Origin: Sneathiella marina
GTDB taxonomy: Bacteria; Pseudomonadota; Alphaproteobacteria; Sneathiellales; Sneathiellaceae
NCBI RefSeq assembly: GCF_023746535.1
Contig: NZ_CP098747.1
Coordinates: forward strand, 3,771,501 to 3,835,500
Reading direction: 5' to 3'
Length of the DNA: 64,000 nt
Shown in pieces: positions 1 to 64,000 of the stretch. Positions within the stretch are counted from its first letter, which is position 1. Every line of letters starts with the position of its first letter. The translations under genes and the position numbers were made by a program. The notes beneath the pieces were generated by a model, which was not told the DNA's origin, did not search any database, and saw nothing but the letters and a program-made list of their open reading frames with translations.

Positions 1-92
1 ACTTCGCCAAGCTCATGTGCCGCCAGGGGAGCCAGGGCTCCGTTAAACGAACCGACGGGTGTGCGCACTGCACTCGTGATGACAACGTCCAT
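1..92 (-). CDS. phaA: Acetyl-CoA acetyltransferase (thiolase), N-terminal fragment
   Basis: Only the first ~30 codons lie in the window; the gene continues past position 1. The peptide begins MDVVITSAVRTPVGSFNGAL, the typical thiolase start with the RTPVG(S/K)F motif. A good ribosome-binding site (AGGAG) lies 7 bases before the ATG. Thiolases of this type condense two acetyl-CoA to acetoacetyl-CoA, the first step of polyhydroxybutyrate synthesis. The PHA-synthase-like gene lies directly upstream on the same strand, so this is probably phaA of a phaC-phaA unit; a fatty-acid or ketone-body thiolase (atoB) cannot be excluded from the N-terminus. Confidence 0.85.
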   Translation of the reverse strand, partial: MDVVITSAVRTPVGSFNGALAPLAAHELGE

Positions 93-243
93 TACTGAAT
101 TCTCCTATTTCTTTCGATTAACGTAATTATAATTCAAAAATTACCCCGAAAGAGAAATTAATCATCAAAAAAACTTCCCCTTACGAAATAACGTTAGTTT
201 CTCGCAATCGCAACATTTATTTTGCAACTGCGGTAATAATACA
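93..243 (-). promoter_or_regulatory. phaC-phaA intergenic region with GCAA/TTGC repeats
   Basis: This A+T-rich 151-base gap separates the PHA synthase stop from the thiolase start. Around 204-227 it contains three GCAA/TTGC units (204-207, 210-214, 222-227, the last being TTGCAA). PhaR-type repressors are known to bind TGC-rich dyads upstream of PHA genes, and a phaR gene lies at 15.6 kb. A PhaR site is therefore possible, but this is inference; the gap could simply hold the phaA promoter. Confidence 0.25.
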
Positions 244-1488
244 TTAGCAAGACAAAATCCAGTGACTTAAATCCTGCCATAATCCGGCCTTGGCCTGACG
301 GCTGGTAATCATGCCGATATGGCCCGATGGCGGGGTGACAACCGTGGCGTTGGGTAGCATTTCCGCCAACCCCAGCGCCGAGGGTCGCGGCACGATCTTA
401 TCGGTTTTGGGGACGGCGATCAGCGCCGGCAAGGTAACCTCGGCCGGCGAGACAACCTGCCCGTCGATTTTCCACTGCCCCTGTTTGGGGGCATTGTCCC
501 CATACCAGGACCTAAAACATTCCGCGGCCACGTTCCTGACCAAGGGTATACCATCGTTGAGCCAGTCCTCAAGCGCAACAAACTCTGTCGCCCGTTCCGA
601 TGTCATGTCCATTTTGGAAAACATGCTGAATTTGCGCAAACCCAGATTTGGATCAAGGCTGGTGAACAGGGTTTGCAGCAAATCCACCGGCAACTCGCCA
701 AATCCATTGAGAACATTGGACCACAGATCCGTTTGCCCCAATAGAGTTTTGGCATGCTCGTCAAGATCCGCATGAAAATCCCACGGCGATGCCAGCGCGA
801 TAAAGCTTTTCAATTTCTCCTGCCGTTGTTCGGCCGCGGCAAGTGCCAGGGTCCCTCCCATGCAATACCCGGCGAGATGCAGGTCGCTTGCCGGGAACAT
901 CTCCCGCGCAACATCCAGCGCCGGACAAATACGGCGCAGGATATAATCGGCAAGGGTATAATCCCGTTCCTGCTCTCCTGGCGCATCCCAGTCTAGAAGC
1001 AGGGGACGCACTCCCTGCTCTGCCAGATGGGCGACCAGACTGCGCCCCGGCATCAGATCAAGAATATAGGCGCGGTTGACCAGAGACGGGACAAGCAGCA
1101 CAGTCGGGGCCGCGTCATCGGCACTCGGATGGCAATCGAGCAATTTTGTTGTCCCCGATTGCCACAGAACCGGATGATCCGGGGTCACCCTTTGATAGGG
1201 ATGCCTATGATACTGGCGTATTCCGTCAATCATCTCCTGCACCAGGGAGGAGCCCTGCCGGCCCAGATTTTCCAGATATTCCGCACCGCTGCCGGCCTGG
1301 CTCAACGGCCCCAAAGCCTCCGCACCGCCGGTCAGCAATTCGGGTGGCCAGGGCAGGCTCCCCTCCTTTGCCATTGGCAAGCCAGCCAGATGACGTGCAA
1401 TACTCGTGGTCGCCAGCCCCAGATGCAATGCCAGCGGACGCGGTCCCATGCGGGGTGGCGGATCAGCTTTTTTTGTCTGTTCGTTCAT
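244..1488 (-). CDS. phaC: Class III-like polyhydroxyalkanoate synthase (PhaC-type alpha/beta hydrolase)
   Basis: This 414-aa alpha/beta-hydrolase-fold protein resembles PhaC, which polymerises 3-hydroxyacyl-CoA into PHA. The lipase-like box is GYCMGG with a cysteine nucleophile at about residue 209, as in PHA synthases rather than serine depolymerases. The DWDAPGEQE...LADYI stretch, a late Asp (KTDKIVP) and a His (SGHIGM) complete the expected Cys-Asp-His triad. It is shorter than class I enzymes and closer to the class III size. I chose the ATG at 1488 (AGGGG seven bases before) over an upstream TTG at 1506. No phaE partner is visible, so a PhaC-like hydrolase of other function remains possible. 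Confidence 0.75.
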   Translation of the reverse strand: MNEQTKKADPPPRMGPRPLALHLGLATTSIARHLAGLPMAKEGSLPWPPELLTGGAEALGPLSQAGSGAEYLENLGRQGSSLVQEMIDGIRQYHRHPYQRVTPDHPVLWQSGTTKLLDCHPSADDAAPTVLLVPSLVNRAYILDLMPGRSLVAHLAEQGVRPLLLDWDAPGEQERDYTLADYILRRICPALDVAREMFPASDLHLAGYCMGGTLALAAAEQRQEKLKSFIALASPWDFHADLDEHAKTLLGQTDLWSNVLNGFGELPVDLLQTLFTSLDPNLGLRKFSMFSKMDMTSERATEFVALEDWLNDGIPLVRNVAAECFRSWYGDNAPKQGQWKIDGQVVSPAEVTLPALIAVPKTDKIVPRPSALGLAEMLPNATVVTPPSGHIGMITSRQAKAGLWQDLSHWILSC

Positions 1489-1659
1489 GTGGCGCCCCTG
1501 TCGCAACCGGAAAAGGAAGAGGGCAAGGTCCGGCAGTCCCTATGCATTACCTTACCCCGACTATCCCTGTGTGGAGAAGCCCAATTTTCCAATCCACCCG
1601 TTAATCCACGGGTCATCAACGCCCCGCGCCGGACGGCCAGATCCCGTCAGGACCCGGGT

Positions 1660-2919
1660 TTAGCCAAAATCTGCTTTCGTTGGTGACGGGGTCCCTGAAG
1701 CGGGCGCAGCGGCGCGCCCGAAGACCGTGAAAATACCCAGTGTAACGGCACTCAAGGAGAAAACAGCGGCAAGGCCAAACATATACACCCACGAAATATT
1801 GGCGGCGGCGCCCGCCAGCAAGGACCCGAAAGCGCCGATCCCGTCCAGCAGTACGAAGGCCAAGCCAAGTGTTGCCCCTTCGCTGCGGTCAGAGTGATCG
1901 ACCGCGCCTGCAAGAACCGCTGCGCGGATGGCAACCAAGGGGGTGATGGCAACGAACATGGCAAGGATCATAATCCAAAGGGACGGTTGGAAGACAAGCA
2001 TGATACAGGCCAGCCCCGCGATCAGGTTGCCGCCGACCACAATATTTCTGCGCCCGATAACGTCCGAGGCTTTTCCGATCCCGGGCTGGGCCAGCGCACC
2101 AAAGATCAGCATTCCTGAAATCAACAGGCCGACAATCCAGGTTTCCAGTCCATGCCGGGCCGCCAGATAAAGCGGAATCATGCTGAAAAGCGCCATCAAG
2201 GACATATTGTAGAAGCAGATCATCGCCACCATGCGGAGGCCGTTGCCCTTGCGCCATATATTCAAAAGATGGATAAAATCATGCTTTCTCACCCGCTGTT
2301 TGGTAACCCGCGGGATCGTTCGGGCCACCCAGATAAAGCAAATTCCCATGATCACGGTGGGCACTGTCGAAAGCGCCAGCACCGTCCGCCAATCAACATA
2401 GGCCAGGAGCACGCCCGCAACAAGCGGGGCCAGGACTTCAGCCATTGACCCGCCCACGGCATGCATACCGAGCACATAGGCGCGGCGCTCCTTGTTCTCG
2501 CGCGTGAGGACGGCTGTTGCGATGGGATGCCACGCCGCATCGCCCATCCCGGCAAGGGCAAGCAGCAACGCAAGGCTCCAGAACCCGGATGCCGTAGACG
2601 CCAACAGATAACCCAGGCTGACCCACCAGAATGTTACGAGCAGCAACCGTCCGCGATTTGAAACGTGATCTGCGAGGATACCGGCGGGCAGATATGCAAG
2701 CGCGGCGCCGACGTTGCCAATGGTGAATAGAAGGCCAACCTCAACGGGAGAAAGCCCCATGGAGAGGCCGACTGCCGGCACGATCAACCAGAGCGCCGTG
2801 ATCGGCCAGTCATTGGCGAAATGCCCGAGCATGAGCCAGATTGTCAAAGTACGGTTTTTCATGGCGTCAGCAAATTGTCCTTCAAAAATTCGGACAGCCT
2901 GCCCGGAATACTTGTGCAT
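1660..2919 (-). CDS. MFS transporter, fosmidomycin-resistance (FSR)-like
   Basis: A 419-aa integral membrane protein with about 12 hydrophobic segments and the MFS loop 2-3 motif region (LPAGILADHVSNRGR). The N-terminus LGHFANDW is reminiscent of the FSR subgroup of drug/metabolite exporters; the substrate is not deducible. Two starts are possible: ATG 2919 (weak RBS) or ATG 2862 (MKNRTLTIW, matching the usual family start but with AAGGA rather far upstream). It is divergent from an AraC-family regulator 68 bases away, which probably controls it. Confidence 0.85.
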   Translation of the reverse strand: MHKYSGQAVRIFEGQFADAMKNRTLTIWLMLGHFANDWPITALWLIVPAVGLSMGLSPVEVGLLFTIGNVGAALAYLPAGILADHVSNRGRLLLVTFWWVSLGYLLASTASGFWSLALLLALAGMGDAAWHPIATAVLTRENKERRAYVLGMHAVGGSMAEVLAPLVAGVLLAYVDWRTVLALSTVPTVIMGICFIWVARTIPRVTKQRVRKHDFIHLLNIWRKGNGLRMVAMICFYNMSLMALFSMIPLYLAARHGLETWIVGLLISGMLIFGALAQPGIGKASDVIGRRNIVVGGNLIAGLACIMLVFQPSLWIMILAMFVAITPLVAIRAAVLAGAVDHSDRSEGATLGLAFVLLDGIGAFGSLLAGAAANISWVYMFGLAAVFSLSAVTLGIFTVFGRAAAPASGTPSPTKADFG

Positions 2920-2987
2920 CCTATCGTAATTCTATATGTCTTACGATCGATGCTTGGACAAAATATATCGAGGAATCGTCAAAACAC

Positions 2988-3797
2988 ATGACCCATCCGC
3001 AGCACCATCCTCTGGGCAACGCCGAGACAACCCTCATACCCCGCTATCTGGGGGAGACGGTCAAACCCATATCCGGCGAAAGCTATGATTGGCACGCCCA
3101 CGACTTCGGCCAGCTTATTTCAGCGGCGTCCGGATCCATGTATGTCGGTATACCGGGCCATGTCATGCTCCTCAGCCCGGCCATGACTGTGTGGATCCCG
3201 CCGCATGTGGCGCACTGGATGCGATATGGCGCCAACAACGAGATGCGGTATGTGGATGTGAACCAGGATGAGTCCCGGAAAATCGGCGCGAGATGCCGGA
3301 TCATGGCAATGACGCCGCTAATGGGTGCCCTGATGTCCAGCACCAAGCCGGCCAGTAACTCGGGCCGGGCCAACGAGCATACGGGTGCGCTTCATGATCT
3401 CCTCCGCCATGAGCTTATTGCAGCGCAGGATGTACCGCTCTCCATCGCCATGCCGCAAGACAAGAGAATTCGCATGGTTGCCGAGGCAGCGCTTGATAAT
3501 CCGGGCCTCATCACGTCCGTCGACGCCTGGCTTGCCCAGGCGCCGGCAAGCCGCAAGACCATCGAAAGATTATTCGTTGCGGAAACCGGCATGCCGCCGT
3601 CGAGATGGTTGCGATACGCGCGCGTTCTTCACGCCATTTCCAAGCTTGCCGCGGGAGAGAAAGTCAGCTCCGTCGCCTTCGATATGGGATATGGGTCCGC
3701 CAGCGCGTTCAGCTACATGTTTCGCTGCACCCTGGGATGCAGCCCCCGCGATTTTTGCCTGAAATCGTCGAAGGAATCCGGGACACAGTTAGCCTGA
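2988..3797 (+). CDS. AraC-family transcriptional regulator
   Basis: A 269-aa protein with an N-terminal cupin-like ligand domain (residues ~20-130, including WHAHDFGQL and IPPHVAHWM) and a C-terminal AraC-type double helix-turn-helix (residues ~165-260, ending FDMGYGSASAFSYMFR..GCSPRDF). The histidine-rich cupin core is typical of small-molecule-sensing AraC repressors/activators next to exporters. The open frame extends upstream to 2841, but the ATG at 2988 gives the family-typical N-terminus and removes overlap with the divergent MFS gene. It likely regulates the MFS transporter at 1660-2919. Confidence 0.85.
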   Translation: MTHPQHHPLGNAETTLIPRYLGETVKPISGESYDWHAHDFGQLISAASGSMYVGIPGHVMLLSPAMTVWIPPHVAHWMRYGANNEMRYVDVNQDESRKIGARCRIMAMTPLMGALMSSTKPASNSGRANEHTGALHDLLRHELIAAQDVPLSIAMPQDKRIRMVAEAALDNPGLITSVDAWLAQAPASRKTIERLFVAETGMPPSRWLRYARVLHAISKLAAGEKVSSVAFDMGYGSASAFSYMFRCTLGCSPRDFCLKSSKESGTQLA

Positions 3798-4040
3798 TTG
3801 TCATTCGCGATGAGACGTATTTCCCGGAAACAAAGCCCCCATGCTACTCTTCGGGCGTCAATTGGTGTAAAACGGAATTCAGCGTTACAGCCAGTATCGG
3901 GCGATGCCAATTTGAACGACAATGCTACCCAGGCACATTGCTTCTAATTTCAATGCCGTTGAAATGTGACCCTGAGGGCAGCGGCCGACGGCTGATTGGA
4001 TAATGTGGATGAACTTGCGGACAAGCGGAAAGGGCCTGGT

Positions 4041-5021
4041 ATGGGGTATGTTTTCACCACCTTGGTCGGGAGAAGTTGCTGCGCGGCCTTGCTGATTGCC
4101 ATGAACTGGACTGCAGCGCCTGAGGTCGCAGCGGAGGAAATCTCTTTTATGAGTGCCAGCCCCTACCAATTGGGGGACTTGCTCAAACAGCCGGACCCCA
4201 GTTACGATGTCGAAATCAAGGCCGATCTGGTTTTCCCCGAAAATATGTCGGAGCCCATGCCGGCTTTCATTTACATGCATGGCTCCAGTGGCCGGCTGTT
4301 GCGGCATCAGCGGTATCTTGAGCTGGCGCGCGAACGGGGTTTCGTGACATTGCAAATCGATAGTTTCGGGCCTCGCGGTGTTACCTCAACCATTGGCAAC
4401 CAAACCAACGTTACAGCGGCGATGATGACCACGGATATCTTGAGATCGATTGACTATCTGAGCCAGCACCCAAATGTCGATCCGGACAGGATCGTTATCA
4501 TGGGCAGCAGCAAAGGTGCCGTTGCGGCGCTCTATTCGGCTTGGACACCCGCTCGCAAGAAAGTGCTCGGCGACAGGGGGGAGGCAGACTATATTCTGCT
4601 CTATCCGCTTTGCGTCACAATTGAGGATGGCGATGTTACAAATAAATCCGTCCATGTCTTTATTGGCAAAGAGGATAACTGGACACCGGCCGCGCCCTGT
4701 ATCGCCGAGGTGCGTCGAATGAAATCACTCGGCAAGGACTGGGCTATCACGCTTTATGAAGGAGCCTATCATGGCTTCGATGCATCGATCAGTGGCACAA
4801 CTAACTTGCCCCATGCCTATAGTATGGCCGATTGCAATGTCGCCTTGCGCGCAGATGGGTATGAATATGAAACCGGTTCGGGATACCTGTTGACGCGACC
4901 TGAAAGGCGCTTGGCCTTTAAATCATGTGCCAAGAAAGGATCCGTCAAGATGGGCGGGACCCACGCGCTTGATGCCTTTATGCGGGATGTGGGAGAATTC
5001 CTGGATAAAGCTGTTGAGTAA
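4041..5021 (+). CDS. Secreted dienelactone-hydrolase-like alpha/beta hydrolase
   Basis: A 326-aa protein with an N-terminal signal sequence (hydrophobic CCAALLIAMNW, likely cleavage after EVAA) and a dienelactone hydrolase fold. The nucleophile elbow is GSSKGAVAAL (Ser), an acidic residue lies in GKEDNWTP and the catalytic His in YEGAYHGFD. The family hydrolyses lactones and small esters; here it would act in the periplasm and its substrate is unknown. The ATG at 4041 is preceded by AAGGG; an in-frame ATG-less extension begins at 3996. It stands alone, with no obvious operon partner. Confidence 0.8.
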   Translation: MGYVFTTLVGRSCCAALLIAMNWTAAPEVAAEEISFMSASPYQLGDLLKQPDPSYDVEIKADLVFPENMSEPMPAFIYMHGSSGRLLRHQRYLELARERGFVTLQIDSFGPRGVTSTIGNQTNVTAAMMTTDILRSIDYLSQHPNVDPDRIVIMGSSKGAVAALYSAWTPARKKVLGDRGEADYILLYPLCVTIEDGDVTNKSVHVFIGKEDNWTPAAPCIAEVRRMKSLGKDWAITLYEGAYHGFDASISGTTNLPHAYSMADCNVALRADGYEYETGSGYLLTRPERRLAFKSCAKKGSVKMGGTHALDAFMRDVGEFLDKAVE

Positions 5022-5219
5022 ATATTAAGATGGCGGCGCGGCGTTGCCTGTCTTTCGCGGCTCAGGCCAGGACGCCCGCCTCAATCAATAGAGCGCGCAG
5101 GCGTTCGGGGTTATCCGGTCTCTACGGCCGCACACCGCCGGACGTATATTTAACTCACTTTTCGATTGTCCTGCCTCCGGCAATAAGCCAATCTGGTTCC
5201 CTGTTGAAGGAGATATGGC

Positions 5220-5846
5220 ATGCCGTCCTTTATTGATTTTCTCGATGTTCTGGGTGTCGCGGTGTTTGCGGTATCGGGGGCGCTGGTGGCGTCGCGCAAG
5301 GAGATGGACCTGGTGAGTTTCGGGCTGCTGGCCAGCCTGACAGGCATTGGTGGCGGCACCCTGCGCGACCTGTTACTCGACCAGCCGGTCTTTTGGATTG
5401 AACAGCCCTATTATCTGGTGACCTGTCTGATAGTGGCCATCCTGGTCTATTTTACGGCGCATGTTTTCCAGCGGCGCTTTATCATCCTGCTTTGGGCCGA
5501 TGCCATCGGGGTGGCGGCTTTCAGTGTGATGGGGGCCGAAGTCGCCCTGCGCAGTGGTGCCAATGAACTGGTGGCAATTGTGATGGGCATGATGACGGCA
5601 ACATTTGGCGGCCTGGCCCGCGATGTGGTTTGCGCAGAGCCGGTTTTGATAATGCGTAAAGAACTTTACGCCACCTGTGCCATGGCCGGGGCAACTGTCT
5701 ATGTGGGCGTGGCGGCACTTGAGGCATCGTTCATCATTTCGGCCCTTGCCGGGTTCACCGTGGCCTTTGCCCTTCGGGCTGGAGGTATTCATTGGGGCTG
5801 GACGCTGCCACCGTATAAAACCAGGCCGGGGCGGGACTACGAATAG
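5220..5846 (+). CDS. UPF0126 (YadS/YicG, TRIC-like) membrane protein
   Basis: A 208-aa membrane protein made of two similar three-helix halves, as expected for UPF0126. The glycine-rich motif GIGGGTLRDLLL (residues ~40-52) and its second-half counterpart ATFGGLARDVV are the conserved pore signatures. Prokaryotic relatives have been described as trimeric cation channels or as glycine transporters (E. coli YicG); the substrate here is undetermined. AAGGAG lies seven bases before the ATG. It is monocistronic, and the 200 bases before it hold only decayed-looking sequence. Confidence 0.85.
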   Translation: MPSFIDFLDVLGVAVFAVSGALVASRKEMDLVSFGLLASLTGIGGGTLRDLLLDQPVFWIEQPYYLVTCLIVAILVYFTAHVFQRRFIILLWADAIGVAAFSVMGAEVALRSGANELVAIVMGMMTATFGGLARDVVCAEPVLIMRKELYATCAMAGATVYVGVAALEASFIISALAGFTVAFALRAGGIHWGWTLPPYKTRPGRDYE

Positions 5847-5977
5847 GATAACTGTCCCCTGTTGGCGGTCCGCCTTGCTGTGAAAGCGTCAAATCTGCCT
5901 GGCCGTTCAACGCTGGCATCGAGGGAGGCGTCTGGGAAGGACCGTATCTGACCTTCGGCGGAGCCGGGTCCGGGGCT

Positions 5978-6409
5978 TTACTTAATCAGGGAAATTAAGG
6001 CGGATGCAAGGGTCCCCGGATTATGCTGCGCTGAGAGCTGACCAATTTCTTGATGTATGAGGGGCCCGTAAATCTTCCACATTTGTTGGCGAACGCGCAG
6101 GCCCTTTTGGGTTATCTTCAACACCTTGCCGCGACCATCACTCTCAAAGGCGAATTCCTCGACAACCCCTTCACCCACCATGCGGCGGAGCAGGCGGGAC
6201 AGGTTCGACTGCTCAAAGATCAAAATTCTTTCAAGTTCAAAGGGACGCACACCCAATTCCTGGGCCCGCTCAAGTTCCCACAGAACATCATACCAGCGTA
6301 AATTTGGTAAACCCTCCTGTTTAAGGGCTGTATCAATGACCCGGTAAATAGCCTTTTGAGAGAGGTTCAGAGCGACCCATAATCTTGTTTCTTCTTTGGT
6401 TGGATACAT
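5978..6409 (-). CDS. MarR-family transcriptional regulator
   Basis: A 143-aa winged-helix protein with the MarR pattern: dimerisation helices at both ends and a central wHTH (LGVRPFELERILIFEQSNLSRLL...) followed by a beta wing containing DGRGKVLKIT. It is divergent from the yceI gene. A perfect 11-base inverted repeat lies in the shared promoter region (6456-6483), most simply its operator. MarR proteins usually repress and are released by phenolics or oxidants. The YceI/cytochrome b561 genes opposite suggest a redox or lipid-quinone signal, but that is inference. Confidence 0.87.
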   Translation of the reverse strand: MYPTKEETRLWVALNLSQKAIYRVIDTALKQEGLPNLRWYDVLWELERAQELGVRPFELERILIFEQSNLSRLLRRMVGEGVVEEFAFESDGRGKVLKITQKGLRVRQQMWKIYGPLIHQEIGQLSAQHNPGTLASALISLIK

Positions 6410-6455
6410 GTTTCACTTTTCCGTGATGGCTTGCAGGGAAATGGTCTTGTATATT

Positions 6456-6483
6456 GTATATAGATGCATTTTCATCTATATAC
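6456..6483. promoter_or_regulatory. Palindromic operator, probably for the MarR regulator
   Basis: GTATATAGATG (6456-6466) and CATCTATATAC (6473-6483) form a perfect 11-base inverted repeat with a 6-base spacer, midway between the divergent MarR and yceI genes. On the minus strand it overlaps a possible -10 (TATATA) preceded by TTGATT at 18 bases. Length and symmetry fit a MarR dimer site. Confidence 0.7.
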
Positions 6484-6579
6484 CGTTTCACGCGTTAATC
6501 AATCAATTTACAGCGCCCTTCGGGCGACCAAATACAGTCTAACGAATTCAATAACCCGAACAGGAAGAGGAAATTTCCG

Positions 6580-7179
6580 ATGAAGTATTCAAAAATATCC
6601 AGGCTTGCCGCGTTATCACTTTTTCTAGTCTTGCCAAGCATATCGGCTTTTGCAGCGGAAACATACTATACTGATCAGGGACATACCGAGGTTATATTTT
6701 CCTGGAACCATGCCGGTGTTTCAATTCAAAGCGGGGAGTTTACCACGGCGAGTGGAAAACTGGTTCTTGATCCTGACGATGTTGGGAAATCAATGATCGA
6801 TGTAACAATTGATGCAAATAGCCTTTCTACCGGTTTTGGCCCTTTGGATACGGATCTGAAAAGCAAGAATTTTCTAGATGTTGAAAGCTTCCCTCAGATC
6901 ACCTTTAAAAGTACCAAAGTTACCAAAACCGGAGAGAATACGGCGGACGTAACCGGCGATTTGACAATTCATGGCGTTACCAAGCCAGTGACCTTGAAAA
7001 CAACAATGACCCACCGCGGGGACCATCCGGTTGCGGCGGTGATTGATTATTACAAAGGCAAATGGGTCGCCTTTGCCGCAACCACGGAGATTGACCATCA
7101 GGCTTTTGGTGTCGGCCCCTTCTCAACCGGGCCCATAGAAATTTCAATCGTTACTGAAATGAAAGACCGCGAAAACTAG
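6580..7179 (+). CDS. YceI-family periplasmic lipid-binding protein
   Basis: A 199-aa protein with a signal peptide (cleavage likely after SAFA, residue ~25) and a complete YceI lipocalin-like domain, including the conserved D.GHTEV.F.W.H.GV start, the DLKSKNFLDVESFPQITFKST block and GDLTIHGVTKPVTL. YceI proteins bind polyisoprenoids such as quinones in the periplasm. It is followed after 122 bases by a cytochrome b561-YceI fusion, and both are opposite a MarR regulator. RBS is GAGGAAA nine bases before the ATG. Confidence 0.92.
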   Translation: MKYSKISRLAALSLFLVLPSISAFAAETYYTDQGHTEVIFSWNHAGVSIQSGEFTTASGKLVLDPDDVGKSMIDVTIDANSLSTGFGPLDTDLKSKNFLDVESFPQITFKSTKVTKTGENTADVTGDLTIHGVTKPVTLKTTMTHRGDHPVAAVIDYYKGKWVAFAATTEIDHQAFGVGPFSTGPIEISIVTEMKDREN

Positions 7180-7226
7180 AGGGGAATCAGGGGTACGGTT
7201 ACGCCAATTTCGACGAGGCGTGCTCT

Positions 7227-7256
7227 CCCATGGCGCCGATAACAGGACGCCATGGG
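7227..7256 (+). other. Stem-loop between yceI and the cytochrome b561 gene
   Basis: CCCATGGCG (7227-7235) pairs perfectly with CGCCATGGG (7248-7256) around a 12-base loop, 48 bases after the yceI stop. There is no T-run, so it is not a standard intrinsic terminator. It may be an mRNA-stabilising hairpin or partial attenuator that lowers expression of the downstream gene. Confidence 0.45.
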
Positions 7257-7301
7257 GCCTCTGCCTTAAAGCCTGAACATTTTGGTTGATTGGACCTAAG
7301 C

Positions 7302-8525
7302 ATGCTTATCAACACCCGAGAACGCTATGGCCTGATTGCGCAACTCTTCCATTGGCTGACCGCTTGCCTCATTCTAATCTTGATCCCGCTTGGCCTTTTC
7401 ATGGTTCAACTGCCGATCAATACCACAGAGGAAGTCGGCGATAAATTCTGGTTCTATTCCCTGCACAAGACCCTTGGCATGACGCTCTTTGCTGTGGCGG
7501 CTTTGCGGATACTCTGGGCGGTGTTTCAGCCACATCCCGTCCTTCTCAATAGCGAGAACAAACTCGAAAACCTGGCTGCACAGACAATACATTGGACACT
7601 TTACGGCGCGATTATCCTGATGCCGCTGACCGGCTGGATGCATCACTCCGCCCTGGAGGGATTTGCGCCAATTTGGGGACCTTTTCCGCAAGATCTGCCC
7701 TTTATACCCAAAAACCTTCTTCTGGCATCTGTCTTTGGTACAGCACATGTATTTACCGCCATCTTGCTCGGCATATCCATATTTCTCCATGTCGGAGGGG
7801 CGTTAAAACACACGCTCATTGATCGCGACAGCACCCTGGCCCGGATGGTTCCGGGCAGGGTACCCACACTCCCAGACGATCTGCCGAAACCGCCCTTTCA
7901 ATGGCGTCCGCTTTTCCTGTCGGGAATTTTATTTGCGTTTCTTGGTACAGCAGTTGCGATAAATACGGTTGTCGAGGGGTCTGGAAACCAGTCCTCTCAG
8001 GTCATTCCTGAAAATGCCCGCAACTCGGAATATGGCTGGAGGGTCGATCATGACAAAAGTACGCTGGCCATTGAAGTTGTTCAATCGGGTGCGCAGGTGA
8101 GCGGCAGTTTCGCCAACTGGAAGGCGAAAATCAATTTCGATGCAGAGAATCTCGGCGCATCATATGCGATCATTGATATAGATGTCTCGAGCCTCACGCT
8201 GGGCGGCATAAGCCAGCAGGCCCTGTCGTCAAATTTTCTCAATGCCGCGGCGTTCCCGCTCTCGAATTTTACATCGGATAATTTTATCGAGACCGAAACG
8301 GGCACTTACGTGGCGCAAGGTCAACTGACCTTGGTCGGTCAAACCAAACCTCTTTCACTTCCCTTTAGTCTGAAGATCGAAAATAATCGGGCATTTGTTG
8401 ACGGCAAAGCTGTCATCCAGCGCCTGGAATTTGATATTGGTAAAAAGGGATATCCAGATGGCCAGCAGATTGGTCTCGAGGTTCTGGTCAACGTTAAAAT
8501 CGAAGCCGAAAAGATCTCCAGATAG
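7302..8525 (+). CDS. Cytochrome b561 - YceI fusion protein
   Basis: A 407-aa two-domain protein. Residues ~5-185 are a four-helix cytochrome b561 domain with the usual histidines (QLFHWLTA, LHKTLG, IHWTLYG, FLHVGGALKH) that ligate two b haems. After a further hydrophobic segment (~205-225), residues ~245-400 form a YceI domain facing the periplasm (YGWRVDHDKSTL, SSNFLNAAAFPLSNF, GQLTLVGQTKPLSLPF). The fusion suggests that a quinone-like lipid bound by YceI exchanges electrons with the b561 haems. I chose the ATG at 7302; an in-frame TTG lies at 7290. Confidence 0.88.
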   Translation: MLINTRERYGLIAQLFHWLTACLILILIPLGLFMVQLPINTTEEVGDKFWFYSLHKTLGMTLFAVAALRILWAVFQPHPVLLNSENKLENLAAQTIHWTLYGAIILMPLTGWMHHSALEGFAPIWGPFPQDLPFIPKNLLLASVFGTAHVFTAILLGISIFLHVGGALKHTLIDRDSTLARMVPGRVPTLPDDLPKPPFQWRPLFLSGILFAFLGTAVAINTVVEGSGNQSSQVIPENARNSEYGWRVDHDKSTLAIEVVQSGAQVSGSFANWKAKINFDAENLGASYAIIDIDVSSLTLGGISQQALSSNFLNAAAFPLSNFTSDNFIETETGTYVAQGQLTLVGQTKPLSLPFSLKIENNRAFVDGKAVIQRLEFDIGKKGYPDGQQIGLEVLVNVKIEAEKISR

Positions 8526-8728
8526 GACCCCGAAGACCCGTCTTTTAAACCGGCGAATATTTTATGTGATGAAATCTGTTTTGGCAGTAGAAGCCCTGAA
8601 TTTTCGCTGTTGGCAGGAATTTCTTGCTAAATAAATAAAATTAGTGAAAGCTAATTTTGCTTGTGGGAGGCGTCACGAAGGTTTGACAAATTTCCACAGC
8701 GGCAGTTGCAAAGCAGGAAAGGAAACTC

Positions 8729-9163
8729 ATGTCGAATTCTGTATTAGTGGCAATTGATGGCAGCGAGGGAGGAAACAGAGCCCTCCAATTCGCTAGTGAC
8801 CGGGCAAAGCTCGGAGGGGCTAAACTCATCGTTATCTACGTGATCGAATGGTCTCCCTACACCTTCAACACGCCCGAGGAAAACGCGGAACGCCACACAC
8901 GACGCGAGCAGGAAATAGAGCGTGCGACAACCGGTGTGGTCGAGCCCGCTGCGGCGCTGCTGAAGGCAAGCGGCATTGAATATGAAACCGTTGTAAGACA
9001 CGGTGCCCCGGCTGAAACGCTGATCAATATCGCTGAAAAATATGACGTACAGCAGATCGTTATTGGACGGAGAGGGCAATCTGGAATCAAAACCTTGCTT
9101 TTCGGCAGTGTGGCCGGAAATCTTGTTCAAACGTCGCCGGTACCGGTCGTCGTCGTCCCTTAA
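8729..9163 (+). CDS. Universal stress protein, UspA family
   Basis: A 144-aa single-domain Usp protein. It begins VLVAIDGSEGGNRAL and ends with the ATP-binding signature G-x2-G-x9-G-(S/T): GRRGQSGIKTLLFGSVAGN, placing it in the nucleotide-binding UspA/UspFG class. Such proteins modulate stress survival. It lies upstream of the alanine symporter gene with a 55-base gap and could be cotranscribed. RBS AAAGGAAA is well placed. Confidence 0.92.
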   Translation: MSNSVLVAIDGSEGGNRALQFASDRAKLGGAKLIVIYVIEWSPYTFNTPEENAERHTRREQEIERATTGVVEPAAALLKASGIEYETVVRHGAPAETLINIAEKYDVQQIVIGRRGQSGIKTLLFGSVAGNLVQTSPVPVVVVP

Positions 9164-9218
9164 GAAGGTCAGGTAAATTACGTCGTGCCACAACAAAAAA
9201 CGATATTGAGGATATGAT

Positions 9219-10721
9219 ATGATTAGACTTTTTGTAACGCTCACAACTTTCTTTCTCTATATCCTACCCGCAAATGCCGGATTTGATGAAACGATCAACG
9301 AGCTTACGGCCCCGGTCGCCTCCTTTGTCGGCAGTGTGGTCTTCTTTAAAATTTCGGTTTTGGGGGCGCAACTCCCCCTTGTTGTGCTTTGGTTGGTGGT
9401 CGGCGCGGTCTTTTTCACACTCTATCTGGGGTTTGTGAATATCAGCGGTTTTAAACATGCGATCCAGCTGGTGCGAGGGGACTATGCTGACCCGGACAGT
9501 CCCGGTGAAGTGTCCCATTTCCAGGCATTGGCAACGGCTGTCTCGGGGACAGTGGGTATCGGCAATATTGGCGGTGTTGCCGTTGCGGTTACAATTGGCG
9601 GTGCCGGCGCGACTTTCTGGCTGATTGTGGCTGGATTTCTGGGAATGTCGACGAAGTTTGTCGAATGTACCCTGGGCGTGAAATATCGCACGGATAATCC
9701 GGATGGATCCGTCTCAGGCGGCCCGATGTACTATATGCGAAAAGGTTTCGAAGAAAGAGGCATGACTGGCTTTGGCAAGTTTGTAGGCACTTTCTACGCC
9801 ATTGGTATCTTTATAGGGGCCTTGGGCATTGGCAACATGTTCCAGTCAAATCAGGCTTATGTTCAGCTGAATACTGTGGCGGGAGGTGCGCTGGATGGTT
9901 TGGGCTGGCTCATCGGCCTGATTTTGGCAGCCGTTGTCTTTGCGGTCATCGTCGGCGGCATCAAATCCATCGCCCGCGTGACGGAAAAGATTGTGCCCTT
10001 TATGGCAATCTTCTACTGCCTGTTTGCGATTATTGTCATTTTAATGAACTACGCGTCCATACCTGAAGCAATTGCCAACATCTTTACGGGCGCCTTTACC
10101 GGCGAAGGTGTCACGGGCGGGGCTATCGGTGCGCTGATCATCGGCTTCCAAAGAGCCGTGTTCTCCAATGAAGCGGGGATTGGGTCAGCCTCCATCGCTC
10201 ACTCCGCAGTACGAACGCCTGAACCCGTCACCGAAGGATATGTATCCTTGCTTGAGCCCTTTATCGATACAATCGTCATCTGTACCATTACGGCTCTGGT
10301 CATTGGCACCAGCCAGGTTGCCGATCCGAGTTTTGCGGGAGAGGCCACCGGGGTTGCCATGACATCAGCAGCCTTTGAGCGCCAGATCAGCTGGTTCCCG
10401 TTACCGCTGGCTTTTGGTGCGTTACTCTTTGCGTTCTCAACGATGATTTCATGGTCCTATTATGGGCTCAAGGGTTGGACTTATTTGTTTGGCGAAGCCC
10501 AAATGGGGCAAACCATATACAAACTTATATTCTGTGCGTTTGTCGCCATTGGCTGCATGGTGCAACTGGGGCCAATCCTGGATATCTCCGATGCTTTGGT
10601 CTTTCTGATCTGCGTGCCAAATATCCTCGCCTTGTACTTTCTGGCGCCAATCGTACGGCGAGAGATGTTAAGTTACAGAGCGAGATTGAAAACTGGTGAA
10701 ATCAAGCGGTACAAGCACTAA
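9219..10721 (+). CDS. Alanine/glycine:cation symporter (AGCS family)
   Basis: A 500-aa membrane transporter with the AGCS signature region (GNIGGVAVAVTIGGAGATFWL, split here as conserved blocks at residues ~115-135) and the downstream block FQRAVFSNEAGIGSASIAHSA typical of sodium:alanine symporters. It imports small neutral amino acids with sodium or protons. RBS GAGG precedes the ATG. The downstream, oppositely oriented D-amino-acid-oxidase-like gene makes a role in alanine/glycine use plausible, but they do not share a promoter. Confidence 0.93.
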   Translation: MIRLFVTLTTFFLYILPANAGFDETINELTAPVASFVGSVVFFKISVLGAQLPLVVLWLVVGAVFFTLYLGFVNISGFKHAIQLVRGDYADPDSPGEVSHFQALATAVSGTVGIGNIGGVAVAVTIGGAGATFWLIVAGFLGMSTKFVECTLGVKYRTDNPDGSVSGGPMYYMRKGFEERGMTGFGKFVGTFYAIGIFIGALGIGNMFQSNQAYVQLNTVAGGALDGLGWLIGLILAAVVFAVIVGGIKSIARVTEKIVPFMAIFYCLFAIIVILMNYASIPEAIANIFTGAFTGEGVTGGAIGALIIGFQRAVFSNEAGIGSASIAHSAVRTPEPVTEGYVSLLEPFIDTIVICTITALVIGTSQVADPSFAGEATGVAMTSAAFERQISWFPLPLAFGALLFAFSTMISWSYYGLKGWTYLFGEAQMGQTIYKLIFCAFVAIGCMVQLGPILDISDALVFLICVPNILALYFLAPIVRREMLSYRARLKTGEIKRYKH

Positions 10722-10827
10722 GGGGTCCCACGCAAGCGAGACAGGGGGCGAGAAGCGGCTGTGCGACGGGGAGGGGGAGTGATCATAGGTGACGGCCAGT
10801 TACCTGCCTCCAGGATAATCCGGCCTG

Positions 10828-11961
10828 TCAGACAAACCTCTTCGGAGAAAGTTCGGTTGTCGACACGCCCCTGGTTTTCAGGTCCTCGGGCAAATCTCCG
10901 CCAGACGCCAGCGCTGCAGAAACCCGACCCATGGAGGGGGCGGTCTGAATTCCATAGCCCCCCTGTCCGGCCAGCCAGAAAAACCCTTGCACTTGCGGAT
11001 CAAAACCAACGACCGGTGTTTTGTCAGCAACAAAAGATCGCAACCCGGCCCAGCTTCGGATAACGCGCTTGATCTCAAGAGTTGTCGCCTGCTGTAAACG
11101 ATCAATAGCGATGGCAATATCCAGCTCTTCGGGCTGTACGTCACAGGGTTCCATCGGTGTTTCATCGGCAGGTGATCCCATCAGACCACCACTTTCAGGC
11201 CGAGCATAGAATTCTTCATCAATATCGATAAAAGCAGGCCAGTGACTAAACCTCATGTCCTCTGGGCCATCAAAAATAATGCCTGTCCGGCGCTTGGGTT
11301 GCAGACCAATGCGCTTTGCGCCAGCCAGGTCCGCCAGCTTATCACACCAGGCTCCTGCCGCATTAACCACAACCGCGGCCGTATAGACCTCGCCCCCCGC
11401 CCTGACCTTCCAGTCGCCCTCTGCCTTGGTCAGGGAGGTAACAGCTGCATCAGAAACCAGTTTGGCTCCTTTGGCGCGTGCCCCGCGCAAAAATCCCTGA
11501 TGGAGGGCATTCACATCCATATCCTGCGATCCGTTATCCAGTATGCCACCCGCGACATAGTCAGGTCTGATGACCGGCACCAGTTCACAGACCTCTGCCG
11601 CACAGAGACGGCTGACGGTAACCTGCCTTGGGGAGATGTCGTCATACAGTTTATCCAGGGCGCCGATCTGGTTTTCCCGGCCAATAAACAGGGCCCCTCG
11701 TGGCGTCAGCAAAGGCGTTTCGCTAAAGTTATCCGGCGGATTATCCAGGAAAGGCTGGCCACCAACCGATAATGCCCTGATCTGGGCGTTGCCATAGGAA
11801 GGGGCAAACAAAGCAGCCGACCGTCCCGTTGTGTGATATCCGGGCTGGTCTTCCATTTCCAATATCAGCACACTCCCCATGGCTGATAAAAAATAGGCAC
11901 AGGAGGCTCCCGCCATTCCGGCGCCAACAATGACAAAATCAAATTTTTGGGATTGCGGCAT
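10828..11961 (-). CDS. FAD-dependent oxidoreductase, glycine/D-amino-acid oxidase family
   Basis: A 377-aa DAO-superfamily flavoprotein. The N-terminal Rossmann motif IVGAGMAGASCAYFL (residues ~11-25) and the acidic strand end LILEME bind FAD. The C-terminal WAGLRSF.ADKTPVVGFDPQ and GQGGYGIQTAPSMGR blocks are typical of this family. Members oxidise D-amino acids, sarcosine or dimethylglycine; the substrate cannot be assigned. It is monocistronic and separated from the Rieske gene by 124 bases. Confidence 0.85.
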   Translation of the reverse strand: MPQSQKFDFVIVGAGMAGASCAYFLSAMGSVLILEMEDQPGYHTTGRSAALFAPSYGNAQIRALSVGGQPFLDNPPDNFSETPLLTPRGALFIGRENQIGALDKLYDDISPRQVTVSRLCAAEVCELVPVIRPDYVAGGILDNGSQDMDVNALHQGFLRGARAKGAKLVSDAAVTSLTKAEGDWKVRAGGEVYTAAVVVNAAGAWCDKLADLAGAKRIGLQPKRRTGIIFDGPEDMRFSHWPAFIDIDEEFYARPESGGLMGSPADETPMEPCDVQPEELDIAIAIDRLQQATTLEIKRVIRSWAGLRSFVADKTPVVGFDPQVQGFFWLAGQGGYGIQTAPSMGRVSAALASGGDLPEDLKTRGVSTTELSPKRFV

Positions 11962-12085
11962 AAATATATTACCAGTTTCCTGAGGCTCTCCGTGTAATGT
12001 ACGCTTTTGTAAAAACCTGTCAAACCATAGGATTTTCTAGACTGCTTCTGACCCGGACCGGACATTCACCGTTCAGCGAGACGCT

Positions 12086-13225
12086 CTATGTGTTCGACAA
12101 CAAAGTCTCCTGAAACCATTCGATCGGGTCTTCTGCGCCAGCCCCTTTAGCCAGGGGACCATGCTCGTACGCACTAGATTCCAATCCACGTTGAAGTTTT
12201 TCGCATATCCAGACATCCTCAGTTTGAAAGTCACCGCATTCTAACGGATGTTTCGTCCAGTTTTCTGAAGAAATAATTCCTGTGTCTCTGTTGAAGCCTT
12301 GAATATACTTACGCTCGTCTTTCCACTGCCATGGGCCGATCCAATTGCGTACTGTCATGCGACATCGGCCTGGCGCTGTTGGGTGCAGCTTTGAAATAGA
12401 CAGTCCATACGGTGTCGGAACAATTAGAGTTGACGGGAAAAGGTAATACACGCTGCCATATCCCGGCGTTTTAGCGCTTTCAATTATCCCGGAAGTCCCG
12501 GCTTCGTTGCGCATTTTCATCGGCAAGCGATGGCGCGCGCCGTCCTCTGTTGCATACCAAATGAGATGATCTCCAGCGCGCTCCCAGATGTTGTGCTCTG
12601 GCAATGGGCCTGCAAGAGTATTTTTATGAAGATAGGCGAGGTGATAGCCATCCAGTGCATTCTCGACGAATATTTTCCAGTCGCATTTAAGGTCATAAAT
12701 GAGGGGAGCAGCTTCTTTTACGTCAGATGCAAACAGATTATGGGGCCATTCCTTACCCAACAACGGCTTGATCCATTTGTCGAAGTCTGCGTCCGGATTC
12801 GGATTAATAAATATAAGATCTTTATGGATGCCGATGGCAGCGGGCTTCAACCCCATGGCATTCTGGTCAATATCCGGAAAGCAAATTGATCTTTTTGGCA
12901 GTCCACGCAATGCGCCATCAAGGCCATAAGTCCATCGATGGTACGGGCAGACAATAGCGCCGCTTACATTGCCTTTCTCTTCATCCAGCAATTCAGTACC
13001 TCTATGGCGGCATAAATTGTGAAAGGCCTTGAGCTGGTCATCTTTTCCCGCAATTACCATTATCGAAGAGGTGCCGGATCGCACCGTTTGGTAATCACCA
13101 CTCTTCCCGAAATCGCCAGAAACGCCTATAAATGTCCAGGCATTGTCAAATATCGTTTTACGCTCATGCTCGAACCATTCCTGCGTGACGTAGGATTCTC
13201 TTGGTAATCTGGAGTATCTGGGCAT
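12086..13225 (-). CDS. Rieske aromatic-ring-hydroxylating oxygenase, alpha subunit
   Basis: A 379-aa oxygenase. The Rieske [2Fe-2S] motif is C-x-H (LCRHRG) followed by C-x2-H (CPYHRW), residues ~80-105; the mononuclear iron site shows DGYHLAYLH (H-x4-H) with a later acidic residue. It is probably a terminal oxygenase acting on an aromatic, sterol-like or quaternary-ammonium substrate. Its ATG shares one base with the TGA of the upstream tetR gene, so the two are translationally coupled. Open sequence further upstream in frame is only a shadow of tetR. Reductase and ferredoxin partners are not present nearby. Confidence 0.88.
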   Translation of the reverse strand: MPRYSRLPRESYVTQEWFEHERKTIFDNAWTFIGVSGDFGKSGDYQTVRSGTSSIMVIAGKDDQLKAFHNLCRHRGTELLDEEKGNVSGAIVCPYHRWTYGLDGALRGLPKRSICFPDIDQNAMGLKPAAIGIHKDLIFINPNPDADFDKWIKPLLGKEWPHNLFASDVKEAAPLIYDLKCDWKIFVENALDGYHLAYLHKNTLAGPLPEHNIWERAGDHLIWYATEDGARHRLPMKMRNEAGTSGIIESAKTPGYGSVYYLFPSTLIVPTPYGLSISKLHPTAPGRCRMTVRNWIGPWQWKDERKYIQGFNRDTGIISSENWTKHPLECGDFQTEDVWICEKLQRGLESSAYEHGPLAKGAGAEDPIEWFQETLLSNT

Positions 13226-13809
13226 CAATTTGCCTCTAATGTATCTAGGAGCAGGAGTGCGGCTCGCTTTGAGTCCTTTGCCAGAACCGTTACATTGCCG
13301 AGCGGGTAAAGGGCTTCGACATTGAAGTAGATCCCCGTCACTCCGAGGGCGACTGCTGATACTTTCTCTACGTTCGCTTCCGGATATTCTTCGGTGATTA
13401 CCTGGTTTATGGCCGCGACGAAGGTGTGCATCCATTCCCGCATCTTCCGGGCAAGCGTCTTGTTTGTCGACGCCGCTGCGATCAATGCGTTGGCAACAAG
13501 AACCAACTGTGCGTCAGAAGAACTTGGATCAAACAACCAATCGCACAAAGTGCGAGTGCGGTTATGCTCTGGAAGCGCAGAAACCATGTCTTCGGTGACA
13601 TGGCGACTGTTTTCGAGAAACTGCTCCAGCAGAGCATCAAGCAAATCTATGCGATTGCCGACATTGTGCCGAATGAGTGCACGGGCCAGTCCGGCTTGTT
13701 TTGCCGTCTTCTCTAAAGTTGCTCCTTCAACGCCATATCTGGCAACACAAGTAGCAAACGCATCGAGTATCTGTTTTTGGCGTTCGTCTTTGACAGTAGG
13801 TCGGGCCAT
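13225..13809 (-). CDS. TetR-family regulator of the Rieske/hydroxylase locus
   Basis: A 194-aa protein with an N-terminal TetR helix-turn-helix (residues ~10-55, GVEGATLEKTAKQAGLARALIRHNV) and a helical ligand domain. It heads a two-gene operon with the Rieske oxygenase and is divergent from the hydroxylase gene. Two 16-base palindromes of the same consensus lie in the divergent promoter region (13827-13842 and 13866-13881), which is the expected picture for autoregulation plus control of the opposite operon. Confidence 0.88.
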   Translation of the reverse strand: MARPTVKDERQKQILDAFATCVARYGVEGATLEKTAKQAGLARALIRHNVGNRIDLLDALLEQFLENSRHVTEDMVSALPEHNRTRTLCDWLFDPSSSDAQLVLVANALIAAASTNKTLARKMREWMHTFVAAINQVITEEYPEANVEKVSAVALGVTGIYFNVEALYPLGNVTVLAKDSKRAALLLLDTLEAN

Positions 13810-13826
13810 GGTATCTTCTTAATTGT

Positions 13827-13842
13827 TTATCAATCTTGACAA
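13827..13842. promoter_or_regulatory. TetR operator copy 1
   Basis: TTATCAA-TC-TTGACAA is a 16-base palindrome with one mismatch. Its right half contains TTGACA, a consensus -35 for the rightward hydroxylase promoter. It shares the consensus TTATCAA-N2-TTGATAA with the second copy whose start is 39 bases away, close to four helical turns. Confidence 0.65.
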
Positions 13843-13865
13843 TCTATATAGCAACTGCCATTTAA

Positions 13866-13881
13866 TTATCAATAGTGATAA
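13866..13881. promoter_or_regulatory. TetR operator copy 2
   Basis: TTATCAA-TA-GTGATAA is a 16-base palindrome with one mismatch. On the minus strand it contains TTGATA, a plausible -35 for tetR, with TATATA 16 bases further on. It also covers the likely start point of the rightward transcript. Confidence 0.65.
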
Positions 13882-13895
13882 TGAAAGTGAATGTG

Positions 13896-14795
13896 ATGGA
13901 AGTGCTTTTGTCACCAATTAGCGAAGCCTACATGGAATGGCTGGAGGTCTTCATTGACGACTGGTTCTTTGTTTTCGCGTTGGTATTTCTCGCCTTCGAG
14001 TTTCTCCGTTATGCGATTTACCGGAAACTCAATTGGACCCTGATAGGTGATGCGGTCACGAATTACATCACGCTCGCTTTCTTTATTGGACTGACGTTCT
14101 TGTTGCTGGGGACATTCTACCTCGGTACGTATTACTTCGCATTTCAGCTTGCGGTCTTCGACATTGAGATCAATTGGGTGACAGTGCTGATCTGCGTTGT
14201 GCTAGCGGATTTGACTTACTACTGGGAGCATCGATTTATGCATCGGGTGAATTTTGCCTGGGCGACCCATACAGTCCATCACTCCTCACCTTTCTTCAAT
14301 ATTTCAGTCGCTTACCGCTTTGGCCCGATGGATTCCCTCTGGCCCCTTTTCTTCCACCTGCCACTGGTGGTTCTCGGCTTCAATCCGATTGTCGTGTTGT
14401 TTGCAGAGATGGTGGTACAGGTCTATCAGACTATATTACACACTGAAGTTATCCGAAAATTGCCGCGGCCCTTTGAGGCGATTGTAAACACGCCTTCTCA
14501 TCACAGGGTACATCACGGCTCAAACCGCAAATATCTCGATAAAAATTATGCGGGCATTTTCATAATTTGGGACCGGATGTTCGGGACCTTCGCTGAGGAG
14601 AAGGAAGAGGTTGTCTATGGGTTGGTGACGCCGATTAACTCCATTAATCCATTGGTTGCCTTTTTTCATGGTTTCTATCGATTGGGCAAAGACGTATGGG
14701 AAATGAGCGGATTCAAAAACAAGCTTGGCGTAGTATTTGGCCCTCCGGGCTGGAAGCCTGGAGCGGCAAAATCTAAGAGCGTTCCAGCGGAATAG
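13896..14795 (+). CDS. Sterol desaturase / fatty acid hydroxylase family protein (copy 1)
   Basis: A 299-aa integral membrane di-iron enzyme of the fatty-acid-hydroxylase superfamily. Its histidine clusters are EHRFMHR (H-x3-H), HTVHHSS (H-x2-HH) and HHRVHHGSN, with YLDKNYAGIFIIWDRMFGTF following. The family hydroxylates or desaturates lipids, sterols or carotenoids. The start is uncertain: ATG 13896 has a weak GAAAG RBS and lies after the presumed transcription start; in-frame GTG 13875 and ATG 13881 lie inside the operator. It is cotranscribed with the DUF2141 gene and has a clear paralogue at 26797. Confidence 0.85.
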   Translation: MEVLLSPISEAYMEWLEVFIDDWFFVFALVFLAFEFLRYAIYRKLNWTLIGDAVTNYITLAFFIGLTFLLLGTFYLGTYYFAFQLAVFDIEINWVTVLICVVLADLTYYWEHRFMHRVNFAWATHTVHHSSPFFNISVAYRFGPMDSLWPLFFHLPLVVLGFNPIVVLFAEMVVQVYQTILHTEVIRKLPRPFEAIVNTPSHHRVHHGSNRKYLDKNYAGIFIIWDRMFGTFAEEKEEVVYGLVTPINSINPLVAFFHGFYRLGKDVWEMSGFKNKLGVVFGPPGWKPGAAKSKSVPAE

Positions 14796-14809
14796 GCGGG
14801 GAGAGCAGG

Positions 14810-15295
14810 ATGCCAACCAATAAGCAAAGAATTATAGGCGCCATTGCAACAATAGCAATTACGATTGGCGGGGCCTGGATGGCCAGTCAGATTCCATCGT
14901 CTGCAGCTGGCACGACAGCGGCACCTAAAGGAGTATCGAACGCCGGACTGAACATTCAGATCAATAATGTCCGCAACACCAAGGGGAAAATTGTTGTGAT
15001 AGTGTTCGATAATAAGGCCGCCTATCAGAGCTTTGATGTTGAAGCGGCAGTTGGGTATCTCGAAACCGATCCGAAAATTGGTGAGCAGGCATCCTTTCCT
15101 GATCTAACTCAAGGCCCCTACGTCGTTTTCCTTTTCCATGATGAAAATGGCAACCGTGACCTCGACATAATTGATGACACGCCGACAGAAGGATTTGCGA
15201 CATCCGGCGCAACCGATCCATATGACCCCCCTTCATTCGAAAAGGCATCGGTTTATCCCGGCACTAATTCCCTCCGGATGATTTATCCCAAGTGA
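14810..15295 (+). CDS. DUF2141 secreted protein
   Basis: A 161-aa protein with an N-terminal signal or anchor segment (residues ~8-32) followed by a DUF2141 domain (residues ~45-160). It shows the family's FLFHDENGNRDLD and PTEGFATSGAT blocks. The function of DUF2141 is not established; the fold is predicted beta-rich and extracytoplasmic. It starts 14 bases after the hydroxylase stop with GGGGAGAGCAGG as RBS, so it belongs to that operon and may act on or carry the lipid product. Confidence 0.85.
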   Translation: MPTNKQRIIGAIATIAITIGGAWMASQIPSSAAGTTAAPKGVSNAGLNIQINNVRNTKGKIVVIVFDNKAAYQSFDVEAAVGYLETDPKIGEQASFPDLTQGPYVVFLFHDENGNRDLDIIDDTPTEGFATSGATDPYDPPSFEKASVYPGTNSLRMIYPK

Positions 15296-15592
15296 GAATT
15301 GAAGATTATCGGATCAGCAATTTCAGCTTCTGGCACAAAGCAGACTTGGCCAGTGGTCTCTTTCGATAGGCCCGAAATTCCGCTATCGGGATAAAATAGC
15401 CGTTTTCCTGCTGGCATTCCATCCGCCGGACATATCCCCGCTCCGCGAACTCTTGGCGGATGCGTTTTCCGGTATAAAAAGTAATACAATTTGTGATATG
15501 AAGGATTGCAGCGCACAATATCCTTGCGCAGCGCAGCAATTTCGGGTGAGACTATATCTGCACTACTGCTGTCATTTGAGACTGGAGGGACC
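15296..15592. other. Intergenic region upstream of phaR
   Basis: This 297-base gap must hold the phaR promoter. On the minus strand a reading frame (15306-15539) codes for a charged peptide resembling a real protein C-terminus, but it lacks an ATG or a ribosome-binding site. I read it as a possible gene remnant and do not call a gene. Confidence 0.3.
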
Positions 15593-16204
15593 GTGGCTGA
15601 GACTAAATCAGGAGACAAAGACCCCATCGTTATAAAAAAATACGCCAACCGGCGGCTTTATAATACGGCGACATCCTCATATGTGACCCTCGACCATTTG
15701 AGCAAAATGGTGAAGGAAGGAACGGAATTCGAGGTTTTTGACGCCAAATCCAATGAAAACATCACCCGCTCCGTGCTCACGCAAATCATCTTCGAGGAGG
15801 AGGCCAAGGGCCAGAACCTGCTGCCGATCGATTTCCTGCGCAAGCTGATCGGCTTTTATGGAGACAAATTACAGACGGTCGTGCCCGATTATCTCAATAT
15901 GTCCATGACCTCCTTTTCCGAAAACCAGGAAAAGATGCGCGAGGTCCTGCCCGACAATCTGGTCGATAACCCCATGTTCAAGCAGTTTGAGGAAATGGGC
16001 CGGCAAAATATGGATATCTTCAATCAAACCATGAAGATGTTCAATCCCGCCCTTTATGGCGCCGCCTCCCCGCCGTCCAAAGAGGCGGATGCCCCCGCCG
16101 CGACCCCGGATAATGAAGATGAAACCACCGAAATGATGCGCGAATTAAAGGAACAATTGTCGACCATGCAGAAACGCATTGACGATATGAGCAAGAAAAA
16201 ATAG
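15593..16204 (+). CDS. phaR: Polyhydroxyalkanoate synthesis repressor PhaR
   Basis: A 203-aa protein with the PHB/PHA accumulation regulator DNA-binding domain (IKKYANRRLYNTATSSYVTL, residues ~14-33) and the following LTQIIFEEEAKGQNLLPIDFLRKLI block. The C-terminus is acidic and helical. PhaR binds both PHA granules and DNA and represses phasin and PHA genes until polymer appears. I chose the GTG at 15593, which has GGAGG five bases before it and gives the family-typical N-terminus; the open frame extends to 15506 without an RBS. phaC/phaA lie 14 kb upstream. Confidence 0.93.
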   Translation: MAETKSGDKDPIVIKKYANRRLYNTATSSYVTLDHLSKMVKEGTEFEVFDAKSNENITRSVLTQIIFEEEAKGQNLLPIDFLRKLIGFYGDKLQTVVPDYLNMSMTSFSENQEKMREVLPDNLVDNPMFKQFEEMGRQNMDIFNQTMKMFNPALYGAASPPSKEADAPAATPDNEDETTEMMRELKEQLSTMQKRIDDMSKKK

Positions 16205-16442
16205 AAACGAAAAATTAACCATAACACACTTCCTGCTTGCAATTTCCGATGTTTTATGCTACATTTACCTCTAATGTTATTTAAAAATTAATTTTTTGTT
16301 AGTTATATACACAGGTAATTACGGACGTTTCCTTCTATTTTCGGGCCATTTTCAGACAATTCAGGCCGATGATGGAATGAACTCAGCTTTTACGATTTAT
16401 AAGTGATGCTGCGCCTTCGGGACGGTCCGGGGATAGAGATTT

Positions 16443-16838
16443 ATGGAAGTATCAGGTTCAAATTCGAATGTGACGCGGTTACCGGATCAGGCGAGGCGGA
16501 TGACGCCGGCTATTGAGGCGGTAACAGGCAAAGAAACCCATAAACGGACGCAGCCCGGAGGGCTGGACGTCTTTGATGAAACGCACTCAATCCTGGAGGC
16601 CGAAGTTGTCAATGACGACAGCGCCCGCCCGAACCGACGTTTTGCCGATACCGTTCAGGATACGCATTTCAACGCCTCAACCCTGTTTATGACACAGCAA
16701 CTGGCACAGGATCTCAACAATGCTGCCCCGGATTCTTGGGAATCAGGGCATAGACGAGCGGTCAGCGCCTATCTGGAAACAGATAAACTGACAATGACCA
16801 TTTTTGGGCCGCAGGAAATCCGGATGCGCCTCGCCTGA
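16443..16838 (+). CDS. Conserved-type hypothetical protein, 131 aa
   Basis: A small hydrophilic protein without signal peptide or membrane segment. The N-terminal half is polar and probably disordered; the C-terminal half (NASTLFMTQQLAQDL...RRAVSAYLETDKL) looks helical and ends with a hydrophobic FGPQEIRMRLA. I do not recognise the family. Codon use matches its neighbours, so it is probably real. It lies alone between phaR and the convergent msrA, with a 238-base A+T-rich promoter region in front. Confidence 0.6.
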   Translation: MEVSGSNSNVTRLPDQARRMTPAIEAVTGKETHKRTQPGGLDVFDETHSILEAEVVNDDSARPNRRFADTVQDTHFNASTLFMTQQLAQDLNNAAPDSWESGHRRAVSAYLETDKLTMTIFGPQEIRMRLA

Positions 16839-16873
16839 GAACAGACAATAACAGGACTGCTTTCAGCGAACCC

Positions 16874-17356
16874 CTAAATATGGCACGTCGCGAGACCTCT
16901 TTTTTCTAAGTATTGTTGATGATATTCCTCGGCTGGGTAGAAATCCAGTGCCGGTGAGATCTCTGTCACGATTGGACGCCGGAAAAAACCGCGCGTCCCT
17001 TGCGCCGCCTTTGAGGCTTCGGCGGCTTGCGCTTGCGCGTCATCCACATAGAAGATGGCCGAGCGATATTGTGTGCCCACATCCGGGCCCTGACGGTTCA
17101 GGGTGGTCGGATCGTGGCTTTGCCAGAAGACATCGAGCAGATCCTCATAACTGACGACGGCCGGGTCAAAGGTGACCTGGACGACTTCTGCATGGTTGGT
17201 TTGCCCGGTGCAGACATCCTGATAGGTGGGATTAAGCGTCTTGCCGCCCTGATACCCGACAACGGTGGTTTTTACGCCCGCTGTCTGGCGAAAGGCGGCT
17301 TCGACGCCCCAGAAACATCCGGCGGCAAAATAGGCTGTGTTGGCGGAACCGGTCAT
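16874..17356 (-). CDS. msrA: Peptide-methionine (S)-S-oxide reductase
   Basis: A 160-aa MsrA. The active-site motif [10 protein letters not shown] sits at residues ~13-22 with the catalytic Cys; the [27 protein letters not shown] and [10 protein letters not shown] blocks are diagnostic. It reduces S-methionine sulfoxide in oxidised proteins using thioredoxin. I chose the ATG at 17356 (AAAGGA eight bases before); the frame remains open to 17464 but that part resembles no MsrA sequence. It is divergent from the MocR gene. Confidence 0.95.
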
Positions 17357-17522
17357 GCTGTGTCCTTTCAGGATCAAATATGGTTTCTGTATAGTTGGCG
17401 TTGCAGCCCTTTTTGGCAAGTCATGTTGGGACAAAAAACCGTGAAAGAGTGCCGGACAGGTCAAAATACCTATGGCATTGGCCCCTTAAATACGCGATAA
17501 ACTGTAAAGGAAAAGAACCAAT

Positions 17523-19031
17523 TTGGATACCAGCTTTATGCCCTACCGGCTCAAGAACGCCCAGTTACAGACAATTTCTCTGGAGACGGACAGTGCAACG
17601 CCATTGCATCAACAGCTTTTCCTGAGCCTGCGCCAGGCCATATTGGAGGGCCGGCTGAAACCCCATACCCAGCTCCCCTCCAGCCGGGTGCTGGCAAAGG
17701 AACTGGGCATTTCCCGCAATACGGTGCTGACCGCCTATGACCAGCTGACCGCCGAAGGCTATCTGGTCAGTCGTGTCGGGGCCGGGTCCTATGTGTCCGA
17801 CCAGCTGCCCGATAACCTGCTGGAACGGCATGGTCAGGGGCCCGTATCGACATTGAATAAACGCGAGGTCTATCTGTCGAAAATGGCCCAGCCCTTTCAG
17901 GACAAGCCGTTGCTGGAGCAATATCGCGGCTTGCCTTTTTCACCGGGGCTGCCCGCCCTTGAGGAATTTCCGTTTGAGGACTGGGCGCGATTGCTGGCCC
18001 GTCACTGGCGCCGTCCGAAGCGGGAATTCCTTGTGGATAATCCCATTGCCGGGGCCCGGGTGTTGCGCGAGGCAATTGCCAATCACCTGGGGCAAACCCG
18101 GGCCGTGCGCTGTCATGCCGATCAGGTGATTATCCTGTCCGGCTCGCAGCAGGCGATCCATCTGGTGGTCCGCGCCTTTGCCGAACCCGGCGATCCCATC
18201 TGGATGGAGGAGCCGGGCTATCCGGGCATTCGCGACGCCATCATCGCCGCCGGGGCCACCCCCGTCTCGGTCCCTGTCGACGGGGAAGGCTTTCGCCTCG
18301 ACCGGGCCAAATCCCTGGCAGCAAATGCCCGCCTCGCCTGTATTTCCCCGTCCCATCAATATCCGCTGGGCCAGACCATGTCCCTGGGCCGCCGGCTGGA
18401 ACTGCTGGACTGGGCCAAGACCGAGGGCCGGTTTATCCTCGAAGATGATTATGACAGCGAGTACCGCTATGCCGGGCGCCCCTTATCGTCCTTGCAGGGT
18501 CTGGATGAGGATAACCGGGTCCTCTATGTGGGCACCATGAGCAAGGTCATGTTTTCCGGCTTGCGCATGGGCTATATGGTGGTGCCCGAAGATCTCGTGG
18601 ATATCTTTCTGGCGCTGCGCCGCAATATCGACAGCCACTCCCCGTCGGTTGCCGAAGCGGCGCTGGCCGATTTTATCACCGAGGGGTATCTTGGCGGTCA
18701 TATCCGGCGCATGCGGCTGCTGTATGAGCATCGGCAAAACTGCCTGCTGGATCTGCTGAACGACAAGCTGGGTGATATCCTGACTGTCAGGGCACAGGAC
18801 TCCGGCATGCATCTGGTCGCCTATCTGCCCGCAACCATTCCCGATATAAAGGTACAGGCCGCCGCCCGGGAAAAAGGCATGCTGGTGCGCGCCCTGTCGA
18901 GTTTTTATTTCCAGCCGACGTCCCGGAACGGACTTATTTTAGGCTTCGCTGGCACATCGGAAAAAGAAATGCCACAATTGGTCGATACGCTTCGCCAGAT
19001 TATCCTGAGTTTATCAACATCGTTGGATTAA
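17523..19031 (+). CDS. MocR/PdxR-type regulator (GntR wHTH + class I aminotransferase domain)
   Basis: A 502-aa MocR protein. Residues ~20-90 form a GntR winged helix (LHQQLFLSLRQAILEG...LPSSRVLAKELGISRNTV). Residues ~125-495 form a fold-type-I aminotransferase-like domain whose PLP lysine is in YVGTMSKVMF. MocR proteins use PLP plus an amine or amino acid as effector. Start is a TTG at 17523 (AAGGA 11 bases before) or ATG 17538. The gene stops one base before the YejA-like binding protein starts, so the two are cotranscribed and the regulator probably senses something linked to that substrate. Confidence 0.92.
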   Translation: MDTSFMPYRLKNAQLQTISLETDSATPLHQQLFLSLRQAILEGRLKPHTQLPSSRVLAKELGISRNTVLTAYDQLTAEGYLVSRVGAGSYVSDQLPDNLLERHGQGPVSTLNKREVYLSKMAQPFQDKPLLEQYRGLPFSPGLPALEEFPFEDWARLLARHWRRPKREFLVDNPIAGARVLREAIANHLGQTRAVRCHADQVIILSGSQQAIHLVVRAFAEPGDPIWMEEPGYPGIRDAIIAAGATPVSVPVDGEGFRLDRAKSLAANARLACISPSHQYPLGQTMSLGRRLELLDWAKTEGRFILEDDYDSEYRYAGRPLSSLQGLDEDNRVLYVGTMSKVMFSGLRMGYMVVPEDLVDIFLALRRNIDSHSPSVAEAALADFITEGYLGGHIRRMRLLYEHRQNCLLDLLNDKLGDILTVRAQDSGMHLVAYLPATIPDIKVQAAAREKGMLVRALSSFYFQPTSRNGLILGFAGTSEKEMPQLVDTLRQIILSLSTSLD

Positions 19032-19032
19032 C

Positions 19033-20829
19033 ATGCGCCCATTCCTGATTTCCCTGCTGATCCCTTTTGCCTTATTCGCCGCCGCCCTGCCGGTGACGGG
19101 GGCCGAAAAACTTCATGCCCTGGCCATGCATGGCGCCCCCAAATACCCGGCCGGTTTCCCTCATTTCGACTATGTCAATCCCGATGCGCCCCGCGGCGGC
19201 ACCTTGCGACTGGGCCGGATCGGCAGTTTTGATAGCGTGCATCCCTTTATCCTCAAGGGGGTCAAGCCGGAGGGCTGGCGCAATACCTTCCAGCCGCTGA
19301 TGACCCGCTCAAAGGACGAGCCCTTTACGCTCTATGCCAACCTGGCGGAAACCATTGAAATCGCCGAGGATCGCAGCTGGATCATTTTCAACATCAACCC
19401 GAAAGCCAGATTCTCGAACGGCGATCCGGTCACCGCGGAAGATGTGCTGTTTTCCTATGAAACCCTGCGCGACAAGGGGCGGCCCAATGTGCGGACTTAT
19501 TACAAGAAAGCCACCGAGGTTGCCCTCACCGGGCCGCTCAGCATAAAATTCACCTTCGGCGAAGAAGAGGGCAGATGGGAGATGCCGCTGATCATGGGCT
19601 TGATGAGTGTGATCTCGAAAGCCGAGTTCGAGAGCCGGGATTTCGAGAAAACCAGCTTGTCGCCCTTTATCGGCTCCGGCCCGTATATTTTCGACAAGGT
19701 CGAACCGGGCCGCCGCGTCAGCTATAAACGCAACCCGGATTTCTGGGGCTGGGATCTGCCGCAGAACAAGGGCCGGCATAATTTCGATACCCTCATTTAC
19801 GACTATTTCCGCGATGACGGCGTGGCGCTGGAAGCCTTCAAGGCGCATACGCTGGATGCCCGCTTTGAAAGCGATGCGGGCAAATGGATCGACGCCTACA
19901 GCGCCCGCAGCGGCAGCAATGAAAGCTTTGTCAAAACCGAGCCGAAATTGCAGATCCCGGCGCCCATGCTGGCCATGGTGTTCAATACCCGGCGCGACAA
20001 GTTCGCCGATCGCCGGGTGCGCATCGCCCTGACCCAGGCGTTTGATTTCGAATGGGTCAATGCCAATATCCTGCAAAGCGTCTATAAACGCACGGACAGC
20101 TTCTTCGAGAACTCCTCACTGGCGTCAAAAGGCCCCATTTCCAGTGCGGAACGGGAGCTGTTGTCGCCCTTTGCCGAGGAACTGCCGACAGATGTGTTTG
20201 ACAGCGAGTTTTCCCTGCCGGTCACGGACGGGTCGGGCCGCAACCGCCAGAATCTCAGAACGGCGCGCAAACTTCTGGCAGAGGCCGGTTGGGAGATTGA
20301 GGACGGGACCCTGCGCAGCACGGCAACAGGGGAGGCCTTCACCATCGAGTTCCTGGTCAATAACAACGACTATGTAAAGCTTATCGCACCGTTCCAGAAA
20401 AACCTGCAGACCCTGGGCATCACCACCAATATCCGCCAGTCCGATACAGCCAGCTACCAGAACCGCCTCAATGACTATGACTTTGACATGATCATCAATA
20501 GCTGGGGACAGTCGCTGTCGCCGGGCAATGAGCAGGCCTTTTACTGGAGCCGCACCGCCGCCGAGACGCCCGGTACCCGCAATTATCCGGCCATCCGGCT
20601 GGCCGCTGTCGATGAAATGATTGCGCTGATCGCCTCGGCCAAGACCCGCGAGCAGCTGGAAAATGCCACCCTCGCCCTCGATCGCATGTTGCTCTGGGGC
20701 TATTATGTTATCCCGCTCTATCACACGGACAGCCAGTGGTTCGCCCATTGGCCGGAAATCAGGCTGCCGCCTTCTCCCTCTTTCTGGGGGACCAGTGCCG
20801 ATCTTTGGTGGCATGAGGCGGTTGACTAA
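19033..20829 (+). CDS. Extracellular solute-binding protein, family 5 (YejA/OppA-like)
   Basis: A 598-aa periplasmic peptide/oligopeptide-binding protein. It has a signal peptide (cleavage likely after VTGA, residue ~23) and the SBP family 5 blocks GGTLRLG, PLMTRSKDEPFTLYANLAE and FSNGDPVTAEDVLFSYE. The KLHALAMHG.PKYPAGFPHFDYVNPDAP start is characteristic of the YejA subgroup. YejA relatives deliver peptides or modified peptides to an ABC importer. No permease or ATPase gene follows; instead yaaA comes next. It is fused transcriptionally to a MocR regulator. Confidence 0.9.
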   Translation: MRPFLISLLIPFALFAAALPVTGAEKLHALAMHGAPKYPAGFPHFDYVNPDAPRGGTLRLGRIGSFDSVHPFILKGVKPEGWRNTFQPLMTRSKDEPFTLYANLAETIEIAEDRSWIIFNINPKARFSNGDPVTAEDVLFSYETLRDKGRPNVRTYYKKATEVALTGPLSIKFTFGEEEGRWEMPLIMGLMSVISKAEFESRDFEKTSLSPFIGSGPYIFDKVEPGRRVSYKRNPDFWGWDLPQNKGRHNFDTLIYDYFRDDGVALEAFKAHTLDARFESDAGKWIDAYSARSGSNESFVKTEPKLQIPAPMLAMVFNTRRDKFADRRVRIALTQAFDFEWVNANILQSVYKRTDSFFENSSLASKGPISSAERELLSPFAEELPTDVFDSEFSLPVTDGSGRNRQNLRTARKLLAEAGWEIEDGTLRSTATGEAFTIEFLVNNNDYVKLIAPFQKNLQTLGITTNIRQSDTASYQNRLNDYDFDMIINSWGQSLSPGNEQAFYWSRTAAETPGTRNYPAIRLAAVDEMIALIASAKTREQLENATLALDRMLLWGYYVIPLYHTDSQWFAHWPEIRLPPSPSFWGTSADLWWHEAVD

Positions 20830-20888
20830 CGGCCCTATATTGGCCATATCATAAGGACGTTTATTCCCCTAAGAGGTTTATATCCACC

Positions 20889-21662
20889 ATGCTTGCCGTC
20901 ATTTCGCCTGCCAAGAAACTTGATTTTGATCGGACCGATGTGCCGGACAGTTTTACCCAATCGGAATTTCTCGGCCAGACCAAAAAGCTGATGGTCCGCG
21001 GGCGGAAACTGTCGGTGGGTGACTTGAAGGGGCTGATGAATATCAGCGACGATCTGGGCGAGCTGAACCGCCAGCGGTTCAAGGCCATGAAACTGCCCTT
21101 CACCCCGGACAATGCCAAACAGGCCGCCTATGCCTTTAACGGCGATACCTATGCGGGGCTGCAGGCCTCAACCTTCGATGACGCCGATTTAAGCTATGCC
21201 CAGGATCATTTGCGCATCCTCTCCGGCTTGTATGGCCTGATTCGCCCCCTCGACCTGATCCAGCCTTACCGGCTTGAAATGGGCATCAAGCTGGATACGG
21301 ACCGGGGCAAGGATCTGTATCAGTTCTGGGGCGACCGGCTGTCCCGCAAAATATCAAATCTGCTGAAAGCGCATGAAACGCCGCTGCTGATCAATCTCGC
21401 CTCCAGCGAATATTTCAAGGCGGTAAAACGGAAAAGCCTGAAAGCCGAGGTGCTGACACCGGTGTTCAAGGAAATCAAGGGCAATGAGGCCAAGGTCATC
21501 GGCTTCTCGGCCAAGCGGGCGCGCGGCATGATGGCCCGCTATATGATCGCCAACCGCATCGACCAACCGGACGGCCTCAAGGATTTCAACGAAGAAGGCT
21601 ACAGCTTCCAGCCCGGCCTGTCGTCAGAGTCCGAATATGTCTTTACGCGGGTGATCAACTAG
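20889..21662 (+). CDS. yaaA: Peroxide stress protein YaaA (UPF0246)
   Basis: A 257-aa full-length YaaA. It starts MLAVISPAKKLDFDRTD and has the conserved SGLYGLIRPLDLIQPYRLEMG, LINLASSEYFKAV and FSAKRARGMMARYMI blocks. E. coli YaaA lowers intracellular free iron and protects against peroxide damage; the fold binds DNA. The reading frame is intact, yet its last ~38 codons are repeated twice downstream (22694-22811 and 23581-23682). This gene end therefore appears to be an integration target, and the present 3' end may have been supplied by an incoming element. Confidence 0.95.
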   Translation: MLAVISPAKKLDFDRTDVPDSFTQSEFLGQTKKLMVRGRKLSVGDLKGLMNISDDLGELNRQRFKAMKLPFTPDNAKQAAYAFNGDTYAGLQASTFDDADLSYAQDHLRILSGLYGLIRPLDLIQPYRLEMGIKLDTDRGKDLYQFWGDRLSRKISNLLKAHETPLLINLASSEYFKAVKRKSLKAEVLTPVFKEIKGNEAKVIGFSAKRARGMMARYMIANRIDQPDGLKDFNEEGYSFQPGLSSESEYVFTRVIN

Positions 21663-21665
21663 GGC
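21548..21665 (+). repeat. yaaA 3'-end repeat R1 (inside the intact gene)
   Basis: This is the last ~115 bases of yaaA plus TAGGGC. It matches R2 along 118 bases with seven mismatches and R3 along ~101 bases with six mismatches. R1 encodes DFNEEG and SSESEY where R2 and R3 encode DFSEEG and SSGSEY, so R1 is the diverged copy. Confidence 0.92.
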
Positions 21666-21707
21666 GATTACCTTGCTGTACTGCTTCAGATAGATTACCT
21701 TGCTGTA
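21666..21707 (+). repeat. Pair of 15-base direct repeats at the left edge of cassette 1
   Basis: GATTACCTTGCTGTA occurs at 21666-21680 and again at 21693-21707, starting four bases after the yaaA stop. The repeats start 27 bases apart. They could be recombinase-binding arms or promoter/operator elements of the downstream gene. The short palindrome ATTAC-AAT-GTAAT follows at 21719-21731. Confidence 0.6.
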
Positions 21708-21749
21708 ACTTACAGTCCATTACAATGTAATTTACGATAATGATCTACA

Positions 21750-22649
21750 ATGTCTGAAGAAGCACTCGCAAAAAATAACGATTATGAGAGTCAATGGTAT
21801 GAACAAGATATACCAATTCGCGGATGTCATCTCTCGTTTTCACAGATAAAAAATGCCTATCGAGAGCTTAGTGTACTTACAAAAAGTGAAGGAGAGAAAA
21901 TTGTTGATAAGCTAGATAAGTTAGAAGGCGAAAGTGAAGAGGAATTCACCAAGCGCAAAGAATTCCTAAAGCTTGATGCATTTAAGGTGACTGTTTCTAT
22001 TGTAGGTTTCGATGGTCAAACTGTATACGGCGAAACAGAAACTGTTTTCGACTCTAGTAATTTACCCATTCCGATCAAAACTATTTTCTTCACAAATGAA
22101 ACATCCTACCGCCGCAATGCAAATCGGACTTTACCAAATAATCGATTTTCTTTTTGGATTAATTTTGACAAACCGCCCTTATTTGACCCAAACCCACTTG
22201 TATCAAGTCCGACGCACAACGATAGCAAAGCAGAGATAAAAGCAGAAGATGTTATCTTTTTTCGCGCCGTTCAAAATATTTTAAGCGAAAAACTCAGTTC
22301 AAATAAAAAATGGTACTCATTCGTTCACGAGAAATTTGCCTATGACGCAGGCGTTTGGTTAATTGCTATTCCATATGCTCTCTACTGGATAACAATATAC
22401 TCAGATTCTTTCTTTCGCTCAGATGACAATTTAGCTTCTTTCCGCATTGCTTTCTATATTTATGCTTCAGGATTGTCGCTACTTTTCTACCGAGGTTTGT
22501 TCTCTTACATCAAGTGGGCCTTTCCAGTGAATATTTTGGAAGAGAACAAAGACCACGCGACCCGACACCGTCTCTTACTTGGAGCGATAATGCTCGGCCT
22601 AATCGTTTCTGGAGTAAACTCAATGATCAAAACTTTTGCTGGGTTTTAG
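21750..22649 (+). CDS. Orphan 299-aa membrane protein, cargo of cassette 1
   Basis: I do not recognise a named function. The first ~190 residues are cytoplasmic-looking: a charged helical stretch (residues ~40-75, KSEGEKIVDKLDKLEG) and a beta-rich part (~76-140) with several aromatic residues. Three hydrophobic segments follow at ~200-217, ~231-252 and ~274-290, preceded by KKWYSFVHEKFAYD, which looks like a conserved membrane-entry motif. The gene is markedly richer in A+T than its neighbours and has no clear RBS. Position in a small cassette beside a toxin-antitoxin cassette suggests a defence or fitness cargo, but that is inference. Confidence 0.75.
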   Translation: MSEEALAKNNDYESQWYEQDIPIRGCHLSFSQIKNAYRELSVLTKSEGEKIVDKLDKLEGESEEEFTKRKEFLKLDAFKVTVSIVGFDGQTVYGETETVFDSSNLPIPIKTIFFTNETSYRRNANRTLPNNRFSFWINFDKPPLFDPNPLVSSPTHNDSKAEIKAEDVIFFRAVQNILSEKLSSNKKWYSFVHEKFAYDAGVWLIAIPYALYWITIYSDSFFRSDDNLASFRIAFYIYASGLSLLFYRGLFSYIKWAFPVNILEENKDHATRHRLLLGAIMLGLIVSGVNSMIKTFAGF

Positions 22650-22693
22650 TGGTCAAAAAATTGGATGGAAAGCATCATTCCGTAACAACAATA

Positions 22694-22811
22694 CGCCAAC
22701 CGCATCGACCAACCGGACGGCCTCAAGGATTTTTCCGAAGAAGGCTACAGCTTCCAGCCCGGCCTGTCGTCAGGGTCCGAATATGTATTTACGCGGGTGA
22801 TTAATTAGGGC
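22694..22811 (+). repeat. yaaA 3'-end repeat R2
   Basis: A 118-base copy of the yaaA end, ending TAGGGC like R1. It differs from R1 at seven positions and from R3 at one position over the shared ~101 bases. The reading frame codes for the YaaA C-terminus (from ANRIDQPDGL to FTRVIN) but has no start and no upstream part. The remaining gene-free sequence up to brnT (22812-22990) contains only the brn promoter and operators. Confidence 0.9.
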
Positions 22812-22917
22812 CCGCCCGCGACTACATGACAACCTTGGCTGGAAATGTTTTGTGGATCAGCTGATACCGCTCCTGGGAATTATTCTTACTCTTCTATTTC
22901 CCAAAAATATGATTAAT

Positions 22918-22963
22918 TGTAACTACAAAAAATATTGACTTTTCCATTAAATGTAGTTACATT
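22918..22963 (+). promoter_or_regulatory. brnTA promoter flanked by two operator palindromes
   Basis: TGTAACTACA (22918-22927) and TGTAGTTACA (22952-22961) are each TGTA-N2-TACA palindromes, and are exact inverted copies of each other. Between and over them lie TTGACT (22935-22940) and TACATT (22958-22963), a -35/-10 pair with 17-base spacing. BrnA antitoxins are known to repress their own promoter, so these are good candidates for its two binding sites. Confidence 0.65.
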
Positions 22964-22990
22964 AAGTCCGTAGATGCGGAGAATGATACA

Positions 22991-23245
22991 CTGTTTGAGT
23001 GGGATGAGAAAAAGAGCCAGCAAAACAAAGCAGTTCGCGGCTTTGATTTTTCGATTGTTGAACAATTTGATTTCGACACCGCCTTGACAATTTTGGACAA
23101 TCGCAAAGATTATGGAGAAATTCGTTTCCGCTCAACCGGTCGTATCGAGGGTAAATTATTTTCCGTTACTTGGACAGCCAGAGGTAAAAATATACGGATC
23201 ATCAGCGTCCGCCGGGCACATAAAAAGGAGTGTAGAGGATCATGA
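22991..23245 (+). CDS. brnT: BrnT-family toxin (ribonuclease), non-canonical start
   Basis: The frame codes for an 84-aa BrnT-type protein: FEWDEKKSQQNKAVRGFDF at the N-terminus and SVTWTARGKNIRIISVRRAHKKE near the end. BrnT is a RelE-fold RNase neutralised by BrnA. There is no ATG, GTG or TTG at the expected start. A CTG at 22991 is preceded by GGAG with nine bases of spacing. Alternatively an ATG at 22983 is one base out of frame, so a one-base deletion may have disconnected it. The TGA overlaps the brnA ATG (ATGA). The toxin may thus be poorly expressed or inactive. Confidence 0.7.
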   Translation: MFEWDEKKSQQNKAVRGFDFSIVEQFDFDTALTILDNRKDYGEIRFRSTGRIEGKLFSVTWTARGKNIRIISVRRAHKKECRGS

Positions 23246-23517
23246 CAGATAAAAAGAAAGTGGATCCATTTATGGTGGATGACGACAATCCAGAATGGAC
23301 CGAGCAGGATATTAAAAATGCGCGGCCGGGACGTGAGATTTTCAAAGAGCTCGGAATGACCGCCCCCAAACCAAAGATCGGTCGTCCAAAACTGACTCAC
23401 CCGAAAAAACAGGTCACGGTGCGCCTTGATGCCGATGTCATCGCGCGCCTTAAAGAGGATGGCGGGAAGTGGCAGACAAAACTGAATGACACCTTACGCT
23501 TGGCATTGAAACTTTAA
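23242..23517 (+). CDS. brnA: BrnA-family antitoxin
   Basis: A 91-aa antitoxin. The N-terminal half (DDNPEWTEQDIKNARPGREIFKELG) is the BrnT-wrapping region and the C-terminal half (KQVTVRLDADVIARLKEDGGKWQTKLNDTLRLAL) is the ribbon-helix-helix type DNA-binding dimer domain. It binds BrnT and represses the operon. Its ATG overlaps the brnT stop. RBS is AGGAG/GAGGA just before the overlap. Confidence 0.93.
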   Translation: MTDKKKVDPFMVDDDNPEWTEQDIKNARPGREIFKELGMTAPKPKIGRPKLTHPKKQVTVRLDADVIARLKEDGGKWQTKLNDTLRLALKL

Positions 23518-23580
23518 AGGACAAATGTGGTTGGAATTGCAGAAGCTTTGGCGGCGGTGCAGGGCGCGACATGATCACCA

Positions 23581-23682
23581 ACCAACCGGACGGCCTCAAG
23601 GATTTTTCCGAAGAAGGCTACAGCTTCCAGCCCGGCCTGTCGTCAGGGTCCGAATATGTATTTACGCGGGTGATTAACTAGG
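23581..23682 (+). repeat. yaaA 3'-end repeat R3
   Basis: A ~102-base copy of the yaaA end at the right edge of cassette 2, ending with a TAG in frame. It is nearly identical to R2 (one mismatch) and differs from R1 at six positions. Just upstream (~23560-23580) there are scraps resembling yaaA sequence further 5' (GGGCGCG, CATGAT) with deletions, suggesting that this copy was once longer. On a gene-end integration model R3 would be the displaced original end of host yaaA. Confidence 0.88.
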
Positions 23683-23777
23683 ACGCTCAATCTCTCTTTT
23701 GTGTCATATGCCGCCTCCAGAGTTGACCGAGACCGCCTTAACGGTCCCCGCCAGTTTTTCCTTTTTTACGGTATCGA

Positions 23778-24125
23778 TCAAGTCCAACCATCCAGGTTGA
23801 GGGGCAGGACGCTTCCAAGCCACAGGGGATAATCCCCATGATCTGCCAGATCATTCTCGGTTAAGGGATGTACCATCATGTTTAGGCGGTTTTGATTTAG
23901 CATTACCCATGGCATTACCTCGGCGAACTCACTCGCTGGAAAACTCGCAACAAACATTGGTCGTTGATGCGTCTCACTTAGATTTACTTCTTCAAACAAT
24001 CGGCTGATCTTGATTTTGAACTTTTGACTCATCGCCTCCTTCAACGCGATAGCCTTCAATTTACTCTCTGTGTCGTGAAAATAAACATGTACGTGATATC
24101 CTGAAATAATCTCTTTATCTAACAT
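23778..24125 (-). CDS. DOPA 4,5-dioxygenase family protein
   Basis: A 115-aa protein with the DOPA-dioxygenase-like fold (PF08883 type). The start motif GYHVHVYFHD and the later HQRPMFVASFP and NRLNMMVHPLTENDLADHGDYPLWLG blocks contain the metal-binding-type histidines. Relatives cleave catecholic rings, but most bacterial members are uncharacterised. I chose the ATG at 24125, with AGGT eight bases before, which gives the usual length; the frame stays open further upstream through the divergent LysR gene. It is probably controlled by that LysR. Confidence 0.85.
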   Translation of the reverse strand: MLDKEIISGYHVHVYFHDTESKLKAIALKEAMSQKFKIKISRLFEEVNLSETHQRPMFVASFPASEFAEVMPWVMLNQNRLNMMVHPLTENDLADHGDYPLWLGSVLPLNLDGWT

Positions 24126-24222
24126 GGCTCTTACCTCGAATTCATATCGGCTTGGAATTGTTCCGCCGTGTCCAGGATAAATACTATGTCCAATATTGAT
24201 GATAAATGGTCTTATTGACGTT

Positions 24223-24240
24223 ATACTATCAACATAGTAT
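24223..24240. promoter_or_regulatory. Inverted repeat between the DOPA-dioxygenase and LysR genes
   Basis: ATACTAT-CAAC-ATAGTAT is a perfect 7-base inverted repeat 9 bases before the lysR start. ATACTAT occurs again at 24181 and as part of the lysR coding start (24254). This fits the recognition/activation-site arrangement of LysR regulators at divergent promoters. Confidence 0.6.
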
Positions 24241-24249
24241 TGATAATTA

Positions 24250-25182
24250 ATGGATACTATTGAGGGAATGCGGACCTTTCTGGCGGTCGTCAATGACGGG
24301 TCATTTGTTGGTGGCGCACGGAAACTGATGATATCGCCGGCGTTGGCCAGCAAGTATGTCGGAGAACTGGAACATCGGCTTGGTGTGCGTTTGCTAAACC
24401 GTACCACCCGTTCTTTGAGTGTTACCGAACTTGGTGAGGAGTATGTCGATCGCTGTCGCCATGTTCTCGCATCATTTGATGAAATGGAAAATGTCACAAG
24501 TGCCGGCAGCAAGGAACCACAAGGTGACCTGAAGCTTACGGCACCTGCGGCCTTCGCAGAACGCTATCTGATACGGGCGATTGCTGCCTTTCGACGGAAA
24601 TATCCCGGAATTAGCGTCGATTTGGATATTAGTGATCAACAAGTGGATCTGGTGTCACAGGGGATTGATCTGGCAATTCGCGATGGGGCTCTCGACGATT
24701 CCAGTTTGGTCTGCAAACGATTGTTGCCAGCCTCCAATGTCATTTGCGCAACGCCAGAATATCTAGCGGAAAATGGCACGCCAACGCATCCGCTGGAATT
24801 GGAGAACCACGCCTGTATTCTGGATGCAAATATGGGTAATAGAAACTATTGGCCGATGAATATTGAGGGTCGTCAACAAAATATTCCGGTTTCGGGTGGG
24901 TTTGCAGCGAACAGCCTGAACGCCATCCATGCCTATGTTCTGGCGAGCACCGGGATTGCCAAGCTGCCTGCATATTGCGTGGGTGATGATTTGAAAGCTG
25001 GCCGACTCGAGGAAGTTTTAAGAGCCTACGCCACATCGCATCAGGCAATATATGCGATATACCCGCACAGTAAATATTTACCAAATAAAGTCCGGCACTT
25101 TATCGATTTTCTAGGGCCATGGTTTAAACTTGACAGCTCCTTCAGTACCAGCCTCCAGTTACCCGCCAATTCGATGGGCTGA
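24250..25182 (+). CDS. LysR-family transcriptional regulator
   Basis: A 310-aa LysR regulator. The N-terminal winged helix (residues ~1-60, MRTFLAVVNDGSFVGGARKLMISPALASKYVGELE) is followed by a periplasmic-binding-like effector domain (residues ~90-295). The subgroup resembles the DSF-type regulators that control neighbouring oxidoreductases (RLLNRTTRSLSVTELG). It is divergent from the DOPA-dioxygenase gene, with a palindrome between them. The 166 bases after its stop hold nothing recognisable. Confidence 0.92.
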   Translation: MDTIEGMRTFLAVVNDGSFVGGARKLMISPALASKYVGELEHRLGVRLLNRTTRSLSVTELGEEYVDRCRHVLASFDEMENVTSAGSKEPQGDLKLTAPAAFAERYLIRAIAAFRRKYPGISVDLDISDQQVDLVSQGIDLAIRDGALDDSSLVCKRLLPASNVICATPEYLAENGTPTHPLELENHACILDANMGNRNYWPMNIEGRQQNIPVSGGFAANSLNAIHAYVLASTGIAKLPAYCVGDDLKAGRLEEVLRAYATSHQAIYAIYPHSKYLPNKVRHFIDFLGPWFKLDSSFSTSLQLPANSMG

Positions 25183-25348
25183 ATTGCCTGTGAATGCCAG
25201 TTAAGGGTTAAGCCTGGTTCCTGGTATACCCTCTTTGAAAGGGCCAATTCGAGACAATCCACAAGAGGCCGGACAGTCGGCCTGTCGGCTTGTTCAGCTG
25301 TTCGCCCGGGTATTGGGTTGGACCCCTCACAATCGGTTTGCATGGGTC

Positions 25349-25834
25349 TCACAACGGCGATAGTTTCTTGACCGCTTTCCAGAAATCCAACCGTTGTCCG
25401 TCGCCGAGATCGCGGGACATTTCCTCCGTGACCACATAACCGAGGCCTTCGTAAAAGCGCCGGGAGGGCAGGGAAATATCGAGCCGGGATTGGGTAACAC
25501 CGGCATCAATGGCGGCGTTTTCCAGGGCGGTCATGAGCATCTTGCCACGCCCCCCCTTCTGTAGTCCCGGATCAACAAAGACGGCAAAGATAGTATCGTC
25601 AACGGTGCTGCCCGTGCCGACAAGCGTTCCGTTCTCCTCCATGACCAGCACGGTTCCGGAACTGCACCGATCGAGAATTTTCTGTTGGGAGTGGAAGGAT
25701 TTGAAAAACTCGACCGCCCTCGGCGGATAAACCTCGGCATAGCTGGTATCGATAACATGGTGGATAAGCCGTGTTAGGCGCGCAAGGTCGCGTTTCTCAA
25801 AAGGGCGAAGAGTTATGTCACTTGGCGGGCTCAT
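25349..25834 (-). CDS. GNAT-family N-acetyltransferase
   Basis: A 161-aa GNAT protein. The acetyl-CoA loop is VDPGLQKGGRGKMLM (Q/R-x2-G-x-G/A pattern) at residues ~88-102, and the final motif SRRFYEGLGYV is typical. The substrate is unknown. It is monocistronic between the LysR gene and the TetR gene of hydroxylase locus 2. Confidence 0.85.
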   Translation of the reverse strand: MSPPSDITLRPFEKRDLARLTRLIHHVIDTSYAEVYPPRAVEFFKSFHSQQKILDRCSSGTVLVMEENGTLVGTGSTVDDTIFAVFVDPGLQKGGRGKMLMTALENAAIDAGVTQSRLDISLPSRRFYEGLGYVVTEEMSRDLGDGQRLDFWKAVKKLSPL

Positions 25835-25897
25835 ATGGAAATTCTAACACAGGGAGCAGGACTGAAAAAGCCGGGCAAGGACAGATGTGACCGGCCT

Positions 25898-26500
25898 CTA
25901 TCCGTCGCGGCTGGGTGACAGCATTCTGAAGATCATGTCGTGCAGGGTCTTGCGGGCTTTTTTGGATGGCTTTCGTCCCGTCAGGCCAGCACGCATACCC
26001 AGACCCTCTATGGCATCCAGAATCAGGTCCACGCTTTCCTCGATATGAAGTCCGGATCGCATGATCCCTTGCGAGTTACCCCGGATAATGGTCGCGGACA
26101 GGACATCCATAAGCCGCTGGCGGTTCACGTCAAACTGTTTGGCAATTGCGGGGTTTCGAATGGCTTCAGCCGTAATATCGATTGTCAGGACGGCATTCTC
26201 CGTGCTCGACACATAGTCAAGATAGCCATCGACGAATCTGGCTATGGCTGTTCCGGGATCTTCGCTTATATCCAGTTCCGTCGCAAATTGCTCAAGATCC
26301 ATCCCGTCCAGCCGGGCAATCTCGGCAATAAGCGCGTCCTTGCCCGGAAAATGATTATATAGATTGCCAAGGCTGACATTCGCCTGTTCGGCGATGTCGC
26401 GGATGCCGGTCTGGTGGATGCCCTTTCTGATAAAACAGATCACCGCCGCCTCCACGATCAAGGCGCGCCGCTCTTCTTTTGCCTTCTTACGTGTGTTCAT
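25898..26500 (-). CDS. TetR-family regulator of hydroxylase locus 2
   Basis: A 200-aa TetR protein with its HTH at residues ~12-58 (ALIVEAAVICFIRKGIHQTGIRDIAEQANVSLGNLYNHF). It is divergent from a two-gene operon for a small membrane protein and a sterol-desaturase-family enzyme. A 20-base inverted repeat sits over the shared promoter (26546-26565). The arrangement mirrors the TetR/hydroxylase locus at 13.2-15.3 kb. Confidence 0.88.
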   Translation of the reverse strand: MNTRKKAKEERRALIVEAAVICFIRKGIHQTGIRDIAEQANVSLGNLYNHFPGKDALIAEIARLDGMDLEQFATELDISEDPGTAIARFVDGYLDYVSSTENAVLTIDITAEAIRNPAIAKQFDVNRQRLMDVLSATIIRGNSQGIMRSGLHIEESVDLILDAIEGLGMRAGLTGRKPSKKARKTLHDMIFRMLSPSRDG

Positions 26501-26516
26501 TATTTTGTCCTACCTC

Positions 26517-26565
26517 TTGCACCGGGCTCTGTATATAGCTATATAATGAACAATCGTTCGTTCAT
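26517..26565. promoter_or_regulatory. Overlapping divergent promoters with TetR operator
   Basis: Rightward: TTGCAC (26517-26522), 17 bases, TATATA (26540-26545). Leftward: TTGATG (complement of 26563-26568), 17 bases, and the same TATATA hexamer, which lies within the perfect palindrome TATATAGCTATATA (26532-26545). The inverted repeat ATGAAC-N8-GTTCAT (26546-26565) covers the rightward start point and the leftward spacer, as expected for a TetR operator controlling both directions. Confidence 0.65.
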
Positions 26566-26591
26566 CAATAGATAACAGACAGGAAAATGTG

Positions 26592-26807
26592 ATGAAACTG
26601 CAGAAATACTGGTATCTCGGTTTCCTCGGCCTTATCGGGCTGTACAAGCTGCCGGTGTTATGGGCGGCTTTCACCGGTGCCGGGCATTGGGGTGATTTCC
26701 TCAATATTCTATGGCTGTACTGGTTTTTCTGCTTTGTGCCGGAGCGCAAACCGGAGGGACAAGAGCAGGACAAGTTCGACACTCCAGAGGTTTCCCATGA
26801 CAATTGA
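26592..26807 (+). CDS. Small two-helix membrane protein (71 aa)
   Basis: A short protein with two hydrophobic segments (YLGFLGLIGLYKLPVLWAA and DFLNILWLYWFFCFV, residues ~6-25 and ~34-50) and a charged tail. The G-F-L-G-L repeat recalls DUF3796-like small membrane proteins; no function is known to me. It is the first gene of hydroxylase operon 2 and overlaps the next start by 11 bases, so it may be a partner or chaperone of that enzyme. AGGA lies eight bases before the ATG. Confidence 0.75.
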   Translation: MKLQKYWYLGFLGLIGLYKLPVLWAAFTGAGHWGDFLNILWLYWFFCFVPERKPEGQEQDKFDTPEVSHDN

Positions 26808-27672
26808 ACATGTGGTCTCGCTTTTTGAAACCCACCCCATAATGATCGGTGTGGTGATGCTGTTCGTCATAAATCTCTGCCTCACGGGAATTGAAATCGC
26901 TCTTGATCTGTTGACGAAGAAACAACGGCGATGGAAAGATACCGCAGCAAATTGTGCCCTTTTTATTTTTCAGCAAGTGATTGAAAGAACCGCACTCGCC
27001 TCGCTCGGGTTTGTGGCGTTGCTGCCGTTTTTCATTTTCACACCCCTGCAGATCCCGATGAACCTATGGACCTGGATCCTGGCCCTGCTGGCGGCCGACC
27101 TGAGTTATTACTGGATGCATCGGGTCGAGCATCAAATCCGCCTCCTCTGGGCGAGCCATAGCGTGCATCATAGTTCGCAGGACTATAACCTGACCGTCGG
27201 CTTTCGGCTGAGCTTTGTGGACGGGCTTTTTGAATGGGCATTTCTGGTGCCGATGATTTTGCTCGGCTTCAATCCTTTTCAGGCGATCGTTGCCCTTGTG
27301 CTCGTCGCCCAGTACCAGCACTGGATACATACGGAGCGTGTGGGCAAGCTGGGCTGGCTGGATGCGCTGTTCAACACGCCGTCAAACCACCGGGTTCATC
27401 ATGGCTCGAACTCCCGATATCTGGATAAAAACTATGGCGGGATCCTGATGATCTGGGACAGGATGTTCGGCACGTTCGAACGGGAGGATGAAAAGGTCGT
27501 GTACGGCCTGACCCGCAATATCAGAACCAATAACCCGGTCAGGATTATCTTCACAGAGTTTGGCGACATATGGCGCGACATACGGAAATGCCGAACTGCG
27601 CGGGACAGGCTTAAGATTATCTTCGGCGGTCTGTCCTGGCGACCGGATTATTTCACCGATCAGAAAGACTGA
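26797..27672 (+). CDS. Sterol desaturase / fatty acid hydroxylase family protein (copy 2)
   Basis: A 291-aa membrane di-iron enzyme, clearly paralogous to the product at 13896. It has the histidine clusters HRVEHQ, HSVHHSS and NHRVHHGSN, and the block YLDKNYGGILMIWDRMFGTF is nearly identical. It starts inside the preceding small gene (ATG 26797, GAGG RBS). Its stop overlaps the 3' end of the convergent methyltransferase gene by 13 bases. Substrate unknown; lipid, sterol or carotenoid hydroxylation are the family possibilities. Confidence 0.88.
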   Translation: MTIEHVVSLFETHPIMIGVVMLFVINLCLTGIEIALDLLTKKQRRWKDTAANCALFIFQQVIERTALASLGFVALLPFFIFTPLQIPMNLWTWILALLAADLSYYWMHRVEHQIRLLWASHSVHHSSQDYNLTVGFRLSFVDGLFEWAFLVPMILLGFNPFQAIVALVLVAQYQHWIHTERVGKLGWLDALFNTPSNHRVHHGSNSRYLDKNYGGILMIWDRMFGTFEREDEKVVYGLTRNIRTNNPVRIIFTEFGDIWRDIRKCRTARDRLKIIFGGLSWRPDYFTDQKD

Positions 27673-28415
27673 GGCCGAACAGTCTCGTCAGCCGTGATCA
27701 GGCGATAGCCGCAATCAAGCGCGTCAAGAGGGATCAGGCTGGCGTATCGTTCTTCCCAGGCGCCGCTTTTCAGGTCTTTTTCAAGCCTGTTCAAGCCGTC
27801 CGATACGTCGCCTATGGCCCAGAAAGAAGACATGGCGGCCCGCACCCGCTCCTCCAGATACGCCGCCGGACGCCGCCAGTAGCCTGCCAGGAAACCGTCG
27901 GTACAGTCATGGGGAATGGGCATCGGTGTAATCGTCACATTGTCCAGCCAGTTCCCATAGTCGGTCAGCGGCGGCATTTGCCCCTCATCCAGTGTCACCA
28001 GCGCCGGGAAGTAATCGGCCAGCCAGAAGCCGCGAAAGGCCGGGTCATATGTCAGGAAAACAATCCTGCCCCGGGCGACACGGCGCATCTCCCGGACGCC
28101 CTTCTCCTTGTCAGACCAGTGATGAATGGTCAGCACGGCCATGGCGGCATCGAAGGAATTATCGCCAAACGGCAGGTCCTCTGCACTGGCCTGAAACACC
28201 GAAGCGGTTGACAAAGGGCGCTGCGCGATCATCTCGGCGGAGGGTTCAACCGCCGTGACCTGGCGGTTCTCCGGCTCGTACGACCCGGCCCCCGCGCCCA
28301 CATTCAGAACCGTTTGCGCCGCGCCCAGGGCGTCGTCAATCTTGCGGGAAATGCGGGCATCCGGTTGCCGCAGCCGCGCGTAATTCAGGCCAATTGTATC
28401 GTATAAATCATTCAT
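27660..28415 (-). CDS. SAM-dependent methyltransferase (class I)
   Basis: A 251-aa methyltransferase. Motif I is VLNVGAGAGSYEP (residues ~35-48), followed by the acidic post-I strand VTAVEPS and motif IV DAAMAVLTIHHWSD; this is the UbiE/COQ5-like methyltransferase 11 domain. The substrate is not predictable. It is transcribed away from merR, 28 bases downstream of it, so cotranscription with the metal regulator is possible. Confidence 0.88.
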   Translation of the reverse strand: MNDLYDTIGLNYARLRQPDARISRKIDDALGAAQTVLNVGAGAGSYEPENRQVTAVEPSAEMIAQRPLSTASVFQASAEDLPFGDNSFDAAMAVLTIHHWSDKEKGVREMRRVARGRIVFLTYDPAFRGFWLADYFPALVTLDEGQMPPLTDYGNWLDNVTITPMPIPHDCTDGFLAGYWRRPAAYLEERVRAAMSSFWAIGDVSDGLNRLEKDLKSGAWEERYASLIPLDALDCGYRLITADETVRPQSF

Positions 28416-28442
28416 GTCTTTCGATCCCCTGTAGCGGTTTGC

Positions 28443-28841
28443 CTATGTGGCATAGAGGGCTTCAATGATCGGGCAATCAGGCACCTCGGGCCCCCGGCAT
28501 TCCGCCACCATCTTTTCAAGGACGCGTTCGAGCTTTCTCAAATCAGTTATTTTCTGCCGAACGTCCCTTAAATGGTCTTCCGTGACGGATTTAACCTCTG
28601 AACAGCTGGGGTTGCCACCATCCACAAGGGTCAGCAAGAGGCGTATTTCGTCAATGGAAAAGCCCAATTGACGGCACCGGACAATCAGGAACAAACGCTT
28701 TACCTGTTCGGTCCCATATTGCCGATGACCCCCCGCCGTCCTGCCGGTCCGGGTCATAAGTCCGATTTTCTCGTAATAGCGGATGGTTTCGATATTGCAT
28801 CCGGTGAGATGGGAGAGGGCCCCGATCCCCAAAGCTTTCAT
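28443..28841 (-). CDS. merR: MerR-family metal-sensing regulator
   Basis: A 132-aa MerR protein with an N-terminal HTH (IGALSHLTGCNIETIRYYEKIGL, residues ~6-28) and a long dimerisation helix. Cys80, Cys115 and Cys123 match the mercury-binding triad of Tn501 MerR (82, 117, 126) in spacing except one residue fewer in the last loop (ECRGPEVPDC). The extra vicinal Cys of ZntR is absent, which argues for Hg(II) or a similar soft metal. It is divergent from merF, with a typical MerR operator between them. Confidence 0.88.
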   Translation of the reverse strand: MKALGIGALSHLTGCNIETIRYYEKIGLMTRTGRTAGGHRQYGTEQVKRLFLIVRCRQLGFSIDEIRLLLTLVDGGNPSCSEVKSVTEDHLRDVRQKITDLRKLERVLEKMVAECRGPEVPDCPIIEALYAT

Positions 28842-28865
28842 GGGAATAATTCCTTAAATTAATGC

Positions 28866-28896
28866 TTGTATCTGTAGTGACTACAGATTGTAACAT
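28866..28896 (+). promoter_or_regulatory. MerR-type promoter with 19-base spacer and dyad operator
   Basis: TTGTAT (28866-28871) and TAACAT (28891-28896) are separated by 19 bases, the over-long spacing that MerR activators correct by unwinding DNA. The spacer contains ATCTGTAG-TGA-CTACAGAT (28870-28888), a perfect 8-base dyad. Transcription would begin at about 28903, the A of the merF ATG, so the merF message may be leaderless. Confidence 0.75.
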
Positions 28897-28902
28897 GAGG
28901 AC

Positions 28903-29115
28903 ATGACGAATAAAAAGCTCTTCAATATTGGCCTTGCCGGAACGGTGATCACCGCCCTTTGCTGTTTCACACCTGTGCTGGTGATCCTCTTGGGGGCTGT
29001 CGGATTGTCAGCGCTTGTTGGCCTGCTGGATTACATCCTCTTGCCTGGGCTGGCCGTATTTGTGGCGATTACAGGATATGCATTATGGAAAAGACGACGC
29101 CAGACACCCCAGTAG
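28903..29115 (+). CDS. merF: MerF-like mercury transporter without C-terminal Cys pair
   Basis: A 70-aa two-helix membrane protein matching MerF, including ALCCFTPVLVILLGAVGLSAL with the vicinal Cys pair in helix 1 and the YILLPGLAVFVAITGYALW helix 2. MerF moves Hg(II) across the inner membrane. In known MerF a second vicinal Cys pair follows helix 2; here the protein ends KRRRQTPQ without it. The stop lies 31 bases inside the downstream gene for a Cys-rich protein, which may supply those thiols. Confidence 0.88.
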   Translation: MTNKKLFNIGLAGTVITALCCFTPVLVILLGAVGLSALVGLLDYILLPGLAVFVAITGYALWKRRRQTPQ

Positions 29116-29321
29116 AGATCATCCCCGTCTCGACCCTGACCTGCCCGGAATGCGGCCATTCGGAAAGTGAAACCATGCCCACCGATGCCTGTCAGTGGTT
29201 TTATGATTGCAAAGGATGCGGCGTCGTTCTGAAACCGCTGGCCGGCGACTGCTGCGTCTATTGTTCCTACGGCACGGTCGCCTGCCCGCCCATACAGGAG
29301 GGTGATTCCTGTTGTAGCTAG
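29085..29321 (+). CDS. GDCCVxC-domain Cys-rich protein
   Basis: A 78-aa cytoplasmic protein of the GDCCVxC family. It contains CPEC, CKGC, the signature GDCCVYC and a C-terminal GDSCCS, giving ten cysteines. In some bacteria a family member is a selenoprotein; here all positions are Cys codons. The start (ATG 29085, AGGA ~10 bases before) overlaps merF by 31 bases in another frame. The family often sits next to merF/merT-like genes, so a thiol-relay or metal-binding role is likely but unproven. Confidence 0.87.
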   Translation: MEKTTPDTPVEIIPVSTLTCPECGHSESETMPTDACQWFYDCKGCGVVLKPLAGDCCVYCSYGTVACPPIQEGDSCCS

Positions 29322-29340
29322 CAGGATACCTTTTCCTAAT

Positions 29341-29372
29341 ACCGCTGCCACCTAAAACCGCTGCCACCTAAA
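29341..29372. repeat. Tandem duplication of 16 bases over the ybiB stop codon
   Basis: ACCGCTGCCACCTAAA occurs twice in tandem (29341-29356, 29357-29372). On the minus strand each copy contains TTTTAG, so the stop of the ybiB gene is duplicated. It looks like a recent slippage or unequal-recombination event without effect on the protein. Confidence 0.85.
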
Positions 29373-30363
29373 ACCGTTGTTTGTCCCGCGCCTGCCACAA
29401 ATGCCGGGCTTGTTTTTCCGCCGCGTCAATGGTCAGCGCGGGTTCCAGTTGTTTCAGGGCAAAGGCGACCGTACCGATGATGGCCAGTTCCGGCACGGGT
29501 AAGTCCAGCTCGCCCTGCCACATCCGCAACAACTCTGCCGGATCGAGATTTTCTTCCCGCCATTTATACACCGATTGCCCGGTCATTGCCGGCCATTCCT
29601 GCACCACAGCCTCGCCTGCCACCAGCGCGTCGACCAGCACCGGCTTCATGGGATTGCGCTGCACTTCACCGCCGCCGCCCTTGAAAATCATGCTGTTCTG
29701 CTGCGCGAGATGCCGGACGGTGTCCAGATGCAGCGGCTTGTAAGGCGGATGGAATACGCCCTGCATTTGATGGGGGGCGCGGAACGGGTTGAGGTCGCGG
29801 CCAAAGGTATTCACCGCCGTGCGCACACCGAGCAGGGGGCGCAGCTCGAACAGGGACTGCAGGGCCGGGCAAAAATTTTCCAGCCCCACATAGACCAGAT
29901 TATCCGATCCGAACGCCGCCGCCGCTGAGGCCAAGCTGGTGGCTTGCGGAATGTTGAAGACGGACAGTCCGGGCCGTGTCGGCGCATAACCGTCCTCATA
30001 CCCGGCGATCCCATGCATCAGGATCCTGACACCCTGATCGGCCAGCAGGCGCGCCGCCAGAATAAACCAGGGCTGCTGCCTGTGACGATCGGCATAGGAC
30101 GGCCAGTCCAGTTCAATTTCGGCGGTGACCCCCGGATCAAGAAAGCAGTCGCGGGCGGCGGCAACCATGCCGGCCAGTTCCTCCCCGGTTTCCCCGGTGC
30201 GCCTCAGCAACAATAAAAAAGCGCCGATTTGCAACGGATCAGCCTGACCGTCCAAAATCATGCCCATGGCGGCCCGGGCTTCCTCAAAGGTTAAATGCCG
30301 CCACATTTTCGGGCCCTTGCCCAGAATGCGCACATACTCGGCGAACGGATGGTCAGATGTCAT
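29368..30363 (-). CDS. ybiB: YbiB/TrpD2-like glycosyl (phosphoribosyl) transferase family protein
   Basis: A 331-aa protein of the anthranilate-phosphoribosyltransferase fold. It starts with the helical TrpD N-domain (LTFEEARAAMGMILDGQADPLQIGAFLLLLR) and continues with the alpha/beta domain, but the GTGGD PRPP loop of true TrpD is not conserved; instead MHGIAGYEDGYAPTR occupies that region. This matches TrpD2/YbiB proteins, which bind nucleic acid rather than anthranilate. It stands alone between the mer genes and the DUF4175 gene. Confidence 0.85.
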   Translation of the reverse strand: MTSDHPFAEYVRILGKGPKMWRHLTFEEARAAMGMILDGQADPLQIGAFLLLLRRTGETGEELAGMVAAARDCFLDPGVTAEIELDWPSYADRHRQQPWFILAARLLADQGVRILMHGIAGYEDGYAPTRPGLSVFNIPQATSLASAAAAFGSDNLVYVGLENFCPALQSLFELRPLLGVRTAVNTFGRDLNPFRAPHQMQGVFHPPYKPLHLDTVRHLAQQNSMIFKGGGGEVQRNPMKPVLVDALVAGEAVVQEWPAMTGQSVYKWREENLDPAELLRMWQGELDLPVPELAIIGTVAFALKQLEPALTIDAAEKQARHLWQARDKQRF

Positions 30364-30387
30364 AATTCAATACTGTTCCGGAAAATC

Positions 30388-32877
30388 TTAAAAAAAATCG
30401 AGCAGGCGCTTCAGATACTCCCGCTCCAGCACACCGCGTGACGGATCGGACAGGCGCCGCTGTACTTCACTGCGAATGGAGCGGGTCTTGTTGAAGGCAT
30501 CGGTTGCGCCTTCCAGCGCGCCGGTATCCATGCCGCGCCCCTGACTACCCTCCTGCTGCCCGGGCTGCCGGCCGAGCGGGTCCCGGCCCTGTCCCTGCTG
30601 CATACCCGTGGAAGGCCCGCCTTGCCCCTGACCGTTTTCCATCATTTGCTGGGCCATGGCTTCGGCGCCTTGTCGCATATTCTCCAGCGCCTCGCCTTCG
30701 GATTGCTGGGCGCCCTTGCCCTGCCCCTGTTCCAGTGATTTACGGGCCTCATTCATGGATCGCTCCGCCCGGCCAAGGCTTTGCGGGATTTCGCCTTTCT
30801 CCCCAAGGCGGCCCATCAAATCACCCAGCATCTGACGCAGGGCTTCCTGGCCCGTGGCCAATCCCTCCAGTCCGTTTTTACCCTGTCCACCCGATTGGCC
30901 GGGGTTCTGGGATTGCTGTTGTTGGCCATCTTGCTGTTGCTGGCCGTTTTGCTGCTCCTGCGACTGGCGGAAGGTTTCATCGAGCAGTTCCTGCTGCCGG
31001 CGCATCAAATCACCGAGCTCATTGAGCATCTGCTGCTGGGCTTGCTGGCTTTGTGACGGCTGGCCCCGTTGCGCGTTTTGCAAATTCTCCATGATATCCT
31101 GCAACTCGCTGAGCAATTGCCGGGCCGCGTCCCGGGCCCCGTTGCGGGCAAACTGGTCGATTTTATCCAGCAAATTCTGCAGGCCGTCGCGATTGACGGT
31201 CCGTTGATCGCTGTTTGGATCGGCCGGTGATTGCGACGCCGTATCCTGTTGCTGGGCTGCCAGGGCTTCCAGGAAATTGTCCATGGCCGTTCGCAGCTCA
31301 TCAACCAGCGCCTTGATCTCGGCATCGCTGGCGTCGTTATTGAGGGCTTCCATCAAGGCCTGTTCCGCCGCACGAAGCGCCGCTTCGGCCATGGAAAGAT
31401 CGCCGTTTTCCAGCCGTAACGCCGTATCCCAAAGCAAATCAACCACGTCATCTATGGCCTGCTGATCACCGCCATGGGTCAACAGGGACTGGGCCGTCGA
31501 CAGCAGCATGATGGCGACATAATCATCATTGAGCGCTTCGGGTATCAGTGAGATGGCAGCAAGTGCAATAATGGCATTTGGCTTGTTAAGGTCCGGATCG
31601 GCCACCAGATTACGGCGCTGCTCAATCAGCGCCTTGGCAATCGGATGGGTAAAGATCCGCTCCGGCAGGACCATGACCGTCACCTCGGACTGGCCTTTCT
31701 GACCAAGCTGGTCCTCGGCCAGCAGGACAAGCTCGACATCCAGCCCCGCCCAGGGATGAGCGGTCAAGTCATGATAGCTTTTGCCGACCACTTGCGACGT
31801 GCCGCGGCCCGGCGCCGGTAAATTCAGCGTAATTTTTTCATCGGAATTACGGCGGCTGATTTCGGCACCAATCTGGCTGATCCCATAATCATCGGTCGCC
31901 CGATACTGCAGGTGAAAGGCGGACCGCTCGGTTACCTGTGGCGGCACCAGCAGGGATATGGTTGGCAGCTCATCTTCAATAACGTTCAGGTCCCATCGCG
32001 CTGCGATATCCCCGTCCTTTTCAATTTTCAGCTCGCCCGTTGTCGTAAAAGTCGTTTCAAACTCGAAATTGCGGGAATCAAGCCTGTCAAAGTCCTGCCG
32101 TTCCGTTCCCTGCACCAGGCTCGGCGTCCCCTCTTTTCCGCCAAATACCCGGGCGACAAAAGTACTGCCGGTTGGCACCACATAGGACAAAGCCGGACCC
32201 TCATCAAGGGTGGTTTCATCAACTTTCAAAAGGATCGGCGCCTGCCCTGTATAATGGGGCGGAGTGATCCAGGCGGTCACCTCGACCTTGGGTGTCGGTG
32301 TGCCGAGCGACGGGGTAAAGCCCGCGACCAATCGATCTGCGGCCAGAGGTCCGGCAACAACAAATGCCAGAAAGACCAGCAGGATCACCAGCGCCCGGAT
32401 GCCATAGGTATCTTCAAGCCCCATATCCAGCTTGGGAAACCCAGCGCGAACGCCTCTAACGCTTTTGCGAAGGGTCTTTTGATGGATCCGCCACATCCGG
32501 CTGGACGCCGTATTGTTGAAATTCTCCGCCGCCGACGTATCGCCGAGAGATTGCAATGGCCGGTGTCTGAGGTGATTACGCCGCTCCAGATAGGCGAGCG
32601 CCCGCGGGCGTGTCGGTAGGACAAAGGACCGGATCGCACTATACAGACTATAGCCGGCAGCGCCAACAAACAGGCACAGCGCCAAGACATGCAAGAAATC
32701 GCCGGTAAAGGACCAAAGATCCAGCAGCGACAAGGCGATCAGCAAACCGGCAAGGCAAAAGAATATACGGCCATGCCGCCAGATACCCTCAACGAGCAGA
32801 TTAAGGCGTGCCGCCAGAACCCGCGTCTCAAAGGCTAAACCGTATCCCCCTTCATCCCTATCAGTCCGCCGCCGCAT
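30388..32877 (-). CDS. DUF4175 / TIGR02302 alphaproteobacterial membrane protein
   Basis: An 829-aa protein. Residues ~30-85 hold two membrane helices and ~165-190 a third, followed by a large presumably periplasmic region. The C-terminal third is low-complexity, rich in Gln, Gly, Met and Glu (many QQQ and GQ runs, residues ~610-790), and the protein ends with a conserved SDPSRGVLEREYLKRLLDFF. This architecture and the lysA-argH neighbourhood define TIGR02302. Its function is unknown; a cell-envelope role is likely. It starts 11 bases after lysA. Confidence 0.9.
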   Translation of the reverse strand: MRRRTDRDEGGYGLAFETRVLAARLNLLVEGIWRHGRIFFCLAGLLIALSLLDLWSFTGDFLHVLALCLFVGAAGYSLYSAIRSFVLPTRPRALAYLERRNHLRHRPLQSLGDTSAAENFNNTASSRMWRIHQKTLRKSVRGVRAGFPKLDMGLEDTYGIRALVILLVFLAFVVAGPLAADRLVAGFTPSLGTPTPKVEVTAWITPPHYTGQAPILLKVDETTLDEGPALSYVVPTGSTFVARVFGGKEGTPSLVQGTERQDFDRLDSRNFEFETTFTTTGELKIEKDGDIAARWDLNVIEDELPTISLLVPPQVTERSAFHLQYRATDDYGISQIGAEISRRNSDEKITLNLPAPGRGTSQVVGKSYHDLTAHPWAGLDVELVLLAEDQLGQKGQSEVTVMVLPERIFTHPIAKALIEQRRNLVADPDLNKPNAIIALAAISLIPEALNDDYVAIMLLSTAQSLLTHGGDQQAIDDVVDLLWDTALRLENGDLSMAEAALRAAEQALMEALNNDASDAEIKALVDELRTAMDNFLEALAAQQQDTASQSPADPNSDQRTVNRDGLQNLLDKIDQFARNGARDAARQLLSELQDIMENLQNAQRGQPSQSQQAQQQMLNELGDLMRRQQELLDETFRQSQEQQNGQQQQDGQQQQSQNPGQSGGQGKNGLEGLATGQEALRQMLGDLMGRLGEKGEIPQSLGRAERSMNEARKSLEQGQGKGAQQSEGEALENMRQGAEAMAQQMMENGQGQGGPSTGMQQGQGRDPLGRQPGQQEGSQGRGMDTGALEGATDAFNKTRSIRSEVQRRLSDPSRGVLEREYLKRLLDFF

Positions 32878-32888
32878 TCATCCTCTTT

Positions 32889-34154
32889 TCAGCTCTGCTG
32901 CCAAGATGGCATAATATCAAGTTTCAATATCTCATCTAAGCTCGGCCGGGCCCGGATCACCGCATATTGATCCCCTTTCACCAGCACTTCGGGGACCAGC
33001 GGCCGTGTATTATAGGTCGAGGCCATCACCGCACCATAGGCACCAGCACTTCGAAAGGCGACGAGATCCCCATCTTCTAGATAGGGCATGTCTCTCTGCC
33101 GGGCAAATGTGTCGCCGCTTTCGCACACAGGGCCGACCACATCAGCCGGGGCATAGTCAGCCTTTTTCTGATCCTCCCGGAGGGGATCAATCTGATGATA
33201 TCCATCATACATGGCCGGGCGGATCAGATCGTTCATGGCCGCATCGAGAATAACAAATTTGCGCTCTGTGGCCTGTTTTACGTAAATCACCTCAGACACC
33301 AGAACCCCGGCATTGCCGACAATCAGGCGGCCGGGCTCAAAAATCACCTGACAGCCAAGATTGCCGATGGCCTCCAGCGCAACAGTGGCATAAGCCGCCG
33401 GTTCAGGCGGTATATCCGCATCATACGGGATGCCCAGACCGCCGCCTAAATCGACCCGGCTGATATCATGCCCTTCTGCGCGCAATTGCTGGACCAGCTC
33501 ACGGACCCGGTTAAAGGCGTTCTTGTAGGGCTCAAGATCGGTTAGCTGCGATCCAATATGAACATCAACCCCAACGATCTCGATGCCCGGCAACGCCGCC
33601 GCTTCCCGGTAAATACGCGACACGTCCTGCCAGGGAACCCCGAATTTGTTCTCCGCCTTGCCTGTGGAAATCTTCGCATGGGTTTTCGCGTCCACATCCG
33701 GGTTCACCCGAAAAGTGATGGGCGCCGTTTTACCCATGGACTGGGCCACCTCACTCAGCATCCTGACTTCAGGCTCGGATTCAACATTAAACTGATGAAT
33801 ACCCACCTCCAGGGCATAGCGCATTTCAGACGGTGTTTTGCCAACGCCGGAGAAGACAATTTTCTCAGCCGGGATGCCGGCTTCCAAGGCCCGGCGCAAT
33901 TCACCTTCGGACACCACATCCGCGCCGGAGCCAAGCTCCGCCAATGTCCGGATAACCGCCAGATTGGAGTTTGCCTTCAAGGCATAACAGACCAAGGAGT
34001 TCACACCATCAAATGCCCCTGAGAAAACCTTATAATGGCGTTCCAATGTGGCAGAAGAATAACAATAAAAAGGCGTTCCCACCTTTTCGGCAATCGCACG
34101 AAGGGCAACATCCTCGGCGTATAATTCGCCGTTTTTGTAACTAAAATGATCCAT
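32889..34154 (-). CDS. lysA: Diaminopimelate decarboxylase
   Basis: A 421-aa PLP-dependent alanine-racemase-fold decarboxylase that makes L-lysine from meso-diaminopimelate. The PLP lysine is in VCYALKANSN (residues ~55-64). The HIGSQLTDLEPY, DLGGGLGIPYD and GPVCESGDTFA blocks include PLP-phosphate and substrate contacts. It is third in the operon argH-lptM-lysA-DUF4175. dapB of the same pathway lies at 55.3 kb. Confidence 0.96.
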   Translation of the reverse strand: MDHFSYKNGELYAEDVALRAIAEKVGTPFYCYSSATLERHYKVFSGAFDGVNSLVCYALKANSNLAVIRTLAELGSGADVVSEGELRRALEAGIPAEKIVFSGVGKTPSEMRYALEVGIHQFNVESEPEVRMLSEVAQSMGKTAPITFRVNPDVDAKTHAKISTGKAENKFGVPWQDVSRIYREAAALPGIEIVGVDVHIGSQLTDLEPYKNAFNRVRELVQQLRAEGHDISRVDLGGGLGIPYDADIPPEPAAYATVALEAIGNLGCQVIFEPGRLIVGNAGVLVSEVIYVKQATERKFVILDAAMNDLIRPAMYDGYHQIDPLREDQKKADYAPADVVGPVCESGDTFARQRDMPYLEDGDLVAFRSAGAYGAVMASTYNTRPLVPEVLVKGDQYAVIRARPSLDEILKLDIMPSWQQS

Positions 34155-34181
34155 TATTCACAACGATTCCGGGCGCTGCCC

Positions 34182-34307
34182 TTAACTTTTACTTTTTTCG
34201 GTTTTCTCGCTATCGGGGACATATTTCGGCGGATTTTTAATCCCGCACGCGCTGACGACGCTCCCGACAAACAACAAGACAAGCAATGTGGTAATGACGC
34301 GTTTCAT
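34182..34307 (-). CDS. lptM: LptM-like small lipoprotein (41 aa)
   Basis: A very short gene. It codes for [20 protein letters not shown] with the lipobox VSAC at Cys21, then [20 protein letters not shown]. This matches LptM (YifL), a lipoprotein that helps disulfide maturation of the LptD/E translocon and contains a CG.K.P....P motif. The position between argH and lysA is also that seen for lptM relatives. The ATG overlaps the argH TGA (ATGA) and lysA starts 27 bases after its stop, so the three are one operon. Confidence 0.88.
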
Positions 34308-35701
34308 GATTTCGTCCCGTTCGCCAGTTTATCTTTCCAGGCAGCAATTTGTTCGCGGACCCGCATTGGCGCTGTCCCACCATAGCTCATCCGGCTGGCA
34401 ACGGAATTCTGCACACCCAATACGGCAAATACACCATCGGTGATTGTTGGCTCAATGGTCTGCATTTGTGCCAGGCTCAAATCTTCCAGCCCGCAACCGT
34501 TATCCTCGGCCAGCTTGACCAACGCCCCGGTCACATGATGGGCATTTCGAAAGGGCATATCCAGCTGCTGAACCAGCCAGTCGGCAAGATCCGTTGCTGT
34601 TGTAAATCCGGCGCCGGAGGCAGCTGTCATCACCTCACCATTGACCTTGATATCGCGGATCATTCCGCTCATGGCGGCAAGGCAAAGCTGCAGATTGTCG
34701 GCCGCATCGAAGACCGGCTCCTTATCTTCCTGCATATCCTTGCCATAGGTCATTGGCAGCCCTTTCATCATCATCAGAAGGCTGGTAAAGGCTCCGGCAC
34801 TCCGCCCGGCCTTGCCCCGGATCAATTCGGCAGCATCGGGATTTTTCTTTTGCGGCATGATCGAGGAGCCGGTGGAAAAGCTGTCGGAGCATTCAACAAA
34901 GCGAAACTGGGCACTGGACCAGATAACAATTTCCTCTGCCAGGCGGGAAAGATGCATGGAGCATATGGAGGCAAAGCCCAGAAATTCCAGTGCAAAATCA
35001 CGATCTGCAACACCATCCAGTGAATTGGCCGTCGGCCGGTCAAAGCCAAGTTCCCCGGCCGTCATCTCCCGGTCAATGGGAAAGGATGTCCCCGCCAGCG
35101 CTGCGGACCCCAATGGACTTTCATTCATCCGGGACCGGGCATCCGCAAGGCGGCTCCGGTCGCGACCGAACATCTCGACATAAGCCAGCATATGATGGCC
35201 AAAAGTCACAGGCTGTGCCGCCTGCAAATGGGTAAAGCCGGGCATCACCGTATCAGCCTCAGCCGCCGCCTGGTCCAGCAGGGCCTCCTGCAAGTCCCGC
35301 AGCTCACCTTCAAGATGATCCATGGTATCACGAACCCAAAGCCGGAAATCCGTGGCAACCTGATCATTCCGTGACCGGGCCGTATGCAAGCGGCCGGCGG
35401 CATCGCCGATCAAGTCGCGCAACCGCGCCTCCACATGCATATGGATGTCTTCCAATGCCGGGTCGGTTTTAAAATTGCCGGCCTCAATCTCACGAAGAAT
35501 TGTTTGCAATCCCTCCTGTATTTTAACGCCATCCGCCTTAGATATAATATTCTGGGCAATCAACATATTGGAATGGGCCATTGAACCCATTATATCTTGG
35601 GCATAGAGCCGACGGTCAAAATCAATGGAGGCATTGATCCGTTCCATAATTTCAGCGGGGCCTTTGGCAAATCTGCCACCCCAAAGCTCGTTTGCGCTCA
35701 T
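34304..35701 (-). CDS. argH: Argininosuccinate lyase
   Basis: A 465-aa fumarase-superfamily lyase that splits argininosuccinate to arginine and fumarate. The signature [12 protein letters not shown] with the catalytic Ser is at residues ~275-286; [13 protein letters not shown] and [16 protein letters not shown] are the other active-site blocks. I chose ATG 35701 ([11 protein letters not shown]); an in-frame GTG lies at 35713. It is divergent from tlpA with only ~40 bases between them. Confidence 0.96.
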
Positions 35702-35742
35702 CGTTGGGCTCACTTTGTAACAATTGGACTGTATTTAACCTT

Positions 35743-36312
35743 ATGACCAGACATCTTAAATTCTTCAGCTTTCTGATCTTGCTTACATTTACTAGCCTTG
35801 GGGCAGGGACATCAACCGCTTTCTCTGAAAATCTTTCGGACTTTTTAACCGGCGAGATGAAGAATTTCGCCCCTTATGATGAACCACGGCCGTTCAAGGA
35901 CTTCAGTTTTACCAATGCTGCCGGTGAAGAAGAGAAGCTCTCGGACTATCGGGGCAAGGTTATTCTGCTCAATTTCTGGGCAACCTGGTGCGCCCCTTGT
36001 CGCAAGGAAATGCCCGGTTTGGACCGCTTGCAGGCGGAAATGGGCGGCGATGATTTCCAGGTACTTGCCGTCGGTCAGGACCTGCAGGGCATGAAAAAAG
36101 TGACGAGCTTTTTCGAACGCCTGGGCCTGGAGCATCTGGCCCCGCTCAATGATAAAACCGTAAAATCCGGTCGGGCAGCTGGTGTCTTCGGCCTTCCGGC
36201 CACAATCCTGCTCACCCGCGATGGCAAGGAAGTCGGCCGTTTAATTGGCCCGGCAGAATGGGATGAGCCAGAATCAAAAGCATTGATCCAGCATATTATC
36301 TCAGGGTCATGA
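35743..36312 (+). CDS. tlpA: TlpA/ResA-like periplasmic thiol-disulfide oxidoreductase
   Basis: A 189-aa thioredoxin-fold protein with an N-terminal signal/anchor (residues ~5-27). The active site is WATWCAPCRKEMPGLD, CAPC at residues ~83-86, and the cis-Pro region reads FGLPATILLTRDG. TlpA proteins reduce disulfides in the periplasm, for example for cytochrome c or CuA assembly. The ATG at 35743 is chosen because it gives a clean signal sequence. Its stop overlaps the convergent 107-aa membrane protein gene. Confidence 0.9.
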   Translation: MTRHLKFFSFLILLTFTSLGAGTSTAFSENLSDFLTGEMKNFAPYDEPRPFKDFSFTNAAGEEEKLSDYRGKVILLNFWATWCAPCRKEMPGLDRLQAEMGGDDFQVLAVGQDLQGMKKVTSFFERLGLEHLAPLNDKTVKSGRAAGVFGLPATILLTRDGKEVGRLIGPAEWDEPESKALIQHIISGS

Positions 36313-36630
36313 GTTCGGCGGTGGGGGTCCTTTGCGGCGGCGGCTCAGCAGATACAGACGGAAAAGCCGTTCCACCAACCAGCTTCCGAGGAAATAAAGA
36401 ATAATGCTGGCAACTGTCACCATCATCAAGTCAAAGGCGAGACCAAAATCCTGTTCCGCATATCCGATATAAAACTGAAAGCCGAGAATAGACAGAAACC
36501 CGGCCGCGGCGACAATGGAAACGAAAAGCCTTGCTTTCCCATCTGTCCATGGAATTGCCATCAAGCATAAGAAAGAGCAGGCTTGAAACGCGGCACCCCA
36601 CAGATGGAGGCCAAAGCCTTCTTCGCTCAT
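36307..36630 (-). CDS. Hypothetical three-helix membrane protein (107 aa)
   Basis: An unrecognised small membrane protein with hydrophobic segments at residues ~10-28, ~35-55 and ~63-88 and a basic tail (RRRKGPPPPNS). Its ATG overlaps the stop of the upstream tetR gene (ATGA at 36627-36630), so it is coupled to that regulator and is likely its regulated partner, perhaps a small stress or transport protein. Confidence 0.7.
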   Translation of the reverse strand: MSEEGFGLHLWGAAFQACSFLCLMAIPWTDGKARLFVSIVAAAGFLSILGFQFYIGYAEQDFGLAFDLMMVTVASIILYFLGSWLVERLFRLYLLSRRRKGPPPPNS

Positions 36631-37211
36631 TCGGCGTTCAGAACGGTCAGGGCAACGTCAACCATGGGCCGGAGCACAGCCTCATCGGGGTTGACTTTGC
36701 CAATGACCCGGATGCCCTGCATGACACCAATAAAGAAGGACGCGAGACTTTCCGCACTGCGTGTGGACTTAAACGTTCCTGATTTTTGACCGCGGGCAAT
36801 CAGGTCTGTCAGGCCAACTTCCATTTCCTCAAAGAAGACACGAATTCGCTCTGCGCATTCATCATCCCGCGAGGAGCGTTCAACCGCCGAATTGGTCATA
36901 AAGCAACCACGACGCGCCGGATCCGACACCTGCTTCTGCATAAATAGATACAGGAACTTTGTCAGTATTTCACGAGGATCGCCCTCTTTGCGAAAGCTTT
37001 CCAGGCGCAGTTGGGAGTTCGAGCTATATTGATCCAGGGCTTCCAAGAACAAACTATGCTTGTCGCCGAATGTATCGTAAAGGCTGCCGCGATTGATCCC
37101 CATGCAATCGACAAGCTCTTGAACCGACGTGGCTTCATAGCCCTTCATCCAGAAAGCCTGCATGGCTTTCTCCAAGGCATCGTCACGATTAAAGCATTTG
37201 GTTCTCGGCAT
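36627..37211 (-). CDS. TetR/AcrR-family transcriptional regulator
   Basis: A 194-aa TetR-family protein. The HTH spans residues ~8-52 (DALEKAMQAFWMKGYEATSVQELVDCMGINRGSLYDTFGDKHSLF), and the C-terminal domain resembles the TetR_C_6/16 type with RRGCFMTNSAVERSSRD. This subgroup often responds to electrophiles. It is cotranscribed with the 107-aa membrane protein. Confidence 0.9.
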   Translation of the reverse strand: MPRTKCFNRDDALEKAMQAFWMKGYEATSVQELVDCMGINRGSLYDTFGDKHSLFLEALDQYSSNSQLRLESFRKEGDPREILTKFLYLFMQKQVSDPARRGCFMTNSAVERSSRDDECAERIRVFFEEMEVGLTDLIARGQKSGTFKSTRSAESLASFFIGVMQGIRVIGKVNPDEAVLRPMVDVALTVLNAE

Positions 37212-37274
37212 TCTACTTAGGGTCCGTTCATACGAAATCTGTCACTATCTGCCTTGTTATATACGCATTTCACG

Positions 37275-38123
37275 CTAAAGCAAAGCGGTCAGCCCTTCTC
37301 TGTATGTAGGGTATTTAAGTTGAATCCCAAGCTCTGATTTTATCTTCGCGTTACTCACCCGCTTACTGTCCGCATAAAAGCTTCGGGCCATCGGGCTGAG
37401 GTCGGCGGTCTCGAAGTCCTGTAACGGTGGGGGCGCAACACCAAGAAGCTCTGCCGCATAGGCCACCACTTCCTCCGGCGGGGTTGGGGCATCGTCGGCA
37501 ATATTGTAAATACTGCCGGGACAAGGCTTATTCATGGAGGCTGACAAAATCGCAACCAAGTCAGACACATGAATGCGTGAAAATACCTGTCCGGGCTTGG
37601 AAATACGCCGTGCCTTGCCCTTTTTCAAGGAGACGAGCTGATTGCGGCCCGGCCCGTAAATACCTGGCAAGCGAAAGATATGAACCGGCAAGCCAAATTC
37701 ATCATATTGACGGAGCCAGGATTTTTCCGCATCCACCCGCCGCTGACCCCGAGGCCCTGTGGGATTATACGAACTGCTTTCATCGACCCAACCCCCGTCG
37801 AGATTGCCATAGACACCGGTTGTCGACAAATAACCAATCCATTGCAGTGACGGCAACGCCCGGATCTGTTCCGCCATCACGTCAAAAACCGGATCACCGG
37901 CATCGTCAGGAGGGACAGACAACAGGATATGCGTCACGTCTTTCGCCCGCTCCGTAAAATTCTCAACCGGACAATCGCGCCGGAATGGAACGGTTGAGAG
38001 GGTGTCTTGTGGCCCGTCCGCTGTTGGCGATCGCCCTGTTCCCGTGATCTGCCATTCCGGATAGTCACGGGCAAATGTTCGCGCGGTAAAACCTAATCCA
38101 AAACAAAATAATCGGCGGGTCAT
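37275..38123 (-). CDS. YeeZ-like NAD(P)-dependent epimerase/dehydratase family protein
   Basis: A 282-aa Rossmann-fold protein of the extended SDR class. It begins RRLFCFGLGFTARTFA with the dinucleotide loop, contains YLSTTGVYGNLDGGWVDESS and VHIFRLPGIYGPGRN, which match YeeZ-like proteins, and RIHVSDLVAILS. Substrate unknown. I chose ATG 38123 with AGGA six bases before. It follows the SIMPL-domain gene by seven bases and is probably cotranscribed with it. Confidence 0.85.
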   Translation of the reverse strand: MTRRLFCFGLGFTARTFARDYPEWQITGTGRSPTADGPQDTLSTVPFRRDCPVENFTERAKDVTHILLSVPPDDAGDPVFDVMAEQIRALPSLQWIGYLSTTGVYGNLDGGWVDESSSYNPTGPRGQRRVDAEKSWLRQYDEFGLPVHIFRLPGIYGPGRNQLVSLKKGKARRISKPGQVFSRIHVSDLVAILSASMNKPCPGSIYNIADDAPTPPEEVVAYAAELLGVAPPPLQDFETADLSPMARSFYADSKRVSNAKIKSELGIQLKYPTYREGLTALL

Positions 38124-38130
38124 GAAATTC

Positions 38131-38850
38131 CTATTTTTGCAAGGCTTGCTCTGTTCGTCCCAGAACAACATGAGCCGAGACCGTCTGCTTCACAGATACC
38201 AGCAATTGAGCGCTGGCGCCAGCGCCGCCACCATCCGCCGCAGATTTTACCATCATGGTTTGTGCGCGCGCGTTTTCCATGTGCATAACGGGACGCTGTT
38301 GGACAAAATCAACCGTTCGGACATGATAGTCCTGGCCCGGCATGGCTGTATTCAGGCGCGCCGCTTCCGCCACGGCCAAGGCATAGACTTCCGCCCGCAA
38401 CTGCGACCGCAGGGTTTCAAATTCGGCCAGAGAGGGCGTAAAATCAACATTTGAAATACCGACTTTGTACCCGGGATTGCTCGCCTCTTTTGCCCGATCT
38501 TGCAAGCCTGCGATGTTTTTCTCCTGAATTCGGGCTTCTGCGGTCACATACCATCTGTTCAGCCCCGTTTGATCCAGCCTTTGGCTGGAGGACGTGATCC
38601 GCCAATCAACTCCCTTTGCCAATGCCTCGAGGGAGGCATTAATTTTTGTTTTCAGGGCATCCGCCGTTTCTTCCTGCTGGACAAGGTCGACATATACGGA
38701 GACCCGTGCCGTGTCCGTCTTTACCCAGCCTTCTGTCGTCAGATTAACCATCACTTGATCCTGAACCGGATATTGCTGTCGCATCGTCTCTGCCGAGGCA
38801 AGGGGTATGAGGCTCAGAAAGGCAATGCTCGCTATAACAAATCTATTCAT
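38131..38850 (-). CDS. SIMPL-domain (DUF541) periplasmic protein
   Basis: A 239-aa secreted protein with signal peptide (cleavage near PLASA, residue ~21). The remaining sequence fits the SIMPL/DUF541 pattern of tandem beta-alpha-beta units: VSVYVDL, the WRITSSSQRLDQTGLNRWYVTAEARIQ strand pair, and LRAEVYALAVAEAARLNTAM. Relatives such as E. coli YggE are linked to oxidative stress protection; the exact role is unknown. GGAGA precedes the ATG at 38850. Confidence 0.8.
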   Translation of the reverse strand: MNRFVIASIAFLSLIPLASAETMRQQYPVQDQVMVNLTTEGWVKTDTARVSVYVDLVQQEETADALKTKINASLEALAKGVDWRITSSSQRLDQTGLNRWYVTAEARIQEKNIAGLQDRAKEASNPGYKVGISNVDFTPSLAEFETLRSQLRAEVYALAVAEAARLNTAMPGQDYHVRTVDFVQQRPVMHMENARAQTMMVKSAADGGGAGASAQLLVSVKQTVSAHVVLGRTEQALQK

Positions 38851-38992
38851 TATCGGTCTCCGTCTATTTATTGGACATAGCCTTCGCATCTATGTCCCAA
38901 TCTCGTCCAAACTAAGGCAGGGCCATATTGAAAAGTTTGTTGCCCCTCTTCATCCTATTGATGCCATGATTAAATGGCTATATGACCCAAGG

Positions 38993-39775
38993 ATGTCTAA
39001 TTTTAAAGCAATGAGCCGGATATACTACATTTGCCTTTTGTCAATCATCTTGGCGGCAAGCGATATCACCCATGGTAATGCACAAGAGCGGGATGAACAG
39101 GCTGAATATAAGTCCTGTTTAACGCTAATAGCGCGGGAGCCGGAAATGGCCTTTGAATCCGCTCTGGCCTGGCGGGACAAAGGCGGCGGATTTCCCGCGC
39201 GACATTGCGCTGCTCTCGCTCTGATGGAGATGAAAAAATACCGAATTGCAGCTCCTCTCCTTGAAGAACTGGCGGAGGATTTACGTGACTCCGGCTCACC
39301 TCTAGTGGTTGCCGTTTTGGGACAGGCTGCCAACGCCTGGCTGCTTGCGGAAAAATATCCTCGTGCCCTGGCTGTTGCAAGTGCTGCGCTCGAGTTTGAG
39401 CCCAAGAATATAGAGTTGCGCATTGATCGCGCCCGTATTTATGCACAAACCAACGATTTCAATGCGGCGTTTGATGATCTGGATTATGCATTGAAAATCG
39501 ATCCAACAAGATCCGATGCCCTTGTCTTTCGCGGCGCTGCATGGCGGCAGTTGGGGAATAACGAGCGGGCCATGGAAGATATCGACCTTGCCTTGTCCCT
39601 GACGCCCGACTTACTGGCGGGTCTTGTGGAACGTGGTATTCTTTTTCGACTGAGCGGCAAGGACAATCTGGCGCGGGCAGATTGGCTTAAGGTCCTCAAT
39701 CTCTCGCCGTACAGTGCCGCCGCCGAGACAGCGCGCATAAACCTGGAAAAACTGGACGTCAATATAAACGACTAG
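38993..39775 (+). CDS. Secreted tetratricopeptide-repeat protein
   Basis: A ~260-aa protein with an N-terminal signal sequence (IYYICLLSIILAAS; cleavage probably near HGNA) followed by about five TPR units, best seen as AANAWLLAEKYPRALAVASAALEFEP, IYAQTNDFNAAFDDLDYALKIDP and AWRQLGNNERAMEDIDLALSLTP. TPRs mediate protein contacts; this one would work in the periplasm. The start is uncertain: ATG 38993, ATG 39011 or ATG 38966, none with a strong RBS. It ends eight bases before the convergent comM gene. Confidence 0.8.
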   Translation: MSNFKAMSRIYYICLLSIILAASDITHGNAQERDEQAEYKSCLTLIAREPEMAFESALAWRDKGGGFPARHCAALALMEMKKYRIAAPLLEELAEDLRDSGSPLVVAVLGQAANAWLLAEKYPRALAVASAALEFEPKNIELRIDRARIYAQTNDFNAAFDDLDYALKIDPTRSDALVFRGAAWRQLGNNERAMEDIDLALSLTPDLLAGLVERGILFRLSGKDNLARADWLKVLNLSPYSAAAETARINLEKLDVNIND

Positions 39776-39782
39776 CCGCCGA

Positions 39783-41303
39783 TCAACCTGCCATCAACCG
39801 GTGGCGGTATTCCAGCGCTTCGGCAATTTGCATACGCCCCACCTCCTCGCTTTCAACCAGATCTGCCAGTGTTCTGGCGACTTTGAGGACGCGGTGATAT
39901 CCTCTTGCGGACATTTTGAACTTTACCATCGCTTCCTCCAGCAGCGGTTTGGCGCTTTCATCGAGAATCACGAATCTTTCCAGTAACTCACCGTCGATAT
40001 CGGCATTTATGCGAAGTTTCACCGGATGGACTATTTCTTCGTACCGCTGCCTCTGCAAGGCCCGGGCACGGGCAATGCGACCGGCAACGGTTTGAGTGGT
40101 TTCCGATTGCCGCGGTTGCGTTAAATCCAGCGCGGATACGGCGGGAACATCCACATGAATATCGATACGGTCCAGCATCGGGCCTGAAATTTTTGCCCGG
40201 TATTCCCGGCCACATTTCGGTGCCCGGGCGCAGGCTTGTGATGCATCGTCCAGATAACCGCAACGACAGGGGTTCATTGCTGCCACAAGCTGCATGCGTG
40301 CCGGATAGGTAACATGTGCATTGGCCCGGGCCACCACGGCCTTGCCGGCCTCGACCGGTTGCCGGAGCGATTCCAGTACTTGCCGATTAAACTCAGGCAG
40401 TTCATCCAGAAACAGGACGCCCAAATGAGCCAGGGAGACCTCTCCGGGTTTTGCGGTGCGGCCACCGCCAACCATGGCCGCGACAGAGGCTGAATGATGG
40501 GGATCTCGAAAGGGGCGCTGCCGGGAAATTTTGCCTTCTTTCATTTCTCCGGAAATGCTGGAAATCATATTCACTTCCAGCGCTTCGGCTGCATCGAGAG
40601 GAGGAAGCAGTCCCGGCAACCGGGCGGCAAGCATGGATTTACCGGAGCCCGGTGGTCCCGTCATCAAGAGGTTATGGCCACCCGCGGCGGCAACCTCAAG
40701 GGCCCGTTTCGCCATTTCCTGGCCCTTGATGTCTTCGATTTGCAGGGCTTGAGGGCCCTCGATGATATCCCCTTTCCTGGGCGGAGAAAGCACTTGTGTT
40801 CCTTTAAAATGATTGATCAACGCCAAAAGGCTGTTTGGCGCGAGTATATCAAGATCACCGGCCCAGGCCGCTTCGGAGCCGCTGGCGCCCGGGCAAATTA
40901 TATCAAGGGACCGTGCAACGGCTTCCACCGCCGTCGGCAGAACACCGGAAACCGGATTGCATTGGCCATCCAGGGAAAGCTCTCCCAATACAAAATAACT
41001 TTCCAGTTCTTCCTGGGGTAAAATTCCCATTGCCGTCAGGATCCCCAAAGCAATGGGTAAATCATAATGCGCTCCTTCTTTCGGCAAGTCCGCCGGAGCC
41101 AGATTTATGGTAATCCGTTTCGGTGGTAATCCAACGCCTAGCGAGGTCAGCGCCGCCCGCACCCTTTCCTTACTTTCAGCGATGGATTTATCGGGAAGGC
41201 CGACAATTGTGAAAGCCGGCAATCCCGCGGCCATCAAAACCTGGACACTGACCTGCAGAACATCCAAACCCAAAAAAGCCACAGTCTTGATCGTTGATTG
41301 CAT
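39783..41303 (-). CDS. comM: ComM/YifB-type Mg-chelatase-like AAA+ ATPase
   Basis: A 506-aa protein with an N-terminal Lon-protease-like domain (VGLPDKSIAESKERVRAAL, residues ~35-55), a central AAA+ ATPase with Walker A GPPGSGKSML and Walker B LFLDELPEF, and a C-terminal Mg-chelatase domain with a four-Cys region (NPCRCGYLDDASQACARAPKC). ComM is a hexameric helicase promoting branch migration in natural transformation. ATG 41303 has AGGA six bases before; upstream open sequence is discarded. Confidence 0.93.
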   Translation of the reverse strand: MQSTIKTVAFLGLDVLQVSVQVLMAAGLPAFTIVGLPDKSIAESKERVRAALTSLGVGLPPKRITINLAPADLPKEGAHYDLPIALGILTAMGILPQEELESYFVLGELSLDGQCNPVSGVLPTAVEAVARSLDIICPGASGSEAAWAGDLDILAPNSLLALINHFKGTQVLSPPRKGDIIEGPQALQIEDIKGQEMAKRALEVAAAGGHNLLMTGPPGSGKSMLAARLPGLLPPLDAAEALEVNMISSISGEMKEGKISRQRPFRDPHHSASVAAMVGGGRTAKPGEVSLAHLGVLFLDELPEFNRQVLESLRQPVEAGKAVVARANAHVTYPARMQLVAAMNPCRCGYLDDASQACARAPKCGREYRAKISGPMLDRIDIHVDVPAVSALDLTQPRQSETTQTVAGRIARARALQRQRYEEIVHPVKLRINADIDGELLERFVILDESAKPLLEEAMVKFKMSARGYHRVLKVARTLADLVESEEVGRMQIAEALEYRHRLMAG

Positions 41304-41492
41304 ACTCGTCCTGATTAAATAAATATATATTTCAAAACTAATATAGCATGTATTTCGCAAAAGGAAATTTTATAAAATCCGGAGCGCTCCGGGTTTCTTT
41401 TTCATTAATCTGTGCGGCAGTTGATAATATTCTTGCGCCCGCCCCGCTTTATTATAATATTTTATACGCAACAGATGGAAGGAGCCGGACAT

Positions 41493-41828
41493 ATGGCGGG
41501 TAAATTTGAACTCTATGAAGACAAGGGGGGCGAATACAGATTTCGCCTGAAGGCTGGAAACGGCGAAAATGTTGGCGCATCTGAAGGGTATAAAGCTAAA
41601 GCCAGTGCCTTAAACGGCATTGAATCGGTAAAAAAGAACGCTGCTGACAATGACCGGTATTCCGTTTTTGAAGGCAAAAACGACAAATGGTATTTCAATC
41701 TTAAAGCTGGAAACCACGAAGTTATTCTAACCAGTCAGGGATACAGCAGCAAAAGCGCAGCCGAAGAAGGCACAGCCGCAGTTCAGCGCGCCGCCGCAGA
41801 TGCCAGCACTGATGATCAAACCGGGTAG
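41493..41828 (+). CDS. YegP family (DUF1508, UPF0339) protein
   Basis: A 111-aa protein made of two DUF1508 repeats: KFELYEDKGGEYRFRLKAGNGENVGASEGY and YSVFEGKNDKWYFNLKAGNHEVILTSQGY, each followed by a short helix. The repeats form small beta sheets; the function is unknown. A strong AAGGAG site lies before the ATG at 41493. Upstream ~190 bases are A+T-rich promoter sequence shared with divergent comM. Confidence 0.9.
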   Translation: MAGKFELYEDKGGEYRFRLKAGNGENVGASEGYKAKASALNGIESVKKNAADNDRYSVFEGKNDKWYFNLKAGNHEVILTSQGYSSKSAAEEGTAAVQRAAADASTDDQTG

Positions 41829-41863
41829 TTAATGCTGCATTGCCGATAGGGAAACAGGATCAT

Positions 41864-42805
41864 TCAGAGAATTTTCTCTTCCAGACAATCCCAGATCGTT
41901 GCTTCTAGTTTGACACCGTCATAGCGGTTTATCTCTTGAAGCCCTGTCGGTGACGTAACATTGATTTCCGTCAGGTAATCGCCGATCACGTCAATTCCGA
42001 CGAAAATCAATCCCTGTTCTTTCAGGGCCGGACCAATAGCATCGCAAATATCCCGCTCGCGGGAGGTTAGTTGGGATTTTACCGCCTTCCCGCCCACATG
42101 CATATTTGAGCGAACTTCACCTTCTTGAGGAATGCGGTTAATGGCACCGACAGGCTCTCCATCTACCAGAATAATGCGCTTGTCACCTTGGCGAACCTCC
42201 GGCAGGTATTTCTGGACAATCATCGGTTCACGGTAAAATTCAGTAAACATTTCGCAAAGGGCGGAGAGATTCTCATCGTCCGGCTTCAAATGAAAGACGC
42301 CGGCACCGCCATTTCCATAAAGTGGCTTGATAATGATGTCTTTATGTTCAGACCGAAAAGATTTGATTTCATCAATGTTCGTTGAAATCAATGTCGGCGG
42401 CAAAATACCTTCAAAATGTGTAACAAACAGCTTCTCCGGCGCGTTTCGGACACTAACCGGATCATTCACAACAAGGGTCTTTGGATGGATATGCTCCAAT
42501 AGATGTGTGGCCGTAATGTAAGACATGTCAAAGGGCGGATCCTGGCGCATCAGGACAACATCCACTTTTGACAAATCAATGCGTTCAACTTCGCCTGCGG
42601 TAAAATGGTTCCCCTTGTCCCGCGCCACTGTTATCGGTCGGGCGGCGGCTATAATCTCGCCGCTCGAAAAGGAAAGATCCTGAGGACCGTAATGAAGCAG
42701 TTTATGGCCGCGCGCCTGTGCTTCCAGAGCGAGAACAAAGGTACTGTCTCCGTCAATGTCAACATCCTCGATTGGGTCCATTTGAAGGGCAACGATAAGA
42801 CTCAT
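41864..42805 (-). CDS. gshB: Glutathione synthetase
   Basis: A 313-aa ATP-grasp enzyme that joins gamma-glutamylcysteine and glycine. The [27 protein letters not shown]-terminus is diagnostic, as are the glycine-rich [14 protein letters not shown] loop and the C-terminal [19 protein letters not shown] block ([11 protein letters not shown]). It is the last gene of the yraN-BON-gshB series on the minus strand, 87 bases after the BON gene. Confidence 0.96.
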
Positions 42806-42892
42806 TATTTTTTTGCTCTTTATTTCAGTATTTTTGCGCCACTGTCATAATGCTCAGATGGGTGCGAAGTCCTTCTGATGCAACATTATTGC

Positions 42893-43492
42893 TCAAGAAG
42901 TTTTGTTTTTATAGAGCGCGCTTTTGAGTTGCACATAACTAACAATGCTCCGAACGCCAGAGATTTCCTTCGCATGCGCTTCGACGCGGTCCAGCTCTGC
43001 CTGGTTTTGTGCAACGCCCATCAAATAGACGACCTTACCCACCGTCTCAACCGAGTAGTTAATATTCATAATTTTGGAATCAGCAAGAAGTTGATATTTA
43101 AGCTTCGTCGTAATGAGGGCGTCTGAGGCGAAATTAGGGTTCTCGCCCTGGCCCTTTACCGTCGTCCGGTTATGGACCTGCTTTACGCCCTGAACACTCC
43201 AGGCGATACGGGCCAGCTCTATCCGGTCATCCGGCGTAGGTACCTGGCCGGTGATCAATACAATACCATCATTAACGGTTGTTGCAGTATCGGTGAACAA
43301 GGGTTCGCTTTTATCAAAAATCTTACCCCGAATTTGCGTCGCAATAGTCGCATCATCTACAATTGTCCCCACCGATCTCTCTTCGGCGACGGCCACGCCC
43401 GTTGCCGCGGCACCACCAAGGATCACTCCTGCACAACCGGATAAGAAGGACATTGCTAAAAGGGAAAAACAAATAAACGCAACGGTTTTCAT
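42893..43492 (-). CDS. BON-domain lipoprotein (DolP/YraP-like)
   Basis: A 199-aa lipoprotein with lipobox LSGC (Cys ~20) and two BON domains (residues ~50-115 and ~125-190; INDGIVLITGQVPTPDD-type and VVYLMGVAQNQAELD blocks). DolP (YraP) binds anionic phospholipids at the outer membrane and supports envelope integrity and BAM function. Its position between yraN and gshB fits a dolP relative. Confidence 0.88.
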   Translation of the reverse strand: MKTVAFICFSLLAMSFLSGCAGVILGGAAATGVAVAEERSVGTIVDDATIATQIRGKIFDKSEPLFTDTATTVNDGIVLITGQVPTPDDRIELARIAWSVQGVKQVHNRTTVKGQGENPNFASDALITTKLKYQLLADSKIMNINYSVETVGKVVYLMGVAQNQAELDRVEAHAKEISGVRSIVSYVQLKSALYKNKTS

Positions 43493-43589
43493 AACAAATA
43501 CCTTCTTTCATTCCTCGCATCACGATAGGGCTTTCGCCGACTACTATAGCCCTTAAATTCGGATGTTAAAACACTCGATGTTAAGACAA

Positions 43590-43970
43590 TCACCATGCAT
43601 TCTCAATGTGACGTGGCAATCGCAGAAACGACGTGAAAAGCAGAACATCCATTCGCAATGTAAAATCACTAAATCTTGGCCTTTCCATGACAAAGGCTTC
43701 CAAAGCTTTATTGATACGATATTTTTGCTTCGTCGAAACGGCATAAAGCGCTGCTTGCATTTGGTGCCGCGATTTGACTTCAACCGCAATGAGCAGATTG
43801 TTCCGGCGGGCAATTATATCAATCTCCCCAAACGGTTTTCTGTAACCGCGCGCCACAATGTGATAGCCCTTGCAACGAAGATAAGCCGACGCCAGGGTTT
43901 CAGCAGTGCGCCCCCGGAAGTAAGCTCGCTTTCTGTTTTGCCTTTGTTCGTCTTTTCGCAAATGCGCCAA
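43590..43970 (-). CDS. yraN: YraN family protein (UPF0102), nuclease-like
   Basis: A 126-aa protein of the UPF0102 family with the endonuclease-like core RGTAE (here RGRTAETLASAYLRCKGYHIVARGYRKPFGEIDIIARRNNLLIAVEVKSR as separate motifs E-x-D and E-V-K). The start is a TTG at 43970 with AGGG seven bases before; no ATG is available. In most alphaproteobacteria rsmI lies directly upstream; here there is only a 130-base gap before the divergent lipoprotein gene. Confidence 0.88.
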   Translation of the reverse strand: MAHLRKDEQRQNRKRAYFRGRTAETLASAYLRCKGYHIVARGYRKPFGEIDIIARRNNLLIAVEVKSRHQMQAALYAVSTKQKYRINKALEAFVMERPRFSDFTLRMDVLLFTSFLRLPRHIENAW

Positions 43971-44100
43971 ATTATTGCCCTAGTTAAATGTTTCCTATTA
44001 GGGGCTTAGAACTTTAGTTAAACTATTTGCTTGCCCGCGGCTTTTTGGTTACCTAATCTCTGATATAGTAATCCCGTATCGGGTCAAGGGAGTGTCGGTC

Positions 44101-45579
44101 TTGTTTCTTTTAAAAATCGTGTCTCGATCGCGGATGGCGGCGGTCTGGAATTCGGCACTATCCTTCAGCGCAATCGCGCTGTTGTCAGTTGCGATTGCCG
44201 CCTGTCAGCAAACACCGGCAGCTGACAGTGATCAAGAAGCAAAAGACCTTGCGAATGCAAGCACGGCAACCTCTCAGGATCTTGACAAGCTTCTTCCCCC
44301 GAAAAGCAATTCCCCCTATGAAGACCTGGCCAATACACCGACGGCAGCTCCTTTTGATCCGTATTCGCGATTTATAGAGCCGGCACCTTCTGTTATAGGA
44401 ACGGCTGTTCCCGAATTCGGTACCGCGACCTCCTCTGTCAAAGTTGCTATTCTTCTACCTCTGTCAGGGGCGCATCAAAATATCGGGAACGATCTTTTAC
44501 GGGCCGCCAATATGGCTCTGTTCGACCTCAACAATCCACAACTGCAACTGATGCCTTACGACACGAAGGGCACAACCCGCGGTGCGGAAAGCGCTGCCGC
44601 AGAAGCGCTTGTTGCTGGCGCCGAACTCATCCTGGGTCCGCTCTTCTCAACGTCGGTTGGTCCCGTGCGCGCCCTCGCTCGCCCCCGCAACGTCAATGTC
44701 GTAACTTTCTCTACGGACACGACAGTAGCCGGAGACGGCGTGTTTGTCATGGGGTTGACTGTCGGCCAGCAGGTTCAGCGAATAATGGAGTTTTCCTATC
44801 GCCAGGGATTGCTGAATTTCGCCGTCCTCGCACCGGATTCGCCTTACGGAGATGCGGTGATCAATAATGTTTTTGCGTCAGGAGATACCCTGGGGCTAAA
44901 TATTGACCGTGTTATGCGATATCCTGTCAATGTCGAGCAGGGCGCGCAAGACCTGCATGAAATTGCGAAGATTATGGGGGACTACACGTTACGTCAAAAG
45001 CAGCTTGAAGAAGAAATTAAGCTGTATGAAAACGAAACCGATACAGCATCTGAGGAGTATGTCGAAAAGCTCGAAAAAATGGATACCTTTGGGGATGTCT
45101 CTTTCGATGCCCTTATCATTCCCGAAGGCGGCGCCCGTTTGAAGGAATTAGCGCCGCTTCTTTCCTATTATGATATTGACCCCGAAGTGGTACAGTTTAT
45201 CGGCACGGGTCTTTGGGCGGATCAGTCCCTGACCTCAGAACCCGCACTGGTTGGTGGCTGGTTCTCGGCACCGTCTCCAGAAAAGGCAAAAGCGTTTCAG
45301 GCGCGATTTGAGCAGATTTACCAATATCCGCCGTCTCGCATTGCAAGTCTCGCCTATGATGCGACAGCACTGGCTGGCTTATTGGCGCAAGACCCTCCTG
45401 AGGCAAGATTTGATCGTGTTTCCATTGAAAATGCCAACGGGTTTACTGGATATGACGGTATATTCCGTTTTCCGGAAAATGGTATTGCCGAGCGCGGGTT
45501 GGCTGTCCTTGAAGTCGGACGACGGGAATTGTTAATTATTGAACCTGCGCCAGAGGGATTTGAGCAGCTTATTAACTAA
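44101..45579 (+). CDS. Penicillin-binding protein activator (LpoA-like lipoprotein)
   Basis: A ~492-aa lipoprotein with lipobox AIAAC (VAIAAC) and a periplasmic-binding-protein type I domain (residues ~110-480) containing VAILLPLSGAHQNIGNDLLRAANMAL and NVVTFSTDTTVAGDGVFVMGL. LpoA relatives activate PBP1A-type peptidoglycan synthases from the outer membrane. I prefer the TTG at 44101 because AAGGGAG lies eight bases upstream; GTG 44092 and ATG 44134 are alternatives. It is divergent from yraN, and its stop overlaps that of hemW. Confidence 0.87.
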   Translation: MFLLKIVSRSRMAAVWNSALSFSAIALLSVAIAACQQTPAADSDQEAKDLANASTATSQDLDKLLPPKSNSPYEDLANTPTAAPFDPYSRFIEPAPSVIGTAVPEFGTATSSVKVAILLPLSGAHQNIGNDLLRAANMALFDLNNPQLQLMPYDTKGTTRGAESAAAEALVAGAELILGPLFSTSVGPVRALARPRNVNVVTFSTDTTVAGDGVFVMGLTVGQQVQRIMEFSYRQGLLNFAVLAPDSPYGDAVINNVFASGDTLGLNIDRVMRYPVNVEQGAQDLHEIAKIMGDYTLRQKQLEEEIKLYENETDTASEEYVEKLEKMDTFGDVSFDALIIPEGGARLKELAPLLSYYDIDPEVVQFIGTGLWADQSLTSEPALVGGWFSAPSPEKAKAFQARFEQIYQYPPSRIASLAYDATALAGLLAQDPPEARFDRVSIENANGFTGYDGIFRFPENGIAERGLAVLEVGRRELLIIEPAPEGFEQLIN

Positions 45580-46760
45580 CCCGCCAGGATTTCCGGCAAA
45601 AGACTGTTGAGCACCAGCCGACCGCTTTTTGTTGCCCAAATATGTTCTTCATCTATTTCCATCAATCCGTTTTCCGTCAGCATTTGCAAACGGTCAAGGT
45701 CGAGGAACGCCTGTAACGGACTGCCAACTGATCGCTCAAAATTTTCAAACCAGACGCCTTCGGTTAGTCTCAGCCCCATTAACATAAGCTCTTCGGCACG
45801 GTCTTTCGGATCAGGAAGGGCGTCCAGTGCTTCTGTCCCATGTCCTTTCTCTTCGACTTCCCTTAACCAGGCTTCCGGACGTTTAAGCTGCCGGGATGCC
45901 GTCCGAACACCGGCAAGATCAAACCGGCCATGGGCTCCGGGACCAATTCCGAGATATTCCCCGTACCGCCAGTAAGTCAGGTTATGACGGCATTCAAACC
46001 CGGGGCGTGCATGGTTGGAAATTTCATATGCCGGCCGGCCCGCATCTTCACACATAACTTGCGTAATTTCGAAAAGAGCTTCTGATTTTTCATCACCGGG
46101 AATCATGAATTCACCTCGCCGGACGGCGCCGGCAAACCCCGTGTTGGGCTCAATAGTCAGCTGATATAATGACAAATGATCACCGGCCAAATTCAAAGCT
46201 TTCGTCAGATCTTGCTGCCATTGTGATGTTGTTTGATCCGGCAATGCATAAATAAGATCAAAGGATATGTTGTCAAAGACTGCTCGCGCTGTTTCGATAG
46301 CTGCAAGCGCTTCCGAGACCGAATGCTCTCGCCCTAAAAACCGCAAGGCTTCATCGCGCAGGGATTGGATTCCCATAGATAACCGGGTCACGCCCGCGTG
46401 GCGATATCCGTCAAAAGATGCTGCCTCTACAGATGTCGGGTTGGCCTCCAGCGTAATTTCTATGTCTTTTGAAAACGGAAAGTGAGAACGGACGCCTTCA
46501 ATCAACTTGGAGACCGTTTCAGGCGACATGAGAGAGGGCGTTCCGCCACCGAAAAAAATGCTCGTCACTGGTATCTTGGGATGAGAAGACGCAAAATAAT
46601 CCAGCTCTGCAAGTAACGCCTTCGACCATCGTGCTTGATCCACAGTCTCCCTGACATGACTGTTGAAATCACAATAGGGGCATTTCTTCCGGCAAAACGG
46701 CCAGTGAAAATATACGCCAAATCCCGGATCGGGAATATTAGGTTGTTGAGAAGCACGCAT
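45576..46760 (-). CDS. hemW: Haem chaperone HemW (radical SAM, HemN-like)
   Basis: A 394-aa radical-SAM protein with C-x3-C-x2-C in [11 protein letters not shown] (residues ~22-32), [12 protein letters not shown] and [12 protein letters not shown]. HemW relatives were long called oxygen-independent coproporphyrinogen oxidases but act as haem chaperones and lack the enzyme's extra cysteine. ATG 46760 is chosen over an adjacent TTG. It overlaps the rdgB 3' end by ~23 bases and belongs to the rph-rdgB-hemW operon. Confidence 0.93.
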
Positions 46761-47361
46761 CAATCAACTGCCGAAATGCGTTCGCTCGATGGCTCATCGC
46801 ATGCTTGGCGGACGGGTCCATTTCGCCAAAAGTCTGGTCAAACCCGGTTGGTACGAATACAGGATCATATCCAAATCCATTGCACCCTCGCGGTGGCCAG
46901 ACTGCCGTACCGTCTATGCGACCCTCGAAGCTTTCCGTATGCCCGTCAGGCCAGGCAAGTGTCAGCGCGCAAATGAATGATGCGGACCTCTGCACCGGAT
47001 CGCTGGCCTGTTTTTCTTTTAGTTTGTCTTCAACAGTCTGCATGGCGAGGGAGAAGTCCTTTTCAGGCCCGGCCCATCTCGCAGAATAAATCCCAGGAGC
47101 ACCGTCAAGGATATCAACGGCAAACCCCGAGTCGTCACTCAGGCTTATAATATTTGTCGCCCGTGCCGCCGCCAATGCTTTTATCTTTGCATTGGCGATA
47201 AAGCTCTCCCCGTCTTCGATGGGTTCCGGCAGTCCCATATCCCCTGCGGATACAGGTGTAACCCCAAATTCTTCCAGCAGCGCCCGAATTTCACGAACCT
47301 TTCCGGGGTTATGGCTTGCAACAACCAGTTTGGGGCCAGTAAATTTTCGGCTGCTTGTCAA
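46738..47361 (-). CDS. rdgB: Non-canonical purine NTP pyrophosphatase (RdgB/HAM1)
   Basis: A 207-aa Ham1-fold enzyme that removes ITP, dITP and XTP from the nucleotide pool. Motifs seen are [13 protein letters not shown] (substrate loop), [24 protein letters not shown] and [10 protein letters not shown], followed by the SHRANAF end. The start is a TTG (47361) overlapping the rph stop in TTGA; no better start exists, so translational coupling is probable. Confidence 0.95.
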
Positions 47362-48074
47362 ATTCCCAGCGCCTCACGTTGCATTGCGCACAGCTCCGAG
47401 ACTCCTTTTTTTGCGAGACTAAAAAGACTGCCAAACTGTGCTTCAGAGAACGGGTCTTCTTCCGCTGTCCCTTGAATCTCAATAATGTGCCCATTTGAGG
47501 TCAGCACGAAGTTTGCGTCTGCCTGTGCGTTACTGTCTTCCGGATAATCAAGATCCAGCACCGGGTTCCCCTTGTACAAACCGCAAGAAACAGCGGCAAC
47601 CTGGCCTTTCATCGGGACTTCCAATATCTTTCCCTGCTCGACAAGCTTATCAAAGGCCTGATAAAGCGCCACATAGGCACCGGTTATAGACGCGGTCCGT
47701 GTTCCGCCATCCGCCTGAATGACATCACAATCAACCGTTATTTGCCGCTCGCCGAAGCCTTCGATATTGACCAGCGCACGCAAAGATCTACCGATCAGTC
47801 TTTGAATTTCCACGGTGCGACCCTGCTGCTTGCCCCGAGCCGCTTCCCGGCCCATGCGAGAGCCCGTTGAGCGCGGCAGCATGCCGTATTCGGCCGTAAC
47901 CCATCCCTTACCGGAATTACGCAAAAAGGGCGGGACGCGTTCCTCGACGCTTGCCGTGCACAGGACATGTGTATCGCCACATTTGATAAAACAAGACCCT
48001 TCTGCATTTTTTGCATATCCAGGTTCCATACTAATGTTACGTAACTCGTCAAGTGCTCTACCGGAAGGGCGCAT
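47358..48074 (-). CDS. rph: Ribonuclease PH
   Basis: A 238-aa phosphorolytic 3'-5' exoribonuclease that trims tRNA 3' ends, of the canonical family length. It begins [12 protein letters not shown], and includes [19 protein letters not shown], the [18 protein letters not shown] active-site block and [20 protein letters not shown] 48074 has AAGGA seven bases before. It heads the rph-rdgB-hemW operon and is divergent from hrcA, as in many alphaproteobacteria. Confidence 0.96.
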
Positions 48075-48130
48075 AAAATATCCTTTACATGAAAAACGTT
48101 GTCGCCGCTCGTTGTAACCCCTGCTCCAGA

Positions 48131-48159
48131 TTGACGCAAGCACCGTGGATCACTACATT
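48131..48159 (+). promoter_or_regulatory. Sigma-70-like promoter for hrcA
   Basis: TTGACG (48131-48136) and TACATT (48154-48159) are separated by 17 bases and lie about 42 bases before the hrcA ATG. I see no CIRCE inverted repeat (TTAGCACTC type) in this region. Confidence 0.45.
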
Positions 48160-48200
48160 CTCACCCATGTCTTTATTTTACGAATTTATCGGCTGACCCG

Positions 48201-49229
48201 ATGTCTATCCAGGAACTCAACGAACGGAGCCGCGCTGTTTTTCGAAATATCGTGGAATCATACGTACAAACGGGAGAGCCGGTTGGATCCCGAACGTTGT
48301 CGCGGCTACCGCAACTGGATTTGTCTCCTGCGTCCATTCGAAATGTGATGGCGGATTTGGTCGACGCCGGACTTCTCTATTCCCCACATACATCCGCAGG
48401 TCGGCTACCGACACAATTGGGGATGCGGCTTTTTGTCGATGGTATCCTGGAAGTCGGTAATTTGACCGAAGAAGAACGCATCGACATCAAGGCACGCTGT
48501 ATCATTGAAGGACGGAATATCGAGGAAACACTGTCGGAAGCCTCCTCAATGCTATCAGGCCTATCCAATTGTGCGGGTTTGGTCATTGCGCCTAAAAAAG
48601 ACAGTTCCGTAAAACAAATCGAATTCGTCCGGCTTGGTATCGATAAGGCATTGGTCATTATTGTGACGGCAAATGGCATGGTTGAAAACCGGGCCATAGA
48701 ATTACCCGTGGGCTTGTCCGATTCTGCCCTTCAGGAAGCGACAAACTACTTAAATGCGAAACTCTCCGGTAAAACGCTGCAGGAGACAAAAAGCGAAATT
48801 CAGCGTGAACTGGACACCCATCAGGTGCAAATCGACCAATTGACGCAAGATCTCATTAGTAGCGACATTGCAAGTTGGGGCGGCGGGGAAACGCTAATTG
48901 TACGAGGGCATTCAAATTTACTCCAAAATGTCCAAGCGCTTGAGGATCTTGACAAAATTAAGGAGCTTTTTGATACGCTGGAAGCAAAAAAGGAACGTAT
49001 GAAATTGCTTGAACTGGCAGAAGGTGGTAAAGGAGTGAAAATTTTTATTGGTTCAGAGAACAATCTTTTCTCGCTTTCCGGGACATCAATGATTATCTCT
49101 CCATATCAGAATAGCCAGGATCAAATTGTTGGCGCTATCGGCGTGATAGGACCAACCCGATTGAATTACGCCCGCATAGTCCCCATGGTTGATTATACGG
49201 CAAAGATAATTGGTGGATTGTTGGACTAG
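48201..49229 (+). CDS. hrcA: Heat-inducible transcription repressor HrcA
   Basis: A 342-aa HrcA with an N-terminal winged helix (LSPASIRNVMADLVDAGLLYSPHTSAGRLPTQLGMRLFVD, residues ~47-87) and a GAF-like C-terminal domain ending VGAIGVIGPTRLNYARIVPMVDYTA. HrcA binds CIRCE operators, usually at groESL in alphaproteobacteria, and needs GroEL for activity. It is followed by grpE after 18 bases. Confidence 0.96.
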   Translation: MSIQELNERSRAVFRNIVESYVQTGEPVGSRTLSRLPQLDLSPASIRNVMADLVDAGLLYSPHTSAGRLPTQLGMRLFVDGILEVGNLTEEERIDIKARCIIEGRNIEETLSEASSMLSGLSNCAGLVIAPKKDSSVKQIEFVRLGIDKALVIIVTANGMVENRAIELPVGLSDSALQEATNYLNAKLSGKTLQETKSEIQRELDTHQVQIDQLTQDLISSDIASWGGGETLIVRGHSNLLQNVQALEDLDKIKELFDTLEAKKERMKLLELAEGGKGVKIFIGSENNLFSLSGTSMIISPYQNSQDQIVGAIGVIGPTRLNYARIVPMVDYTAKIIGGLLD

Positions 49230-49247
49230 AATTACTATTAGGATGAC

Positions 49248-49892
49248 ATGAGAATGAACGACGCGAAACAGACCCCTCCGGCAAATGATCAAACTGACGA
49301 TCAAATGGCCACCCCGACTGCTGACTCAGAAGTGGTGCAAGAACCTTCTGTGCCAAACGGCGAAGGCGAGCCAGCCGCACCGGCTGAAGACAGTCTTGTT
49401 GAAGAGCAAGCGGCCGAGATTGCTGAATTGAAGGATAAAATTCTGCGCGCCATGGCAGAAGTCGAGAATATGCGACGCCGGGCATCCCGTGAGAAAGAAG
49501 ATGCGCATAATTATGCCGTCACCAAATTCGCGCGTGATATGCTGGCTGTTTCCGACAATTTGCGGCGGGCGATTGACAGCATTCCAGCGCAGGCACGGGA
49601 ACAAGAAGACGTCAAACATGTTCTGGCAGGCATCGAGCTTACAGAATCAGAGCTTTTGAATACGTTCGAAAAACATAAGATTAAGAAAATTGAAGCGGAG
49701 GGCCAGAAATTCGACCCCAATCAGCATCAAGCCATGTTCGAAGTGGAAAACCCGGCTGTCGAGCCCGGCACCGTCTTGCAAGTTGTTCAAACAGGCTATG
49801 CCATTGCGGATCGATTGTTGCGTCCAGCTATGGTGGGCGTCGCCAAGGGTGGCCAGAAAAAAGCAGATGTGAAGGTTGATCAGAAGGCGTAG
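49248..49892 (+). CDS. grpE: Nucleotide exchange factor GrpE
   Basis: A 214-aa GrpE. After an acidic disordered N-terminus (residues ~1-55) come the long dimer helix ([29 protein letters not shown]) and the C-terminal beta domain ([50 protein letters not shown] in blocks). It exchanges ADP on DnaK. ATG 49248 or 49254 are possible starts. It shares an operon with hrcA and is terminated by a strong hairpin 35 bases after its stop; dnaK is not adjacent. Confidence 0.96.
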
Positions 49893-49910
49893 TTGATACT
49901 GCTGCAGAAA

Positions 49911-50786
49911 TTAACCTGTTATTGCCAAGCCGCGCTTATGGGATTTAAGCGCGGCTTTCGCTTTTTCAGGACTATTTACCGCATAGCAATAGACACAGCC
50001 ATGGGCGCAGCTGTCATACATACCGATATCTCGCGACGCGACGCATAAGCATCCTGCACGGTTACCCTGCAAACCTGGTTTTATGTTCGTTCCGCCCATT
50101 GCAATAATTCTATCCATGTCGATACAGGCAGCTCCGGGTAGTTGTTCTGTCACATGTGCCGGTTGGGTACAGAGCGTCATATGTATCCCCGACGCGGCCG
50201 CTATTTTCTGCAATTTCATCAAAAAGGGGTGTTTGATTTCATCCGGGGGATCTCGAAAATTGACTGGCGTTTTTCTCTCCAGCCGGGCCAGATTACGTTT
50301 TGTTTTCGCATAGGGTTGTGTGAAGGACACGACAACCTCATTCACAACACCCTCCAGTTGCCGGGAAAGCTTCTTGAAATTCTCAAGATGAAAATCCAAG
50401 GGGGTTAAATCGGATACAAATATCGGATCATACCGCCAAACAACGGCATGGGGCCCAAAATTGCGGGCGATTGAGACCATCTGTGAAACAGCATCGTCTG
50501 AGGGAATAACGGAAGGTTCAAGTAGCCGGGGATACCCCGTTATGGTGAATTGAAAGTAAAATGGGTACTGATCAACAATTTTATTATACAGGACCGGTAA
50601 AAAAGGGCCCGCGTTTCGTGTCCAGAAAACGAACGCATCAACCTCTTCTGGAGACAACGGGATAGTTGATTTTCTATTATTAAAGGGATTTCTGGTTTCA
50701 ACAAAATTCTGCGTTAATTGCTGGTGGAACCAATCACCGTAAAAAGCCGGAATGTCTGTTTTGTAGCTTGCTGAGATGACCGTCAT
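49911..50786 (-). CDS. DUF1848 family protein (Cys-rich, radical-SAM-like fold)
   Basis: A 291-aa DUF1848 protein. It starts VISASYKTDIPAFYGDWF, has FWTRNAGPFLPVL and FTITGYPRLLEP, and ends with a cysteine cluster CLCVASRDIGMYDSCAHGCVYCYA (seen as C-x-C ... C-x3-C-x2-C), which probably binds an Fe-S cluster. The function is unknown. The order suggests an insertion between grpE and dnaK together with rarD. Confidence 0.88.
   Translation of the reverse strand: MTVISASYKTDIPAFYGDWFHQQLTQNFVETRNPFNNRKSTIPLSPEEVDAFVFWTRNAGPFLPVLYNKIVDQYPFYFQFTITGYPRLLEPSVIPSDDAVSQMVSIARNFGPHAVVWRYDPIFVSDLTPLDFHLENFKKLSRQLEGVVNEVVVSFTQPYAKTKRNLARLERKTPVNFRDPPDEIKHPFLMKLQKIAAASGIHMTLCTQPAHVTEQLPGAACIDMDRIIAMGGTNIKPGLQGNRAGCLCVASRDIGMYDSCAHGCVYCYAVNSPEKAKAALKSHKRGLAITG
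49927..49966 (+). terminator. Rho-independent terminator after grpE, inside a convergent CDS
   Basis: AAGCCGCGCTT (49927-49937) and AAGCGCGGCTT (49947-49957) form a perfect 11-base stem with a 9-base loop, followed by TCGCTTTTT on the plus strand. This is an intrinsic terminator for hrcA-grpE. The hairpin DNA also encodes residues near the C-terminus of the minus-strand DUF1848 protein (LKSHKRGLA), whose direction lacks a T-run. Confidence 0.8.
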
Positions 50787-50825
50787 TCAATACTCCTGAG
50801 CCTCAGGAAGCATCATATCACAAAT

Positions 50826-51782
50826 CTAGGACATCCGTTTTCTGTTGCGATATCCATCGACGCTAAAGATTACAAGACCTATCCAGATCAAGCCGAAGGC
50901 AACAAGCCGGGAGCTATCAAACGGTTCGTTATAAATATAAATTGCAATGACCATATGCATCGTCGGCGCAAGATATTGCATCACCCCGATGGTTGTAAGT
51001 TTCAGATACCGGGCTGCGTTGGAAAACAACATCAACGGCATAGCCGTCACAACACCGGTACCGATCAGCAGCAGGAGGCTCGCCGCCTCTCTCGAAAAAC
51101 CCGTGTTTTCGATCTCAGCAGATGATCCCGCCGTCGACGTAAAGGTCAGATAGAGCACGAACCCCAGAGCAAATGGAAAGAGAATTGTTGTTTCTACGGC
51201 TAGTCCGACCGGCGCCGCCACCTGAACCTTCTTATGCAGCAAGGCGTAAAATCCGAAGGATATAGCCAGGATAAGAGAGACCCAGGGTAAAACACCAATC
51301 TGCCAGGTCATTATGGCAACAGCAACGGCCGCCAGCGATACGGAGACGGTTTGCCATTTGTTCAATCGTTCGCCCAAAAACAACATGCCGAGTAGAATAT
51401 TCACGAGCGGGTTGATGTAATATCCCAGACTTCCTTCCAATATCCTGTCATTGGCGATTGCCCAAATAAAAGTAAGCCAGTTCAACCCAATCAATATGGT
51501 TGTCGCGCAAAATATAACGAGTTTCTGTTTATCTTTAAAAATCGCGATAAAATGCGTCAGATTCTTTGTGGCAACAACCACAAACAAAACGAAAATGAGC
51601 GACCAAACAATACGATGTGAAATGATCTCCAGAGGAGATACATGCGAAAGCCACTTGAAATAGACAGGAGCAACACCCCAGATGAGGAAAGCGCCCAGAG
51701 CGCTCAGCAGTCCACGCGATTCTTCTGGTGTAAATAAGGAGGGTTTTGAAGTAATTTTTCCAGATGAGCTTGTTTCGGTCAT
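50826..51782 (-). CDS. rarD: EamA/RarD-type transporter
   Basis: A 318-aa ten-helix DMT-superfamily permease of the RarD subgroup. It starts with GLLSALGAFLIWGVAPVYFKWLSHVSPLEIISHRIVWS, the diagnostic RarD opening, and contains NWLTFIWAIANDRILEGSLGYYINPL. RarD is linked to chloramphenicol sensitivity but its substrate is unknown. ATG 51782 with GGGGGA upstream is chosen. It is divergent from dnaK across a 275-base region. Confidence 0.9.
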   Translation of the reverse strand: MTETSSSGKITSKPSLFTPEESRGLLSALGAFLIWGVAPVYFKWLSHVSPLEIISHRIVWSLIFVLFVVVATKNLTHFIAIFKDKQKLVIFCATTILIGLNWLTFIWAIANDRILEGSLGYYINPLVNILLGMLFLGERLNKWQTVSVSLAAVAVAIMTWQIGVLPWVSLILAISFGFYALLHKKVQVAAPVGLAVETTILFPFALGFVLYLTFTSTAGSSAEIENTGFSREAASLLLLIGTGVVTAMPLMLFSNAARYLKLTTIGVMQYLAPTMHMVIAIYIYNEPFDSSRLVAFGLIWIGLVIFSVDGYRNRKRMS

Positions 51783-51938
51783 CTGATCCCCCTTTTTTGT
51801 TAAAAAATTGACCATATCTCCTATCAAACAGTCGCTCGAACGTAAAGAAATGATCGAACATATCAGCTATGCAAACGTCCTTGTTCCAGATACAGCCAAA
51901 AAAACTGGTAAATTAGCGTCATCATGCCTATTCCAACC

Positions 51939-51968
51939 CTTGCATTGAGGGCATTTCGAACTTATATA
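51939..51968 (+). promoter_or_regulatory. RpoH (sigma-32) heat-shock promoter of dnaK
   Basis: CTTG (51939-51942), an 18-base spacer and CTTATATA (51961-51968) match the alphaproteobacterial RpoH consensus CTTG-N17/18-CYTATNT. Transcription would start near 51976, leaving a ~80-base leader before dnaK. The remaining upstream sequence to rarD holds nothing else recognisable. Confidence 0.75.
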
Positions 51969-52057
51969 CACGACGAATAACCGAACAGTTTAAAGCCCGG
52001 GGATCATTGTGGTGCATGATGTGGCCGCGTTGATCTGCCAATCGAGAAGAGGAAAAT

Positions 52058-53983
52058 ATGGCTAAAGTAATTGGAATTGACTTAGGAACGACAAACTCCT
52101 GTATCTCCGTCATGGATGGAAAAGATGCGAAAGTTATCGAAAATGCAGAAGGCGCCCGGACAACCCCGTCCATTGTAGCCTTCGCTGAAGACGGTGAAAA
52201 ACTAGTTGGCCAGGCCGCAAAACGGCAGGCCGTTACAAACCCTGAACATACATTATTCGCCATCAAGCGTCTTATAGGCCGCCGGTTCGACGACAAGACG
52301 ACGCAAAAAGATAAAGCGATGGTTCCCTATAACATTATCAAAGCTGATAATGGCGATGCATGGGTAGAAGCGCGCGGCGAAAATTACTCTCCGAGCCAGA
52401 TTTCAGCCTTCATCTTGCAGAAAATGAAGGAAACCGCTGAAAGCTATCTTGGGGAAAACGTCACGCAGGCCGTTATTACGGTTCCCGCTTATTTCAATGA
52501 CGCTCAGCGTCAGGCAACAAAGGATGCCGGTAAGATTGCCGGTCTCGAAGTCCTTCGGATTATAAACGAGCCAACGGCTGCAGCCCTTGCCTACGGTATG
52601 GACAAGGAAAACCAGACTGTTGCAGTCTTTGATCTGGGCGGTGGTACCTTTGACGTCTCCATTCTTGAAATCGGCGACGGCGTTTTTGAAGTCCGCTCAA
52701 CAAACGGTGACACGTTCCTGGGCGGTGAAGACTTCGACTTGACGCTGGTCGATTATCTCGCTGACGAATTCAAGAAAGAACAGGGCATTGATCTGCGGTC
52801 TGACAAGATGGCTCTGCAACGCTTGAAAGAAGCTGCGGAAAAGGCAAAAATCGAGCTATCCTCAACACAGGCAACCGAGATTAATCTGCCGTTTATCACA
52901 GCGGATGCATCGGGCCCCAAACATATGCAACTGAAGCTCACACGGGCGCAGTTCGAGAATTTGGTGGAAGACCTGATTAAACGGACATTACCTCCTTGTG
53001 AAAAAGCGCTGAAAGATGCTGGCCTGCAAAAAGGTGAAATCGACAACGTTATTCTCGTTGGTGGTATGAGCCGGATGCCTAAAGTTCATGAGACAGTGAA
53101 GAACTTTTTTGGATGCGAGCCTCACAAGGGTGTAAACCCGGATGAAGTTGTTGCCATGGGCGCCGCGATCCAGGGCGGTGTGTTGCAAGGTGATGTCAAG
53201 GATGTCTTGCTTCTTGACGTAACGCCTTTGTCTTTGGGTATTGAAACTCTTGGCGGCGTATTTACCCGTCTTATTGATCGGAATACAACAATTCCGACCA
53301 AGAAAAGCCAGACTTTCTCAACGGCAGAAGACAATCAACAGGCTGTTACAATTCGGGTTTTCCAAGGGGAACGCGAAATGGCAGCGGACAATAAATTACT
53401 CGGCAATTTCGATTTGACCGATATCCCGGGCGCACCGCGTGGCGTTCCCCAGATTGAGGTAACCTTCGATATTGACGCCAACGGTATTGTCAATGTTTCA
53501 GCCAAAGATAAAGGCACCGGCAAGGAACAGAAAATCCAGATCCAGGCCTCAAGCGGTCTAAGTGATTCTGACATCGATCAAATGGTCAAGGATGCGGAAG
53601 AACATGCAGCTGAAGACAAGGCCCGGAAGGAAAAAGTCGAGATTGTGAATCAGGCAGATAGCCTCATTCATGCGACGGAAAAAACCCTGGCAGAAGCCGG
53701 CGACAAAGTTGAAGAAGATGTGAAGGCGCCGATTGAAGCCGCCCTTGCCGAGCTTAAGGAAGCAAAAGAAGGCGACGACATTGAGGCCATCAGTGCCAAG
53801 ATGGAAGCGTTACAAGAAGCCTCCATGAAGCTTGGTGAAGCACTTTATGCCCAATCACAAGCCGAAGCTGAAGAAGCTGGATCAGAAAGCGATACCGAAA
53901 CTTCCGAGGAAAGCGAGACTTCTGACGAGGATGTTGTTGACGCCGATTTCGAAGAAGTCGACGAAGACAAAAAAGACAAGTAA
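52058..53983 (+). CDS. dnaK: Molecular chaperone DnaK (Hsp70)
   Basis: A 641-aa full-length Hsp70. The ATPase domain starts [19 protein letters not shown] and has [13 protein letters not shown] and [14 protein letters not shown]; the substrate domain begins near residue 390 ([16 protein letters not shown]). The C-terminus is an acidic tail ending [10 protein letters not shown]. It folds nascent and stress-damaged proteins with DnaJ and GrpE. RBS GAGGAAA is good. It is led by an RpoH promoter and followed by dnaJ after 104 bases. Confidence 0.98.
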
Positions 53984-54016
53984 GAATAAATTACGAATAA
54001 CCCGGAATTATTCTTA
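53981..54016 (+). other. A+T-rich hairpin between dnaK and dnaJ
   Basis: TAAGAATAA (53981-53989, beginning with the dnaK stop) pairs with TTATTCTTA (54008-54016); with one bulged A the stem extends by two bases. No T-run follows. It may limit read-through or protect the dnaK 3' end, giving the usual excess of dnaK over dnaJ message. Confidence 0.45.
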
Positions 54017-54087
54017 CCCTTGAATAAGCCGCTCCGATGAGGCACAACCCTCTCGGGGCGGAATTTCGTTGAGTGATTGATCTAGAT

Positions 54088-55221
54088 ATGGCGAAACGCG
54101 ACTACTATGAAATCCTCGGTGTTGACAGCAATGTCGGCGATTCCGATTTGAAAAAGGCTTATCGCAAGCAGGCGATGAAGTATCATCCGGACCGAAACCC
54201 GGGAGATACCGATGCGGAGGCTTCCTTCAAGGAAGTTAACGAAGCCTATGAAATCCTGAAAGACCCGCAAAAACGTAGTGCCTATGACCAATATGGCCAT
54301 GCTGCCTTCGAACAGGGTGGTGCAGGTGGCGGTGCTGGATTTGGAGGAATGGGTGGCGGTTTCAGTGACATCTTCGAAGATCTATTCGGAGATTTCATGG
54401 GCGGTCAGCCCGGCGGCGGACGAAGTGGCGGTGGCCGGGGTTCCGATTTAAGATATAATCTTGAAATTTCTCTGGAAGAAGCCTTCAACGGCAAACAGAT
54501 GGAAATTAAAATCCCCACAACCGTCGAATGCGAAAGCTGTGACGGTAGCGGTGCCGAAGCGGGCTCTGTGCCTGTGACATGTAATACCTGCCAAGGCCAC
54601 GGAAAAGTACGAGCGCAGCAAGGGTTTTTTACAATTGAACGCACCTGCCCATCCTGTCAAGGGCAGGGTAAGATTATTGAAAACGCCTGTAAATCTTGCC
54701 GCGGTGAAGGGCGGACAAGCAAAGAAAAGACCCTGTCAGTCAATATTCCTGCAGGGGTCGATGATGGCAACCGCATTCGTCTGTCAGGTGAAGGCGAAGC
54801 GGGTATGCGCGGCGGACCGTCTGGAGACTTGTACATCTTTCTAAGTGTCAAAGATCATCGTATTTTCCAGCGTGACGGCCAAAATATTCATTGCCGGGTT
54901 CCAATCCCAGTGTCAGTCGCTGCTTTGGGCGGCGACATTGAAGTGCCAACGCTCGATGGCGCGCGCGCAAAAGTCGCTATTACGGCAGGCACACAATCTG
55001 GACGTAAATTCAGACTGCGCTCCAAGGGAATGCCGATCATGAACTCCCATAGCCATGGGGACATGTATATTCACACGATTGTTGAAACACCGGTGAACCT
55101 GACGAAGCGTCAAAAAGAACTTCTCAGGGAATTTGAATCAGAAGGAAAAGGGGCGCATAGCCCTGAATCAGAGGGCTTCTTCTCCCGCGTGAAAGACTTT
55201 CTTGCTGATTTGAAAGACTAG
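54088..55221 (+). CDS. dnaJ: Chaperone protein DnaJ (Hsp40, class A)
   Basis: A 377-aa class A J-protein. The J domain (residues ~1-70) has HPD in YHPDRNPG. A Gly/Phe-rich linker (~75-125) follows, then four CxxCxGxG zinc repeats ([32 protein letters not shown], ~residues 145-215) and the client-binding C-terminal domain. It delivers substrates to DnaK and stimulates its ATPase. ATG 54088 gives the universal [11 protein letters not shown] start; an in-frame GTG lies at 54073 and the RBS is weak. Confidence 0.97.
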
Positions 55222-55292
55222 CTCAAAATATTCGATCCATCTCGCCAGGCTGATGTAACTATGCTAAAGACGGAGCCTCGAAATTTTGAGAG
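55222..55292 (+). promoter_or_regulatory. Long-range hairpin in the dapB leader that covers part of the RBS
   Basis: CTCAAAATATTCGA (55222-55235) is complementary to TCGAAATTTTGAG (55278-55290) apart from one bulged A, enclosing ~42 bases. The 3' arm ends in GAG, part of the GAGAG Shine-Dalgarno (55288-55292) nine bases before the dapB ATG. The structure could modulate dapB translation or simply follow dnaJ as a processing hairpin. Confidence 0.4.
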
Positions 55293-55301
55293 TTTAATAA
55301 C

Positions 55302-56114
55302 ATGAGTGATTTAAGAATTGGTATCGTTGGCTGTGCCGGTCGTATGGGGCGGATGCTGGTCAATCAGGTAAGTCAAACCGCTGGATGCCAAATATGTGGG
55401 GGGACTGAACCTGCAAGCTCTGACTTCATTGGTCAGGACATCATGGCTTTGGCCGGGCTAGATGCTGCCGGAATATGCGTCAGTGACGATACAAATTCTC
55501 TGTTTCAACAATCCGACGCCGTGATCGACTTTACCACACCAACCGTTTCAGTGGCGAATGCCAAACTCGCCGCAAAACATCACACTATCCATGTTATCGG
55601 AACAACCGGGCTCAGCAATTCAGAGCAAGCTGAAATAACCGCCTGCGGCAATGACGCGGTTATTGTGCAAGGGGCAAATATGAGCCTTGGTGTTAATCTT
55701 CTGGCGCAGATGACAAAAAAGATTGCGGCGTTGCTGGATGACGACTTTGACATTGAAGTCCTTGAAATGCATCACCACCATAAAGTAGATGCCCCATCAG
55801 GCACGGCCTTGCTCCTTGGTAAGGCTGCAGCAGAGGGGCGCGATGTCGATCATGATACCGTTGCCGATCGCGGTCGGGATGGGATCACTGGAGCGCGTAA
55901 AAAGGGTGATATCGGTTATGCGGTATTGCGAGGTGGTAACGTCGTTGGCGAACACACGGTTATGTTTGCTGCGGATAATGAACGTATTGAAATTACCCAT
56001 AAAGCCGGCGATCGATCCATTTTCGCCCGCGGCGCCGTTCGCGCAGCGCTTTGGGCGCAGGGTAAACCGGCAGGGAATTACGATATGATGGATGTACTGG
56101 GGTTGGGCGATTGA
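55302..56114 (+). CDS. dapB: 4-hydroxy-tetrahydrodipicolinate reductase
   Basis: A 270-aa DapB of the lysine/meso-diaminopimelate pathway. The nucleotide-binding loop is GCAGRMGRML (residues ~10-19) and the catalytic block is EMHHHHKVDAPSGTA (residues ~155-169) with the catalytic Lys. It uses NAD(P)H in the cytoplasm. It follows the dnaKJ genes, a common alphaproteobacterial order. Its 3' end overlaps the convergent DUF2244 gene by 37 bases. Confidence 0.97.
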   Translation: MSDLRIGIVGCAGRMGRMLVNQVSQTAGCQICGGTEPASSDFIGQDIMALAGLDAAGICVSDDTNSLFQQSDAVIDFTTPTVSVANAKLAAKHHTIHVIGTTGLSNSEQAEITACGNDAVIVQGANMSLGVNLLAQMTKKIAALLDDDFDIEVLEMHHHHKVDAPSGTALLLGKAAAEGRDVDHDTVADRGRDGITGARKKGDIGYAVLRGGNVVGEHTVMFAADNERIEITHKAGDRSIFARGAVRAALWAQGKPAGNYDMMDVLGLGD

Positions 56115-56620
56115 AGAAATCCACCTGTCCGATAGGTATTCAGCGCCTGTGCAATTAAACCCTGCACTTCCTCTTTTTCTTCTTCTCCCAGAAAGCTGCC
56201 GATTTCGTAACTGCGGCCACGATTAGTAATCCATAATTGGCCTTTGCTCAAAAGGCTGCGCGCCCAATAGGCCTGAAATTCATCCCGGCGCGACCGGCCA
56301 TCCGGCGATATTCGGGTAATCAAAACCATATCCCGTTTGATCTCGATAACTTCCCGACGACGACCCGCCCTGAAATTGAGATGAAACGCACCGAAAATGA
56401 GCAGCACATCAAGGCCGAAAAATCCGAACACCGGCCAAGCACCCATGGACCAGAAAACTATTCCTGCAACAAAGCTGATACCGGTAATTGCCGACATGAG
56501 GATTAGAAATCCCTTTCGCGAGAGGCTCCGGCTCGGATGCAGCGCAATATAAAAGGATCCGCCGCCCGGTTTAGCAGCCCTATCGTCCGTCTCAATCGCA
56601 TCATTGCCCGAATCCCGCAT
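56078..56620 (-). CDS. DUF2244 membrane protein
   Basis: A 180-aa protein with two membrane helices (residues ~48-85, ILMSAITGISFVAGIVFW and FGFFGLDVLLIFGAF) followed by a cytoplasmic beta-rich part (RREVIEIKRDMVLITRISPDG, RGRSYEIGSFLGEEEKEEV). DUF2244 proteins of unknown function sit next to nth in many alphaproteobacteria, as here, where it is divergent from nth by ~50 bases. Confidence 0.9.
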   Translation of the reverse strand: MRDSGNDAIETDDRAAKPGGGSFYIALHPSRSLSRKGFLILMSAITGISFVAGIVFWSMGAWPVFGFFGLDVLLIFGAFHLNFRAGRRREVIEIKRDMVLITRISPDGRSRRDEFQAYWARSLLSKGQLWITNRGRSYEIGSFLGEEEKEEVQGLIAQALNTYRTGGFLQSPNPSTSIIS

Positions 56621-56673
56621 GGCACCTCAATTTGGTCATTGCGAATACATTTACCCTATGCCAATAACATAGG

Positions 56674-57312
56674 ATGAAAAAAGCAAATATTCATGAATTT
56701 TTCAGGCGCCTTGAAGAAGATAACCCGGATCCTCAAGGAGAACTGGATTATATCAATCCGTTTACCCTGCTCGTCGCCGTTGTTTTGTCTGCCCAAGCAA
56801 CAGACATCGGCGTCAACAAAGCAACCGGCCCCCTGTTCGCTGTCGCCGATACACCGGAAAAAATGCTGGCGCTTGGCGAAGATCAGGTAAGGGATTATAT
56901 AAAATCCATCGGTCTATATAAAACCAAGGCCAAAAATGTCATCAAGCTTTGTGAAGCTTTGATCCAGAACCATAACAGCGAGATCCCTCAAACCCGGGAA
57001 GAGTTGGAAGAACTGGCGGGTGTGGGCCGAAAAACTGCAAATGTCGTGCTGAATATGGCTTTTGGCCAACCAACCATTGCCGTCGATACCCATTTGTTCC
57101 GTTTAGGCAATCGCACAGGCATCGCACCTGGAAAAACGCCTCTTGAAGTGGAACGCAAATTCGAGAAACGAATTCCCAAGGTATTTTTACGCCATGCGCA
57201 TCACTGGCTTATTCTTCATGGGCGCTATATTTGCAAAGCTCGCAAACCGGAATGCTCTCGTTGTATTGTCTCCGATTTATGCTCATTCAAAGGAAAACTG
57301 CTGCCTGAGTAA
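56674..57312 (+). CDS. nth: Endonuclease III (DNA glycosylase/AP lyase)
   Basis: A 212-aa Nth for repair of oxidised pyrimidines. The helix-hairpin-helix LAGVGRKTANVVL carries the catalytic Lys, AVDTHLFRLGNRTG carries the catalytic Asp, and the [4Fe-4S] ligands are C-x6-C-x2-C-x5-C in CKARKPECSRCIVSDLC. All key residues are present. The ATG follows AGG immediately, so translation initiation may be weak. Confidence 0.97.
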   Translation: MKKANIHEFFRRLEEDNPDPQGELDYINPFTLLVAVVLSAQATDIGVNKATGPLFAVADTPEKMLALGEDQVRDYIKSIGLYKTKAKNVIKLCEALIQNHNSEIPQTREELEELAGVGRKTANVVLNMAFGQPTIAVDTHLFRLGNRTGIAPGKTPLEVERKFEKRIPKVFLRHAHHWLILHGRYICKARKPECSRCIVSDLCSFKGKLLPE

Positions 57313-57334
57313 GGGGCATTAATTCATCGGATAT

Positions 57335-57736
57335 TTATTCATTTTCTTCGATAATCTGCTTTAAAAGAGCACTATCCAGATAAGCTGTAATAGCCGAAAT
57401 CTGCTTTTCTTCGTCAAAGCGAACGATCCAGCAATACGAATTGTGATACGGGTGGCCATTTATGGCCGTCATAAATGACTTCAATTCGACAACAGCCGTT
57501 TGCCCATCCACATAAATCGCAATAACTTCCAGGCGAACATCGTCTTTAAGAACCTTACTCAAGCGATTAAAGGCGCCCTTCATATATGCTTCTTTTCCCT
57601 TAAAAACACCTGCAAGCGGGTGCGTCCCCATAACGGTCCATTCAAAATCTTCAGCCAATCTATTAAAAAATTTGTCCGGCTGCCCCGCCTCCCAATGTGA
57701 AAAAATTTCCTGAACTTCTGATTTATTGATCGCCAA
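57335..57736 (-). CDS. SnoaL/NTF2-like protein A
   Basis: A 133-aa NTF2-fold protein (nuclear transport factor 2/SnoaL-like). Recognisable features are FNRLAEDFEWTVMGTHPLAGVFKGKEAY, TAVVELKSFMTAINGHPYHNSYCWIVRFDEEKQISAITAYLDSALL. The cone fold forms a ligand pocket; function unknown. It is the downstream member of a tandem duplicate with the gene at 57769-58173 (32-base gap). Confidence 0.85.
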   Translation of the reverse strand: MAINKSEVQEIFSHWEAGQPDKFFNRLAEDFEWTVMGTHPLAGVFKGKEAYMKGAFNRLSKVLKDDVRLEVIAIYVDGQTAVVELKSFMTAINGHPYHNSYCWIVRFDEEKQISAITAYLDSALLKQIIEENE

Positions 57737-57768
57737 TATGGAATTCCTTGCCGCACTGTGATTTGAAA

Positions 57769-58173
57769 TTATTCATTTTCATCAACGACTTGCTGAACAA
57801 GAGCGGAATCCAAATAGGCTCGAACTGCCGCGATCTTCTTGTCGCCATCAAACTCCACTACCCAACAATAGGTATTATTGAACGGTTTGCCGTTTTTGGC
57901 AGTCGACAGCGATTTCATTTCAACCACTGCCGTGTTATTCGCCGTAAAGATATGCTCTACTTTAAGCACAACGCCTTCTTGCAAGATCAGATTAAGCCGC
58001 GAAAATGTCGCTTTTAGAAATGCCTGCTTGCTTTGATAATGGCCTGCCAGCGGATGGGTTCCCTTAACTGTCCATTGAACATCATCCCTCACTTGTGCAA
58101 AAAATTTCTCAGCCTCGTTTATCTGGAGATGACGAAACAGATTACGTACTTCAAGCTGGCTGATGTCAGACAT
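57769..58173 (-). CDS. SnoaL/NTF2-like protein B
   Basis: A 134-aa paralogue of the neighbouring NTF2-like protein; shared blocks include DVQWTVKGTHPLAGHYQSKQAFLKATFSRL and VEMKSLSTAKNGKPFNNTYCWVVEFDGDKKIAAVRAYLDSALV. ATG 58173 has AGGG six bases before; ten upstream in-frame codons are discarded. The pair arose by tandem duplication and may form a heterodimer or have split ligands. Confidence 0.85.
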   Translation of the reverse strand: MSDISQLEVRNLFRHLQINEAEKFFAQVRDDVQWTVKGTHPLAGHYQSKQAFLKATFSRLNLILQEGVVLKVEHIFTANNTAVVEMKSLSTAKNGKPFNNTYCWVVEFDGDKKIAAVRAYLDSALVQQVVDENE

Positions 58174-58199
58174 TGCAATCCCTTTCCCTACTCCATTTT

Positions 58200-58700
58200 T
58201 CAAGATGTTCCACTTGCAGCGAACGCATCTTCAGCTCCGATTTCGCGAAGATAGTTATTGAAGCACAGCTTAGGATCCAGTTCTGATGCAGTCACCCTTT
58301 TTCGGCCATTTATGGAAATATGGCTGACTTTTAGCTGACCATCCGTCCGATCCGGATAGAAAAACAAATGCAGTGCACATTCCGGGACCAGGTATTGCCA
58401 TACCTCCGCCGGATTATCGATGCGAAGCAAACTTGGCGCACCAAACACTTCCCGCACGTCAACGACCGATTGCCCGATCATAATTTCGGGCTCCAACAGA
58501 ATTCGAGGCTTTGCAATCTCTACCGTTGGTGTCGCCGAAGGTTTCTGAACCAGTGCTTTTGGGGCCGCAGGCCCCTTACCTGCAACTGCCGGCTGGCTGG
58601 CTTTTTCCGGTAGAATAGAGCCGGAATTCGACACGCTGCTGTTCGATCCGCATGCAGAAAGAAACGTTGCCAGTGCAGCATAAATTATCAACAGCCGCAT
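58200..58700 (-). CDS. Hypothetical lipoprotein (166 aa)
   Basis: A lipoprotein with lipobox LSAC (Cys17). A Pro/Ala/Lys-rich linker (residues ~25-65) is followed by a compact domain (~70-160) containing IGQSVVDVREVFGAPSLLRIDNPAEVWQY, which resembles the BamE/SmpA-type beta-alpha fold. It also has two cysteines (ECALHLFFY, KLCFNNYL). Function unknown; an outer-membrane role is likely. Its ATG shares one base with the stop of the EI24 gene upstream. Confidence 0.8.
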   Translation of the reverse strand: MRLLIIYAALATFLSACGSNSSVSNSGSILPEKASQPAVAGKGPAAPKALVQKPSATPTVEIAKPRILLEPEIMIGQSVVDVREVFGAPSLLRIDNPAEVWQYLVPECALHLFFYPDRTDGQLKVSHISINGRKRVTASELDPKLCFNNYLREIGAEDAFAASGTS

Positions 58701-59383
58701 TAAGGAACCAAACTCACGCTTTTACTCCCCACGCGTTTTTTATACAGATGAACCATGGCAGCCGTGGCAACGATTGGCGTTATCAAATTTACAATTGGAA
58801 TAGTGAGGCAAAAGGCGATAATCACGCCCAAAATGAATAATTCCGTCGATTTCGATTTGCGAAGCCGGGTGACATCATCAACATCATGATGACGAATAGC
58901 GACCATCTGAAAATATTCCCTCGAGATAAGATATCCGTTCAAAATATAGTACACAAACAAGTTGATGACGGGGATAAAGTAAAGGGGAAGTACGATAATG
59001 TTGCAAATGATGATCACAGCGAGAAACTTAACGGCATCCCAAATACTGGACATTATGGGGACATCATGTGCTTTCTCGTCGTTGGGATAATGCTTTTCTT
59101 CTACTGCATCTGAAATATCATCCAGAAACAGCCCAATCAGCGCACTGATAACCAGCGGAAACAGGAAAAACCCGCCAACAACGAAACCGAGACCGGTTAG
59201 TGCGCTCAGCACCGTATTGACCCACTCCCATTGAAAATTGGGAACATAGGAAGAAAAAACCGTCGTTGCACCCACGCCAAGCAAGAAAAAAATCACCACC
59301 GTCAGGGCCAGTGCTTTCAGTAAAACGGAGCGAAAAGCAGGATCGCCAAGCTGTCCGATAGCCAATGTTATCGCTGAATACAC
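58700..59383 (-). CDS. EI24-domain (CysZ-like) membrane protein
   Basis: A 227-aa membrane protein with about five hydrophobic segments and the EI24/CysZ arrangement, including FPLVISALIGLFLDDISDAVEEKHYP and the ILNGYLISREYFQMVAIRH block. CysZ relatives transport sulfate; alphaproteobacterial EI24 proteins are mostly uncharacterised. It is translationally coupled (TAATG) to the lipoprotein gene, suggesting joint envelope function. Confidence 0.88.
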   Translation of the reverse strand: MYSAITLAIGQLGDPAFRSVLLKALALTVVIFFLLGVGATTVFSSYVPNFQWEWVNTVLSALTGLGFVVGGFFLFPLVISALIGLFLDDISDAVEEKHYPNDEKAHDVPIMSSIWDAVKFLAVIIICNIIVLPLYFIPVINLFVYYILNGYLISREYFQMVAIRHHDVDDVTRLRKSKSTELFILGVIIAFCLTIPIVNLITPIVATAAMVHLYKKRVGSKSVSLVP

Positions 59384-59467
59384 GTCACGCCCTCATATCT
59401 TTTTGATCTGGTCAGATTACGGATCATGTATGTTGTCTTCGCTTTCTGTGCAACAAGTTTAATTTTT

Positions 59468-60889
59468 TTAAGACGGAACTCTTGGCATAATGGGGACTTG
59501 GGAGGCAAAATCATGATCACGCTCGTATGCGTAAGCAGCCTGCAAGGCAATATCCTCGCGACTATTTGGCGCCATTATCTGTAACCCCACCGGCAATCCA
59601 TCTTTGGTAAATCCGCACGGCACTGAAATCGTCGGACAGGCTGTATTCGTCAACAAATACGTCATCGACAGCCAGGTAAGGTAATTATCGAATTTTTGGC
59701 CGTTTACTTCTTCAATATATCGCAAGGAGTGATCGAAGGGCGGGACCATCACGGTCGGACATATCAGCAAATCATATTTACCGAAGAATTCCACGACGCT
59801 GTGATAAAGTGCCGCTTGGTCCCGAAGGGCCTTGCCAATATCCTCGGACGTGAGCTTCAATCCTTTTTCAACGTTCCAGATAAATTCTGGTTTTAACTGG
59901 TCACGGTGGCTTTCCAGTTTTGGGGCATGGGCAGCGGAAAACTGAGCGGCTCGCAACACATGAAACATTTCATCGCCATCTGACAAATCAAAACAATCTT
60001 CTTCAACACCAGCACAGTAATTTGTGAATTCCTTTGCGGCAGCAGCACAAATGTCGGCAACTTCCGGATCAATGGGACAGACACCAAGATCGGGGCTATA
60101 GGCAACTCTGCCGAATTTTGGAACTGATTTCAGGCATTCTACATAGGACGTTTGAGGCGCTGGTAAACTACCGGGATCGGCCATATGCTCTCCCACCATC
60201 ATATCCAACATCAATGCGACATCAGGCACGTTCCGGGCCATCGGCCCTTCAACGGCATTTAGTCCAAATGGCAGGCCGGAAGGGCCGTGAGGTATCCGCT
60301 TGGGTGAAGGCCGTAGCCCGACCACACCGGAAAAGCTGGCGGGGATACGCAGGCTTCCACCATAGTCACTTCCTTGTGCAAGCCAGACCTGTCCGGCCGC
60401 CAGCGACGCCGCCGATCCGCCGGATGAACCGCCCGGTGTTTTGGAACTGTTCCACGGATTGGTTGTCGTACCAAACACTTCATTAAATGTTTGCGCGCCG
60501 GCCCCAAATTCCGGTGTATTGGCTTTTGCCACGACAACACCGCCACGCTCTTCCAGCCGCTCCACCATCAAATCAGAATGGGTTGCAATCTGATCTGTAT
60601 AAATTGTCGACCCCATCGTAAAGCGAACGCCTTTTACCGGTGTCAGATCCTTGATGGCAATGGGAAGACCATGCAGATGATGATCCGGGCGATCTGATAG
60701 AGACTCTTTTGACAATGCATCGGCATGCTGGCGCGCACGGTCAAAACATAGGGTTGGCAAGGCATTTACCGTATCATCAGTTTCCGAAATACGCTTTTCT
60801 GACGCATCGATTAACTCATGCGGGGATACCTCTCCCGCTTTGAGCAGTGCCACAACTTCTGTCGCGGTCATTTTTACTAAATCTGTCAT
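59468..60889 (-). CDS. Amidase (amidase-signature family)
   Basis: A 473-aa amidase with the Ser-cisSer-Lys triad: Lys in LPIAIKDLTPV (residue ~77), cis-Ser in TPGGSSGGSAAS (~150-161) and the nucleophile Ser in QGSDYGGSLRIPASF. It hydrolyses amides or a carbamoyl group in the cytoplasm. It is not GatA, since no gatB/gatC is nearby and the C-terminus differs. It is divergent from the sugar-kinase gene. Confidence 0.9.
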   Translation of the reverse strand: MTDLVKMTATEVVALLKAGEVSPHELIDASEKRISETDDTVNALPTLCFDRARQHADALSKESLSDRPDHHLHGLPIAIKDLTPVKGVRFTMGSTIYTDQIATHSDLMVERLEERGGVVVAKANTPEFGAGAQTFNEVFGTTTNPWNSSKTPGGSSGGSAASLAAGQVWLAQGSDYGGSLRIPASFSGVVGLRPSPKRIPHGPSGLPFGLNAVEGPMARNVPDVALMLDMMVGEHMADPGSLPAPQTSYVECLKSVPKFGRVAYSPDLGVCPIDPEVADICAAAAKEFTNYCAGVEEDCFDLSDGDEMFHVLRAAQFSAAHAPKLESHRDQLKPEFIWNVEKGLKLTSEDIGKALRDQAALYHSVVEFFGKYDLLICPTVMVPPFDHSLRYIEEVNGQKFDNYLTWLSMTYLLTNTACPTISVPCGFTKDGLPVGLQIMAPNSREDIALQAAYAYERDHDFASQVPIMPRVPS

Positions 60890-60995
60890 ATTGTATTGAT
60901 GGCAAAAAACAGCGGCTTTGTACAGCCTTCCCTTGCTCGAAACGCCGCAAGCTCTATACTCGCCCCGTCCTGATTATTGAGTAACGAGAAATTTT

Positions 60996-61985
60996 ATGAC
61001 GTCCCAAAAGTTTGACACCACCTGCATTGGAAATGCCATCGTTGACGTTATTGGAAAAACCGATGACAAGTTTCTGGCAGATGAAGGCCTGACGAAAAAC
61101 GCCATGATGCTGATCGATAAGGATCGTGCAGAAGACTTATATGGCAAAATGCAATCTTCATTGGAAATGTCCGGTGGCTCGGCCGGCAACACGGCAGCAG
61201 GTATCGCTTCACTTGGCGGCAAAAGCGCGTATATCGGAAAAGTACGGGATGATCAGCTGGGAGAAATATTCAGCCATGATATTCAGGCAATCGGCGTTAC
61301 ATTCGAAACGGCAAAAAGCACAAATGGCGCGGCAACAGCCAGATGCCTTGTGCTTGTAACACCCGACGCTCATCGGACTATGAATACTTATCTGGGCGCC
61401 TGTATCGAGCTCGGCCCGGAAGATATTGATCCGGATATGATTGCGTCCTCAAAAGTAACATATATGGAGGGTTATCTTTGGGATCCGGAACAGGGAAAAG
61501 AAGCCTTTCGAAAAGCCGCCGCCATTTCTCATTCAGCAAATCAACAGGTAGCGCTCACGCTTTCCGATAGTTTTTGTGTCGATCGATATAGAGATGAGTT
61601 TAAAGAATTTATTCAACAAGGCGTCGACATCCTTTTCGCCAACGAGGATGAAGTTAAATCCCTCTATCAGACAGACAGTTTCGACGAGGCCATGGATGCA
61701 GTTCGAAACCAGGTCGACATTGCCTGCTTGACACGAAGCGAAAAGGGATCTGTGATCGTCAATGGCGGTGACACACATGAAATATCGGCAGAAAAGAATG
61801 TCGAGGTCGTGGATACAACAGGTGCAGGAGATCTTTTCGCCGCCGGCTTCTTGTTTGGATATACAAATGGGCGAAATTTATATGATAGCGGCCGGATCGG
61901 ATCTATTGCCGCTGCAGAGATCATCAGCCATTATGGTGCACGGCCTGCTGTAAATCTTCAGGATTTAATTGCGAGCAAAATGTAA
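60996..61985 (+). CDS. PfkB-family kinase, adenosine-kinase-like
   Basis: A 329-aa ribokinase-fold enzyme. The N-terminal GNAIVDV and the GGSAGNTAAGIASLGG motif match adenosine-kinase-type alphaproteobacterial proteins. The C-terminal anion-hole signature is VDTTGAGDLFAAGFL (residues ~272-286), with the catalytic Asp. It phosphorylates adenosine or a related nucleoside or sugar with ATP. The next gene starts 32 bases later and may be cotranscribed. Confidence 0.92.
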   Translation: MTSQKFDTTCIGNAIVDVIGKTDDKFLADEGLTKNAMMLIDKDRAEDLYGKMQSSLEMSGGSAGNTAAGIASLGGKSAYIGKVRDDQLGEIFSHDIQAIGVTFETAKSTNGAATARCLVLVTPDAHRTMNTYLGACIELGPEDIDPDMIASSKVTYMEGYLWDPEQGKEAFRKAAAISHSANQQVALTLSDSFCVDRYRDEFKEFIQQGVDILFANEDEVKSLYQTDSFDEAMDAVRNQVDIACLTRSEKGSVIVNGGDTHEISAEKNVEVVDTTGAGDLFAAGFLFGYTNGRNLYDSGRIGSIAAAEIISHYGARPAVNLQDLIASKM

Positions 61986-62017
61986 AATATGGGAGCGTCC
62001 CACCCTATGACCGATAG

Positions 62018-63724
62018 ATGACTGCGACGAGCATCATAAAAGCAGCCCGAAAACCTTTGAAACGGTTTTTTACAGTCGGCCGTTTGCGTCTGGTGAGCGG
62101 ACTGGTACTGATGGTGTTTCTTACCGGTCACCTACTCAATCATTCTTTGGGGCTTATTTCACTTAATGCCATGGAAATCGGCAGGGTAGTCTTTCTTGAC
62201 ATCTGGCGGAGCCTGCCGGGAACCATTCTGCTGATCGCCGCGATTGCCGTTCATATGATCTTGGTGTTTGCCAAGATGCTATCAATCCATTCCTATCGTC
62301 GGCTACCTGCCCGTGAAATCATACAGATCGTCATGGGCTTCGCCATACCACCCCTGATCCTTTTACATATTGTCGGCACCCGGGTTGTGCATGAGATTTA
62401 CGGCATAGATGACAGCTACGCCTTCGTATTGTTCAGCCTGTGGGTCGCCACGCCGCTGCAAGCCCTGTTGCAAAGCGCGGCCTTGATTTTCGCCTGGGTG
62501 CATGGCTGCCTTGGCGTCCATTTCTGGTTACGGTTGAAGCCATGGTACAGCTCAGCGTTCCCGATCTTATACAGTCTCTCCCTAGCATTACCGATACTGG
62601 CGCTAACAGGATTTATCAATGGCGCCAACGAAGTAGAAGATCTGTTTTCAGATGCCGCCTGGAGAACTGCTTTTTTTGCGGAAATGAACCTGCCAGAGGG
62701 CCTGGTCGGTTGGGCATATGGGATCCGCGACCAAGGGCTGCGCCTTATGATCGTCGGCCTGGTCCTGTTGGGGGCAAGCCGATTATTCTGGATCGCTCAT
62801 TTTAAGCGAAAGAAGCTGATTACGGTTTCCTACCCGGATGGTAAAACCGTTTCCGCACCTCCTGGAATTACTGTTCTCGAGGCAAGCAACCTTGGTAATA
62901 TTCCACATGCTTCTGTTTGTGGCGGGCGGGGTCGTTGCTCAACTTGCCGGATCAGAGTCATTGAGGGAGAAATGGATCTGGAACCGCCAAGCGAACGAGA
63001 AGCTGCGGTTCTTAAGCGCGTCGGTGCCGTTGACGGGACCCGGCTCGCCTGTCAGGTAAAACCTGCCACGGATATCTCCGTGGTCCCGCTCCTTCCCGCC
63101 AAATCCACGCCGCAGCAGGGATTTAATCAGCCAGGCTATCTGCATGGGCAGGAAAAGGAAATTGCCATCCTGTTTGCTGACTTAAGGTCCTTTACCAAAT
63201 TCTCAGAACAAAAACTTCCTTATGACGTTGTTTTCGTGATCAACCAGTATTTTCGTCACATGGGAGAAGCGATTGAAGCGAGCGGCGGCCATCTTGACAA
63301 GTTTATTGGTGACGGTGTGATGGCCTTGTTCGGGTTAGACGACACTCCTGAAATCGCAAGCCAGAAAGCACTTGATGCCGCAATGGCCATGGCAGCCGAG
63401 CTTGAGATAATGAACAGCAACCTTAAGTCCGACTTACCCAGCCCTCTTCGAATCGGGATTGGACTGCATTTGGGTCAAGTAATTGTCGGCAAGATGGGGT
63501 ATGGCAACGCCACCTCCATCACAGCCATTGGTGACGCGGTCAATACGGCAAGCCGTCTTGAAACCATGAACAAAGAATTTTCAAGCCAGCTTATATTCTC
63601 GAGCGAGCTCGCCAAACGATCCGGTCGAGATTTTTCCAATATACGTTCTGAAGAAGTGATGGTGCGCGGTCGCGAAGAGACCATCGCAATCTACGTAGTA
63701 GAAGACGCCAAAATCATGACCTAA
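62018..63724 (+). CDS. Adenylate/guanylate cyclase with haem-type membrane anchor and [2Fe-2S] domain
   Basis: A 568-aa fusion. Residues ~20-260 contain about six membrane helices with histidines at 38, 42, 79, 117, 162 and 168, resembling the succinate-dehydrogenase-like dihaem anchor of S. meliloti CyaC. Residues ~265-355 form a plant-type ferredoxin domain (Cys301, 307, 310 in CGGRGRCSTC, and Cys345). Residues ~380-560 form a class III cyclase with metal-binding Asp388 (FADLRSF) and Asp432 (FIGDGVMALFG). It should make cyclic nucleotide in response to quinone or redox state. RBS is weak. Confidence 0.9.
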   Translation: MTATSIIKAARKPLKRFFTVGRLRLVSGLVLMVFLTGHLLNHSLGLISLNAMEIGRVVFLDIWRSLPGTILLIAAIAVHMILVFAKMLSIHSYRRLPAREIIQIVMGFAIPPLILLHIVGTRVVHEIYGIDDSYAFVLFSLWVATPLQALLQSAALIFAWVHGCLGVHFWLRLKPWYSSAFPILYSLSLALPILALTGFINGANEVEDLFSDAAWRTAFFAEMNLPEGLVGWAYGIRDQGLRLMIVGLVLLGASRLFWIAHFKRKKLITVSYPDGKTVSAPPGITVLEASNLGNIPHASVCGGRGRCSTCRIRVIEGEMDLEPPSEREAAVLKRVGAVDGTRLACQVKPATDISVVPLLPAKSTPQQGFNQPGYLHGQEKEIAILFADLRSFTKFSEQKLPYDVVFVINQYFRHMGEAIEASGGHLDKFIGDGVMALFGLDDTPEIASQKALDAAMAMAAELEIMNSNLKSDLPSPLRIGIGLHLGQVIVGKMGYGNATSITAIGDAVNTASRLETMNKEFSSQLIFSSELAKRSGRDFSNIRSEEVMVRGREETIAIYVVEDAKIMT

Positions 63725-63751
63725 CGTCGCTAAAATAACGAACGCTGGAGG

Positions 63752-64000
63752 CTACATGCCGCGGGCCATGCTTCCTTCCTTGATTTTCTGGCCGCCCATA
63801 ATATGCACATGAAAATGTGGAACCAGCTGACCGGCGTTTGGCCCGTTATTGGAGACTACTCTGTACCCGTTCTCATCAAGACCGAGGTTTCGGGCAATTT
63901 CACCGACTTTTTTAAAGAAATTCCCTATTTCCTCGGCCGTTCCATTTGCGGAAAAATCATCCATATCCACATAAGGACGTTTTGGAATAACCAAAACATG
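63752..64000 (-). CDS. HIT-family (histidine triad) protein, 5' end outside the window
   Basis: The C-terminal 82 residues of a HIT hydrolase. They begin HVLVIPKRPYVDMDDF and contain the active-site triad HFHVHIMGG. The family (Hint/HinT type) hydrolyses nucleoside phosphoramidates such as AMP-lysine. The start lies beyond position 64000. It is convergent with the cyclase gene, with 27 bases between the stops. Confidence 0.93.
   Translation of the reverse strand, partial: HVLVIPKRPYVDMDDFSANGTAEEIGNFFKKVGEIARNLGLDENGYRVVSNNGPNAGQLVPHFHVHIMGGQKIKEGSMARGM

Follow-up and report, generated by a model that had tools for sequence, protein, structure and literature searches.

Three copies of the yaaA 3′ end at an island in Sneathiella marina: possible relics of gene-end integration

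Results

Gene content and repeats of the yaaA locus

The analyzed DNA originates from Sneathiella marina (GCF_023746535.1, contig NZ_CP098747.1, positions 3,771,501–3,835,500, forward strand); the window denotes this whole stretch of 64,000 nt. Features of the yaaA locus are listed below in window coordinates, together with the evidence for each of them.

20889–21662, + strand: yaaA (PF03883, peroxide stress protein YaaA), 257 aa, intact (ORF, Pfam E 2.6e-84)
21548–21665, + strand: R1, 3′ end of the functional yaaA (repeat search, whole-genome search)
21666–21707, + strand: 15-nt direct repeat GATTACCTTGCTGTA, two copies (21666–21680 and 21693–21707) directly after R1 (exact search)
21750–22649, + strand: ORF299, orphan A+T-rich protein, 299 aa (ORF list, Pfam, fold prediction)
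22694–22811, + strand: R2, second yaaA tail, 94% identical to R1 (repeat search, whole-genome search, alignment)
22973–23245, + strand: brnT toxin frame (PF04365) (ORF list, Pfam)
23242–23517, + strand: brnA antitoxin (PF14384) (Pfam)
23581–23682, + strand: R3, core of the third yaaA tail, with a possible 5′ extension (repeat search, genome search, alignment)
23685–29367, no strand: additional DNA that relatives lack between yaaA and its neighbor (ORFs, Pfam, relatives, plasmid search)
29342–29373, no strand: right border, 14-nt core CCGCTGCCACCTAA in two copies with a 16-nt period (border alignment)
29368–30363, − strand: ybiB/TrpD-like glycosyltransferase gene, ancestral convergent neighbor of yaaA (Pfam, comparison with relatives)

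R1, the real end of the 257-aa yaaA gene as assumed in the preliminary description, matched three places only when used as query against the whole genome (E 1.8e-56, 7.8e-47 and 1.3e-39), and these values exclude chance as the origin of the three tails. The repeat search yielded the same three copies, confirming the coordinates given earlier, and reported them as the sole direct-repeat family of at least 40 nt across the window. It called the third direct copy at 23567–23684 (88% ungapped identity over 118 positions); by alignment, R3 may extend to ~23565, that is up to ~16 nt further 5′ via a 9-nt gap, a score reached by one of 100 shuffles. Over 118 bp, R1 and R2 differ by seven exchanges causing two amino-acid changes in an intact frame. 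Six mismatches separate R1 from R3 over the core 23581–23682 and one separates R2 from R3, in agreement with the previous counts. The description of all copies as sharing one orientation, the YaaA C-terminal frame and the stop also held, the stop being TAG in each of them.

Divergence of the three tails begins a few bases past the stop, and R2 and R3 have 5′ limits at most ~15 nt apart in yaaA coordinates. Among themselves, the tails are 93–99% alike, whereas the tail of the nearest relative is identical at 78 of 105 positions; the nearest YaaA among the genomes compared shares 78% of its amino acids. Parsimony against the relatives placed approximately three changes each on the R1 lineage and on the R2/R3 lineage, based on few sites. 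At one site, R1 carries A, as do 12 of 12 relatives, and R2 and R3 carry G. R1 is therefore no more than a candidate for the element-borne replacement end proposed earlier. Beyond the two copies behind R1, no further exact copies of GATTACCTTGCTGTA are present in the genome.

The cargo proposed previously, an A+T-rich orphan protein and brnTA, was borne out by an ORF of 38% GC lacking a Pfam match and by Pfam assignment of BrnT and BrnA. The predicted fold of ORF299 (model mean pLDDT 69.8) comprises an alpha/beta part at the N terminus and three long helices at the C terminus; ORF299 is a putative membrane protein. Searches of ORF299 against plasmids, phages, PADLOC, PHROGs and PDB (sequence and fold) returned no match of value, and those against viral contigs returned nothing. 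A homologue in the genus member G014 lies near a tRNA-Gln gene, ~90 bp away from its 3′ end, facing this gene end in opposite orientation and lacking a flanking repeat; none of the ORF299 homologues elsewhere has a yaaA-type tail beside it. For brnT, no in-frame ATG, GTG or TTG start precedes the domain, and a CTG at 22991 is a possible start. The low-GC cargo (0.38 and 0.45 versus 0.52 for the window) sits exactly between the tail copies; the ORF299 and brnA stops precede R2 and the R3 core by 44 and 63 nt, respectively.

Pfam analysis of 23685–29367 revealed genes for a DOPA dioxygenase, LysR, GNAT, TetR, a sterol-desaturase-like FA_hydroxylase, a methyltransferase, MerR and MerF, accompanied by a GDCCVxC protein named from plasmid annotation. 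A third partial copy of CCGCTGCCACCTAA adjoins the right border at the start of the ancestral DNA. No plasmid or phage record covered 80% of the island DNA. Among the matches listed, 60 of 155 for plasmids, each hit was confined to one gene or part of a gene, mostly the GDCCVxC protein or the methyltransferase; three records outside these 60 showed 95–99% identity to island DNA, and a stricter search gave a single 51-base match. The single phage match represents the phage's own yaaA gene.

Occupancy of the yaaA 3′ end in other genomes

The genus comparison comprised 12 relatives in which yaaA was found. In all 12, the yaaA end directly abuts the convergent ybiB-like gene (six with wider synteny), the two stop codons overlapping or abutting; the empty sites expected from the preliminary description thus exist. 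In S. marina, the ybiB-like gene (Glycos_trans_3N above the Pfam cut-off, Glycos_transf_3 under it) lies 7.7 kb from yaaA, and the interval 21663–29367 has no counterpart between yaaA and its neighbor in relatives. Since yaaA directly abuts the ybiB-like gene there and is 7.7 kb apart from it here, these 7.7 kb are, as judged by sequence comparison, an island at the 3′ end of yaaA.

The anomaly had been correctly placed at R1–R3. Its end had been set at R3, behind which another 5.7 kb of island follow. R3 had also been regarded as the displaced host end, which is doubtful, because 5.7 kb of unrelated genes, and not the ancestral ybiB-like neighbor, come after it; a whole-genome search detected no fourth yaaA tail next to that neighbor. 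The right-most att-like site hence does not adjoin ancestral downstream DNA.

Among 25 genomes of the family sample, 13 of which gave a yaaA tail match, extra tails occurred in this genome only. A second match in genome G002 (E 0.0017) was weak, located inside an unrelated 687-aa frame ~80 kb away, and was not counted. In the class sample, one of 67 genomes with a tail match had more than one, namely the present genome (66 besides it). At 84 other distinct yaaA loci, no repeat of comparable length was found; short, weak DNA or peptide matches at 18 other loci (none longer than 41 nt, lowest E 1.6e-4), with no consistent position or strand, were taken as chance. A 23-mer of the yaaA tail matched nothing in viral contigs. 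YaaA itself matched nine phage records, eight of these over at least 80% of the query, and three viral contigs in which no tail repeat was found; one record, of a Streptococcus phage, carries an annotated yaaA amid cell-like genes. Other cargo bounded by yaaA ends was not encountered across the family, class and public loci searched.

Search for a recombinase

No recombinase was detected in the island by means of the ORF list, Pfam analysis of the main ORFs and phmmer with the genome's own recombinases. The island contains no P4-, XerC- or XerD-like ORF, and by Pfam no integration or transfer genes are left among its main ORFs. Genome-wide, three Phage_integrase (PF00589) proteins are encoded, labeled from sequence reading as XerC-like, XerD-like and one at a tRNA-Ala site; the Resolvase family had no match in the whole genome, and no yaaA-specific recombinase was identified in it. 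The tRNA-Ala integrase, whose own island is bounded by tRNA-Ala, was ruled out as trans-mobilizer, no core of more than six bases being common to its site and the yaaA tail. Relatives of the three tyrosine recombinases were not found downstream of yaaA in other loci. Larger, recombinase-bearing versions at the yaaA end, also anticipated beforehand, were absent from the collections searched. A Pfam scan downstream of yaaA took up to two ORFs per locus, 120 in total from 73 of 80 loci, and covered 119 of them, the remaining ORF being excluded for size; the 25 commonest of 143 Pfam families included no integrase, although a single one unrelated to the three recombinases of this genome could be hidden. 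Moreover, an attC-like fold was ruled out for the three tails (z 0.5 to 1.7, weaker than shuffles). The best dif-like 28-mer at the borders agreed at 14 of 22 arm bases, within shuffles, with the E. coli dif consensus, and was likewise rejected.

Discussion

Proposed site-specific gene-end integration and its rivals

Based on these results, we see about an even chance that the locus preserves relics of gene-end integration that restored yaaA and whose recombinase was lost, i.e., a stepwise-built island behind yaaA. Most likely, it is an old relic of a known type of gene-end insertion rather than a novel type of mobile cassette. At the ancestral site, the stop codons of yaaA and of the convergent ybiB-like gene overlapped or abutted, as in relatives, and the same comparison shows that DNA was inserted at this junction in the present lineage. 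At least two small units, marked by the tail copies and carrying ORF299 and brnTA, probably arrived in separate events, each of which would have added one more ~0.1-kb yaaA 3′ end of unchanged orientation while yaaA itself stayed intact. The process would most likely have been site-specific integration of the e14/icd type at the yaaA 3′ end: an incoming circle with its own yaaA tail would recombine with the chromosomal tail, whereby the gene is restored and the older tail displaced downstream. Recombinase genes would have been lost later or never been present on the small units. The outcome would be a CIME-like tandem with R1, R2 and R3 as att-like sites, and the 5.7 kb behind R3 may represent a third unit headed by R3, the native right-hand tail having been deleted, or a separate insertion.

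This reading is favored by the empty site in 12 of 12 relatives, the same-orientation gene-end repeats with retained stop, their divergence just past the stop, the close 5′ limits of R2 and R3, the likeness to e14/icd and to CIME accretion, the cargo GC (0.38/0.45 versus 0.52) and the location of the G014 homologue near a tRNA-Gln 3′ end. It is weakened by an island in which no recombinase was found, in a genome whose integrases are XerC-like, XerD-like and tRNA-Ala-associated and whose Resolvase count is zero, by the lack of any other occupied yaaA end in the samples searched, by the absence of ancestral DNA after R3, by the opposite orientation and missing flanking repeat of the G014 homologue and by the lack of dif- or attC-like features.

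A serious rival, which we regard as possible, is homology-driven sequential tail displacement. Donor DNA of close kin, with cargo already behind yaaA, would enter by homologous recombination in yaaA, either by RecA-dependent single crossover of a circle or by homology-facilitated illegitimate recombination, and would shift the older, truncated tail downstream together with its cargo, without a dedicated recombinase. The arrangement found, truncated gene ends followed by cargo, presumably older, and no recombinase, corresponds to this process, and so does the anatomy of V. cholerae T6SS and Acinetobacter CDI loci as described in PMC5361080 and PMC6336857. The tails being 93–99% alike, against 78 of 105 positions for the nearest relative, implies a close-kin source; however, e14/icd as reported illustrates that element-borne tails can likewise be alike at species level. 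Overlapping stops of yaaA and the ybiB-like gene in relatives imply that selection might by itself suffice to restrict inserts to the stop codon. Random illegitimate joins would not favor 5′ limits as close as those of R2 and R3. Furthermore, several inserts at one junction in one species would be needed, and 12 of 12 genus relatives have none.

Local duplication, in which replication slippage, or end joining after a long staggered break, copied the yaaA end in place around independently inserted DNA, is considered unlikely. With ORF299 inserted first and brnTA later into the copy, R2 and R3 should be closest, and the single difference between them, compared with six to seven for R1, is as expected for a younger R2/R3 duplication; the restriction of the pattern to this genome in the samples searched also fits. 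However, similar numbers of changes fall on the R1 lineage and on the R2/R3 lineage (few sites), with no concentration on non-functional copies, and the low-GC cargo lies exactly between the copies. An integron-like array, in which ORF299 plus R2 and brnTA plus R3 were added serially behind native R1 by a trans-acting recombinase acting on the tail, appears highly improbable. Both units are compact (44 and 63 nt from stop to tail), and the G of R2 and R3, opposed to A in R1 and 12 of 12 relatives, means that R2 and R3 may never have been functional ends; against this, no candidate recombinase was identified, the tails lack an attC-like fold, the loci and genomes searched yielded no other array and ORF299 homologues elsewhere lack such a tail. 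We accordingly give very little weight to the yaaA tail as a portable recombination site, with a recombinase supplied in trans and a housekeeping gene end as the basis of an integron-like system. The earlier proposal of yaaA as an integration site stands insofar as DNA was inserted at its 3′ end with yaaA intact and empty sites in 12 of 12 relatives. Its second part, a trans-mobilized family of minimal cassettes, is not supported, since neither another yaaA end with a comparable repeat nor a yaaA-specific recombinase was identified.

Comparison with known systems

Prophage e14 in icd, as described in PMC11148124, duplicated 165 bp (163 bp according to PMC6379469) with 12 exchanges and two amino-acid changes in an intact frame, the element supplying the working icd end. 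The yaaA locus resembles it in the duplicated 3′ end of a coding gene with intact frame (118 bp, seven exchanges, two changes). It differs in that e14 is a prophage with an integrase, whereas the yaaA island contains two tiny units in which no phage structural or integrase gene was found. Accretion of CIMEs (cis-mobilizable elements), presented in PMC5704250 as tandem decayed elements with common att sites, shares with the island recombinase-less tandem units at a gene 3′ end, a restored target gene and, as bounds, same-orientation repeats, of which there are three here, resembling attL/attR at a gene 3′ end. In contrast to CIMEs, no related ICE, IME or integrase was found for the yaaA site in the collections searched, the repeats measure 0.1 kb and the units ~1 kb, and the right-most repeat is not beside ancestral DNA. 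T6SS effector–immunity and CDI loci, for which PMC5361080 and PMC6336857 describe a 5′-to-3′ build-up of displaced gene ends with non-homologous cargo, are alike in that displaced ends and older cargo pile up downstream and an integrase is missing; their gene end varies and encodes a toxin, whereas yaaA is a housekeeping gene keeping its sequence. Strand-biased circularizing integrative elements also use the yaaA locus. As reported in PMC9345347 and PMC10214605, they insert in the yaaA promoter and carry intA, tfp, intB and srap, core genes assigned there to Gammaproteobacteria and not to other taxa; the Sneathiella island, in contrast, lies at the yaaA 3′ end and has no integrase-like ORF (phmmer and Pfam, integrases only). 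The recA-inserted island of V. cholerae (PMC4405046) was considered for comparison and set aside.

The yaaA 3′ end, tight against a convergent overlapping gene, thus joins the gene ends at which islands grow stepwise; the units bounded by repeats here carry only an orphan gene and a toxin–antitoxin pair. Site-specific accretion and homology-driven tail displacement leave near-identical scars; if the cargo varies among conspecific strains, the island would offer a small, tractable case for telling the two apart.

Three Copies of the yaaA 3' End

The yaaA locus of S. marina is real and explicable, and it belongs to a known class of gene-end accretion scars. Copies of the yaaA 3' tail enclose an orphan A+T-rich reading frame of 299 amino acids (ORF299, between R1 and R2) and the brnT/brnA toxin-antitoxin genes (between R2 and R3).

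21548-21665, R1, 3' tail of yaaA itself
22694-22811, R2, copy in the same orientation
23581-23682, core of R3, copy in the same orientation
29342-29373, right border of the island
29368-30363, minus strand, ybiB-like glycosyltransferase gene, ancestral convergent neighbour of yaaA

Repeat search and genome search confirmed that the three tails named in the preliminary description are real and exactly placed. In the 64-kb window, they make up the one direct-repeat family of at least 40 nt that was reported, and R1 as query matched three places only in the 4.07-Mb single-contig genome (E 1.8e-56, 7.8e-47 and 1.3e-39). R1 and R2 differ at 7 of 118 positions, R1 and R3 at 6 within the core 23581-23682, and R2 and R3 at one; the C-terminal frame and the TAG stop are retained in all three. 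Directly 3' of R1, an exact 15-nt direct repeat, GATTACCTTGCTGTA, was observed (21666-21707, 27 nt start to start), which has no further exact copy in the whole genome.

Empty Site and Extent of the Island

The genus sample comprised 24 genomes including S. marina, of which 11 lacked a yaaA match and 13 had one, leaving 12 relatives. The yaaA 3' flanks, proposed earlier as the place to look for empty sites, showed an insert-free junction in all 12 (L005-L016), with a convergent 331-aa gene directly after yaaA. This gene is the same as that at 29368-30363 and carries glycosyltransferase family 3 domains. At their stops, the yaaA and ybiB-like coding regions share 4 bases in G013 and 8 in G020, the two relatives measured. 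Where wider DNA was available (six relatives), gene order is kept on both sides. A distance of 7.7 kb separates yaaA from the ybiB-like gene in the window; compared with direct adjacency in relatives, this separation indicates that the island spans the yaaA stop to 29367, beyond R3.

R3 is followed by genes for a DOPA dioxygenase, LysR, GNAT, TetR, FA_hydroxylase, a methyltransferase, MerR and MerF (based on Pfam) and a GDCCVxC protein (based on plasmid annotation). Among the genus-sample matches listed, no other DOPA dioxygenase exceeds 44% identity to this one. At the right border, CCGCTGCCACCTAA occurs twice with a 16-nt period, abutting the ybiB-like gene, and these are its sole two exact genomic copies. 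A partial third copy lies inside the end of the ybiB-like gene. No fourth yaaA tail was found at this border by the genome search with R1 or the genus yaaA search. Since a different repeat occupies the border, unrelated genes follow R3 and no tail adjoins the ybiB-like gene, R3 is not demonstrably the displaced host end that it had been taken for. The 5.7 kb behind R3 either form a third unit, with R3 at its head, or represent a separate insertion.

When the relatives serve as outgroups, the derived states appear to lie at the Phe and Asn codons in R1, and at the Gly, Val and Ile codons in R2/R3. At the Glu/Gly site, R1 and 12/12 relatives carry A, and R2 and R3 carry G. Based on these few sequence positions, R1 may be the better preserved end, which leans against the earlier polarity (R1 element-borne, R3 host).

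Other yaaA Loci and Recombinases

Tail matches were obtained in 13 of 25 family-sample genomes, with further yaaA tails only in S. marina, and in 67 of 385 class-sample genomes, with more than one match only in S. marina. G002 has a second match (E 0.0017), which falls within a 687-aa frame at a distance of about 80 kb and was not counted. Moreover, a comparable repeat was absent from all 86 loci examined from public sources or the genus (84 distinct, as two contigs were included twice), which were covered with flanks of up to 10 kb, or less where a contig ended; in 18 of them there were short weak matches, none longer than 41 nt. Their downstream DNA (680 kb, 1326 frames) was searched at E 1e-3 for relatives of the P4-type, XerC-like and XerD-like recombinases of S. 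marina; none was detected, and controls were recovered. The genomes available lend no support to the claim of a cassette family integrating at yaaA.

Movement in trans, also suggested earlier, finds no candidate enzyme in the genome, which encodes three Phage_integrase proteins and gave zero matches to the Resolvase family. Two of the three are read from sequence as probable XerC and XerD. The third belongs to a roughly 22.6-kb island with tRNA-Ala(ggc) on one side and a 45-base copy of the tRNA 3' end on the other; no core longer than 6 bases is shared with the yaaA tail. The tRNA-Ala(ggc) island extends from 8805-8880 of locus L149 to 11736 of locus L130, with the P4-type integrase at its far end.

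Origin of the yaaA Tails

Site-specific integration at gene ends yields a scar of the yaaA type, and such integration with CIME-type accretion has about an even chance of being the origin of the tails. The duplication that prophage e14 makes in icd is 165 bp long and keeps the frame, with 12 exchanges that alter 2 residues (PMC11148124; 163 bp according to PMC6379469), very close to the yaaA scar (118 bp, 7 exchanges, 2 residues), and tandem decayed units are described as CIME accretion (PMC5704250). Site-specific integration is opposed by the missing recombinase, by the misplaced R3 and by the samples, none of which contained another occupied site. Homology-driven displacement, which has been put forward for T6SS arrays in V. 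cholerae (PMC5361080) and for CDI loci in Acinetobacter (PMC6336857), makes a recombinase unnecessary and is consistent with close-kin tails; however, it leaves the near-coincident 5' limits of R2 and R3 unexplained and is considered rather unlikely. Local duplication of the yaaA tail appears improbable, and an integron-like array at yaaA highly improbable.

Among the literature matches listed, with most subscription journals outside the scope, no report of the yaaA 3' end as insertion site was found, and no listed title on CIME accretion, BrnT with direct repeats or duplicated gene ends concerned it. PMC9345347 reports a Vibrio in which an SE element occupies the yaaA promoter.

Cargo Genes

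ORF299 (38% GC) has no Pfam family, and its structure model, of moderate confidence, gave no useful fold match. Homologues were detected in 3 other genomes among 385 of the class sample and 2 other genomes among 398 of the phylum sample, and a flanking gene-end repeat was absent at all five copies; in G386, whose contig starts with the gene, there are two weak G+C-rich repeats, both on one side. The same-genus homologue (G014; L127 9172-10234) is frameshifted and located about 90 bp from a tRNA-Gln 3' end, without flanking repeats. For brnT, no in-frame ATG, GTG or TTG precedes the domain (window 22961-23000); CTG (22991), ATT (22961) or a damaged start are possible. A BrnT relative occurs in one of the 23 other genus genomes.
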